This document shows positions 1 through 39,136 of a DNA stretch of 39,136 nucleotides, piece after piece. The position numbers and the translations under genes were made by a program. Source of the stretch: Armatimonadota bacterium. Its GTDB lineage: Bacteria; Armatimonadota; UBA5829. The stretch's first letter is position 1, and each line of letters begins with the position of its first letter. A model generated the notes under the pieces. The model was given only the letters and a program-made list of their open reading frames with translations. It was not told the DNA's origin and did not search any database. The DNA lies in contig JAAYKE010000023.1 of NCBI GenBank assembly GCA_012522575.1, positions 1 to 39,136 on the forward strand, written 5' to 3'.

Positions 1-26
1 AACTCATCGACGTATACTTCTCTCAC
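1..26 (-). CDS. Start of a further gene, truncated by window edge
   Basis: A GTG codon at 26..24 is preceded by AGGAGG with an 8-base spacer, as strong a ribosome binding site as any in the window. It opens a frame of eight codons (reading MREVYVDE) that runs off the edge. It lies on the same strand as, and downstream of, all other genes. Nothing can be said about the product. The call rests only on the start signal. Confidence 0.4.
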
Positions 27-191
27 GGCGTGTTCCTCCTTTTGCATTCGTGACAATCGCATCTTAGAGAGAGGAATGCGCCTTACCTACCTCAGCTCGA
101 TTTTACACACAACATTGTACGCTACCGTGCTCTGATGAGAGTTTGTGTCTATTCATACATCGGCCGATAATCGACTGCGGATTGGTGCTTA
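27..191. other. Longest non-coding gap (165 bp)
   Basis: This is the largest spacer in an otherwise tightly packed array, lying between the small coiled protein and the next gene start. Apart from the ribosome binding site near 35-40 I find no convincing promoter, hairpin terminator or repeat. Its size suggests a boundary between transcription or functional modules, but the sequence does not show that directly. Confidence 0.4.
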
Positions 192-482
192 CTAATCAGT
201 AGCTGAAGTCATATTTTCCGATGCATCCATGTCCACATTTTCGCTGGCTGAGAGGATGTCATTGAGCCACCTCACGTGAGCCTCTTCGCGGCTGATAAGA
301 GCCATCGTGTCGGCAAACGACTGGGCCAGACCGTTCTGCAAACCTGCGGCGACCTCGATCCTTCTCAGTCTGGCATCCAGGTTTGCAAGCAGGTCGAGCA
401 CATGGTTTCGGATGACACCATCTCGCTTTTCGGAGGGCGACGGGATGAACTCAGTCATCCCGCCGCTTCGTCTCGTTATCAT
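192..482 (-). CDS. Small hypothetical protein at the end of the fibre region
   Basis: A 96-residue protein with no recognised family. The middle (about residues 25-70) is heptad-like, rich in Leu, Ala, Arg and Glu, and could form a helical bundle or coiled coil. The ends are polar and the C-terminus is rich in Asp, Ser and Glu. The start at 482 has AAGGAG with a 9-base spacer, and the gene begins 13 bases after the big fibre gene. It ends with TAG. Its position suggests a fibre-associated or fibre-assembly protein, but this is positional inference only. Confidence 0.6.
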   Translation of the reverse strand: MITRRSGGMTEFIPSPSEKRDGVIRNHVLDLLANLDARLRRIEVAAGLQNGLAQSFADTMALISREEAHVRWLNDILSASENVDMDASENMTSATD

Positions 483-495
483 TCCCGCGATCTCC

Positions 496-3400
496 TTAGC
501 TCAGTGTTGCACCCAGGGAGTGGATGCGCGGGTAGATCAGGTTGTTGCCGGTCAGCACTGCCTTGTAGCGTACGCGGTTTCCGGCCTGGTTGGTGAAGGT
601 GCGGAGGAAGACGTACTCTGTCCAGGTCTGGTCCACCTCTCGTGTCGAATCGAGCGTCATCGGCTCCCATGTTACACCGCCATCATTCGAGGCAAACCAG
701 TTCAGTGAACAGCCGCTCGGTATGTTCATTTGAGCGTAGACCTTAGTTGACTCTACGCCTTGAGTAAGCTCATTCTCCCGCGAGATATACGTGCCATCGG
801 AGTTGTTCAGATAGCCGATGAGGTTCACGTCCTTGTAGTTCAGAGCGGGAGAGTCGTTTACCAGACTGCTTGCGAACCTGGCGCGAACGAGCACCTGCGC
901 CGCAGTGTTCGGCAGCTTCTCCTCCTCGGCTGGGACTATGGCATCCCATGTAGCCCCGCCATCGGTCGAGTAGTCCCAAGTCAGCGTCGTCCCCTGCGGG
1001 ATCGCGGAGTATTCGTCCAGGTTCAGGTCCGAAAACTGCACGCCGGTGATCGGCTGGAATCTGACCTCCCCGCTTGCCGCGAAGTCATAACCGTATATCT
1101 TCATCGCAAGGTCGGAGCCATTCAGAGGAGTCCACGTTTCGGCATTCGAGCTTTCGAGAAGCACACCGGTCGTGTAGGTCTGCTTCGTGATCACTCCGTT
1201 CTGGCCCAACTGCCCCAGAGTCGCCACGCGCACGCGGTAGTTGGTGCTGTCCGTAAGGATCACAACAGCATAACTGGTGTTCGCCTCGGCGTTGAATGGA
1301 TCGCTGAATACGACTTTGGTCTCGGCGTTGAGGTTTATCTCGCCCGGCGATACCACTTGCTGTATGTAAATTACATCATTCGGTAGGCTGGTGGTGACGC
1401 CCCGGATTTGAACCGTTACAGGAATGGACAGGTTTTTTTTAGTGAAGAACAGACCAATCGCGGAGATGATCCGGTTTTCAGTAAAGCTGAACGTCTGAGC
1501 GAGTGGGTCCCATCTGTTCCATCCCCACCACAATCGCCACACTGTTCGGACCACGGGAACTCGAATGATCCGCTCCTGCACGATAGTCTGCTGCTGGATA
1601 ATAGTGTTAGTAACCTCGACCCGTTCGACTCGGGTCACGACCAGCGGGTCATTGATCTGCAGGCTGGCCTGAGCAGAATACGTGCCGTCGTTGACCTCGA
1701 CAATCCGGCTGCCGTTGCTGGCATTCTCCGGGATGACGAATGAAGATGTCACCCGCCCGGCGGCATCGGAGTGAACGTCTGTCGCGACAACCTGACCATC
1801 GCAGCGAATCGTGATGTGCTCCGCGCTGGGAGTGAAGTTCGATCCGGTGACGGCGATGCCGGTCTGCCCCCTGCGGCCAATGTTGGGAGTCACCTCGACC
1901 GTCGCAGGCGGCTTCTCGAACACGGCGTAGGGATTAATGTTCTTTTCCTCGGACCAGTCGAGCTGCTGAACGAGCACCTTTTCCGCCCCAGGCAGTAGAA
2001 CGAGACTGCCCTTAAAGAGAGCGCTGCTCGCGGCGGGATTCACCTGTAGAACACGCGACGTCGCTGCACGGTCGGTCGCTACAAATTTGTGGATGCCGTC
2101 GATACGCGCGCTCCACTCCGAGTGGAACGTGTCCGACTGGGCTTCGTTAGAGAAGTCATCGGAGTAGATGCCTTTCTTGGTCTGCGCGTCCCGGTTCTGC
2201 AGCTCGTTGTTCATCTGATACTGCGCGTCATTGTATTTGAGATCCTCGACATCCTGGATTACCTGGTGTATCTGGGACATGGTTATGCGTGTCAGACCGA
2301 AGTTCCGTATTGTCATCGCGACCGAATTCGCCGGGCAGTCGACGCTGCAGAGAGCGAGACCCCATTCCGGCACTATGGGAAGTTTCGGAAAGTCCGACGG
2401 CGCGCCTTCGATGCGCTTGAGTTCCCTGGCAGTTGCATAGATGATGTCGCGTCTGCCGAGAAAGTAGTCGTAGTCGATGCTGCAGTTAGAGCCGTTCACG
2501 GGATTACTGCCGACGCCGGTCCTGCCGAAGTTGATGACGCTGGTGTTCCCTGGGGCCATCTCCGGCAAAGGCTGGGAAAGACCACTTGAGTTGGAGGCAG
2601 GCGGGTTCGCGGTTGTAGTCTCGTCGACACCATCATCGATATATGAGGTTACGCCGGAGCCTACTTCTCTGAGCCTTTTGAAGCTCGTGCGGCCTGTGTT
2701 CGGCGATGCGCGGTATATCCGGTAGCCTGTCGCGCCCGATATCGGTCTCCATGTAATAAGGTTAGCATCACCCGCAGCCGTCTGTCGTGAAGCAACACGA
2801 GCGCTGATGTATTCAGTCTCGCCCGACGCCGAGAGCGCCGTGACTACATAGAAGTATTCACCCGCACCTGGATAACCGGGACGACCGAACCATCCACCGT
2901 CGGCATAATCAGTGCCCTTGACCATCTGCTTTACATAGGTCCAGCGAACAGTGTAGGTGGTACCTATTGCTGGTTCGCTGCCTGAACCCAGCCAGTCGAC
3001 ATGGTTGCCGCTTTGCTGCCAGTCAGTGCCCTCGACAAATACCGTCGCACCCTGACTCACCTCGAGAATATCCACGACGGGGTTCGGAACAAGCAGGTCC
3101 TCACCGCCTCCGACCGATCCGCGAGTGATGTTGGAGACTATCTCGACTATCGCCTCGACCTGGGTGGTTTCCTTGAGCGGTGTGCAGTTCAGGGGATAGC
3201 TGCGCTGGCCGGTGACGAACGTCTTTTGCTCTCCCCGCACGCTCTTGGTCGCGACAGCCTTCGGTACGATCGTAGTGGTCGGCAGGTCCTTCTGGAGACG
3301 ATATCTCTGGATATATGCCCGGCCCGCGTTGGTAATGACCCGCACGCTCGCGCCGTCGCTTGAGCTGATGAAGCTGTCGAATCCATTGACGAGATAGCTG

Positions 3401-4080
3401 CCCGCCTGATCATAAGTCCTTTCGGCAAGGTTGTTCAGAAGTGAGTTGAGGCCCTCAGCGGCAGCAAATGAAAGTTGGTCTTCAGTGATCGATGCGACCG
3501 TTATGCGGCTGCCGGGAAGGGTACCCAGGAAATCGCTGAGGTACACATTGGACTTCTCCTGCACGGTCGCTGCTACATCACCGGTATCCCGGTCGAACTT
3601 GTATATGGCGACCACCTTGCGCTGCGTCACGTTGTTCGGCAGACTATCACCGCTCGTATCATGGTCCTTGAGAGAAAGCACCCACTTTTCCCGCTCGGCT
3701 GTCGGTTCACCCGTCGCCGGATTGATGAGTCCCGCGTCCTGGTTGTAGCCATAGTTATACTTCAAGAGCTCGACGTACACATAGTCGAAGCCGCTGCTCT
3801 TTGCAGGGTCGTAGGTGAGCACCGCGCCTGGAATCGTCTCGATGTGGCCATCGATGTAAGTAACACCGCTGGAGATCGTGACGACATTACTTGCGACCGA
3901 CACGAGAAGGCCGGAGATGATCGCGCCTTCCTTAAAAAGCAGATCGGCAACTTTTTTTTGTTCATTGATAACTATGTCCTGCTGCTCGTTGAGTTCCGAG
4001 TCCAGCAGATCTCGGTCCTGATGATATCGCACCCGTTTATAGTTTCTGGACGGGTCGAACGTGTCTCTTGAGATGGTCAT
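496..4080 (-). CDS. Large tail fibre protein, DUF4815-type
   Basis: About 1194 residues. The N-terminus (DTFDPSRNYKRVRYHQDRDL and onward) matches the start of DUF4815 phage tail proteins: a helical segment followed by a beta-rich stretch with a 'YIDGH' element. A fibronectin type III-like domain lies at about residues 397-480, with an AxGYRIYR motif. An IPT/TIG-like Ig domain lies at about 723-810. A Gln/Val-rich hinge with the aromatic WRLWWGWNRW and then DPLAQTF follows at about 813-865; DPLAQ(T/S)F recurs in phage fibre proteins. The C-terminal 340 residues are beta-rich and may bind receptor. I chose the ATG at 4080 because AGGAGGAG lies just upstream; an in-frame start at 4113 lies inside the previous gene. 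Two runs of eight A occur in the coding strand (near 3951-3960 and 1432-1440). Confidence 0.85.
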   Translation of the reverse strand: MTISRDTFDPSRNYKRVRYHQDRDLLDSELNEQQDIVINEQKKVADLLFKEGAIISGLLVSVASNVVTISSGVTYIDGHIETIPGAVLTYDPAKSSGFDYVYVELLKYNYGYNQDAGLINPATGEPTAEREKWVLSLKDHDTSGDSLPNNVTQRKVVAIYKFDRDTGDVAATVQEKSNVYLSDFLGTLPGSRITVASITEDQLSFAAAEGLNSLLNNLAERTYDQAGSYLVNGFDSFISSSDGASVRVITNAGRAYIQRYRLQKDLPTTTIVPKAVATKSVRGEQKTFVTGQRSYPLNCTPLKETTQVEAIVEIVSNITRGSVGGGEDLLVPNPVVDILEVSQGATVFVEGTDWQQSGNHVDWLGSGSEPAIGTTYTVRWTYVKQMVKGTDYADGGWFGRPGYPGAGEYFYVVTALSASGETEYISARVASRQTAAGDANLITWRPISGATGYRIYRASPNTGRTSFKRLREVGSGVTSYIDDGVDETTTANPPASNSSGLSQPLPEMAPGNTSVINFGRTGVGSNPVNGSNCSIDYDYFLGRRDIIYATARELKRIEGAPSDFPKLPIVPEWGLALCSVDCPANSVAMTIRNFGLTRITMSQIHQVIQDVEDLKYNDAQYQMNNELQNRDAQTKKGIYSDDFSNEAQSDTFHSEWSARIDGIHKFVATDRAATSRVLQVNPAASSALFKGSLVLLPGAEKVLVQQLDWSEEKNINPYAVFEKPPATVEVTPNIGRRGQTGIAVTGSNFTPSAEHITIRCDGQVVATDVHSDAAGRVTSSFVIPENASNGSRIVEVNDGTYSAQASLQINDPLVVTRVERVEVTNTIIQQQTIVQERIIRVPVVRTVWRLWWGWNRWDPLAQTFSFTENRIISAIGLFFTKKNLSIPVTVQIRGVTTSLPNDVIYIQQVVSPGEINLNAETKVVFSDPFNAEANTSYAVVILTDSTNYRVRVATLGQLGQNGVITKQTYTTGVLLESSNAETWTPLNGSDLAMKIYGYDFAASGEVRFQPITGVQFSDLNLDEYSAIPQGTTLTWDYSTDGGATWDAIVPAEEEKLPNTAAQVLVRARFASSLVNDSPALNYKDVNLIGYLNNSDGTYISRENELTQGVESTKVYAQMNIPSGCSLNWFASNDGGVTWEPMTLDSTREVDQTWTEYVFLRTFTNQAGNRVRYKAVLTGNNLIYPRIHSLGATLS

Positions 4081-4090
4081 GATCTCCTCC

Positions 4091-4624
4091 TTATATCTTG
4101 ATGACCCCGACAAGCTCGACGCGAGTATCTGAAGTCTTGTTGAAGTCGGGAATGTTCTTTACTTCGTAGAGATAGCTCGACGTCTTCACTTGGCCGGACG
4201 GATTGGTCGCGGCGTTGTAGACACCGCCCTCGGCATAATCGGACTGCAGGCCGTCGACATAGGTCACGTCTCCACCGAAGAAGCCGTACTCTCGAATAGT
4301 GATACCATTTGCTTCAGCCTCCTCAAAGCGGAAGAATATCCCGATGGTCTGCGTCTCTAGAGCGCTCTCGGAATAGCGAATGCCATTCACCTCCAGCGTC
4401 CCTTCCGGGTCTTCGACAAGGAACGCGACCTTGTAGCACCGCTTCCTGGCGCGTTCATGTTTGAGCGCGGTTTGCTCCACGCTAACATCAGGCGGGTTCA
4501 TCGGATCGGTGAACGTCTCGTCGCCGTCGCCTATAGCGCAGTGGGTAATCCCTTCAATGGGATCGCCTTTCAAAAGCCGAGCAGTAAGCACCCGGCCGCT
4601 TCGCGTTATGAGTCCAAGAGACAT
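4091..4624 (-). CDS. Tail fibre/collar N-terminal-like protein
   Basis: A 177-residue protein. The pattern TRSGRVLTARLLKGDPIEGI ... AIGDGDE ... TIREYGFFGGD resembles the N-terminal domain of phage tail-collar/gpH-like fibres: a GDG turn, then a strand pair ending in a 'reyGff' motif. That domain attaches fibres to the baseplate. Unlike full fibres it stops at 177 residues, so it may be an adaptor between the baseplate and the DUF4815 fibre encoded 10 bases downstream. Its start at 4624 is preceded by AGGAG with a spacer of about 10. The family assignment is by resemblance. Confidence 0.6.
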   Translation of the reverse strand: MSLGLITRSGRVLTARLLKGDPIEGITHCAIGDGDETFTDPMNPPDVSVEQTALKHERARKRCYKVAFLVEDPEGTLEVNGIRYSESALETQTIGIFFRFEEAEANGITIREYGFFGGDVTYVDGLQSDYAEGGVYNAATNPSGQVKTSSYLYEVKNIPDFNKTSDTRVELVGVIKI

Positions 4625-4636
4625 ATCCTGTTTCTC

Positions 4637-5098
4637 CTATATCTGTATCTCGTGACTCTCCCGTAGGAGGAACACGTATATGCTGTGCTTTGCATCCGCA
4701 TCGGACATCAACCTGTGCAAAACAACGATGGTACAATCGAATGGCTGCTCTATGTGCTGGAAGACCGCCATCCGGGCGTCGAAGTCCAGACCTAGCACAT
4801 GGTCTACCTGCAGCCAGGCGTCGATAACAGCGCTTACATTCCTGACTGATACGATGCCGGCGTCGAAAGCTCTGTCCAGCAAGGCAAATGTCGTTATCCC
4901 CAAGTCGGTAGGCACAGCCGCCTCGTGAACGATTATGGCCGATACATCGACCACCCGCGCAATAGTGCGAATGTCGCTCGTGGTTTCCGGCAGCTCGAAT
5001 ATGACGCCTTTTCCGATAGGGCCCAGCGCCCTGTTGAGCGGTGTGACCGTACCTCTTGAGAGGTTGAGCGTTCTCATTTGGCCTTTACGGACGGCCAC
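4637..5098 (-). CDS. Fibre-module protein, short paralogue (module B)
   Basis: A 153-residue protein of unknown family starting with GTG at 5098, which has GGGAGG 7 bases upstream. Its last 27 residues are clearly related to the end of the 299-residue protein at 6217..7116: LMSDAD...IYVFLLRESHEIQI against MTPDAD...IYALLIRECHTIQV. The middle is rich in Val, Ile, Ala and Asp in a regular, beta-like pattern. The first 14 bases overlap the small basic gene 5085..5216, the same overlap as in the other copy of the module. It is probably a fibre or fibre-tip structural protein. The function is not recognised. Confidence 0.6.
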   Translation of the reverse strand: MAVRKGQMRTLNLSRGTVTPLNRALGPIGKGVIFELPETTSDIRTIARVVDVSAIIVHEAAVPTDLGITTFALLDRAFDAGIVSVRNVSAVIDAWLQVDHVLGLDFDARMAVFQHIEQPFDCTIVVLHRLMSDADAKHSIYVFLLRESHEIQI

Positions 5099-5216
5099 GT
5101 TTCAGCCTCCCTTTGATGGCATGCGGCCTGCCGGTAGTCTTGAACGGTTTGAACCGGGGTCTGACCACGCCTATACGTACCGCTATATCGGGTTTCTTGC
5201 CGGGCCTGATCGCCAT
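5085..5216 (-). CDS. Small basic protein of fibre module B
   Basis: A 43-codon gene starting with ATG at 5216 and ending TAA at 5085. The product has about 14 Lys/Arg residues, no acidic stretch, and several Gly and Pro residues (RPGKKPD at the start, KRGRP at the end). It lies 3 bases after the 328-residue fibre gene and overlaps the next GTG start by 14 bases. A 44-codon gene occupies the identical position in copy A (7103..7237), which supports it as a real gene. The function is unknown. It could be a small structural linker or assembly factor. Confidence 0.6.
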   Translation of the reverse strand: MAIRPGKKPDIAVRIGVVRPRFKPFKTTGRPHAIKGRLKRGRP

Positions 5217-5219
5217 CGC

Positions 5220-6206
5220 TTATTCCTTTATCGCGCACCAACCGCCGCCGGAGAGATTGAACATCTTGTAGGTGGCCGTGCCAGGGTCGAGAACATCCTC
5301 CGTATCACCCGCCCATGAGCCTATGGAATAGATCTCGATAAGCTCGCCACGCAATTCCTCATTGCCGGTCCCGGTAATTGCCACGAGCCAGGGGAGCATG
5401 ATCGTCAGCCCACAGCGCACATCCGGGTCGGCATAACCGGCAAACGTAGCACTAATAGTTCCGCAGTTCCCTGCCTGTCCGGTCGCGCTGGAGTAACCGT
5501 TCCACTTGTTCAAGGCGTAGAAGTTGCCGGGCATGTTGTTCCGCCCGATGATGACCGGCTGCGGATCTTCGCCTACCTTTGCCCCGCTCGCATAGGCGGC
5601 CGCCAGTGTCGCGACGGTAACTGTGTTGGGAGTAGATCCCGTGTCTCTTGATATGACCTGTACACGCTCTATATTGGCATCGTCTTTGATGATGTAGTAG
5701 CTGCCTGTGTTGAACAGTGAGGCATCGCTCACTTGAATACCGACATTGCTTCCCGCGTTCACTGCTGCCTGCGTGATGGCTACTGCTCCCGACCAATAGC
5801 GCTTGATGATCCCGCTGTATTGGAGGTAATAGGTGGCCGTGATCTTGGTCACCACGCACACATGGTCGAGGTCGCCGTACAGCCAGTAGAGAAACTGGGC
5901 GGAATCTCTGGTGGAGATCACGGTCGCTCCAGAAGAGAAGACGACCTTCACGCCGGTATGCGTCGCTGCATTCCAGTAGAGATAACCCTTAACTGAGATG
6001 CAATCGGAACTCGAGTCGTTTATAAACTGGATGTAGATGTCCTCCATCCCCGACTCGCCAACGGATTTCAACACGTAATAAGGATCACTCAGAGCAGAGC
6101 CGTCATCGTGCAGCGTCCAGCCACAAGTCGTCACCAGAAAATCCTTGAGCCTGACCAGCAGGTCGGCTGTATTATTAGCAGTGCCTGAAGCGCTGTGATA
6201 TGCCAT
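5220..6206 (-). CDS. Tail fibre/tip protein, copy B
   Basis: A 328-residue protein starting at the ATG at 6206 (AGGA 8 bases upstream). The longer reading from 6281 lies inside the previous gene and lacks homology to the paralogue before MAYHS. It aligns along its whole length with the 328-residue protein at 7240..8226: ANNTADL, YW-YGDLDH, IKRYW-S, ITQA-V-AGSN, GA-VGED-PV, and ELRGELIEIY near the end. Composition is beta-rich with many Gly, Ser, Thr and aromatic residues, as in fibres. Location between gpI and the DUF4815 fibre fits a baseplate-attached fibre or receptor-binding component. Confidence 0.75.
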   Translation of the reverse strand: MAYHSASGTANNTADLLVRLKDFLVTTCGWTLHDDGSALSDPYYVLKSVGESGMEDIYIQFINDSSSDCISVKGYLYWNAATHTGVKVVFSSGATVISTRDSAQFLYWLYGDLDHVCVVTKITATYYLQYSGIIKRYWSGAVAITQAAVNAGSNVGIQVSDASLFNTGSYYIIKDDANIERVQVISRDTGSTPNTVTVATLAAAYASGAKVGEDPQPVIIGRNNMPGNFYALNKWNGYSSATGQAGNCGTISATFAGYADPDVRCGLTIMLPWLVAITGTGNEELRGELIEIYSIGSWAGDTEDVLDPGTATYKMFNLSGGGWCAIKE

Positions 6207-6216
6207 CTTTTTCCTT

Positions 6217-7116
6217 TCAAACCTGAATTGTGTGACACTCCCTGATAAGCAGGGCGTATATCGTCTGCACCATATCGGCATCTGGTGTCATCCGGCTCAG
6301 TATCCGGACTGCGGTATCAGCCGAAATGACCATCTTGCCCGCAATCGCCAGTCTGATGCCTCCCTCAGTAAATCTAACGTTCGTGATTACTGCCGATGCA
6401 TCAGTGCTAAGACCCATGCTTCCACCAGCGATAAGGCAGAGGTCTATCAGCCGCTGTATTGGGCCGAACACAACGATCCCTGCATCAGCGACAGGTGCGA
6501 CCCGTCCAGATATTGCTATCTGCAGATCCACCCCGGCCAAGACTGCTCGACTCACAGAAAACCGTGTATCGGCAGAAAACAACTCCGGGTCTATCACCAG
6601 CACCAGGAGATCGCCTGCAGCTTGCATCTTCGCCGACACCAGAGCCGATATGTCAAAGTCCGAGTTCAACCGTCTGGTGACTTCAGTAGCGATATCAAAT
6701 GAGCTAACGCGTGTCCCGACTGTGATGATTTGTTCGTCCGAGCATATTTCGCTCGCGTTCAAAATAATGGCATGCTGATCGCAGATCACCTCGAAGCCGG
6801 GCAGCTCAGTGATGAGCAGTTCCCAGTCACACAGTATACCGGCAAGCCTCGTGATCACGCTGCTCGAATCGCAGCGTGTGATCAGCAGTCCATTTACCGT
6901 AAGCGTTGTATCGCTTTCGGTGGATGCCGACGCGCTCACTGTGAACCTGCAGTCGGTGATGAGCGCAATAGCCGACCCGGTCGGCTCCGGCTCGGCATCC
7001 GCGTCTTCCCAGTCCCAGATCGATGCAAGACCGGCATTGCGATATAGTACCGTGCAAGGCGAAGATAAGCCTCGTTTGGATTCAATAGGATTCGCCTTAC
7101 CGTTACGAGTCGCCAC
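6217..7116 (-). CDS. Fibre-module protein, long paralogue (module A)
   Basis: A 299-residue protein starting with GTG at 7116. The N-terminus (ATRNGKANPIESK) also resembles the start of the 44-residue protein encoded just upstream (ATRGGKQNLVESK), which hints at local duplication. The body is a run of alternating short strands with recurrent Ala/Ile/Val/Asp/Thr patterns (SAS, TVNG, ISAD, AGGS), suggesting a repetitive beta structure. The C-terminus matches the 153-residue module B protein. It is roughly twice the length of that copy, so one has gained or lost repeats. No enzyme motifs are visible. Confidence 0.6.
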   Translation of the reverse strand: MATRNGKANPIESKRGLSSPCTVLYRNAGLASIWDWEDADAEPEPTGSAIALITDCRFTVSASASTESDTTLTVNGLLITRCDSSSVITRLAGILCDWELLITELPGFEVICDQHAIILNASEICSDEQIITVGTRVSSFDIATEVTRRLNSDFDISALVSAKMQAAGDLLVLVIDPELFSADTRFSVSRAVLAGVDLQIAISGRVAPVADAGIVVFGPIQRLIDLCLIAGGSMGLSTDASAVITNVRFTEGGIRLAIAGKMVISADTAVRILSRMTPDADMVQTIYALLIRECHTIQV

Positions 7117-7237
7117 GCCTGGTCATCTTTCCTTTTATGGTCTTTGCCTGGCCGCCGATGCGGACTATCTTCATCTTTGGAACAGATGCGCAGGCTTTGC
7201 TCTCTACCAGATTTTGCTTGCCTCCTCTCGTTGCCAT
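7103..7237 (-). CDS. Small basic protein of fibre module A
   Basis: A 44-codon gene with ATG at 7237 and GGGAG 6 bases upstream, ending TAA at 7103. A longer in-frame reading from 7408 overlaps the fibre gene and is not credible. The product is rich in Lys and Arg, with KMKIVRIGGQ and KGKMTRRG segments. It begins 2 bases after the fibre gene stop and overlaps the following GTG-started gene by 14 bases, exactly as in copy B. The function is unknown. Confidence 0.6.
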   Translation of the reverse strand: MATRGGKQNLVESKACASVPKMKIVRIGGQAKTIKGKMTRRGDS

Positions 7238-7239
7238 GC

Positions 7240-8226
7240 CTACTCCCTGATAGCGATCCCTTTCGATCCTATGTAGAAGAACTTGTATGTGACGCCGCCT
7301 CCAGCATCTATCACATCTTCGGAGACACCCCAACTTGTCGATATCTCGTAGACCTCGATAAGCTGCCCGCGCACCTCGGTAAAGCCTGAATTCATACAGG
7401 AAGCCCACAAAGGAAAGATGCCGATAAGGTTGTAGCGACAGTCATTTACGGCATACTGGTATGCCCCGCCTGAGGAGCCGCTTGTTGTGATATCTATAAC
7501 CGATGTGCTCCAGCCATTAAAGCGGGAAGCTGTGTGCATCTGAGCGAGCTGGCCATCGCGGGGAATCATCACCGGAGCCACATCTTCCCCGACCCTTGCT
7601 CCGATTGCATATCCGCTCGCAAGTGTTGCAGCGGTGATTGTCTGCGGACTCGACGCGGTGTCAACAGCGGTGACCTGCATTCGCTCGAACTTGTCGCGGT
7701 TTATAATCTGGTAGTACAGCCCGGCCTTGAAGTAAGAGGCATTGTCCACCGGCACGACGATATTCGATCCCGCACTCACATCCGCCTGCGTCAACGCCAT
7801 GTTCGAAGACCAGTAGCGTTTGAGCGTCCCGAAGTAATGTGCGTTGTAGGTCGTCCCGATCCTGGTGACGAAGACAATGTGGTCCAGATCGGCGTATATC
7901 CAGTAAGGAAATGTAGTCGAGTCTTTGGTAGCGACAAAGTTATAGTATGTGGATCCGGCAGGCTGGACTGCACTTGATGCGCCGGGGTTCCACCATAGCG
8001 CCTGCCGCACGCATATCCTGTCCGCGTTCGCAGTGAACTTATCGAAGAGCAGGTAGACCGTCTCCCTGCCGTTCTCGCCTGACGAGCTTATATAAAGGTA
8101 CGGGTTCACCGTCCCAAGGTCTTCGGCGAGGGCACTCCATCCGACTGTGCTTATAATGAAGCTTCTGAATCTGGAGAAGAAGTCCGCTGTATTGTTTGCC
8201 ATTCCGCTTGTGCTGTGATATGCCAT
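7240..8226 (-). CDS. Tail fibre/tip protein, copy A
   Basis: A 328-residue protein from the ATG at 8226, with GAGGA a few bases upstream. An extension to 8436 would lie inside the preceding gene. It is paralogous over its full length to 5220..6206, sharing MAYHS-SG-ANNTAD, DLDH, LKRYWSS, ALTQADV-AGSN, ARVGED-APV and EVRGQLIEVYEI. Hydrophobic and aromatic positions are conserved while surface residues have diverged, as expected for receptor-facing proteins. It ends with TAG. Role by context: a fibre or tip attached near the gpI end of the baseplate. Confidence 0.75.
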   Translation of the reverse strand: MAYHSTSGMANNTADFFSRFRSFIISTVGWSALAEDLGTVNPYLYISSSGENGRETVYLLFDKFTANADRICVRQALWWNPGASSAVQPAGSTYYNFVATKDSTTFPYWIYADLDHIVFVTRIGTTYNAHYFGTLKRYWSSNMALTQADVSAGSNIVVPVDNASYFKAGLYYQIINRDKFERMQVTAVDTASSPQTITAATLASGYAIGARVGEDVAPVMIPRDGQLAQMHTASRFNGWSTSVIDITTSGSSGGAYQYAVNDCRYNLIGIFPLWASCMNSGFTEVRGQLIEVYEISTSWGVSEDVIDAGGGVTYKFFYIGSKGIAIRE

Positions 8227-8243
8227 TTTTTCCTCGGTAGGCT

Positions 8244-8837
8244 CTAAATCACCGGAGATTCGGTACCAGTGACTCGCAGTTTGATATCGGTCTTGTTCTG
8301 CACCGGAGTGCCCGCTGGTACGGTCACGCGCCGCCAGAAGGAGAGTGTCGCATTGTGGGCTTTGTCTCCGAGATTGAGGGACTCGCCTGCGACCGCTGAG
8401 TCCAGCCCTGCCTGGTTTGCGGCAAGCTTCACCCATGTCGCCTCGCTCGGCCCGGCATTGTCGATGGGCTGAATGAGAAGACCGGTATAGTTGTATGCTG
8501 AGTAGACCTTCGTGCCGGACGAATGGTTGCCCGAGGTAGTACCCGCATATCCCCGCTCGAAGGTAAGCTGTGTCGTGCCCCCGCCGCTGACGACAAGCAT
8601 CTGCTCACTGCCGATAACGATAGCCTCGCCGTCCGTAAACCGGGCATCGACAATCTGTAGCGTGGTCGTGGTGTCGTTTATGGCAGACGCTAGAGTCGTC
8701 TGCTCGTTGGCAAGGAACAGTTCACGGTCCTTTGATTCGCCGTCCGTGCCGTTATAAGTATCCGAGTCGGGGCTGGTCATCGTCCCTTCGGACACCTGCT
8801 GAGTAAGCTCAGCGTCTTTAAAAAGATGTATTGCCAT
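8244..8837 (-). CDS. Fibre adaptor-like structural protein
   Basis: A 197-residue protein, start 8837 with AGGAGAGG upstream. The N-terminus (AIHLFKDAELTQQVSEGTMT) looks like a connector arm. Residues of about 45-100 hold a beta domain with the pattern TTTLQIVDAR-F-DGEAIVIGSEQMLV and FERGYAGT-S--HSSGT, commonly seen in phage tail proteins as a small Ig-like or 'hub-tip' domain. A second beta domain follows. It sits directly after gpI and before the duplicated fibre module, consistent with linking fibres to the baseplate. No specific family name is claimed. Confidence 0.6.
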   Translation of the reverse strand: MAIHLFKDAELTQQVSEGTMTSPDSDTYNGTDGESKDRELFLANEQTTLASAINDTTTTLQIVDARFTDGEAIVIGSEQMLVVSGGGTTQLTFERGYAGTTSGNHSSGTKVYSAYNYTGLLIQPIDNAGPSEATWVKLAANQAGLDSAVAGESLNLGDKAHNATLSFWRRVTVPAGTPVQNKTDIKLRVTGTESPVI

Positions 8838-8846
8838 ATTCCTCTC

Positions 8847-9896
8847 CTATGCTTTCGGCCACTGGGTGACCGTGTAAAGGTTTGCCGCTGCTGAAAAACC
8901 AGCCGATGTTGACTCTATAAGGTCTTTCTGCCGGAATATGAACCTGCATGAACGCGTCGAGTGCGCAAGCTTCGAGTTGTTCAAGTGCTCACGAACGAGC
9001 CGGAAGACAATGGGCTTTGCGCCCGGTTCCGTCGCCTGGACCTCGCATGTAAAAGCGAGACGCCTTTCAGAAAGCTCGACATTCAATAACTGCTTCGCAT
9101 TGAGGATGAAGCCGTTCAGCTTGTGACCGGAGGTGCGCCCATGCCAGCGGTTGATGATAACGCCGGCATGTTCAAAGCCCTGCGAGAGCGTGCTCTGACA
9201 TGTGACATGCCAGAACGCCCAGGTCGCCTGTCTCTTCGTAAGCCTGTAGTCGGAGTTCAGGAGTCTCCGGCCGACGACGAACACATCGTTAATGCGGCCC
9301 GTTGAATGCAGGTCGACAGTCCTTCGCAGAGCCGCAATGAAGTCATCTTCCATCGATTCTTGAGAAAGAAGCCATTGCCAGAAGTAAGTCTTCATCCCTG
9401 CCGGATGATGCTCTACAAGTGCGCGCCTTACGCCGGGAATAAGGTTTCGACGCTCGATGCGATATACGCCGAGGCTGTGGATGCGGCCGGGCAGCTTTGC
9501 GTAGTTGGAAACAGACCTTTTGTTGAGCCGGAGCGCCGAACGAAATGTCTCATCGATCCTGCCTTCCCAACCGGTATTGAGCAGAGAACGGTGGATGGCC
9601 GGAATACTTCCTTTGCGCCGGTAATGCTCAACGATCTCTCGAATCTCCCGGCGCTGCGTGTCCGGATCTCGCCTCTGGTCGAAGCTATAGCCGACCATCG
9701 CAGCCAGGAGCGGCAGGAACCGAGGATCGCACGCGTCCACATTCCAGATGTCCGGTAGATGGTCGATGAGACTCTTTATCTCATCAAGAGTCGCGGCAGG
9801 AACAGCGAGGAAAGCCTCAAGATCACCGTCGATATCGTGTTCACGGTAGACAGGCGGTAAAAGATCGAGCAGTTTATCCTTAAAATAGCCGCTCAT
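8847..9896 (-). CDS. Baseplate tail protein I (P2 gpI-like) with C-terminal extension
   Basis: A 349-residue protein. Residues 1 to about 170 match the tail protein I family: LLPPVYREHD, then LLAAMVGYSFD, and REIVEHYRRKGS-PAI, followed by a Gly-Trp turn. This protein joins gpJ-type wedge proteins to tail fibres. The C-terminal half is an additional beta-rich region that probably carries fibre-binding surfaces. Its ATG overlaps the stop of gpJ by 4 bases (ATGA), implying translational coupling. Confidence 0.85.
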   Translation of the reverse strand: MSGYFKDKLLDLLPPVYREHDIDGDLEAFLAVPAATLDEIKSLIDHLPDIWNVDACDPRFLPLLAAMVGYSFDQRRDPDTQRREIREIVEHYRRKGSIPAIHRSLLNTGWEGRIDETFRSALRLNKRSVSNYAKLPGRIHSLGVYRIERRNLIPGVRRALVEHHPAGMKTYFWQWLLSQESMEDDFIAALRRTVDLHSTGRINDVFVVGRRLLNSDYRLTKRQATWAFWHVTCQSTLSQGFEHAGVIINRWHGRTSGHKLNGFILNAKQLLNVELSERRLAFTCEVQATEPGAKPIVFRLVREHLNNSKLAHSTRSCRFIFRQKDLIESTSAGFSAAANLYTVTQWPKA

Positions 9897-11305
9897 AGTG
9901 CCACCACCTTCATACCTAAGTGTATATCACCCAGTGTGGCGATCTGGCCCGGCTTTATCTCGACATCCGCCTGCGGCGAGAACATCGTCACATGGCTCAC
10001 ACCCTGGATTCCGTCGAGAAGCGAGACAATGTCGGAGGAATATACGTGCTGACCGAATGCCAGCCTGTCAAATGAGAAGAATGTCTGAAGCGCCGCCTCG
10101 ATGCGTCTGCGGACAGAGTCGGCATCCTCGGTCGGGTAAACGTAGACTTCTGCGTCGATGGAGACCGGACGGTAGCAGGGATCGAAGAGGTTTACCTCGA
10201 TGGTGATCACCTTGCGCGACTCTATGAACTCGGCAAGCTCGCGTTTCAGTGTGGGAGACGGCAGCCCGCCGCCATCAGGTGCAACGGCCATGTTCACCTG
10301 GTAGTACCGAATGTTGGCGCAATTGTTGGCGTCCAGTACTTGAGCCTTCGCCACACCCGGAAACCCCTCGGCAAGAGCCTTGTAGTCATCTTTTGTGACG
10401 GCCTTCCAGAGTGATCGCAGTTCTGCCGGAGCCTGCAGCTTCGCGTGTTCAAGTGTCTCGCGGTCGGAGCCTCCTGTGGAGGCAATGAGGTTGGTGACGG
10501 ATAGCTGCACCAGCGCGCCGTTATGGTAGACGGGCGTCACGGTCTCCGTGACGAGGTTCCTGCCGATGTTGCCTTTCGAACCGAGAGTCTCAAGATACTC
10601 GACCGTTACCATCTCACCTTCAGATGGAATTGCGCCGTGAATACCGTCACCAAAGATGATCCACGTGACATCGATCCCATCGGTTTCGACCTGAAAATGC
10701 TTCGAGTCCGACGCGCTGTCGATGAAAAACTGTACTTCTTCCCAACTGCTGTCTCCCACATTGACCTGAACACTGCCCTGAGCAACGCTTGTCGAGGAAA
10801 GCGAAAACCTCTGGCTGCGGTCTCCTGTGTCGGCGAATTCCTCACTCTTACGGTTTCCCTGTCGTGCTCCGACATCTATGGAAAGCTGACCTCGCGGAAG
10901 CACGGTGGTCTCAATTGTCTCGAACTCCACGACTCCGTCGTCGAGTCTTGCTATGCAGACAGTCTTAGCAGGTATGGTGACATCCTCAGACATCGCGGAC
11001 GGCAGACTGAACCGCAAGGTTGTCGTGGCTGCAACAGGAGTATCGAGCTTGTAGTTTATGAGCTTACAGAGGTTGATGACATTCTGCCTCTGTCTCGCTG
11101 TAGGCAGGAATGCCTCGGCAGCCTGCGTGTCCAGGTAGTATGCGAGCATGTCACCAACGCCGCAGAAGAGTTCCAGCAGCACAACGCCAAGGTCGGATTC
11201 GTTGAAGTCGGTCCATCGGTCGGTGAGCTGCGGCACGCGAGCGAGTAGTTCCTGCCTGAGCGATTCGTAGTCCTTGTTTGTATATGAAATGCTCGCTCTA
11301 CCCAA
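9893..11305 (-). CDS. Baseplate J-like protein (gpJ/gp6 family)
   Basis: A 470-residue baseplate wedge protein. The N-terminus NKDYESLRQELL...TDFNESDLGV-LLELF and the helix MLAYYLDTQAAEAFLPTA are typical of baseplate J-like proteins. The central region has TGGSDRET and the helix AP-ELRSLWKAVTKDDY, and the C-terminus has the VSIDAEVYVYP strand and AALQTFFSFDRLAFGQ-VY segment. It starts with TTG at 11305, with GGAGG 7 bases upstream, overlapping the gp25-like gene by 8 bases. The gp25-gpJ-gpI order is the conserved core of contractile baseplates. Confidence 0.92.
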   Translation of the reverse strand: MGRASISYTNKDYESLRQELLARVPQLTDRWTDFNESDLGVVLLELFCGVGDMLAYYLDTQAAEAFLPTARQRQNVINLCKLINYKLDTPVAATTTLRFSLPSAMSEDVTIPAKTVCIARLDDGVVEFETIETTVLPRGQLSIDVGARQGNRKSEEFADTGDRSQRFSLSSTSVAQGSVQVNVGDSSWEEVQFFIDSASDSKHFQVETDGIDVTWIIFGDGIHGAIPSEGEMVTVEYLETLGSKGNIGRNLVTETVTPVYHNGALVQLSVTNLIASTGGSDRETLEHAKLQAPAELRSLWKAVTKDDYKALAEGFPGVAKAQVLDANNCANIRYYQVNMAVAPDGGGLPSPTLKRELAEFIESRKVITIEVNLFDPCYRPVSIDAEVYVYPTEDADSVRRRIEAALQTFFSFDRLAFGQHVYSSDIVSLLDGIQGVSHVTMFSPQADVEIKPGQIATLGDIHLGMKVVAL

Positions 11306-11753
11306 CAGCCACCCTCCTTGTACCGGTATCGGACGACCCGGTCATTTCCTCCCGACAGAACGGCCACACGAGGTTGCCCTCCACCTGCGTGTCTATCACC
11401 CGGTAAGAGATGCGTATATATAATGTATTGCCGTCGACTGCCTCCGGCGACTCGTCGAACGACACGTCAGTCACATAGACCCGCTTCTCCCATCGCTCAA
11501 CATCATCAATGATGTAGTGACGCAGCAATCCTCTCAGGACCGAGCCGTTCGGCTCGAAGACCAGGTCGCGCATGTGTGATCCGAACTCAGGGTTCATGAA
11601 CCGTTCCCCCGGCCGCGTGCCGAGGATCTGCAGGATGCTCTCATGAATGTGAGCATGGTCTGTCGATGTGATTGTCGAGACCTGCGCACCGCCCGAACGC
11701 TTCTGAAATGCGAAAGGGAACCTCAGCCCCTTACCAAGAAAATCAACGCTCAT
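11298..11753 (-). CDS. gp25/gpW-like baseplate wedge protein
   Basis: A 151-residue protein with the gp25-like lysozyme fold signature: HIHESILQILGTRPGERFMNPEFGS, then LRHYIIDDVERWEKRV and a closing strand YIRISYRVIDT. Proteins of this family are structural and lack lysozyme activity. They nucleate sheath assembly on the baseplate. The start codon shares one base with the previous stop (TGATG). It is a little longer than the usual ~110-130 residues because of N- and C-terminal extensions. Confidence 0.9.
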   Translation of the reverse strand: MSVDFLGKGLRFPFAFQKRSGGAQVSTITSTDHAHIHESILQILGTRPGERFMNPEFGSHMRDLVFEPNGSVLRGLLRHYIIDDVERWEKRVYVTDVSFDESPEAVDGNTLYIRISYRVIDTQVEGNLVWPFCREEMTGSSDTGTRRVAVG

Positions 11754-12646
11754 CAGTCAAGCTCCTCGCAATTGAAGCACACCGGACTCTGACCATCACC
11801 GCCGTCGCCGCTGCTGTCTTCCGGGAAGCGGATTACCAGATCAAGGCCGCCTGAAAGCGACATGTGTATCGTGCCGTTTGCCTCGATCATCCCGGCATGC
11901 CCGCTCTCGGAAGCCTTGAAGTTCTTCGCGCCGCCGGATATACTGCGGGACTGTACCTCTTCGCCGATTCCGTAGACGCGCGAGATGCCAATGACATCAA
12001 TCGTGCCGCTTGTGTTTGCAACCGCGATTGCCTTGTCACTCTGATACACATCGATCCGTATTCCATCCGGCAGCACGACCGTGTATCTGCCCTGCGAACC
12101 CAGGATCGGTTCCACACCGTCCGGCAGGCCCTCGATTCCTGCCGCCTCGTGTGTCACCTTGATCGCCTCGCTTACAAGCGCCAGTTCCCGACCATCGGGC
12201 AGTGTTACCTTGCCTCCGGACGCAGGCGCGATAGCCTCCGGCGTTCCATCTTCACCTATGGCGCTCATTGAGCCGTCCGGGAACACCCGCAGGAACGCGC
12301 CGTCAGTGAGGCTGAAGAGCCGCCCGCCGTCCGGCAGGTCGCGCACGGTGGTTCCCGCAGGCATCGATGTGAACGGATGGTAGTCGACCGGCACCGGTTC
12401 CTCCACCTGCCTGATATACTCCTGGGCGCTCTGAGCATGCGCATCGAGCACCTGCTGCACTTCCTGGCGCAGTGTGTCCGTTATCGCGAAGCTCTGCTCC
12501 ATGATCGTCCTGATAACATGCACGTCTTCCGCGATGCCTCCAAAGGACTGGATGAGAGCCATAAGCTCGTAGTGATGCTCAGACGAGCTCGTCTGTTCTA
12601 TGATGGGAAGAGTAAGCTCGCCATCTCCGTCTCCGACACCCGCCAT
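11753..12646 (-). CDS. LPDG-repeat beta protein of unknown function
   Basis: A 297-residue protein. The N-terminal ~100 residues are helical (ELMALIQSFGGIAED, then a long Gln/Val/Glu helix). From about residue 100 there are repeated short strands separated by LPDG, FPDG or TDG turns (at least five), a pattern that suggests a beta-solenoid or beta-propeller-like spike. The C-terminus ends with SPVCFNCEELD, a CxxC pair that could bind metal or form a disulfide. It overlaps neighbours by a single base on each side (TAATG, TGATG), so it is co-translated with the baseplate genes. No known family is recognised. Confidence 0.6.
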   Translation of the reverse strand: MAGVGDGDGELTLPIIEQTSSSEHHYELMALIQSFGGIAEDVHVIRTIMEQSFAITDTLRQEVQQVLDAHAQSAQEYIRQVEEPVPVDYHPFTSMPAGTTVRDLPDGGRLFSLTDGAFLRVFPDGSMSAIGEDGTPEAIAPASGGKVTLPDGRELALVSEAIKVTHEAAGIEGLPDGVEPILGSQGRYTVVLPDGIRIDVYQSDKAIAVANTSGTIDVIGISRVYGIGEEVQSRSISGGAKNFKASESGHAGMIEANGTIHMSLSGGLDLVIRFPEDSSGDGGDGQSPVCFNCEELD

Positions 12647-13404
12647 TACCTGTCTCCTTCCGGCTCAAGCCGCAGCTTGTCTACGAACCATCCGTCGAAA
12701 CACTGAAGGAGCTCATCCTGCGTGTCCCAGACGAACCGGATTGTCACATGCTCGCCGGTGTATGATGACAAAGGGACCCTCATGACTTCCCGGCCTATCG
12801 TATAAGGAAGCGAGGGATCTCCGTAGTTGTCCCAATCCGGGTTGAGCCTGTATTGCACTTCATCGTTGACCAACACCTCGAGCGTATCGTTGCTGTGGCT
12901 CAGGAAATTCTCTATCTGTCCCCACACCTCGAAGACAAGGGTGTAGTTGTGGTCGAGATCGACTACCGCCGACAGCTCACCCGTAACCCGAATATTGCCG
13001 CCCTGGTCATCGAACCACTCGTCGAAATAGCGGAAGTGCCACGCGCCTTCCGGTGTCTGTTCTACGTATCCACTTGCCTGCCACTGAGGGACCAGCGTGG
13101 GAAATGTCTGCGCGGTCTTGCAGACATCTACCTGCATATACCGGCGCGACACGACCGCATCGTCCACCACGACCTCGGCAATGATGATCGCCGCGCCGGG
13201 ATTGATTCCATAATGCAGACTGCCATCTTCGACACGTACCACACCAGGATGGGTAGATGAGAACACCACCTCACCACCCGGATCGCCCGTTATGGCAACC
13301 GGAACAGTCTTAGGCGTGGCATCGTAAGGTTCGACTATCTCGTGCGGTCGAAGATCCCAGTATCCAAATGCTGCGTCAGGAGACCTGAATGTCTGACTTG
13401 CCAT
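12646..13404 (-). CDS. Ig-like plus jelly-roll surface-binding protein
   Basis: A 252-residue protein. Residues of about 30-95 form a BIG2/Ig-like domain (TVPVAITGDPGGEVVFSSTH...GVVRV). From about 115 on there is a beta-sandwich with WHFRYFDEWFDDQGG, DTLEVLVND and a final CFDGWFVDKLRLE. The 'GW(Y/F)VD' ending is typical of MAM/peptidase-M6-type jelly-roll domains found in adhesive proteins. It overlaps the upstream Ig-like gene by 29 bases and has GGAGG before ATG. A decorative or host-surface-binding role near the spike is inferred. Confidence 0.6.
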   Translation of the reverse strand: MASQTFRSPDAAFGYWDLRPHEIVEPYDATPKTVPVAITGDPGGEVVFSSTHPGVVRVEDGSLHYGINPGAAIIIAEVVVDDAVVSRRYMQVDVCKTAQTFPTLVPQWQASGYVEQTPEGAWHFRYFDEWFDDQGGNIRVTGELSAVVDLDHNYTLVFEVWGQIENFLSHSNDTLEVLVNDEVQYRLNPDWDNYGDPSLPYTIGREVMRVPLSSYTGEHVTIRFVWDTQDELLQCFDGWFVDKLRLEPEGDR

Positions 13405-13669
13405 ATTCCACTACCTCCACCCGCACAAATCGGACGCTGTCTCTATCATCCGAGTCATAGACAGTGATCTCGCTGCCGCCGAGAGTCGTGCCAAGCGAGA
13501 CAACACCTTCAGCGCTCACCGTGGCAACGCCCGTGTTGGCGCTTTCAAAGATCACCGTTCCTCTCGGAGTGCCCCGCAGTGTGAGAGAAACGCTGACCGG
13601 ATAGGCGACCTTGGAAACCTTTATGGACTTGGGAAAGACGTCCCAATACTGAGTCTCACTCATAGTCAC
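13376..13669 (-). CDS. BIG2-like Ig domain protein
   Basis: A 97-residue protein that is essentially one BIG2-type bacterial Ig domain (RGTVIFESANTGVATVSAEG, then SLGTTLGGSEITV). Such single domains decorate phage tails or are fused to tail proteins. Two starts are possible: GTG at 13669 or ATG at 13663. Neither has a strong ribosome binding site, so translation may depend on coupling to the PAAR gene 3 bases upstream. Its Ig domain resembles that of the next protein (12646..13404), suggesting gene duplication followed by fusion. Confidence 0.6.
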   Translation of the reverse strand: MTMSETQYWDVFPKSIKVSKVAYPVSVSLTLRGTPRGTVIFESANTGVATVSAEGVVSLGTTLGGSEITVYDSDDRDSVRFVRVEVVEYGKSDIQVS

Positions 13670-13672
13670 TAC

Positions 13673-13939
13673 TCAATCCGCTGTCGTATCCAGACTGCCG
13701 CCGACAATGGTCGCGCCGCAGCCGGTGACATCGCCGATCCTGGCGTTAGGTCTTCCATCAGTAGTCGTCTTCAGGCTGCCGGTAACGATAGGCGTGACAC
13801 CGTGATAGGGAATAGGGCAGGCATGCATATCGCCCATCCGGGCTGCGGGCCTGCCGTTGACCATAGTTGTAAGCGAGCCGGTTATGATCGTCCCTCCGTG
13901 GCTGGACGTGTCGCCGAGTCTTGCCTGCGGTCGTGCCAT
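13673..13939 (-). CDS. PAAR-repeat spike tip protein
   Basis: An 88-residue PAAR protein: RLGDTSSHGG at the start, PAARMGDMHACP in the middle and NARIGDVTGCGA near the end, with His and Cys residues placed to bind the single metal ion at the tip. PAAR proteins cap the gpV/VgrG-type spike and sharpen it for membrane piercing. At 88 residues it is the canonical length, with no effector extension. It lies three genes downstream of the spike gene 14336..15421, as expected for its partner. Confidence 0.92.
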   Translation of the reverse strand: MARPQARLGDTSSHGGTIITGSLTTMVNGRPAARMGDMHACPIPYHGVTPIVTGSLKTTTDGRPNARIGDVTGCGATIVGGSLDTTAD

Positions 13940-13942
13940 AAT

Positions 13943-14134
13943 TCATTTCCTCGCAAAGTAGTTTATAACGGTGCTTATGATGCCGCTGATGATCCCGCCA
14001 AGGGCGACTACAAGCCCGACGACTTTCCACATAGTCTCGACACCGACCTTGCACTCAAGACCAGTGTGCAGGCTCTTTATCTCTTCAGCATGCCGCGCGA
14101 GTTCGTCGTTGATTCCGCGAACTATGATGTCCAC
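13943..14134 (-). CDS. XhlA-like membrane protein, C-terminal part of amber-split frame
   Basis: A 63-residue frame beginning with GTG at 14134. It has a helical, coiled-coil-like N-terminus (INDELARHAEEIKSLH) followed by a C-terminal membrane helix (about residues 37-60, MWKVVGLVVALGGIISGIIS). This layout resembles hemolysin XhlA-type small phage membrane proteins. It is in the same frame as the 50-codon gene 14168..14320, separated only by one TAG codon and eleven sense codons. The ribosome binding site before the GTG is poor. It may be made by reinitiation or readthrough, or be the remnant of a broken gene. Confidence 0.55.
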   Translation of the reverse strand: MDIIVRGINDELARHAEEIKSLHTGLECKVGVETMWKVVGLVVALGGIISGIISTVINYFARK

Positions 14135-14167
14135 GTTCTCTTTGTCCGACTTCTTCTCTATCTCCCG

Positions 14168-14320
14168 CTAGATCCGCTCAAGCCGACCCTGGATGTCCCG
14201 CCGGTGCTCCTCAAGTATCGAACGAAACTCCGCGCGCCAGGCATCGAATGTCTTCGCAAGAAGTCTCTCACTCTCCACCCAGCCGCATTTTGCCGGTCCC
14301 CGGCATTCGTTCTCGGGCAT
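14168..14320 (-). CDS. Small coiled protein, N-terminal part of amber-split frame
   Basis: A 50-codon gene with ATG at 14320, AGGAG with an 8-base spacer, and TAG at 14170..14168. The product starts MPENECRGPAKCGW (two Cys) and continues as a charged helix (LLAKTFDAWRAEF, LEEHRRDIQGRLERI). The helix would continue smoothly after the TAG into REIEKKSDKENVD and the membrane protein at 13943..14134. It therefore looks like the first half of a ~125-residue membrane-anchored coiled-coil protein. The other in-frame stops in the region are normal. Confidence 0.6.
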   Translation of the reverse strand: MPENECRGPAKCGWVESERLLAKTFDAWRAEFRSILEEHRRDIQGRLERI

Positions 14321-14335
14321 AGAAATGTCTCCTAA

Positions 14336-15421
14336 TCATGGATTGATGAGCACCTTTCCGCTGGAGCGGACAATGACATGTCCCATTGCCCCGTCCATCG
14401 TGAGCTTGCTGCCTGCCTTATCCGTCACCTGGATTCGCTCCTTGCCTCCAGCCGAGCTAAGGACTAATGTTTGCCCGGCCTTGTCAGTCAAGCGGACCTG
14501 TTCTTTTCCGGCGGTTGAGCAGATCTGAATCTCCTGCGTGCCGCCCAAACCCCAAAGGTGGATTGTTTCATGCCCGTTGGTTGTGTCGATAAGTATCTTC
14601 TGCCAGCGGGAACGCGTTGCGTCCGATGACTGGATGTGAATCTTCTCCTTGTCCTGCCACGCTTCAAGGCAGAGGAACTGCCGGCAGGCATCTGTCAGCC
14701 GAACAAACGCTTTGCTGCCTTTGATATCACGCGAGATATCGATTTTCTGGCCTGTCGAACCAGAACCCGCTTCGCCGTCTGCCTGGTCTGTTTCAAAATC
14801 GTGCGTCCCACGCCGCCGAGTATTTTCACTCTGGACCTCCGCTTTCACCGGGCAGTGCATGTGCAGAATCTGCCCGGCCCTGTCTATGATCTTCAGGAAC
14901 TCCTCTTCATCTTTGTCGTCGAATACAATCGTGTGCCCGGTCTCAGTCTTGATGAGCACCTTCCTGCGCGGGCAGTAGAATGGCGGGTGAGTGTGGTACT
15001 TGCGATGCTCGGAGTTGTCCGTCGGATCGGACTGATGCTCCGTCTTATCTTCGCAATCCCGGCATGTCGTCGAGGAACAGAGTCTCTTTGACTCCTCCGG
15101 CTGCTCGCCTGGATTGCTCATCGCAAGCCAGACACCAGTCCAGATAGGATACTGAGGGTCGCCGCCTTCGAACTCCGCCCACACGCTTGCGCCCTCTTCG
15201 GGAACGAAGAACATGCCAACATCCTCGTTGCCGCCGTAGGGGAAGCAGGGCCATGCCCAGTCCGACCAGTTCTCTTTGCCGACTCCAAGCACTGCAGGCA
15301 CTTCCAGACGACATCTGCCCAGCCGCTCCGGATCGTTATTGTCACGCACGAAAGCACGATACTTGCCGTACCAGTGGTCCTTGTATCGTTCTTCATGCTG
15401 CTGGTCTTGAAACTCAAGCAT
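14336..15421 (-). CDS. Baseplate spike protein (gpV/gp5 type)
   Basis: About 361 residues. The OB-fold domain is at the N-terminus: HWYGKYRAFVRDNNDPERLGRCRLEVP, W--PCFPYGG, GMFFVPEEGASVWAEFEGGDP and YPIWTGVW are the hallmarks of the Phage_base_V domain. A central cysteine-containing linker (C-S-TTC-DC) is followed by a C-terminal beta-helix with repeated 'TDKAGQ', 'SSAGGKE' and 'D-ATRSRWQKI' turns. This forms the trimeric needle that carries the PAAR tip. I chose ATG at 15421 for its AGGAG with 6-base spacer; an in-frame start at 15457 would add MKCPEDCKQERA and overlap the previous gene. Confidence 0.9.
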   Translation of the reverse strand: MLEFQDQQHEERYKDHWYGKYRAFVRDNNDPERLGRCRLEVPAVLGVGKENWSDWAWPCFPYGGNEDVGMFFVPEEGASVWAEFEGGDPQYPIWTGVWLAMSNPGEQPEESKRLCSSTTCRDCEDKTEHQSDPTDNSEHRKYHTHPPFYCPRRKVLIKTETGHTIVFDDKDEEEFLKIIDRAGQILHMHCPVKAEVQSENTRRRGTHDFETDQADGEAGSGSTGQKIDISRDIKGSKAFVRLTDACRQFLCLEAWQDKEKIHIQSSDATRSRWQKILIDTTNGHETIHLWGLGGTQEIQICSTAGKEQVRLTDKAGQTLVLSSAGGKERIQVTDKAGSKLTMDGAMGHVIVRSSGKVLINP

Positions 15422-15434
15422 AGCCCGCTCCTGT

Positions 15435-15746
15435 TTACAGTCCTCGGGACACTTCACGCACTACTCTCCAGGCAGTGCTTAAAGGAGATTTCTTCGGGTC
15501 GGCTTTGGCAACGGAGTCCTTGAGAGCATCCTTGGCAGCTGCAGGAAGAGCGGTCTCTGTCCTTGCGATTGCAGCCTTCACCTCGCGGACGCCCATACGC
15601 TCGATGATCCCGACGACTGCGTCGAGTGCGGCTGCCTGAGCCTTTCCCCAGGCTGTCAGCTTGATGACGGCGATAAGCGCGATAACAAAGGTCGTGAGAA
15701 CCTCCCTGTTTTCTACTATGAAGCTGAATATCTGATCGATCTGCAT
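15435..15746 (-). CDS. Small N-terminally anchored membrane protein
   Basis: A 103-residue protein with one clear membrane helix (about residues 15-34, EVLTTFVIALIAVIKLTAWG) and an Ala/Lys-rich helical C-terminal half. The start at 15746 has AGGAGG 7 bases upstream. It could be a holin-like or spanin-like factor, or a membrane component used at infection. Its position inside the hub-spike cluster, instead of beside a lysis enzyme, leaves the role open. No lysin is encoded in this window. Confidence 0.6.
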   Translation of the reverse strand: MQIDQIFSFIVENREVLTTFVIALIAVIKLTAWGKAQAAALDAVVGIIERMGVREVKAAIARTETALPAAAKDALKDSVAKADPKKSPLSTAWRVVREVSRGL

Positions 15747-15760
15747 GTGATTGCCTCCTG

Positions 15761-17095
15761 TTACCTGCTGAGTATTCGTCCGGTGTTCGCATCGATCCGG
15801 ACCATTTTTGGCTTCGGCTTAACGGACTTTGCCGATTTGGAGCGTCTGGCCTGTGCAGTGTGTCCCACCTTAAGTGCAGTCCTCTTCTTTGGCTGTCGTG
15901 GAGCTTCGTGTTCGTTCTTCTTGCCTTTGACCTCGGCAGCTTTGCTCCCCGCACCCTTACCTAGAGCGTTGCGCTTGAGCTTGAGTTCACAGGAATAGCC
16001 ATCCTGGAAGATGTGCCGCACGGAAGTGCAGTAGTAAGTGCCTGAAAACTTCCTGCCGACTCCCCGAACCTCGATGTTTTGCTTCGCGTGAAGAGTCGGG
16101 ATGCCGATGGTCACAGCGGTTGCCTCAACCTGCCTCATTTCGGCGCTCTTAAACTGACTCTCAGCCCTGTCTTGCGCAGGCTCCTGACGGGGTTCTTCGT
16201 GGAAACTCTCCGAGCAGTCGAAGCTCTGCGTTATTTTGCCCGACTCCTGTTTGCGATACTTGCCTTCGCCAGTATTGCCGTCAACGAGATACGTCTTCTT
16301 TCCGAGCGACGTCCGGTCGGGCGTAGTCATATTGTTTGCCTTGTGTTCGACATACTTCTTCCTGCGTGGATCGACGCCGACTGCTTTCGTTTCAGTCCCA
16401 GCCCCTTTCGCACCCTGGGACTGCGTGGACGGTGTGAATGACCGCAGCACACCCTCGTGGTCGGTGAAGTATTCCAGGACCAGGGCGGGCCTCTTTTCAA
16501 GATGCCTCGGATGGAAGTGAAGCTCATCATCCTGCACATAGAACACATAACCAGTCACCCCTTTGCCATCCTTGTCACGGCTCTTAGCTGCCAGCGCTTT
16601 GAGAAACTGAGCATCGGAGACATTGCTCTGTGCTACGCGCAGGTGCCTGCCGACCGTTTTTGTTACAACCGGACTCAGTCCGTGTTCGCTTGTGACCTGC
16701 TCCGCGATCTCCGAGTAGAGAACGCCGGGAGCGGGCTTCTGCCAGACTCGCTGGATCTGCTTGCCCGCAAGCTTGTGCCCTTTGTCGAAAGCCTTGATCT
16801 TGATCGTCGGCTCGCCGGTTTCGGGGAAGTCGTAGTCTATCTCCTTGATAACCGCGACCTTCCTTGCCGACAGGTCGTCAGCATAACCGAACCGGGCGAC
16901 AATCTCGTTTCCCTCCTGGAACAGCGGATCGTCCACGAATTGGAGATACCGATCCGTGATGGAGACCTCCATCACGTCCATCTCCTCCTCGTTATCCTCG
17001 AATGTGAACGAGGTTATCTCGTGTGTGATGTCCCTGGAGAGCCGCTTGCCCTCGATCTCTATCACGAATGTGGGCTGATAGTCGTCTATCCGCAT
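15761..17095 (-). CDS. Tail hub protein (late control gpD family)
   Basis: A 444-residue protein. The N-terminal beta-barrels (TSFTFEDNEEEMDVMEVSITD, FARFGYADD-like 'VARFGYADDL' segment and V-IKEIDYDFPETG) and the Phage_GPD region (AEQVTSEHGL, SDAQFLKALA, GYVFYVQDDELHFHP) identify it as a gpD/gp27-type hub that seats the spike. The C-terminal strand 'YYCTSVRHIF-DGY-CELKLKRNALG' is typical. After that comes an unusual ~70-residue tail rich in Lys, Arg and Ala, ending MVRIDANTGRILSR. It lies directly upstream of the membrane protein and spike. Confidence 0.88.
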   Translation of the reverse strand: MRIDDYQPTFVIEIEGKRLSRDITHEITSFTFEDNEEEMDVMEVSITDRYLQFVDDPLFQEGNEIVARFGYADDLSARKVAVIKEIDYDFPETGEPTIKIKAFDKGHKLAGKQIQRVWQKPAPGVLYSEIAEQVTSEHGLSPVVTKTVGRHLRVAQSNVSDAQFLKALAAKSRDKDGKGVTGYVFYVQDDELHFHPRHLEKRPALVLEYFTDHEGVLRSFTPSTQSQGAKGAGTETKAVGVDPRRKKYVEHKANNMTTPDRTSLGKKTYLVDGNTGEGKYRKQESGKITQSFDCSESFHEEPRQEPAQDRAESQFKSAEMRQVEATAVTIGIPTLHAKQNIEVRGVGRKFSGTYYCTSVRHIFQDGYSCELKLKRNALGKGAGSKAAEVKGKKNEHEAPRQPKKRTALKVGHTAQARRSKSAKSVKPKPKMVRIDANTGRILSR

Positions 17096-17098
17096 CGA

Positions 17099-17389
17099 CT
17101 AACCAAGTATCCTCATTTCAACCTGCTCCTCTGACGGCAGCCTGAGCATCCTGCCAAGCTCCAGGTCGAGCGGAAAGAAGATGTCGTTATAGTCGCATAC
17201 AATCCACCACAGTTCTGCCCGGCCGAGGTAACGATATGCAATCAGATCGATCCGGTCGCCCTTGACTACGGCATGAAAGACATCGTCTGGCTGGGGCGTT
17301 GTGTCTATGCGCTGCCTTGTGCCAATGAACTCCTGGTCACCGTCGACATACAGCACGCACGTTGCATATCTCGAATCCGCCCCTATCAC
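17099..17389 (-). CDS. gp53/LysM-like baseplate protein
   Basis: A 96-residue protein. The core 'GDRIDLIAYRYLGRAELWWIVCDYNDI', then 'LELGRMLRLPS', matches the LysM-like/T4 gp53-type motif (IAYRYYG...WWIIAxxN...G..L.IP) shared with P2 gpX and eCIS baseplate proteins. It holds together the hub and wedges. It starts with GTG at 17389, overlapping the previous stop as GTGA, which implies coupled translation. Peptidoglycan binding is possible but not needed for the assembly role. Confidence 0.8.
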   Translation of the reverse strand: MIGADSRYATCVLYVDGDQEFIGTRQRIDTTPQPDDVFHAVVKGDRIDLIAYRYLGRAELWWIVCDYNDIFFPLDLELGRMLRLPSEEQVEMRILG

Positions 17390-17856
17390 CTGCGCACCTC
17401 GCTGTAGCTCACGGACTTCTGCACTATCTCCTCAAGCGTCAACTCCACCTCCGCATGCTGCGGGAGTAGGCTGTCTCTGTCGAACATGTGAAAGTAGCGG
17501 CTTCGTACCTGTCGCACCACACACATCGTGCCTGGATACAGATCGCCCAGGAAGAAGAGCACCTTATGCGGCGCGTTCTTGAGCATCGTTTTCGCGTGCT
17601 CCGGATACTGGAGCGACTGCAGCCAAACGACTTTCTCCTTCACCGGACCCTTGAAGAACGAGACCTTGAACGTGATCCGCCGTGCCTCGCCCGCCACATA
17701 CTGATAGCGCGGGTGGCTCATCCCCGGCACCTTTATCGCCGCGAAATCGGTGCTCTTCTCATCGGATATCTCGTCCGGGTTATATTGGAACTCAAGCCGC
17801 TCATGGGTCACGACATCCACGATGCAACCGGTCGTCTTCTTTACATCAGCACGCAA
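17386..17856 (-). CDS. Contractile injection system tube-domain protein
   Basis: A 156-residue protein. The motif 'LEFQYNPDEISDEKS', followed by 'ITFKVSFFKG' and 'PHKVLFFLGDLYPG', matches the CIS-tube N-terminal domain found in eCIS Afp7/PVC7-type proteins and related phage baseplate proteins. The start is a TTG at 17856 with GGGAGG 7 bases upstream; the longer ATG-initiated reading from 17958 lies within the previous gene. It overlaps that gene by 16 bases. It probably sits between the tube and hub. The usual C-terminal LysM is supplied by the separate next gene. Confidence 0.75.
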   Translation of the reverse strand: MRADVKKTTGCIVDVVTHERLEFQYNPDEISDEKSTDFAAIKVPGMSHPRYQYVAGEARRITFKVSFFKGPVKEKVVWLQSLQYPEHAKTMLKNAPHKVLFFLGDLYPGTMCVVRQVRSRYFHMFDRDSLLPQHAEVELTLEEIVQKSVSYSEVRR

Positions 17857-18185
17857 GGTCGGACCTCCCGGAGCAGGACTATCGGCTTGCCGATATGCCG
17901 CGCATGCTCTATCTCCCGGCGCATTCCATCCGAGACGCCTTCGCCGAGATAGACCCATACAACGTCACAGACCTCCATAAAGCGCAGACCCAGCGATAAG
18001 CCTGTCTCGCGCTGCGCTGTGTCGCTGTCATCCAGGAACTGCGTGTAGAGCAGGTGCGGGGCGAACGGCGCGAGACCTGACTCGACAGCCATCCGGCAAA
18101 GCGCCAATGCGACTCTAACATTGTGCTCGATATCACCCACATATCTGCTGCATATATAGGCTTTCTGCGCATCAGGCCGACTCAT
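17841..18185 (-). CDS. Nucleoside 2-deoxyribosyltransferase-like small protein (DUF4406/DUF7768-like)
   Basis: A 114-residue protein from ATG at 18185; an upstream reading to 18434 lies inside the tape-measure gene. The N-terminal 'KAYICSRYVGD', the helix 'VRVALALCRMAVESGLAPFAPHLLYTQFL', the 'CDVVWVYLGEGVSDGMRREIEHARHIGKPIV' core and the final strand match the Rossmann-like fold of nucleoside deoxyribosyltransferase-like phage proteins. 'DGM--EIE-A' is the usual active-site helix. Such proteins hydrolyse or transfer the sugar of nucleotides, or have lost that activity. The location between the tape measure and a baseplate protein is odd. It overlaps the tape measure by 14 bases. Confidence 0.75.
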   Translation of the reverse strand: MSRPDAQKAYICSRYVGDIEHNVRVALALCRMAVESGLAPFAPHLLYTQFLDDSDTAQRETGLSLGLRFMEVCDVVWVYLGEGVSDGMRREIEHARHIGKPIVLLREVRPCVLM

Positions 18186-21100
18186 AGCTTCTGACCTTGC
18201 GCTCCCGCATATCCTTGTAGCCAGCTTGGGCAATCTTACGGCCGTCGAGGGTTGTCGTGACCGAGACTTCAATCGGTCGTTCCGCGATCCCGTCCAGCCT
18301 GGCAATGATCGCCTCAAGCATTGGGCGCGCGTCCTCCGCGGCAAATGGCGATACGCCCGCTTGCGCTTCCGATCCCAACGCGCCACGCGTGATTGCCAGC
18401 AGCCGAGAGCGTTCAGATGCGTGGGAAGCTGCATCGATGACTCTCTGCTCGGCGACTGTGGAAGCGGTATCCGGCAGCGTAGCCGCGATACTGGGAGTCA
18501 GAGCCAGAGTGCCTGCAAGAGCAGTTGGGACGAACGCCGACCGGCCCATCCGCCTGGCAAAGCTGAAAGCCTGTTCGAGTGCTCGCGCAGGAAGTTTCGA
18601 CGCATTGCTGATCCCTGAACTGAACGCCTCCAGCATCGCCGCTCCACTCCTGCTCAGAGTCGAAAGCGGTCCCTCCTTGGCGTCCGAGAACGGCAAAAGC
18701 CGCCTCAGCCTGGAAAGCGCCGATCTCGCAGCCTCATAAGGCGCTGACATTGCCGAGCGTATACCGGATGCTATCGTTGTCATCATCGATCTACCACTTG
18801 CGAACGCGCTTGCCACGAGACTCTTTGCGCCTGAAAGAATCGAAGAAAATGCGTTCGACACCGCTCCTCGAACAACCGACCAGGCAGAGGATGCTCTGCT
18901 TGCAAGGACGCTGAACGGTGCTCGCAGCCCGCCCGCGGCCTTCGATGCCATCGATGCAATACTCGACCACGCAGATGCCGCCGATCCACGAACACTCGAC
19001 CAGACAGATACGGCGAAGCTGCCTATCTGCGAGAACGTGCCGGAGACAGTGGAAACCAGACCTGCTCCAAGAGCGCGCATTTCATTCCAGACCCACCTTG
19101 TCGCACTCAGCATATTCCTGAACGCTGCACTTAAGACTTGAGCGGGAAGCGAGATAAGAGACTGTATTCCCTGGGCAAGCGTCCGCGGAATTGCCGCGCC
19201 GGAAGCAGTGAGAGTCGAGAGCGGACCCTCCAGCGCGTCCGAAAACGGCAGCAGTTTTAGAAGCCACCCAAGCGCACGCCTTAGCATCTCGAATGGGTAT
19301 TCTGCGGCAGACCAGATGCCTTGGGCGAGGGCAACGAGAATGCGCTTTGCGGCCTCGGTAAAGTCGATCTTCCCGAAGATTAGCGAACGGATCGTGCTGA
19401 AGACGCGGGTTATCGTGCTCACAACGGGAAGATTCTCGAGTGCAGCCAGAAGAGAGTTCGCAGCGGATCTAAAGAAATTTCCCGCGCTGGAGAACACATT
19501 TGCGAGCCAGTTCCATGTTGCCGACGCTACATCCCTTACCCAGAGAAATGGTGTAGCAAGGAAGTTGAAGACCGCGCTACCGATGGCTTTCAGTCCGTCC
19601 ACGACGGATATATCGCCGGTTATCATCCGCCAGACAGCATACGCGACACGGCCGACCATGAGAAGACCCTGCACCAGCATCCGAAGTGGCAGTAAGAACT
19701 TGTAGACATAGGGCGCTGCCGCGACAAACGCCCCGACAATCACCCGACCAAACCAAGCCACAGCCCGCACGACCACCGCCACAATGCGGATCACCCACGA
19801 GAGGGGATAGACGATGAACTTGATGGCATACGCTGCTACCTGGGCGATTATTCCGAGGACCGTGCCGAGAGTTTTGCCGAAGCTCTTGAACGATGATGCG
19901 TCCACGGCTGTTGTCGCCAGCCCGAAAGCCGCGAAGTCCGATCCTAGAGCTTTGCCGAGTTCGCCGAACGCACCCATCAGCGCACGCACAGCAGGTTCGA
20001 GGACCGCCCGGATCTTCCCAAACACTGAAGAGAACGCCTGCCACAGCCCTGTGAGAAACTGCCGCACTCGATAGTAGACCTGGAACACAGTGGTGACGAA
20101 CTTCATCAGCCCCGTGGCTTCGAGCTTCTTCGCAAGCTCGGCGGACATCCGGCCGCTGCCGTCCGAGAGCGATCCGATCAGGGCGCGTATGCCCTCGAAT
20201 GCAAGCGAGACCTTGTTCCACGCTCCCATCACAACATTGCGTATACCGGCGAAGTTGGTCTCCCAGGTACGCTTCAGCGTAATGACGGCAACGACCACGG
20301 CGGCAATAACCGCCACGACCGGCCAGAAAGAGGCAGACACTGCCGATCCTATCCCGGCAAGCATCGGGCCGAATGCGGCCATACCCGCTTTGACTGCCGG
20401 AAGCATAATGCCGACTGTCCCGAGTGCAGCCGTGATGCTGCCCGCTACAACGAGCACCGCTCCAAGTGCGACACACAGCGTTAGTATAGCCTTGGTAACT
20501 CCAGGGGCCGACTTCGCAATGCCCTGCAGGCGGATAATAAAACGGGAAACCGCTTGAAAGGCGGGGATCACAACGGGCAGCAGCGTCCTGCCGAGTATCT
20601 CGGCGAGATTGGTGACCTGCTGCTTCACGAGAGCGAACTGCGAGCCTATGTCGGCATTCATCGCCAGAGCCATTTCTTCGGTGACCGCTGTGCCGCTTAT
20701 CATCGCCTCCTCGATGCTTTTGATGTTACCCTCAAGCTGGTCTAGCCCCATGGACATCTGTAGCAGGAACCGCACGGCTTCGTCACTGCCGAACGCCTTC
20801 TTCAGTTTCACCTGCACCATGGCGTTGGACAGGTCTGGAAACCCCTGCTTCAGTTCTTTGAGGATAGAGACTATGTCCTTGAGCCTGCCTGTGGGACCGA
20901 CAAATGAGAGTCCCAGTTCTTGCCCGGCTTCCGCAACCTTGAGCATAAATGCCTTATAGAGCGTACCTGCTTCGCTTCCGGGCATCGTTGTCTGAAGTTG
21001 ACCGAGGATCGCCATCTGTTCCTGCAGAGGCACATTGGAAGCTGCCGCTATCGCGCCGATGTTAGTTATAGATTTGGCCATCGCCGGTCCCGATGTTTTG

Positions 21101-21672
21101 AAAACGCGAACAGTCTGGGCAAGCGCCCCAGAGAACATTCTCGCCCAGTCTATGTCGGACACGTCGGCCATGATGGGTTTGAAAATGCCGTAGGCCGTTG
21201 TGAAGGTCTCGACCATCTCTTCGACTGTCGCTTTTGTCGCCTTAGCCGTAAGTGCGGCCATCGCGGCGAACGTGCCGACGGCCTGGTCCGAAAGCCCATC
21301 GAGCGCGGACTTTACATCATAAGCCGCCGTGATAAAATCGGCTTTGCATGTGCCGGACCACGTGTTGGTGAACGATTCGGCTGCGTCTTCCATTGCTCGA
21401 AAGTCTCTGATTCCAACGGAGGCAAGCTCCCCGAGGGCTTTCTGAGTTGCGGCGGTCGATCCCACCAGCACAGTGGGTACGGCAAGGAGGGCAAGTCCCG
21501 CGCCAACCATCATGGTGCCTTTTTCGATGAGGCCGAGGTTGCGGGTCATGTTCACGCCCGCGGCTTCGACTGACGAATCGAGCGTATCCATAGATGACTG
21601 GATACGCATCGCGTTCTGAGTGAAGGCGTCTTTGAGCGAGACTATTATGCCGAGGCCCAGATCACTCATCAT
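18172..21672 (-). CDS. Tail tape measure protein (TP901-type)
   Basis: A 1166-residue protein. Residues of about 85-400 match the TP901 tape-measure core, including 'ETFTTAYGIFKPIM', 'FKTSGPAMAKSI', 'QTTMPGSEAGTLYKAF' and 'KAFGSDEAVRFLLQ'. A hydrophobic segment of about residues 400-475 contains several potential membrane helices. The C-terminal half holds two copies of a 'LLPFSDA-EGPLSTL-(A/R)SGAA' repeat at about residues 804-820 and 987-1004, set in Ala/Ser-rich helical repeats. It begins as ATGA overlap with the chaperone frameshift frame. The protein length sets the tail length; at ~1.5 Å per residue this gives roughly 175 nm (family rule, not measured). Confidence 0.92.
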   Translation of the reverse strand: MMSDLGLGIIVSLKDAFTQNAMRIQSSMDTLDSSVEAAGVNMTRNLGLIEKGTMMVGAGLALLAVPTVLVGSTAATQKALGELASVGIRDFRAMEDAAESFTNTWSGTCKADFITAAYDVKSALDGLSDQAVGTFAAMAALTAKATKATVEEMVETFTTAYGIFKPIMADVSDIDWARMFSGALAQTVRVFKTSGPAMAKSITNIGAIAAASNVPLQEQMAILGQLQTTMPGSEAGTLYKAFMLKVAEAGQELGLSFVGPTGRLKDIVSILKELKQGFPDLSNAMVQVKLKKAFGSDEAVRFLLQMSMGLDQLEGNIKSIEEAMISGTAVTEEMALAMNADIGSQFALVKQQVTNLAEILGRTLLPVVIPAFQAVSRFIIRLQGIAKSAPGVTKAILTLCVALGAVLVVAGSITAALGTVGIMLPAVKAGMAAFGPMLAGIGSAVSASFWPVVAVIAAVVVAVITLKRTWETNFAGIRNVVMGAWNKVSLAFEGIRALIGSLSDGSGRMSAELAKKLEATGLMKFVTTVFQVYYRVRQFLTGLWQAFSSVFGKIRAVLEPAVRALMGAFGELGKALGSDFAAFGLATTAVDASSFKSFGKTLGTVLGIIAQVAAYAIKFIVYPLSWVIRIVAVVVRAVAWFGRVIVGAFVAAAPYVYKFLLPLRMLVQGLLMVGRVAYAVWRMITGDISVVDGLKAIGSAVFNFLATPFLWVRDVASATWNWLANVFSSAGNFFRSAANSLLAALENLPVVSTITRVFSTIRSLIFGKIDFTEAAKRILVALAQGIWSAAEYPFEMLRRALGWLLKLLPFSDALEGPLSTLTASGAAIPRTLAQGIQSLISLPAQVLSAAFRNMLSATRWVWNEMRALGAGLVSTVSGTFSQIGSFAVSVWSSVRGSAASAWSSIASMASKAAGGLRAPFSVLASRASSAWSVVRGAVSNAFSSILSGAKSLVASAFASGRSMMTTIASGIRSAMSAPYEAARSALSRLRRLLPFSDAKEGPLSTLSRSGAAMLEAFSSGISNASKLPARALEQAFSFARRMGRSAFVPTALAGTLALTPSIAATLPDTASTVAEQRVIDAASHASERSRLLAITRGALGSEAQAGVSPFAAEDARPMLEAIIARLDGIAERPIEVSVTTTLDGRKIAQAGYKDMRERKVRSYESA

Positions 21673-21839
21673 CGCCGTTGTTTCTCCAGTTCATGTTTCT
21701 CATAATCAAGCTGATTCTCCAGAGCCTCGACGAACTGCTGCCTGATCCTGAGCGGAAGCCTCGCGACCTCCGCATAATCCCAGTGCAGTCCACCGTAGGC
21801 AAGAAAGAATGCGTCTCTTATAACCGAACTCCGGGAAAT
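21669..21839 (-). CDS. -1 frameshift extension of the tail assembly chaperone
   Basis: A 56-codon extension in the -1 frame relative to 21818..22495, running from the slippery heptamer to a TGA that overlaps the tape-measure ATG by 4 bases. Its product (VIRDAFFLAYGGLHWDYAEV, then LPLRIRQQFVEALEN) has the 'HW-Y-E---LP-R-R--FVE' pattern of the small DUF6760-like protein found beside eCIS genes. The open frame continues upstream to a TTG at 21887 without a good ribosome binding site, so frameshifting explains it better than separate initiation. The fusion would be about 275 residues. Confidence 0.75.
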   Translation of the reverse strand: MSRSSVIRDAFFLAYGGLHWDYAEVARLPLRIRQQFVEALENQLDYEKHELEKQRR

Positions 21840-22495
21840 AAAAAAGAGGGTTCGGCCTCGAGCTTCGTGCGAATGCGCGTGCCGCAAGACTCACACTCGC
21901 ACTCGATGTTGGTATCTATTCCCGCGTCCACCCGCAGCATCTCGGAGCGTAGTGCGGTCCGGTCCCGCATAGACATCTCGGTGAGCGTTTTCTTCGAAGG
22001 AGCAGCGCCATCTATTTCAAGGATTCGGATCATCATAGCGGAGGAGATGTTCGGCTCCTGCATCTGCGCAAGACGCTTCTCCTTGTGACCATCAAGGTGG
22101 ACAAACCTGACTTTAGAACCCGATGCTGGAAGAGTGAACATGAAGTCGCGTTCCTCAGCGTACGACGTGACCGGCAGATCGCTCAAGTTCACGACGATAC
22201 GGTTCTTTGCCCGGCAAGCTGTGTTCGGGCAGACCGGAGCGAGTTCGACCTCGTCGCCGAGTGACACCTGTCGCAGCCGCACCAGGGTGAATAGCCTGTC
22301 GCCGGAGAGCATGTCAAGAACGTCAGTCGTACCGACCTCGTCTTTCTCACCGATCCGCAGGATGCAGTTCGCGAATACACGGTTCACAGCGTCACCTGAG
22401 CGGATAAGTCTCTGGTTTGTAAGCAACTCTTCCTCCGTACCGGTCATTTCCCTAAGCTCTATCTCGAGCCCACTGGGCAGTTCGAATGTATACAT
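21818..22495 (-). CDS. Tail assembly chaperone / T4 gp51-like baseplate hub protein
   Basis: A 225-residue protein immediately upstream of the tape measure, with AGGAGG before ATG. 'YTFELPSGLEIELREMTGTEEELL' and the following helices resemble the T4 baseplate hub/tail chaperone family (gp26/gp51-type) also found in eCIS loci. Two cysteine clusters are present: C88 and C93 (VCPNTAC), and C199, C201 and C204 (CECESCG). Together they could bind zinc. The 3' end contains the slippery sequence that makes a longer form. It is expected to chaperone the tape measure during tail-tube polymerisation. Confidence 0.78.
   Translation of the reverse strand: MYTFELPSGLEIELREMTGTEEELLTNQRLIRSGDAVNRVFANCILRIGEKDEVGTTDVLDMLSGDRLFTLVRLRQVSLGDEVELAPVCPNTACRAKNRIVVNLSDLPVTSYAEERDFMFTLPASGSKVRFVHLDGHKEKRLAQMQEPNISSAMMIRILEIDGAAPSKKTLTEMSMRDRTALRSEMLRVDAGIDTNIECECESCGTRIRTKLEAEPSFLFPGVRL
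21839..21845 (-). promoter_or_regulatory. -1 ribosomal frameshift slippery site T TTT TTA
   Basis: On the coding strand the zero frame reads TCT TTT TTA, placing the heptamer T TTT TTA in exact X XXY YYZ register. A GAGG Shine-Dalgarno-like sequence lies at 21859..21856, 10 bases before the heptamer, which is the spacing known to stimulate -1 shifts in bacterial dnaX. The zero-frame stop is seven codons further on. The position between a tail chaperone and a tape measure is where phages use such shifts. Confidence 0.8.
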
Positions 22496-22504
22496 GCGCG
22501 CCTC

Positions 22505-22963
22505 CTAAAGCCAGTACTGGTAACAAATCGTCAGCTTCTCGATAGTGTTGTCGGAGCTTCCGCCTTCGAGTTCATCGTATTCCAGGGTCTTGACCCAGGC
22601 CCCGACAAGCGTCCAGCGGCGGGTCTCATTGCCGGAGCGGTCGTAGCGCACTATGTCGATGTCGCGCATATACTCCTCCGGCAGCGCGCCGACACCGTAG
22701 TTCACATCAGCCTGAATTCGAATCCAGTCGCGTGCGGACTCGTCGGAACCGTCGGCTAAGACACCCTTTTCGAGAGTGATATCCTCGAACTTCATCCGTC
22801 CGGCTACCTTCTGGTCGAACATCGACCCGGCCGGGGCAAACGCAACCTCCTCGAACTCGGTCTTCGGCTCCTGGCCTTTCTTAAAGAGAGCCACATCGAA
22901 CCCGTTTATCTCGATGGCAAACTGCCAGTTCTGATACAGGCTTTGGGGCATCATCACTTCCAT
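22505..22963 (-). CDS. Tail tube protein (T4 gp19-like)
   Basis: A 152-residue protein with the gp19/Hcp-type tube pattern: 'NWQFAIEINGFDVALFKK' strand pair, 'EFEEVAFAPAGSMFDQKVAG' and then 'MKFEDITLEKG', and a closing 'RRWTLVGAWVKTLEYDELEGGSS'. These are characteristic of T4-like tail tube and eCIS inner-tube proteins. It lies just downstream of the sheath gene and has GGGAGG with a 7-base spacer. Hexameric rings of this protein form the DNA channel. Confidence 0.9.
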   Translation of the reverse strand: MEVMMPQSLYQNWQFAIEINGFDVALFKKGQEPKTEFEEVAFAPAGSMFDQKVAGRMKFEDITLEKGVLADGSDESARDWIRIQADVNYGVGALPEEYMRDIDIVRYDRSGNETRRWTLVGAWVKTLEYDELEGGSSDNTIEKLTICYQYWL

Positions 22964-22975
22964 AACGGTCCCTCC

Positions 22976-24823
22976 CTAGAATATCTCGCTGAAGTCCGCG
23001 CCGGTCGCGGTGAGTACGAAGTTGAGTTCCACGAACTCAGCGGTCTTTGTGGGCTTCACGAACACCCGGCAGACCATCTGGTTCTGGTCTATCATCTGTG
23101 CGGTATTGGTCTCCTCATCGCACTGTACGCGGAAATCGTAGACCCCCCCTTTGCTCTTGATATTCGATAGAAATGGGGTAATGAGTCGCATCAGCGCCCG
23201 CCATTTCTGCGGATTGTTTGGCTCGAAAACCACGAACCGCGCCGACTGCGAAACAGCCTCTTCGACATACATCATCAAGCGGCGCACGTTTATGCGATCT
23301 GTCGCTGAAGGCTGAGTCTGGAGCGTCTTCTGTCCCCAGATGTTTATGCCGGTATCCGGGAATGACGCGATCACGTTGATGCCTTCGGAATAGAGCACAT
23401 CCCGCTCGCCGCGACTGGTGTTGTAAGCAAGCGAGAGCACGTTAAAGACTCGCCCACGGTCTATACCGGCAGGTGCATACCATACTTCCGCTTTCTGATC
23501 GCTTCGGGCAATGCAGCCAGCGACAGCGCCGGTAGGTGGGACGAGCTTCTTCTTGCCCGTGAGCGGGTCAGAGATCTCAAGCCACGGATAGTAGAGAGCT
23601 GCGTACGACGAGTTGAACGCCGCATGAGTATATAGCCCCTGGCCTTTACGGAAGTCGACCGCCTCCAGCGGTTCAAGATGAATCGGCGTCTCTGCGATGA
23701 GGAGCACATCCCTGCGGCTCTCCGCGTAAGCGATTCCAGCACTGATGACCTGCGCCGTCGTGACACCCGGCACGAGCAGGATGTTAAGCGCGTCTATCTC
23801 ATCGAATGCGCAGAAACCGGAGTGCTGTGATGGATCGCCGATGTAGTCGGTATCGGTCATACCGGTGACCCCGTCGTCTCCCGCAGCAAGCGAGAATGCT
23901 CCGGCAGCGGGCCTGTACAGAGCAGCATTCGCTGTCATTGAGAGATCGTCGACTGTGATGAATTCGGATACCTCATTGATGGCGATCTCCACGTGATTCG
24001 GCTTTGAGTCGTCCATTGAGAGGTTTCTAAACACTTCCACCGTCTCGCCCTTGAGCCGTACAGCCAGGTCGAACTCGCTCGCGGGATCTTGCGCACCGTC
24101 CTGAATCTGGACCGACAGTGCATCGCCCCACTTGCCCTCATCTATCGCGTTCACCTTGAGCGTGTCCTGCGGATCTTGCCCGCCTGCAAGATGGGCTGAA
24201 GCTGCTGGCGCGACAACGCCGGAGTCCGTCGATGTGGCCTGAACCAGAGCCGACGCCTCCGTACTTCCGGTGACTGCGTCGATTACCTGACTTGCGGTGC
24301 TGGTGGCGCTGCCCTCGCTGTCCGTTGCCAGATGAACCGTGATCGTTTGCCCGGTCACCTCGACCGAAAGTGGAGTGTCGTTGCCGGATACCGTGAGAGC
24401 GATGGTGATTGCATTACCCGCCGTGCCGGGAGTCTTCGCGGTCCAGACTATCCTGTCAGTACCCGGGGTGCCTGTCGTGAGCGTCGCCGCCCCACCGTCT
24501 CGTCCCTCGAGAGTCGCGCTCGACTTCCTTGCCGCGAGCGTTGCCTTGTCCGCCGGATCTGTGTAGTGTGCAATACGGTTGACATAGAGCACCTGACCGC
24601 CGTTGTCGAAGAACGCCCGCGCCGCATACGCAAGGTAGCCGTCAGCGATGTAGGAACCGAACTTACGGACAAACTGCTCCCAGCTCGTCACGAGCGTAGG
24701 CTTGTTGATGGGGCCTTTTTCCGCGATTCCTATCATCCCGCAGACAGACGTCGATATCTGCTTCACGTAGAAACTGAAGTCCGTTTCCCGGGTGTAGACT
24801 CCGGGCGACTGGTATGAACTCAT
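22976..24823 (-). CDS. Tail sheath protein with inserted Ig-like domain
   Basis: A 615-residue protein. The N-terminus 'YQSPGVYTRETDFS', with 'IGIAEKGPINKPTLVTSWEQFVRKFG' and 'FFDNGGQVLYVNRI', is the tail-sheath family start. The C-terminus 'VVFEPN-P--WRALMRLITPFL...VQCDEETNT' is also characteristic. Between about residues 105 and 220 a beta-domain is inserted: 'TPGTAGNAITIALT', 'SVEVTGQTITVHLA' and 'VVAPAASAHLAGGQDP'. This 'PGTAGNxI...LAGG' module occurs as a surface insert in phage tail proteins. The start overlaps the upstream stop as ATGA. Confidence 0.92.
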   Translation of the reverse strand: MSSYQSPGVYTRETDFSFYVKQISTSVCGMIGIAEKGPINKPTLVTSWEQFVRKFGSYIADGYLAYAARAFFDNGGQVLYVNRIAHYTDPADKATLAARKSSATLEGRDGGAATLTTGTPGTDRIVWTAKTPGTAGNAITIALTVSGNDTPLSVEVTGQTITVHLATDSEGSATSTASQVIDAVTGSTEASALVQATSTDSGVVAPAASAHLAGGQDPQDTLKVNAIDEGKWGDALSVQIQDGAQDPASEFDLAVRLKGETVEVFRNLSMDDSKPNHVEIAINEVSEFITVDDLSMTANAALYRPAAGAFSLAAGDDGVTGMTDTDYIGDPSQHSGFCAFDEIDALNILLVPGVTTAQVISAGIAYAESRRDVLLIAETPIHLEPLEAVDFRKGQGLYTHAAFNSSYAALYYPWLEISDPLTGKKKLVPPTGAVAGCIARSDQKAEVWYAPAGIDRGRVFNVLSLAYNTSRGERDVLYSEGINVIASFPDTGINIWGQKTLQTQPSATDRINVRRLMMYVEEAVSQSARFVVFEPNNPQKWRALMRLITPFLSNIKSKGGVYDFRVQCDEETNTAQMIDQNQMVCRVFVKPTKTAEFVELNFVLTATGADFSEIF

Positions 24824-25095
24824 CTTTCCCTCCGTTTTCTTTGCCTTGCCTGCGGTCCGACTTCATCGAGCGGGTCCACAATGTGTTCACCTGCCGCTGT
24901 TTCCACGAGTGGATCGGGCTGTGTGCTTTCTGAAAGTGACACGTGACCACGGGCAACGGCCCGTTGAATCTCCTCGGAAATGCGCTCCGCAAGTATCTCC
25001 CTGCACTCACGCGCCGAGAGATGCAGCCCCTCGCCACTCGCCACCAAATGAAAGGCAAGCGGTTGGAAGAGCAGGTTCTTTATGCTGATCCTCAT
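24820..25095 (-). CDS. Small neck/tail protein of unknown function
   Basis: A 91-residue protein. The N-terminus 'RISIKNLLFQPLAFHLV' and 'GEGLHLSARECREI' form a compact alpha/beta unit, followed by a helix (ILAERISEEIQRAVARG) and a disordered, Glu/Arg-rich tail. Similar small proteins precede sheath genes in contractile phages, but I do not recognise a specific family. Start 25095 has GGGAG with an 8-base spacer. Its stop overlaps the sheath ATG by 4 bases, so the two are likely co-translated. Confidence 0.6.
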   Translation of the reverse strand: MRISIKNLLFQPLAFHLVASGEGLHLSARECREILAERISEEIQRAVARGHVSLSESTQPDPLVETAAGEHIVDPLDEVGPQARQRKRRER

Positions 25096-25107
25096 CAGGT
25101 ATGCTCC

Positions 25108-25626
25108 CTATATGCCAAGTTCAAGTTTCAGTCCGGTCGCGAGTTTCCCAGTCACCACACGGCCGTCGTAGACCGGGCAATCTTCTATCCGGCACTTGCC
25201 GGAGGACTGTCGCAGGTTTGAAAGGTTTACTCGCTTTAGTCCGCCAAGTGGAGTAAGCTCGGTGATAGCGAGCGATCCGTGTTCTCCGACCATAAGTGTC
25301 GAGTGAAGCTGGTAGAACCGCGCGATCTTCTCAGTCAAGCCCAGCAACTCAGCTTCTTTGCTCGTGGTCACTATGACGTCGAAGTCCAGATGATACAGCC
25401 TCGGATGACGGCATTGTTCGAATGTCATATCCGCCTCGTTGCGCTTCGTGATCATCGCCGTTGTTCGTCGGCCACTGTCCTCTAAAAGTGTTGGACCCTG
25501 AAAAACCACGCTCGGCACATTGGTTACCTCGAACACATCATCGGCGCATACCAGGACCGCGCCCGTGTGGATTTCCGACTTCGCCAGCCGAATGAACGAT
25601 TCGACTATCTCGCGCAGGATGTCCAA
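25108..25626 (-). CDS. Tail terminator candidate
   Basis: A 172-residue protein starting with TTG at 25626. 'GAVLVCADDVFEVTNVPSVVFQGPTLLED' and 'HPRLYHLDFDVIVTTSKEAELLGLTEKIARFY' have the alpha/beta order of tail terminator/neck proteins (a strand, a long helix lying across it, then a strand). 'LTPLGGLKRVNLSNLRQSSGKCRIEDCPVYDG' follows. It sits between the completion protein and the sheath, the usual site for this gene. The role is inferred from position and fold-like pattern, without a firm family match. Confidence 0.6.
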   Translation of the reverse strand: MDILREIVESFIRLAKSEIHTGAVLVCADDVFEVTNVPSVVFQGPTLLEDSGRRTTAMITKRNEADMTFEQCRHPRLYHLDFDVIVTTSKEAELLGLTEKIARFYQLHSTLMVGEHGSLAITELTPLGGLKRVNLSNLRQSSGKCRIEDCPVYDGRVVTGKLATGLKLELGI

Positions 25627-25627
25627 G

Positions 25628-26074
25628 CTACTGTGCCTTCACCGAGTATTCGAGCGTCACCGACTCTCCCTCAATAAGCGTCCGGTCAATCTCGAATGTG
25701 AGTTGTCCCGTGTCAAGCGCAGGCGCTACAGGCTGGCCGTCTATCTTTGCGCTGCCAGCCACAAGAGCAAAAAGAGCGGGTATGATGACCTTGTATCGAT
25801 TGACCTTGACCGGCTGAACTACTGTGATAGTTGCGCTCGCAGTAGTACTTCTTGCGACGCCAAACTCGTCTTCCCACTCGTCTTCGGCGGTGATGGTGAC
25901 AGGCTCACGTGGTGCGAGCACATTCTTCAGGTTTACCGCCATAGCGACCGGCTGACCGCGTTTGGTTGTAGCTGACACGGGAGTTGCTGTCACCTGTAGC
26001 GCATCCGCAAACAGCGGCCTGCCTGTAATGAACGCAAGCACAACTATCAGGATCATAGATGTGGTGTGCCTCAT
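25628..26074 (-). CDS. Secreted beta-sandwich protein with Sec signal peptide
   Basis: A 148-residue protein. Residues 1 to about 24 form a typical signal peptide: basic N-terminus (MRHTTS), hydrophobic core (MILIVVLAFITG), and an Ala-containing cleavage region near LFADA-LQ. The rest is beta-rich and Ala/Val/Thr-rich, ending in 'LIEGESVTLEYSVKAQ', similar to the ends of DUF11-type extracellular Ig-like domains. The start has GGAGG and a 9-base spacer. An exported protein amid head-tail joining genes is unexpected. It could alter the host surface (superinfection exclusion) or be captured cargo. Confidence 0.65.
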   Translation of the reverse strand: MRHTTSMILIVVLAFITGRPLFADALQVTATPVSATTKRGQPVAMAVNLKNVLAPREPVTITAEDEWEDEFGVARSTTASATITVVQPVKVNRYKVIIPALFALVAGSAKIDGQPVAPALDTGQLTFEIDRTLIEGESVTLEYSVKAQ

Positions 26075-26089
26075 CTGGATTTTCCTCCG

Positions 26090-26578
26090 TTATCTGATGA
26101 CCGAAAGCAGGGCCTGTCGGTAATTCTCGATCACTTCGTTACGATATTTCAGCATTGTTGGATGCAGAAATGGCCTCGGCGGGATCACTATCACCGCGCC
26201 CGATGGGTGATTGATGGTCGCGCCGTACTCCATAATCGCCCCGATGTTGGCGATACTCTCGCCGTTCTTGTAAACGCTCGTCCGCAATAGTCCCACGAAC
26301 GCACCGTCGGACATGATCTTCTGAGTTATGGAGTTCAGCAGGAACCCCGTGTCGATAAGCGCCTTGCTTGAGCCCTTCCGCTCAATGGTGACCTCGGCAA
26401 GCGGAGCGAACTGCTTTCCGCCCGGAGCCTGGCTCCGAATTCCTCGCTGTATCTCCCGGACGAGCAGCAGCGCGTTCTTCGTTGTTGCCTGTCGGACGGC
26501 GAGAGCCAGCCGTTGATTGAAGCCGTTGGTAAGCAGGACCTTTGCCCTGTCCCAGTCACCGAAACGGCTAACCTCCAT
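26090..26578 (-). CDS. Tail completion / Mu gpG-like virion morphogenesis protein
   Basis: A 162-residue protein. 'VREIQRGIRSQAPGGKQFAPLAEVTIERKGSSKALIDTGFLLNSITQKI', followed by 'NIGAIMEYGATINHPSG' and 'PPRPFLHPTM', matches the phage virion morphogenesis (Mu gpG) and HK97 gp10 family: a Leu/Asp-Thr-Gly-x-Leu motif, then 'E-G' and 'I-PRPFL'. These proteins cap the neck or complete tails. The ATG at 26578 overlaps the previous gene by 11 bases. Confidence 0.85.
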   Translation of the reverse strand: MEVSRFGDWDRAKVLLTNGFNQRLALAVRQATTKNALLLVREIQRGIRSQAPGGKQFAPLAEVTIERKGSSKALIDTGFLLNSITQKIMSDGAFVGLLRTSVYKNGESIANIGAIMEYGATINHPSGAVIVIPPRPFLHPTMLKYRNEVIENYRQALLSVIR

Positions 26579-26930
26579 GTAGAGCCACCAACTCCAGGAC
26601 CTTGTGAGTCACGATTCCGAACAGCGACTGCGGGGCCACCGTCTGCACCCGAAAGTCTCGACCCTCAAGATGAACACGATCCTCCATGCGAACATCAAGC
26701 TCAGGCAGAACACTTGCAAGCGCATCCGCCTGTCTCGCCAGGTCTTTGGTCGGTGTTTCGGACAGTTCCAATGGAAACGTGCATACCTCGGCAAATTCGC
26801 TCTCATCCGAACCATAGAGGTTCTCGTCCGCCTGCTTTCGCAACAGTGATGCAGTCTGAGCCGATGCCAGGATAAGGTTGCGTATCTCCGACGCCGCTGC
26901 TGATTTCTCCGAATCAGTGAATATGGCCAT
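26568..26930 (-). CDS. Head closure-type neck protein
   Basis: A 120-residue protein from ATG at 26930. An N-terminal helix (SAAASEIRNLILASAQTASL) is followed by a beta-barrel-like stretch ('EVCTFPLELSETPT', then 'LDVRMEDRVHLEGRDFRVQTVAPQSLFGIVTHKVLELVALHG'). The 'D-V-LEGRDFRV-TV-P---FG' pattern is that of head-closure/stopper proteins that bind under the portal. It overlaps the connector gene by 17 bases and the completion gene by 11 bases. Confidence 0.65.
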   Translation of the reverse strand: MAIFTDSEKSAAASEIRNLILASAQTASLLRKQADENLYGSDESEFAEVCTFPLELSETPTKDLARQADALASVLPELDVRMEDRVHLEGRDFRVQTVAPQSLFGIVTHKVLELVALHGG

Positions 26931-27384
26931 GGCGATGATGATGGCGGCCTTGCTCGAATATCACCGGCCGGAGCGGTTTGGGCGTAATGATGTAGCCATC
27001 ATCTAATGCCGCATCCGGTTTGATCTCCCGCAGACGCTCGTGATATGAAGTTGTCAGATCTGCCTCCAGCTTCTCCCAGTGTTCTGGCTGGCTGGTCTTG
27101 TCAACACGCTTGTCACCCGACGAGAATGAAAACGCGTTGGCAGTCGCCGCACGCATAAAGCGACATGCTTCGATCCGGGCCTGTAGGAGCAGCATCTCAA
27201 GAGTCTCTCCATCTGGCTCAGGGATGATCTCGCCGCCCGATATGGACATATGCGTGTCCAAGTCTCTACCGACCGGGAAGACGCTCTTCAGGATACAGCG
27301 CGTCAGGGTTTCGTCTTTGAAACGTTCGGCACTCGGGTCAGCGAGATCCGTGCGTAGCAGCCCGACCAGATCACTTAGGGACAT
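26914..27384 (-). CDS. Head-tail connector protein (gp6-like)
   Basis: A 156-residue protein starting MSLSDLVGLLRTDLADPS at 27384; an upstream extension to 27708 is the shadow of the previous gene. An all-helical first half ('LTRCILKSVFPVGRDLD', 'LEMLLLQARIEACRFMRAATANAFSF') resembles adaptor/connector proteins joining portal and neck. The C-terminus ends in a His-rich tail (HHHRHGHIH). It overlaps the previous gene by 14 bases. The family is assigned by helical pattern and location. Confidence 0.65.
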   Translation of the reverse strand: MSLSDLVGLLRTDLADPSAERFKDETLTRCILKSVFPVGRDLDTHMSISGGEIIPEPDGETLEMLLLQARIEACRFMRAATANAFSFSSGDKRVDKTSQPEHWEKLEADLTTSYHERLREIKPDAALDDGYIITPKPLRPVIFEQGRHHHRHGHIH

Positions 27385-27754
27385 CGGCCATCTCCAGAGA
27401 CTGTCCCCGGCTGTTCTCTTCAGACCGGTTTTCCGGCTTGGTGTCCAGGTTCTCTTCGGAAGCCGAATGCTGTTCCTCTTTTGCCGGTTGAATCTTGTCC
27501 TTTTTGCACGCCTCTTTGTTTTCCGCGCCGGAAGTGGTGGCCTTGCTCTTGGGCTTTGCCGCTGTCTTTTCCGCCTGTCTTGACTCGGACTTCGCGGCCG
27601 ATGCGACATCCATGCGGGCAAGCAGCCCGTCAGCCACGGCTTTTTCCGCTTGTCTTGTGAGCGTTTCCAATTCAATGGACTCGCCAGGAGCAAGCTTGAG
27701 TCCGGCATCAGCGATGATAAGAATGCCTGGGCGAACGTTCTTGATTCTGACCAC
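27371..27754 (-). CDS. Small conserved phage protein with disordered tail
   Basis: A 127-residue protein starting with GTG at 27754 (AGGAGGAG upstream). Residues 1-50 ('RIKNVRPGILIIADAGLKLAPGESIEL', then a helix) look like a compact domain seen in phage genes between capsid and neck. Residues of about 50-127 are Lys, Glu, Ala and Ser-rich and probably disordered, the tail being acidic at the end. It could be an accessory capsid or neck protein. The function is unknown. Confidence 0.6.
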   Translation of the reverse strand: MVRIKNVRPGILIIADAGLKLAPGESIELETLTRQAEKAVADGLLARMDVASAAKSESRQAEKTAAKPKSKATTSGAENKEACKKDKIQPAKEEQHSASEENLDTKPENRSEENSRGQSLEMADVPK

Positions 27755-27768
27755 GTGTGTGTCTCCTC

Positions 27769-28632
27769 CTAAGCGAGTATCCGAATCTTGGCAGTGATCT
27801 CAGGGCGAGTGATACCTTGGCCGACCTCCGACCACACCAGCCAACCTGTTTTGAACCGGGTCTTCTGCTCAATGGCTTCGGTCTTGAGGCTCTCGCGCAC
27901 TGGCATTTTGCCTACTTCCTCATCTGGAACGAGGAGTATCTCATTCATTTCGGCAGACGCCGTGAGCAGAATGCCGCCAGTACCGTAGTTCTTGATGACG
28001 CCCTTGGTACGCAGTTCCGCTCGGGTTTCGGGATCAAGGTCCCAATCGCGCATGTCGTTAAACCGCCGACCGCGCATGACGATGTACTTGACCGACAGTT
28101 CCAGGTCCTCGATGATGGAGATTGCCTCGTTGAGCGCATCGTCTGTGAGCTTGCCTCCAGTCACATCAATGGTGTTCGCGGCAGGCACAGCAGCGGAGAT
28201 GACAGAGCTCGTGCGCCTGTCCATCTCCTTGCGAATTTGGTCGGCGGCGGAAGTCTGGATGTCCATCAGGGTCCCGATATTGCCGTTTTTGAGGACCGAG
28301 ACATCGACCATAGGTGTTGAGTGGATGCGATGAGTCGGAAACTCAATCTCGTCCTGACCGAGTTCCTGCTCACGAGCCTCACCCTCATTGCTGATCCAGT
28401 AAGCTTTAACCTTCGGCTTCTTCTGGTAAATGGGCCGCTCGCCTTTGGGAAGCGTGTGCTGGGTCAGCAGGAGCGAGGTGATCTCCTTGCGCTTGATCTC
28501 CTGCTCGATAGGCTCGGCAATTGCCGCCGCCAGCGCGCGCATTCCATCCGGAGATTCCAAAGCCTCGCTCATCAGGCGGGCCATGGTCTCCATGTATTCC
28601 TGGCTGTGAATGTTAACTTGAGTTGTTTCCAA
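27769..28632 (-). CDS. Putative major capsid protein
   Basis: A 287-residue protein directly after the decoration-like gene and scaffold, the normal place for the capsid. It has an N-terminal helix, 'SPDGMRALAAAIAEPIEQEIKRKEI', a hairpin ('RPIYQKKPKVKAYWIS'), and a core with 'FPTHRIHSTPMVDVSVLKNGNIGTLMDIQTSAADQIRKEMDRRTSSVISAAV', and a C-terminus with 'EVGKMPVRESLKTEAIEQ' and a final strand. The pattern fits an HK97-like fold, although 287 residues is short. It starts with TTG at 28632 after AGGAGG; no better ATG is placed upstream. Stop TAG. Confidence 0.72.
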   Translation of the reverse strand: METTQVNIHSQEYMETMARLMSEALESPDGMRALAAAIAEPIEQEIKRKEITSLLLTQHTLPKGERPIYQKKPKVKAYWISNEGEAREQELGQDEIEFPTHRIHSTPMVDVSVLKNGNIGTLMDIQTSAADQIRKEMDRRTSSVISAAVPAANTIDVTGGKLTDDALNEAISIIEDLELSVKYIVMRGRRFNDMRDWDLDPETRAELRTKGVIKNYGTGGILLTASAEMNEILLVPDEEVGKMPVRESLKTEAIEQKTRFKTGWLVWSEVGQGITRPEITAKIRILA

Positions 28633-28641
28633 CGCTCCCTC

Positions 28642-29004
28642 CTATATGAGCAGGCGGAACTTTAGCGCCCCGCGTGATACCGAAATGGCCCTGGCGACCA
28701 CCTCGTCGCCCTCCTCGATACCCGCCGTGAGTTTGCCGTTAGCCGAGACCTTGAGGTCATCGTCGGGATTGATCGTCCCCTCGAAGACGTCAGTTTCGTA
28801 GATGCCGCCCATGCAGAAAATGCCGGGCATCTCACCGTTCTTGTAGTCCTTGATGAGCACACCGAATGACTTGGCAGTCGGGTCGGTATTCACGGCGAAG
28901 AGATCGTTTCCGACCAGCTTCACTATCTGACCGCACGACCCGGCACCCTGCATGTATCCGTCGCCGTAGGCGAGTCCTCGATGATTGGGATTAAGAAATG
29001 CCAC
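28642..29004 (-). CDS. Capsid decoration-like protein
   Basis: A 120-residue beta-rich protein starting with GTG at 29004 after GAGGAGG. 'GLAYGDGYMQGAGSCGQIVKLVGNDLFAVNTDPTAKSFGVLIKDYKNGEMPGIFCMGGIYETDVFEG' and 'GDEVVARAISVSRGAL' suggest a small beta-barrel of the kind seen in decoration proteins (lambda gpD-like or DUF2190). It lies between scaffold and capsid, the classical site. The stop TAG lies inside the ribosome binding site of the capsid gene (TAGGAGGG). Assigned by context and pattern. Confidence 0.65.
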   Translation of the reverse strand: MAFLNPNHRGLAYGDGYMQGAGSCGQIVKLVGNDLFAVNTDPTAKSFGVLIKDYKNGEMPGIFCMGGIYETDVFEGTINPDDDLKVSANGKLTAGIEEGDEVVARAISVSRGALKFRLLI

Positions 29005-29018
29005 GTTATTCCTCCTCG

Positions 29019-32000
29019 TTAGTTACTCTTGCCCGCGCCGACGCGCTCACGGTAGGCAGCCATGAAACCGTCCTTGAGCTTGTCTTCGAGGCTGGTCTTC
29101 TTGTCATCTACATCGAGCGGGCGTACGCCCGCGTCGGTGCGAAGCTGGCGATCCGTACCGGCTGACGCGGTATTATCCTTGCCGTCTTCGTCTTGCTTTC
29201 CGGCGTTAGAACACTCGGTTTTCGGCTGAACTGCGCGCTCGTAGGCAGCCTCGGTCGCCGCGAATGCATCGTCCGAAAGCCCGGCAAGACGATTGAGTTC
29301 CTGCTCACGCTCCTCGTCGGAGGCGAAGCTCAAGCCCGCCTTTTCGACTTTTCGCAACAGCTTTTGAGCGCGGGACTTGTTGGCGGCTGCCTTGCTCTCG
29401 GCTTCAAGTTCATCGATATGCTTCTGCATGTCGGCAAGCTGCTGTTTGAGCTGTCTGTTCTCGTCTTCAAGCTCCTTGATGCGGCTCTTGTCGTCTACCG
29501 AAGCGCCCCCGCCCGGAGCGTTCTTCTTTGCAGCGTCTTCGTGCTGCTCGTCGTTCTCGTGTTCTTTCTTGTCGTCTTCCACTGAAGAGCCTCCTGAATT
29601 TGTCTGTGTCATTTGCCCTGAATGATCCGAGGCGACCTGGGTGATGCGTGCGTTCTCATCAGCGCCTTTGCGGTCGAGAAGACCAAGGCCGGTGAATGTA
29701 ACACCGTGAAGTATCTCGAAGACCGGTTTCCCTTGATATTCCGCACCTTTGTACTTGCGAAGATGAATGCAGTAGTCGTTTTTGTTGGTCACCATCTTGC
29801 CGCAGATGGAGCACTCGCCGGTCTCGTAATCGCATTCCATCGAGACCTGACTGATAATGCCGCGTTTCATGAGCTTGTAGGCAAGCGCGGCCGTTGGGGT
29901 GTCCTTCACGTAAAGCTCGCCCACGCACTCCACTCTGCCACCGGTATCATCTTCGACGAACTCGGATGCGGTGATGCCGCCGACGATGTCGATGAGGTCC
30001 TGAGAGTGCTTGAGGTCTATTTTTCTGTTGATTGCTGTCGTGCAGCGAGCCGCCAGTTCGTCTGGGGTAAAGTGGTCGCCGTTGCGGTTTGTTCCCGACC
30101 GGCACATCACGAAGCCGAACTGCGGATCACCCGCGTTGGGGTTGAGGGCAATCGCTTCGGTCGAGAGTCCGTCCTTGTTCGTCAGACTCACTTCCACGGG
30201 GACAGAGGTGTGGCAGTTGGAAACACCCGCCGAGGCGATTGACCTTGGAGAACCTGATGCAATGAACAGAAGTTCGCGCCCTATCTTGCCTTCGCCGCCT
30301 CTGCCAAGCATGATGTTGTACTCGACCTCCATCCCCTTGACCTTAACCTGGCCGAACCGACCGGCGAAGATGTCCTTTATCTCCTTCTCAGTGGGGAATG
30401 CCCGGTCACGGTAGGACATGATAACGGTCTTGTATCTGCTGTGTGCCTCCGTTGCCAGGCTCTCGATGAGAGTGCGAATGCTGTCGCGGTCGTAGTGAGT
30501 ACGCGATTTATAGCTGCGGCGGTTGTCGTCGAGAAGTTGCTTGTCCGCCCAGCGGTTCATAAGGCCCTCGACGAAGTGGAGCGAGTACTCGTAGTCGTTG
30601 TTTGAGAACTCGGTTATGTAGGGCGGGTCTAGATACAGCACGTCCGTGCCGAACTTACGCACCGCCTCGACAGCATCGCCGTGGAATGCTTTGCATTCCT
30701 GACCGCTGTCGAACACGAGCCTGTTGAGTTGAACCGCGTATCGCTTGAAGCTTTCCACCATACTTGGTATGGGAATGCTCGTGAGCTGGTTCTCCTTGAA
30801 ACTGCCAGCCTCCGCTTCCATATCAGCATCCGCCTTGAGATTCAGTTTCGAGCGATGGAACTGGCCGTAGAGGCTCTTTGCCTTCACGGTATTGCCGAGT
30901 GCAGCAAGCGCCAGATCCTTCTTGTAGCCGGAGAGCTTTTGGATATTCGCCCACACCTGATCGAGCCAAGCCAGCACTTTCCTGGTATAGTAGTAACCGT
31001 GAAAGTTGTCGACGATGAACGTCCCCGCATTCGGGTTCGGCGCGAGAATCTTCTCGATGTCCTCGTCCGAGAGCGTCTCGTGCGAGTTCTCGACTACCGC
31101 ACGCGCGACGTGGTAGGGAAAGAGCAGCAGGTCGTTTGCGATGACCTTCAGGCCCTTACGCTTGAAGTGATAAGATACATTCGCGCCGCCGGAGAATGCA
31201 TCGAGGATGGTCTTCGCGTCTTTCGGCACCTGTTGCTCGATCCAGCCGAGCATCACGTACTTGTTGCCCATGTAGCCGGTAACCTTTACCGAATCCACCC
31301 CTGCCTGGCAGGAGAGCAGGTCCACATCGTCCGAAAGCGGGGCGTCTGCAAGCGCCTGCATGTTGTTTTCGATCCGAATCTCGGCGCTCGATGCCAATGG
31401 CTCGTGCTGTTTCATCCACTCTTGGGCTTTCTCCATTGTCCAGCCGTCGGGGTTCTGCTCGGTCTTCTTTGCGAACCGATACGCCTGCAAGGCCATCGCC
31501 TTTGTGTCATGGCCTTCCGGTACAAACTCCTTCTTGAGCCTGCCTATGATGATGGCGACGCCGTCTACATCGTCGAGGACTTTGCGTCTGAAGCTGTCGG
31601 GTTCGAACTGCTCTGGGTCGCGCACTCGGTAGCGGATCTCATTGGGAGTCTCATCCCAGACTGCCTGCGCCTGCATTTGTGAACACACCGGACACAGGCC
31701 CGCAGTCTGTTTCATCTCACTGGCTCTGGAACAGATGAAGAGTCGCTCTATTGCCTGAGAGTTTTCTGAGTGCCGCGAGGAGATGTGGTATTTATGCTGC
31801 TGGGACTGCATCCGGCTTGACATGCCGCTGGACGAAATGATGTTCCTCATCTCATCTTCGTTCGGATAAGCGTGATCGCGGTATGAGATCAGCCAGTTCG
31901 GGATGTGCTTTGCACTTGCAAGAAATGTCGAGATAAACTCGGCCGCGTTGGCTTTTGTAACCGTCTTGTGGTCGGTTTCATAGTGATGAGTTTTAGAGTC

Positions 32001-32846
32001 ATCCACGAGCGTGAGACCATCCCAGTAGGTCATAAGACCTTCGACGAAGTGGTAGCTCTTCTCATAGTTGGTCGTTGAGAACTCAGTGGCGTAAGGCGGG
32101 TCGAAGTAAGCAAGGTCCACTTTTGCATCGGCCAGAGTCTCGTTTACATCCTTGCGAGATGCCTTGCACTCCTTACCGTTGTCGAAGACGAGAGCGTTTA
32201 TGCGGGCGATGTTGTCCGCGAAACGCTCCTTGAACTCCTCCGGCGTGTCCTGCCGCTTGCCGTAGTCGGTGGAAGATGAGAAATGCCCGAAGCCGCCCTT
32301 GCCCGACATGCATGTCTTGCCGAGAGCGAAGAGCGCGATGTCCCTCTTGTAACCAGAGAGCGCGTCGATATTCGCGCGGATGGTATCGATGACACCGTGA
32401 ACGCCATCGGCGAAGAAGAGGCCCTTGAAGTTGTCGCGGACGAACGTGCCTGCCTTGGGGTTGTCGGCCAGCAGCGCGTCGAGTTCTTCCTGGCTGATGC
32501 GAACGCCGTTGTTTTCGATGATAGCCCGAGCCGCATGGTGGCAGTAGTGGAGCCGATCGTTGGCGACGACCCGCAGCCCCTTGGTCTTGTACATGTACGC
32601 CACGACTCCGGAGCCGGAAAACGCGTCGATGACTGATCCCACATCCTCCGGGGTGTGCTTCCAGATCCACTCGACGAGCTTCTGCTTCGAGCCGATATAG
32701 TTGGTTATGTATTTGGGCCGCTTGTCCGGTGGCAGTTCCTTGATGACAAGTTCCGCGCCCTGAGCGATAAGCAACTCAATTCGGCGCGCGGCGTCTGTCT
32801 CGAGAAGGAACGCTAGCCGGTCGAGATCTGTTGCGAAGAGTTCCAT
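29019..32846 (-). CDS. Tandem adenine methyltransferase - prohead protease - scaffold fusion
   Basis: A single 1275-residue frame, start 32846 with GGAG 6 bases upstream. Residues of about 40-375: D12-class (Dam-like) N6-adenine methyltransferase with motif I 'DAFSGSG' (74-80) and motif IV 'DPPY' (249-252). Residues of about 385-480: a CPVC pair and a segment 'RYRVRDPEQFEPDSFR', then 'GWTMEKAQEWMKQH', which resembles N-terminal domains of phage prohead proteins. Residues of about 515-870: a second methyltransferase, 'DAFSGGA' (549-555) and 'DPPY' (740-743), clearly paralogous to the first. Residues of about 885-1070: prohead protease with candidate catalytic His947 (DLKHSQD) and Ser1002 (ISQVSME), plus a Cys-rich insert (C1005, C1012, C1015, C1026, H1028). 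Residues of about 1120-1275: coiled-coil scaffold. The normal order would have a protease-scaffold gene only. Confidence 0.88.
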   Translation of the reverse strand: MELFATDLDRLAFLLETDAARRIELLIAQGAELVIKELPPDKRPKYITNYIGSKQKLVEWIWKHTPEDVGSVIDAFSGSGVVAYMYKTKGLRVVANDRLHYCHHAARAIIENNGVRISQEELDALLADNPKAGTFVRDNFKGLFFADGVHGVIDTIRANIDALSGYKRDIALFALGKTCMSGKGGFGHFSSSTDYGKRQDTPEEFKERFADNIARINALVFDNGKECKASRKDVNETLADAKVDLAYFDPPYATEFSTTNYEKSYHFVEGLMTYWDGLTLVDDSKTHHYETDHKTVTKANAAEFISTFLASAKHIPNWLISYRDHAYPNEDEMRNIISSSGMSSRMQSQQHKYHISSRHSENSQAIERLFICSRASEMKQTAGLCPVCSQMQAQAVWDETPNEIRYRVRDPEQFEPDSFRRKVLDDVDGVAIIIGRLKKEFVPEGHDTKAMALQAYRFAKKTEQNPDGWTMEKAQEWMKQHEPLASSAEIRIENNMQALADAPLSDDVDLLSCQAGVDSVKVTGYMGNKYVMLGWIEQQVPKDAKTILDAFSGGANVSYHFKRKGLKVIANDLLLFPYHVARAVVENSHETLSDEDIEKILAPNPNAGTFIVDNFHGYYYTRKVLAWLDQVWANIQKLSGYKKDLALAALGNTVKAKSLYGQFHRSKLNLKADADMEAEAGSFKENQLTSIPIPSMVESFKRYAVQLNRLVFDSGQECKAFHGDAVEAVRKFGTDVLYLDPPYITEFSNNDYEYSLHFVEGLMNRWADKQLLDDNRRSYKSRTHYDRDSIRTLIESLATEAHSRYKTVIMSYRDRAFPTEKEIKDIFAGRFGQVKVKGMEVEYNIMLGRGGEGKIGRELLFIASGSPRSIASAGVSNCHTSVPVEVSLTNKDGLSTEAIALNPNAGDPQFGFVMCRSGTNRNGDHFTPDELAARCTTAINRKIDLKHSQDLIDIVGGITASEFVEDDTGGRVECVGELYVKDTPTAALAYKLMKRGIISQVSMECDYETGECSICGKMVTNKNDYCIHLRKYKGAEYQGKPVFEILHGVTFTGLGLLDRKGADENARITQVASDHSGQMTQTNSGGSSVEDDKKEHENDEQHEDAAKKNAPGGGASVDDKSRIKELEDENRQLKQQLADMQKHIDELEAESKAAANKSRAQKLLRKVEKAGLSFASDEEREQELNRLAGLSDDAFAATEAAYERAVQPKTECSNAGKQDEDGKDNTASAGTDRQLRTDAGVRPLDVDDKKTSLEDKLKDGFMAAYRERVGAGKSN

Positions 32847-32936
32847 CTAAGCTCCACCAGGATGGCGCAGTTCAACGCGCTCCTAATGGCTACATATGCG
32901 AAAGAATCCAAAAACGACGAAAAAACCATTCGCAGT

Positions 32937-32950
32937 CATCGATATCGATG
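32937..32950. repeat. 14-bp perfect palindrome in gap before the fusion gene
   Basis: The gap 32847..32987 (141 bp) is the largest in the head cluster. It contains CATCGATATCGATG, an exact 14-base inverted repeat. The only other visible signal there is the GGAG site before the fusion gene. The palindrome could be an operator, a methylation-sensitive site or chance. No -10/-35 promoter is convincing. Confidence 0.4.
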
Positions 32951-32987
32951 CGGACAGAAGTACTTGGAGGCTTGTATGAGGAGACGA

Positions 32988-33323
32988 CTACCGGCGAGGC
33001 AAGCCCTGCAGGACGAGCGCCGCGCATTCTTCTGCTGTGGCGAACTCCTGAGTCTCTATGATCTCACTGCGAGTGCCGATATACGGCGAAAGCGTGGCGC
33101 GATGATATTCCAGGAAATCCTCCGGCAGCGACTTTATATCATTCTCCACAAGTCGGTTGATGACCCAGTCTGCGTCTTCGGCAAAATCGTCGTTACCAGG
33201 CAGGTATTCCATGATGATGTCGAGGCCCGGCCCGGGTCCTTGCACCCAGACGCCTATGGGTTCATAATGCGGATCGGTATCGCGATCACGGAGGGCGTAT
33301 TCCACCATATACCTAAGCTGCAT
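32988..33323 (-). CDS. Small hypothetical protein downstream of MuF protein
   Basis: A 111-residue protein from ATG at 33323, which has GGAGGGG about 8 bases upstream; a start at 33359 is inside the previous gene and weaker. Acidic and beta/alpha in pattern: 'MVEYALRDRDTDPHYEPIGVWVQGPGP', 'YLPGNDDFAEDADWVINRLVENDIKSLPEDFLEYHRA' and 'EFATAEECAALVLQGLPRR'. No family is recognised. Its acidic character and position, two genes after the large MuF protein, fit an immunity or antitoxin protein, but that is inference. Stop TAG. Confidence 0.6.
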   Translation of the reverse strand: MQLRYMVEYALRDRDTDPHYEPIGVWVQGPGPGLDIIMEYLPGNDDFAEDADWVINRLVENDIKSLPEDFLEYHRATLSPYIGTRSEIIETQEFATAEECAALVLQGLPRR

Positions 33324-33792
33324 GGTCCCACCCCTCCGCGATCTTCGTGTGCTCTTCAAGAAGCTGGACGTCTATCGCGTCAAGCTCGGACCTGTTGTCG
33401 TTCTTGTATCGCTGCCATTTGTCCCAGGCAACCACATAATCGTGCTCCGTGGCATCCATAATGAGTTCGATGTGATACGTGCGGTCGCGGTCATCGGTGA
33501 GGTCAAGCTCTAACGTGTCCTCCCGGCTCAAGTGAACAACCTTTATGGTGTGAGTATACTGAAAGCCGTTGTCGTAACCCACGGACTTGAACATCAGCCA
33601 GAAGTCAGTCTTTGTGATGTTCCCACCTGCATCGAAGTGCGGCGCGACCCGCGTAACGGTGTAGCTGTCGATAAGGCCGAATGGCAGGGGAGTATCGTGT
33701 CCCTCGCGCATTACCATAAGCGATCCTCCCCGATTGAACTCCTCGAACAGCGCTTGCAGCTTTGCCTTTTCCTCTGCTATGAAATCCCGCAT
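33313..33792 (-). CDS. Small hypothetical protein immediately downstream of MuF protein
   Basis: A 159-residue protein, 2 bases after the MuF gene, ATG at 33792 with GAGGT upstream. An N-terminal helix (AEEKAKLQALFEEFNRGG) is followed by a beta-rich region: 'SYTVTRVAPHFDAGG', 'DFWLMFKSVGYDNGFQYTHTIKVVHLSREDTLELDL' and 'YHIELIMDATEHDYVVAWDKWQRY'. It is acidic and of unknown family. MuF-type polymorphic toxins often have their immunity gene directly downstream. This gene occupies that position, and there is no other evidence for the role. Stop TAG overlaps the next gene. Confidence 0.65.
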   Translation of the reverse strand: MRDFIAEEKAKLQALFEEFNRGGSLMVMREGHDTPLPFGLIDSYTVTRVAPHFDAGGNITKTDFWLMFKSVGYDNGFQYTHTIKVVHLSREDTLELDLTDDRDRTYHIELIMDATEHDYVVAWDKWQRYKNDNRSELDAIDVQLLEEHTKIAEGWDHAA

Positions 33793-33794
33793 GT

Positions 33795-36700
33795 TTACCT
33801 CACCAGAACGATGTCCTCAACCTTGCGGCCATCGGACAGAACGGATATGCCATGCTTTGCGAACACTTTGAGCACATTCGCCCGCTCCGACTCGCTTGAG
33901 ACGACCACCGCCTCAAGGTTATCGAGCAGCGTGATCGAATACTTGAAGATGGTCTCGTTGCCCGAACTACGCGAAAAGCTCTTCCACGCAGCCGGATCAC
34001 TGCCGCGATTACTGGTTACGTAATCATCTGTTACCTTGCCGTAAGTGTCATGGCTGTAGCTTATGGCATCCATTCTGCGCAGAAGCCGGTTCTTGAAATA
34101 CAGTCCGCATTCGCCGCTCCTGCTCGAAAGAGGTGACTTGCGAATCCGCGTAAACACATAGCTTGCGCCGCCGCTTCGCATATCCGCTTCCGGCGACATG
34201 CCGCCCGGGGTAATCCCGGCTCTGAGCTTCTCCACGGTACTTATCATCGCGCCGTTGTTTTCGAGTGTACTGTCGAGAAACGTGCTCATATTCGAGTTAT
34301 TGGTAAGGTTGTGGAAAAGGCTGTAGCCCGTCATCTGCTTTTCCATATCCTTGTCGGAGATATCGAATCTGTACTGATGCCTGTAACCGCCCATGACCTT
34401 ACTGTTCTTGAATCCGTGCTGGTATTCCCCGACGGGATTGTATCCCGGCAACTTCGTGATGTCCGGCACTCCAAGCCGTTTCTCCCAGAACGAACGCATT
34501 GCCTGTATGCGCTCGGTCTTCGCGGCATTGCGTCCATCGAGATCAGTTACCATCCTGAGATACTCGGAGTCGCGGTCGGCTTTTGTGATATAAGCCTGTT
34601 TCGTCAGATACAGAATCTCCGCATCATCGGCGGTGGCGACGTTCGCCTTGAGTCCGACTTTCTCGATGTGTTCAAGCGCCGTCTCCAGGCTCTTTGTATC
34701 CGGGCGATTCGGTATAGTCACCTCAAGCTCACCCGAGTGCGCGTACAGGTTCTTCTTCGACCACGGACGATAGGTCGCGCGAATGCCGTCTCCGAAGTCT
34801 ATTTCATATTGCTCACCGTCCGGCATCGGGTGTCCCCGGAAGAGCGATGTGGTTGTCGCCGCCTCGGTTTCGACCGATAGATCGCCACTCCTGATGGCGC
34901 GCCTGGACTGCATTACTTTCGTCTTTCGAACAGTAAAATCAGAATCCTTGACTTTCTTCCTGGGAGGAGAGTGCTTCTTCCGATAACTCTCAAACATCTC
35001 CGAGATAGGTTTTCTCTCCCTGGCAGCTTGCTGCGTCTTTTCAATCCATGCGATATAGACCTGTGCCATCTCCCGGATGTCTGGATCCTCGGAGCCTGTT
35101 AGCTTTCTGAGTGCATCAAGATGCTTAGTCACCTTGTCCAGCTTGGACTTGTTATATGTGCCGTCCTGCGCGTGATGGTTCACAGTCTTCACGGCAAGCA
35201 GGATGTCTTCGGCGAAATCATCCTCATCCAGAGGCTCTCCTATCCTTGCAGCACCGGTCTGTCTGTCGGATTTCCTGAGCGCGGGCAGTATCTTCGACTC
35301 GGCTTCGGGTCGCACCTTGAGCTTGATCACCGTTCGCTCCTTGCCGCCAACGGTCTCGGTAAAGATTAACGCGTTCTGGTCTTCGATGTCGGTTTCGTCT
35401 ATAGGCAGCGTCTTGCCCTGCCAGCCGAGAAGACGCGCTTCCTCAATAATCTGCTCCTCTGCTTTACCGATGCGGCCAGTTGCCGGAGCCTCGGTGCCAT
35501 CATCGAACCTGAACTTCTTTTTGTTGAGGACGTCGGCATAGAATTCCTCAAAGTCGCCGCGCAGGTTGTGCTTTCGGGCAAGCGCGAGATCGTAGAACGC
35601 TTTCTTCTTCAGTTCGTCGCTGCCGAACCTGCCCTCGACATATGGTCGGATCAAGGCCAGGTAATCATCATCAGATATGCGCTCTACCTCGCGGATGTAG
35701 CGCAGGGTGACCGAAGGATCGGCCGTCACCTTGCCCTGTTTCACCGCGCGAAAGAGAGTGTTGTAGAACGGCTCGCCCTCACCACAGGCTCCGTTGGGGT
35801 GGTAGTCGATGGAGAGTTTGTCAGAACCGAGGAACTTGAAAAGCTGGGCCTTGTCGATACCGTAGACCTTGCCGGATTTTGCCCGCAGAAACTGCTTGGA
35901 ATGTCCGTCGTGATTGGAGATAATCCAGTCTATGACATGCTCGCGCTGAACCTGCGCGATATCATCGGACGAAAGATCGGTGACATCGAAACTGGAGAAA
36001 TCAGACTTAGCCACCAGTCCGCCGCGCCACTTCTGAATAGAGCCTGCTCGTCCGTTAAGCCGGATCGTCCTGACTTCCATTGCTTCTGGGTCAATGAGAC
36101 GCCCTATCTTGTACGCGGCCTCCTCACCATGCGCGATGAAATCGTCGGATGATTTACCGACCGGCTTGAAGAGCCATTTATCGCCGTTCTCGTCAAGCCA
36201 GAACTCCTTCTCGTGCGCCCCGCCGACGCTTGCCTTACCGACATACTTGAACTTCTCAGGCTTACCGTGCTCGGCCCAAGCCGCGTCTGCCGGATCGAAC
36301 TCTGCGGTTTTCTTCGTAAATGTGTTCGGCGTCACGACTGTGACAGGCTGTGGGGTAACCTGTGGTTCCGGTGTATGAACTGCCTTCGGCTGTACTGCCT
36401 TACCAGGTTTTGCCAGGTGCTTCTCAGCCCACTTTGCATGCTTTGCCTCGATGCTGGCCTGTGCAGCAGACAGCTTAACCGGATCAGTCTCCGTGAACAA
36501 CGTGATCAACTCGTCTTTCGATGACCACTGCCAATGCTTGACCTTTGTCTGCTTCGCCAGGTCCTTCAGCTCGCTAGACTTCATCGCCGAGACCTGCTGC
36601 TGGAATGTGAGCTTCTTAACTGCGACCTCCTTTGCGTGCTGTTCGAGGACCGACGTCGGCAGGCCCGCATCTTTCGCCAGTTCCATTTCGGCAGCTTTCA

Positions 36701-38387
36701 CCGACTCGAGAAATGAGGAATACTGAGCGGGAGAAGACGGCATCACTATCTGCGATGTGGCGGTTTTGAGAGCTTGGTCGGCCTTCTTGAGCGCCTCCTG
36801 CTTTGCGGTATCCAAAGCCTGCTTCTTGGCCTGTTCAGCCATCTGCTGGCCCGCTAATTTCTCAAGAGCCTTGACGAGCTGCTCTTTGTTTTTCAGCGGC
36901 GGGATGCTATGTTTCTGCTTGGCAGCGATTAGGGCCTTACCGGCAAGGCCGGAGTGATCCATACCTGGCTCAAGGCCGTCCAGCATGTCGATCACTTCCG
37001 ATTTGGTGAGGTTCAACGACACGCCGTGCTGCTTGGCCATGTCCTTGAGTTGGACCATAGTAAGGTTGGAAAGGTCGGTCTGTGGAGCGGGGCTTTTTGC
37101 GGCTTCTTCAAGTTCCTTGGCCTGTTTTATCACTGCCTGCTTCTCAGCAAGGAGCTTTGCAAGCTCGTCCTTACTGCGCAGCGCAGCGATATTGTATTGC
37201 TTTATCTTCACCTGAAGCGCGGTCCCCGATAGGTCGCCGTGATGGATTCCCGGTTCTGCCTGGTCGAGCAGTTTAATGAAATCGGACTTTGTTCGGGCGA
37301 CGGCAACGCCGTTCTGTTTCGCCAATGTCTGAAGCTGCTTTACAGTAAGGGTGCCGAGATCCGCAATATCACCCGACTCGAATGCGCTCTTTAGCTTCTT
37401 CTCTTCTTCAGCCTTTTGTTGTGCCTGGAACTGTATCGCCTGCGGAGGCAAGATGCAGGCGTTCTGCCCGGGCGCAGCGGACGCGCCGAGTTCGCCGCCG
37501 CAGATCACCAGCGGCCATGCAACGACACTCGTGCAGCGGCAGTTGGGGTGAGCTGGCTGGCTGGGGAAGTGGTCGGTATCGAAGACCTTGCCGTCGAGAC
37601 CACCGCAGACCGGGCACATCCGCTCTTCTTCCATTGCCAACCATTCGAGCTTCTGCACCCCGACCTCTCTGTGGAACTTGATGCGCCCCTGGTTGTGGGC
37701 ACGCAAAACTTCCGTGCGGGCGATCATCTCCATCCGGTACTGTGCTTTGGAGAACACCTTGCTTCCGGCGTTGCGGAACGATTCTTTGTCCTCGATGACC
37801 TTTCCGAGATCCCGGGCTATATCGTCCGCGCCTTTGCCGGTGGCGATACCGGAGAGAATCGTGCGCTTGATGCCATCCGAAAGCTCGCGATGGATATCAC
37901 CGACAAGCACCAGATTATAGTTGGCCATAAAGTCCAGCGCGTCGGTATCGATAAGGGTGAAGACTGATGTGGTGAGCTTGTCTATTCCGTCCGGTCTGAG
38001 ATCGCAGTAGAAAGGCATCCGGGCAACTGCAAGTTCCTCGATCCCACGATAGACGCCGGATCTGAAGCTCGTCCGTGAAGCATTGCGGAACATCAATGTG
38101 TGGTCTTTACGGAGCGTACGCATAGTCTCGCGTATCTCGGCATCCAGCTTCTCAAAACCCTCCAATGCCGCGAGCTTATTGTCGGGCAATGAGCCAAGAC
38201 TTTTGTAATTCATAAATGCCCGATGAACCTGTTCCTGTGCTGACTTGAGCGACTGGCTGAGCTGGTGAGCGACCTGCTCGGCGTAGAGATCGCGGGTCAT
38301 AAGGCTTTTGTCCGCCGCCTCTCGTATGGCCTTGGCCTGCCATGTGAGATCGGCGACGGCACACATCATCGGGGAGGGTGAACTCAC
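33795..38387 (-). CDS. MuF-type head protein with SAP-like repeats, kinase-like domain and C-terminal toxin-like domain
   Basis: About 1530 residues from GTG at 38387, which overlaps the portal stop as GTGA; a start at 38423 lacks a ribosome binding site. Residues of about 200-290: MuF minor head protein signature, 'ARTEVLRAHNQGRIKFHREVG', CPVC (258-261) and 'HPNCRC' (280-285), likely zinc-binding. Residues of about 340-515 and 594-660: SAP/HeH-like repeats (LTVKQLQTLAKQNGV, LTMVQLKDMAKQHGV). Residues of about 703-930: HipA/PI3K-like kinase fold with Lys741 (WLFKPV), Glu755/756, candidate catalytic Asp827 in 'NHDGHSKQFL', and metal-binding Asp845 ('YGIDKAQLF'); the usual Asn is Gln832. Residues of about 1182-1270 and 1318-1530: domains with 'RGHPMPDGEQYEIDFGDG' and 'GGASYVFTRIRK'. 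The last might be an ADP-ribosyltransferase-like effector. It would be packaged in the head. Confidence 0.82.
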   Translation of the reverse strand: MSSPSPMMCAVADLTWQAKAIREAADKSLMTRDLYAEQVAHQLSQSLKSAQEQVHRAFMNYKSLGSLPDNKLAALEGFEKLDAEIRETMRTLRKDHTLMFRNASRTSFRSGVYRGIEELAVARMPFYCDLRPDGIDKLTTSVFTLIDTDALDFMANYNLVLVGDIHRELSDGIKRTILSGIATGKGADDIARDLGKVIEDKESFRNAGSKVFSKAQYRMEMIARTEVLRAHNQGRIKFHREVGVQKLEWLAMEEERMCPVCGGLDGKVFDTDHFPSQPAHPNCRCTSVVAWPLVICGGELGASAAPGQNACILPPQAIQFQAQQKAEEEKKLKSAFESGDIADLGTLTVKQLQTLAKQNGVAVARTKSDFIKLLDQAEPGIHHGDLSGTALQVKIKQYNIAALRSKDELAKLLAEKQAVIKQAKELEEAAKSPAPQTDLSNLTMVQLKDMAKQHGVSLNLTKSEVIDMLDGLEPGMDHSGLAGKALIAAKQKHSIPPLKNKEQLVKALEKLAGQQMAEQAKKQALDTAKQEALKKADQALKTATSQIVMPSSPAQYSSFLESVKAAEMELAKDAGLPTSVLEQHAKEVAVKKLTFQQQVSAMKSSELKDLAKQTKVKHWQWSSKDELITLFTETDPVKLSAAQASIEAKHAKWAEKHLAKPGKAVQPKAVHTPEPQVTPQPVTVVTPNTFTKKTAEFDPADAAWAEHGKPEKFKYVGKASVGGAHEKEFWLDENGDKWLFKPVGKSSDDFIAHGEEAAYKIGRLIDPEAMEVRTIRLNGRAGSIQKWRGGLVAKSDFSSFDVTDLSSDDIAQVQREHVIDWIISNHDGHSKQFLRAKSGKVYGIDKAQLFKFLGSDKLSIDYHPNGACGEGEPFYNTLFRAVKQGKVTADPSVTLRYIREVERISDDDYLALIRPYVEGRFGSDELKKKAFYDLALARKHNLRGDFEEFYADVLNKKKFRFDDGTEAPATGRIGKAEEQIIEEARLLGWQGKTLPIDETDIEDQNALIFTETVGGKERTVIKLKVRPEAESKILPALRKSDRQTGAARIGEPLDEDDFAEDILLAVKTVNHHAQDGTYNKSKLDKVTKHLDALRKLTGSEDPDIREMAQVYIAWIEKTQQAARERKPISEMFESYRKKHSPPRKKVKDSDFTVRKTKVMQSRRAIRSGDLSVETEAATTTSLFRGHPMPDGEQYEIDFGDGIRATYRPWSKKNLYAHSGELEVTIPNRPDTKSLETALEHIEKVGLKANVATADDAEILYLTKQAYITKADRDSEYLRMVTDLDGRNAAKTERIQAMRSFWEKRLGVPDITKLPGYNPVGEYQHGFKNSKVMGGYRHQYRFDISDKDMEKQMTGYSLFHNLTNNSNMSTFLDSTLENNGAMISTVEKLRAGITPGGMSPEADMRSGGASYVFTRIRKSPLSSRSGECGLYFKNRLLRRMDAISYSHDTYGKVTDDYVTSNRGSDPAAWKSFSRSSGNETIFKYSITLLDNLEAVVVSSESERANVLKVFAKHGISVLSDGRKVEDIVLVR

Positions 38388-39136
38388 TTGCTCTCGACCT
38401 TCCTTGGTTGCAGGAACCGGCACGCCGGAGAGTCGAATGTGACTTCCGCCTGGATGACGCCGCAGCGATTGTGTTCGGCATCGAAGTATCCGCAGGAGTC
38501 ACAGACTTCACCGTCGTGCTCACCCTTCGCAAACAGTCCGCCCCATGCCGCATCCGCTCTTGAGCCGGTCGGATTCTTCGCGGGGTCGAGACCAAGCATC
38601 TCCTGCGCCGTCTCCACGCTCATGATTCCGGCTACGGCCATATCGACGATGGGCTTCACCTGCTTCTCATCCAGGAGATCGACCGACTTGCCCTCGTGCT
38701 CCCGGTTGGCGGTCTCGGTGTCAGGGTCAAGGTCCATCTTGAGCTGCAGTGATGAGCGACTGATGAGCTTGCGGTCGTAAAGCTCGATAAGGAGCTTCTT
38801 GAAGTCCACCGCGTCGGTCGGGTCGAGGTCGTTGAAGACGAACTGGATGCCCTTTCCCTGATGCCCGGATATCTCAAGCCAGTCGGTGTATATCCAGTCG
38901 AGGATCGTCTTTGCCGCGTGCTTAATCTCCCGGATCATTATGAGCATCTTCTGCATAGAGACCGATGCGGTTGCGAAGTTCGGGCCGTCGCCTGCGACTA
39001 GCGACCGCGATAGCCCCAGCGCGACGACTATGTCTTCCTTTACTTCCTTGACCTTATCCTCGACATTGAGAACCTCGCCTTCGGTGCCGTAGGTCTCGAC
39101 CGTCACGTAGAACGGCACGACCATGCCGCTTTTCAT
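38384..39136 (-). CDS. Portal protein, C-terminal part (truncated by window edge)
   Basis: At least 250 residues at the upstream edge; the first ATG coincides with the last bases of the window, so the true start is probably outside. 'EDIVVALGLSRSLVAGDGPNFATASVSM' and a long clip-to-wing helix 'MLIMIREIKHAAKTILDWIYTDWLEI', then 'FNDLDPTDAVDFKKLLIELYDRKLISRSSL', are typical of portal proteins. The C-terminus has a four-Cys motif, C-x2-C-x9-C-...-C ('CDSCGYFDAEHNRC...SPACRFLQP'), resembling small zinc or iron-binding knuckles. It overlaps the MuF gene by 4 bases. The large terminase would lie just outside the window. Confidence 0.75.
   Translation of the reverse strand: MKSGMVVPFYVTVETYGTEGEVLNVEDKVKEVKEDIVVALGLSRSLVAGDGPNFATASVSMQKMLIMIREIKHAAKTILDWIYTDWLEISGHQGKGIQFVFNDLDPTDAVDFKKLLIELYDRKLISRSSLQLKMDLDPDTETANREHEGKSVDLLDEKQVKPIVDMAVAGIMSVETAQEMLGLDPAKNPTGSRADAAWGGLFAKGEHDGEVCDSCGYFDAEHNRCGVIQAEVTFDSPACRFLQPRKVESK

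Follow-up and report, generated by a model that had tools for sequence, protein, structure and literature searches.

Organization of the late gene region

The analyzed window, a stretch of 39,136 nucleotides, corresponds to the entire contig C160 of a 3.06 Mb genome in 189 contigs. One gene on its minus strand (29019-32846) encodes a protein of 1275 amino acids in which two adenine methyltransferase domains (MT1 and MT2), separated by an optional domain, are followed by a prohead protease and a scaffold part in a single open frame. Translation of the window verified that this frame starts with ATG, runs through 1275 codons without interruption and includes the stop codon; the motif GGAG is located five bases upstream of the start. 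A sequence-only reading of this DNA had claimed the uninterrupted frame and had recognized the architecture, but it had missed the strand, the optional domain, the nested scaffold start and the existence of forms with a single methyltransferase. The fusion of two D12 methyltransferases, protease and scaffold is confirmed to be real.

The window is the late region of a contractile-tailed phage. Its genes are all found on the minus strand, as are all window features described below, and are arranged in the order portal protein, MuF-type head protein, a protein of 159 amino acids, fusion, small head protein, major capsid protein, neck, sheath, tube, tape measure and baseplate. The portal gene (38384-39136; PHROG 2739, E 8e-29) is cut by the contig end. 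Upstream of the fusion, a MuF-type head protein of 1542 amino acids (33795-38423) matched Pfam Phage_Mu_F (E 1.3e-16) and PHROG minor head proteins. A small head protein (28642-29004) is encoded directly downstream of the fusion, before the major capsid gene (27769-28632; PHROG 2522, E 9e-89). It is found at the same place in relatives and is, judged by position, of the decoration type. Apart from the weak match of this small protein to PHROG 673 ("head scaffolding", E 2.5e-4), no other protease or scaffold gene was recognized with Pfam and PHROG profiles in the head module of the window. The order portal, MuF, fusion and capsid was observed in all 21 loci examined, as far as each of them reaches.

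The methyltransferase domains

MT1 (residues 44-372; 31731-32717) is a D12/Dam-like adenine methyltransferase with the motifs DAFSGSG (residues 74-80) and DPPY (249-252), and MT2 (residues 520-862; 30261-31289) is a D12 adenine methyltransferase with DAFSGGA (549-555) and DPPY (740-743). Both motif pairs of the earlier reading could thus be located, and its two D12 domains were recovered as two stretches matching Pfam MethyltransfD12 (E 2.7e-45) far above the cut-off (155 versus 22 bits). The solved folds nearest to the methyltransferase model were E. coli Dam, which ranked first for MT1, followed by Mcbe1 and DpnM. The DPPY motif was kept in 66/67 distinct MT1 copies and in all 35 of the 35 MT2 copies. 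Pairwise dN/dS ratios, calculated from synonymous distances that are partly near saturation, ranged from 0.04 to 0.10 for MT1, from 0.05 to 0.08 for MT2 and from 0.04 to 0.06 for the protease, which indicates that purifying selection on both methyltransferases is about as strong as on the protease.

The region between the methyltransferases contains an optional domain (residues ~400-490; 31377-31649) preceded by a CPVC pair. It is present in 15 and missing in 18 of the 33 distinct contigs with two methyltransferases, belongs to no known family and yielded no significant Pfam, PHROG or phage-record match. In a quick tree, MT1 and MT2 grouped with strong support as sister clades to the exclusion of chromosomal homologues, and the single-methyltransferase forms were nested among MT1. 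The methyltransferase pair therefore appears to be old, and the single forms arose by loss of MT2, probably on more than one occasion. One relative (L074) keeps the optional domain even though MT2 is missing. The single forms show that the second methyltransferase domain is dispensable.

Homologues of the methyltransferases at ~30-36% identity adjoin an endonuclease, which is of the EcoRV type in two genomes of the host phylum and of the AlwI type in Erysipelothrix phage phi1605. The methyltransferases of the fusion therefore seem to derive from type II restriction-modification systems. These homologues share the domain and differ in adjoining an endonuclease instead of being part of a head gene. 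The two EcoRV-type pairs are located at L170:4676-6549 and L172:271-1809, the endonuclease frame of the latter being short. Site counts in the window and eight relatives pointed to no target among GATC, GATATC, GGATC and GGATG, and GATATC was not depleted. Many other six-base palindromes (GCCGGC, CGATCG, CTCGAG, CCGCGG, AAGCTT, CAGCTG and GGCGCC) were strongly depleted in the same sequences, which, with codon effects uncontrolled, is consistent with exposure to type II restriction.

The protease domain and its linker

A prohead protease domain (residues 905-1072; 29631-30134) follows MT2. The residues proposed from the letters alone to be catalytic, His947 and Ser1002, were found to be invariant in 44 sequences, and so were the three cysteines and the histidine of an insert (C1012, C1015, C1026 and H1028) that is probably zinc-binding. 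Prohead-protease similarity was indeed present in residues 885-1070, where its absence had been named in advance as counting against the assignment. Curated profiles matched below their cut-offs, namely Pfam S78 with 15-17 versus 21 bits (E 0.028) and the HK97 proheadase profile TIGR01543 of NCBIfam with 19.9 versus 59 bits (E 6.5e-4); both sub-threshold matches span the residues holding His947 and Ser1002. A tblastn search with residues 867-1275 hit proteins annotated as prohead proteases in Rhodococcus phage E3 and Gordonia phage Pupper. The AlphaFold model reached pLDDT values > 90 through most of the protease core, and its best viral match in a predicted-structure search was gp19 of phage G (E 2.9e-17), among 144 viral models at E<=1e-3, many of which are annotated as prohead or head-maturation proteases. 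The first five PDB matches were herpesvirus proteases (pUL26N, VZV, HSV-2) with E values of 5e-3 or weaker. A sequence search of the PDB with the protease-scaffold alignment returned no protease and mainly weak matches to coiled coils, zinc fingers and other proteins, and the methyltransferase alignment returned nothing; comparison of structures was more informative. Predicted structure and homology together firmly point to a prohead serine protease of the S78/HK97-herpesvirus protease clan.

MT2 and protease are joined by a Ser/Ala-rich, variable linker (residues 863-904; 30135-30260) with the conserved elements CHTS-PV and L(S)(T/A)EA. It changes fast, is modeled with low confidence and is a possible cleavage zone. 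A comparison with the capsid N-terminus revealed no clear cleavage motif common to both. Four relatives (L073, L079, L080 and L093) contain other optional domains of ~100 residues before the protease, which are unlike that of the window; the two that were tested had no Pfam match.

A nested start for the scaffold

The C-terminal part contains a coiled coil and following helices (residues 1119-1206; 29229-29492). Residues 1119-1169 (253-303 of the model) form a confident long helix with a pLDDT of ~90, in accordance with the coiled-coil scaffold that had been proposed for this end of the protein. Between protease and coiled coil, the relatives have a GG(x)xM/V/L pattern in common, which at the DNA level corresponds to a ribosome-binding site and a start codon. 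In the window, this is a GTG at position 29582 (residue 1089) with AGGAGG 7 bases upstream, opening a nested in-frame scaffold gene of 187 amino acids (29019-29582). Residue 1089 alternates between Met, Val and Leu and is always written with start codons. A column-by-column count detected a start with ribosome-binding site at this column in 34/40 nonredundant relatives (next best column, 3/40), and inspection of 56 distinct sequences by eye located the corresponding site in 55, all except L093. When the whole frame was counted, column 1089 scored in 22/26 double forms (next best, 5) and in 7/8 single forms (next best, 1).

The same scan of double and single forms revealed no comparably conserved internal start before MT2 or before the protease, and separate translation of MT2 or the protease from such a start was rejected on this ground. 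As the sole conserved internal start is that of the scaffold, it is well supported that the scaffold would also be made alone, probably in excess, and equally that the protease would be made only as a fusion with a methyltransferase.

Relatives of the fusion gene

Viral and genome contigs were scanned for relatives, and all loci were translated and then scanned with one profile per domain. Besides the window, 66 distinct contigs, which derive from independent metagenomes and metagenome-assembled genomes, contained a complete fusion frame, one contig with two copies being counted twice. They fall into 33 double-methyltransferase forms of ~1160-1360 amino acids and 33 single forms, of which all except L074 measure ~800 amino acids. 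A single form is carried by contig IMGVR_UViG_2932987669, which to judge from its name probably belongs to an isolate genome. Full-length relatives matched the window protein at 42-86% identity. The frame is broken in a handful of contigs (L066/L099, L083/L137 and L084). Prophage copies occur in metagenome-assembled genomes of the window genome's own family and order, and a contig of 197 kb combines one copy with an integrase gene and regular chromosomal genes, among them that for EF-G. These data show an ancient fusion, conserved and kept under selection, that occupies the protease/scaffold slot. One contig of 133 kb (IMGVR_UViG_3300001567_000262) harbors the fusion region twice, 88 kb apart, in similar but non-identical versions (L076/L110 and L077/L111), perhaps two related prophages in a row.

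Proposed role of the fused methyltransferases

The gene is interpreted as encoding the head protease and scaffold of a phage or prophage with a contractile tail from an Armatimonadota-type host. Its fused methyltransferases would be packaged, ejected and antirestrictive; a probability of about 0.5 is assigned to this reading. An ancestral pair of restriction-modification-type adenine methyltransferases would have been fused to the N-terminus of a protease-scaffold gene. The nested start would yield plain scaffold and the full frame a methyltransferase-protease-scaffold chain, which the scaffold tail would carry into the prohead. After assembly, the protease would cut the linkers and the scaffold, as in established head assembly. 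Methyltransferase pieces of ~40 kDa would be too large to exit and would stay with the packaged DNA; ejected together with it, they could, by adenine methylation, shield the genome against the type II restriction enzymes of the next host.

The steps of this scheme differ in strength. The gene position, the lack of another recognized protease or scaffold gene and the nested start, which ties the protease to the methyltransferase, speak strongly for packaging inside the prohead: a protease present only with a methyltransferase attached is likely to be co-assembled into the prohead. Release of the methyltransferases by cleavage, their retention and ejection and an antirestriction function are plausible and may follow. 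The mechanism put forward in the sequence-only reading, namely packaging, release by cleavage and delivery against restriction, is thus supported in part. The complete chain, in which every head takes in the protease and hence a methyltransferase, the protease frees the enzymes inside and the ejected enzymes protect the incoming genome from type II restriction by methylating it, is put forward tentatively, at somewhat less than even odds. In most phages, the protease degrades the scaffold as well as itself, and the fragments exit the head. The methyltransferases could be degraded along with them, which is a counterpoint to delivery. Furthermore, the PHROG 673 match of the small downstream gene leaves room for a second counterpoint, namely that the C-terminal part may not be the sole scaffold.

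The same evidence for co-assembly, gene position and nested start, would also be expected if the methyltransferases acted in the prohead or at packaging on progeny DNA and afterwards were broken down or stayed behind in the emptied head. Methylation before exit would guard the DNA at entry without any ejection of enzyme. This scenario is nevertheless rather doubtful, as a free cytoplasmic methyltransferase would suffice without fusion, as in many phages, and densely packed DNA is presumably a poor substrate. Alternatively, the fusion could be a device for late expression, with autocleavage in the cytoplasm freeing the methyltransferases for replicating phage DNA and no packaging at all. The variable, low-confidence linkers could be the cleavage zones for this. 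Prohead proteases, however, are normally activated within the prohead, enzymes can be expressed late without being fused, and the fusion has been retained across a large family without a conserved separate start, so that this explanation is judged unlikely. The methyltransferases of the family never occur apart from the protease, save in broken or truncated frames, as would suit a structural or DNA-binding role in the prohead core instead of an enzymatic one; the nearly invariant catalytic DPPY motifs and the low dN/dS values make this very improbable. An assembly chimera or frameshift, which the sequence-only reading had named as its own refutation, or a chance joining is already refuted despite the few broken frames, because the relatives carry the same fusion in one frame and match it over their full length.

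Relation to known systems

The working proposed for the delivered methyltransferases resembles that of the Dar proteins of phage P1, which are packaged in the capsid, are co-ejected and protect against restriction, DarA being cut by the prohead protease (PMC9024508, PMC12810830). As in that system, head-packaged antirestriction proteins would enter with the DNA, and one Dar protein contains an adenine methyltransferase. This protein, DarB, differs in being a separate EcoKI/TaqI-like methyltransferase-helicase that is directed against type I systems, is taken up by an N-terminal signal and is not fused to a protease or scaffold. The methyltransferases of the fusion are not DarB-like by Pfam, as they belong to the D12 class and are without a SWI2/SNF2 helicase domain.

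In phage lambda, the scaffold Nu3 is made alone from an internal start and also as the tail of protease C. The fusion shares the internal in-frame start with a ribosome-binding site before the scaffold part, read here from the sequence; the lambda protease, in contrast, is of the ClpP/S49 type and has no methyltransferase, whereas that of the fusion has a herpesvirus/HK97-type fold. Homologous prohead protease domains are found in Bacillus phage G (gp19), Moorella phage MTATph1 (CDS0006), Rhodococcus phage E3 (gp77), Gordonia phage Pupper (gp94) and the Bxz1-like phage Ava3 (gp98). In these isolated phages, the gene likewise precedes that for the capsid protein and, where both flanks were covered (all except Ava3), follows the portal gene, but the protease is near the N-terminus and leaves no room for a methyltransferase in front.

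In polyvalent proteins, too, enzymes share a chain with virion proteins or are located next to them, and delivery is predicted; in the covered portion of their description, the methyltransferases are mainly DarB-like with helicases, the fusion is not described and the word "prohead" occurs in the reference list only (Iyer et al. 2017, PMC5512222). The suggestion that the exact architecture was new is roughly borne out. No paper describing the fusion was found in the open-licence literature, and an earlier description elsewhere is possible. The methyltransferase-protease-scaffold part, on the other hand, is already spanned by PHROG 27806 (798 positions; query residues 522-1271, 1315 bits), which is shorter than the window protein and annotated only as "DNA methyltransferase". 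Virion-packaged enzymes and protease-scaffold fusions are of known kinds, and the nested start within the fusion is newly reported here. The present assignment re-labels a large family filed under that annotation as the head-maturation protease of its uncultured phages. If the proposed role is correct, the scaffold-borne protease provides a further route for loading enzymes into the head, in place of a signal peptide, and the fusion is a natural modular carrier that takes one or two methyltransferases plus optional further domains and brings its own protease for their release. With delivery, head maturation would be obligatorily coupled to antirestriction.

Further candidate enzymes in the head module

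Behind its MuF domain, the MuF-type protein of the window contains endonuclease VII-like and Rho_N/SAP-like stretches, and its length in relatives varies strongly from ~290 to 1730 amino acids. These features make it a candidate for a second enzyme carrier linked to the head. A variable cargo slot is located just upstream of the fusion, after a small gene that matches window positions 33313-33792. This slot is empty in the window; in relatives (L006:4300-9940, L010:7006-9940 and L014:7505-9950) its contents differ and include an Eco57I/N6-type methyltransferase of 1040 amino acids with a weakly AbiEi-like neighbor, a protein kinase and an HD phosphohydrolase.
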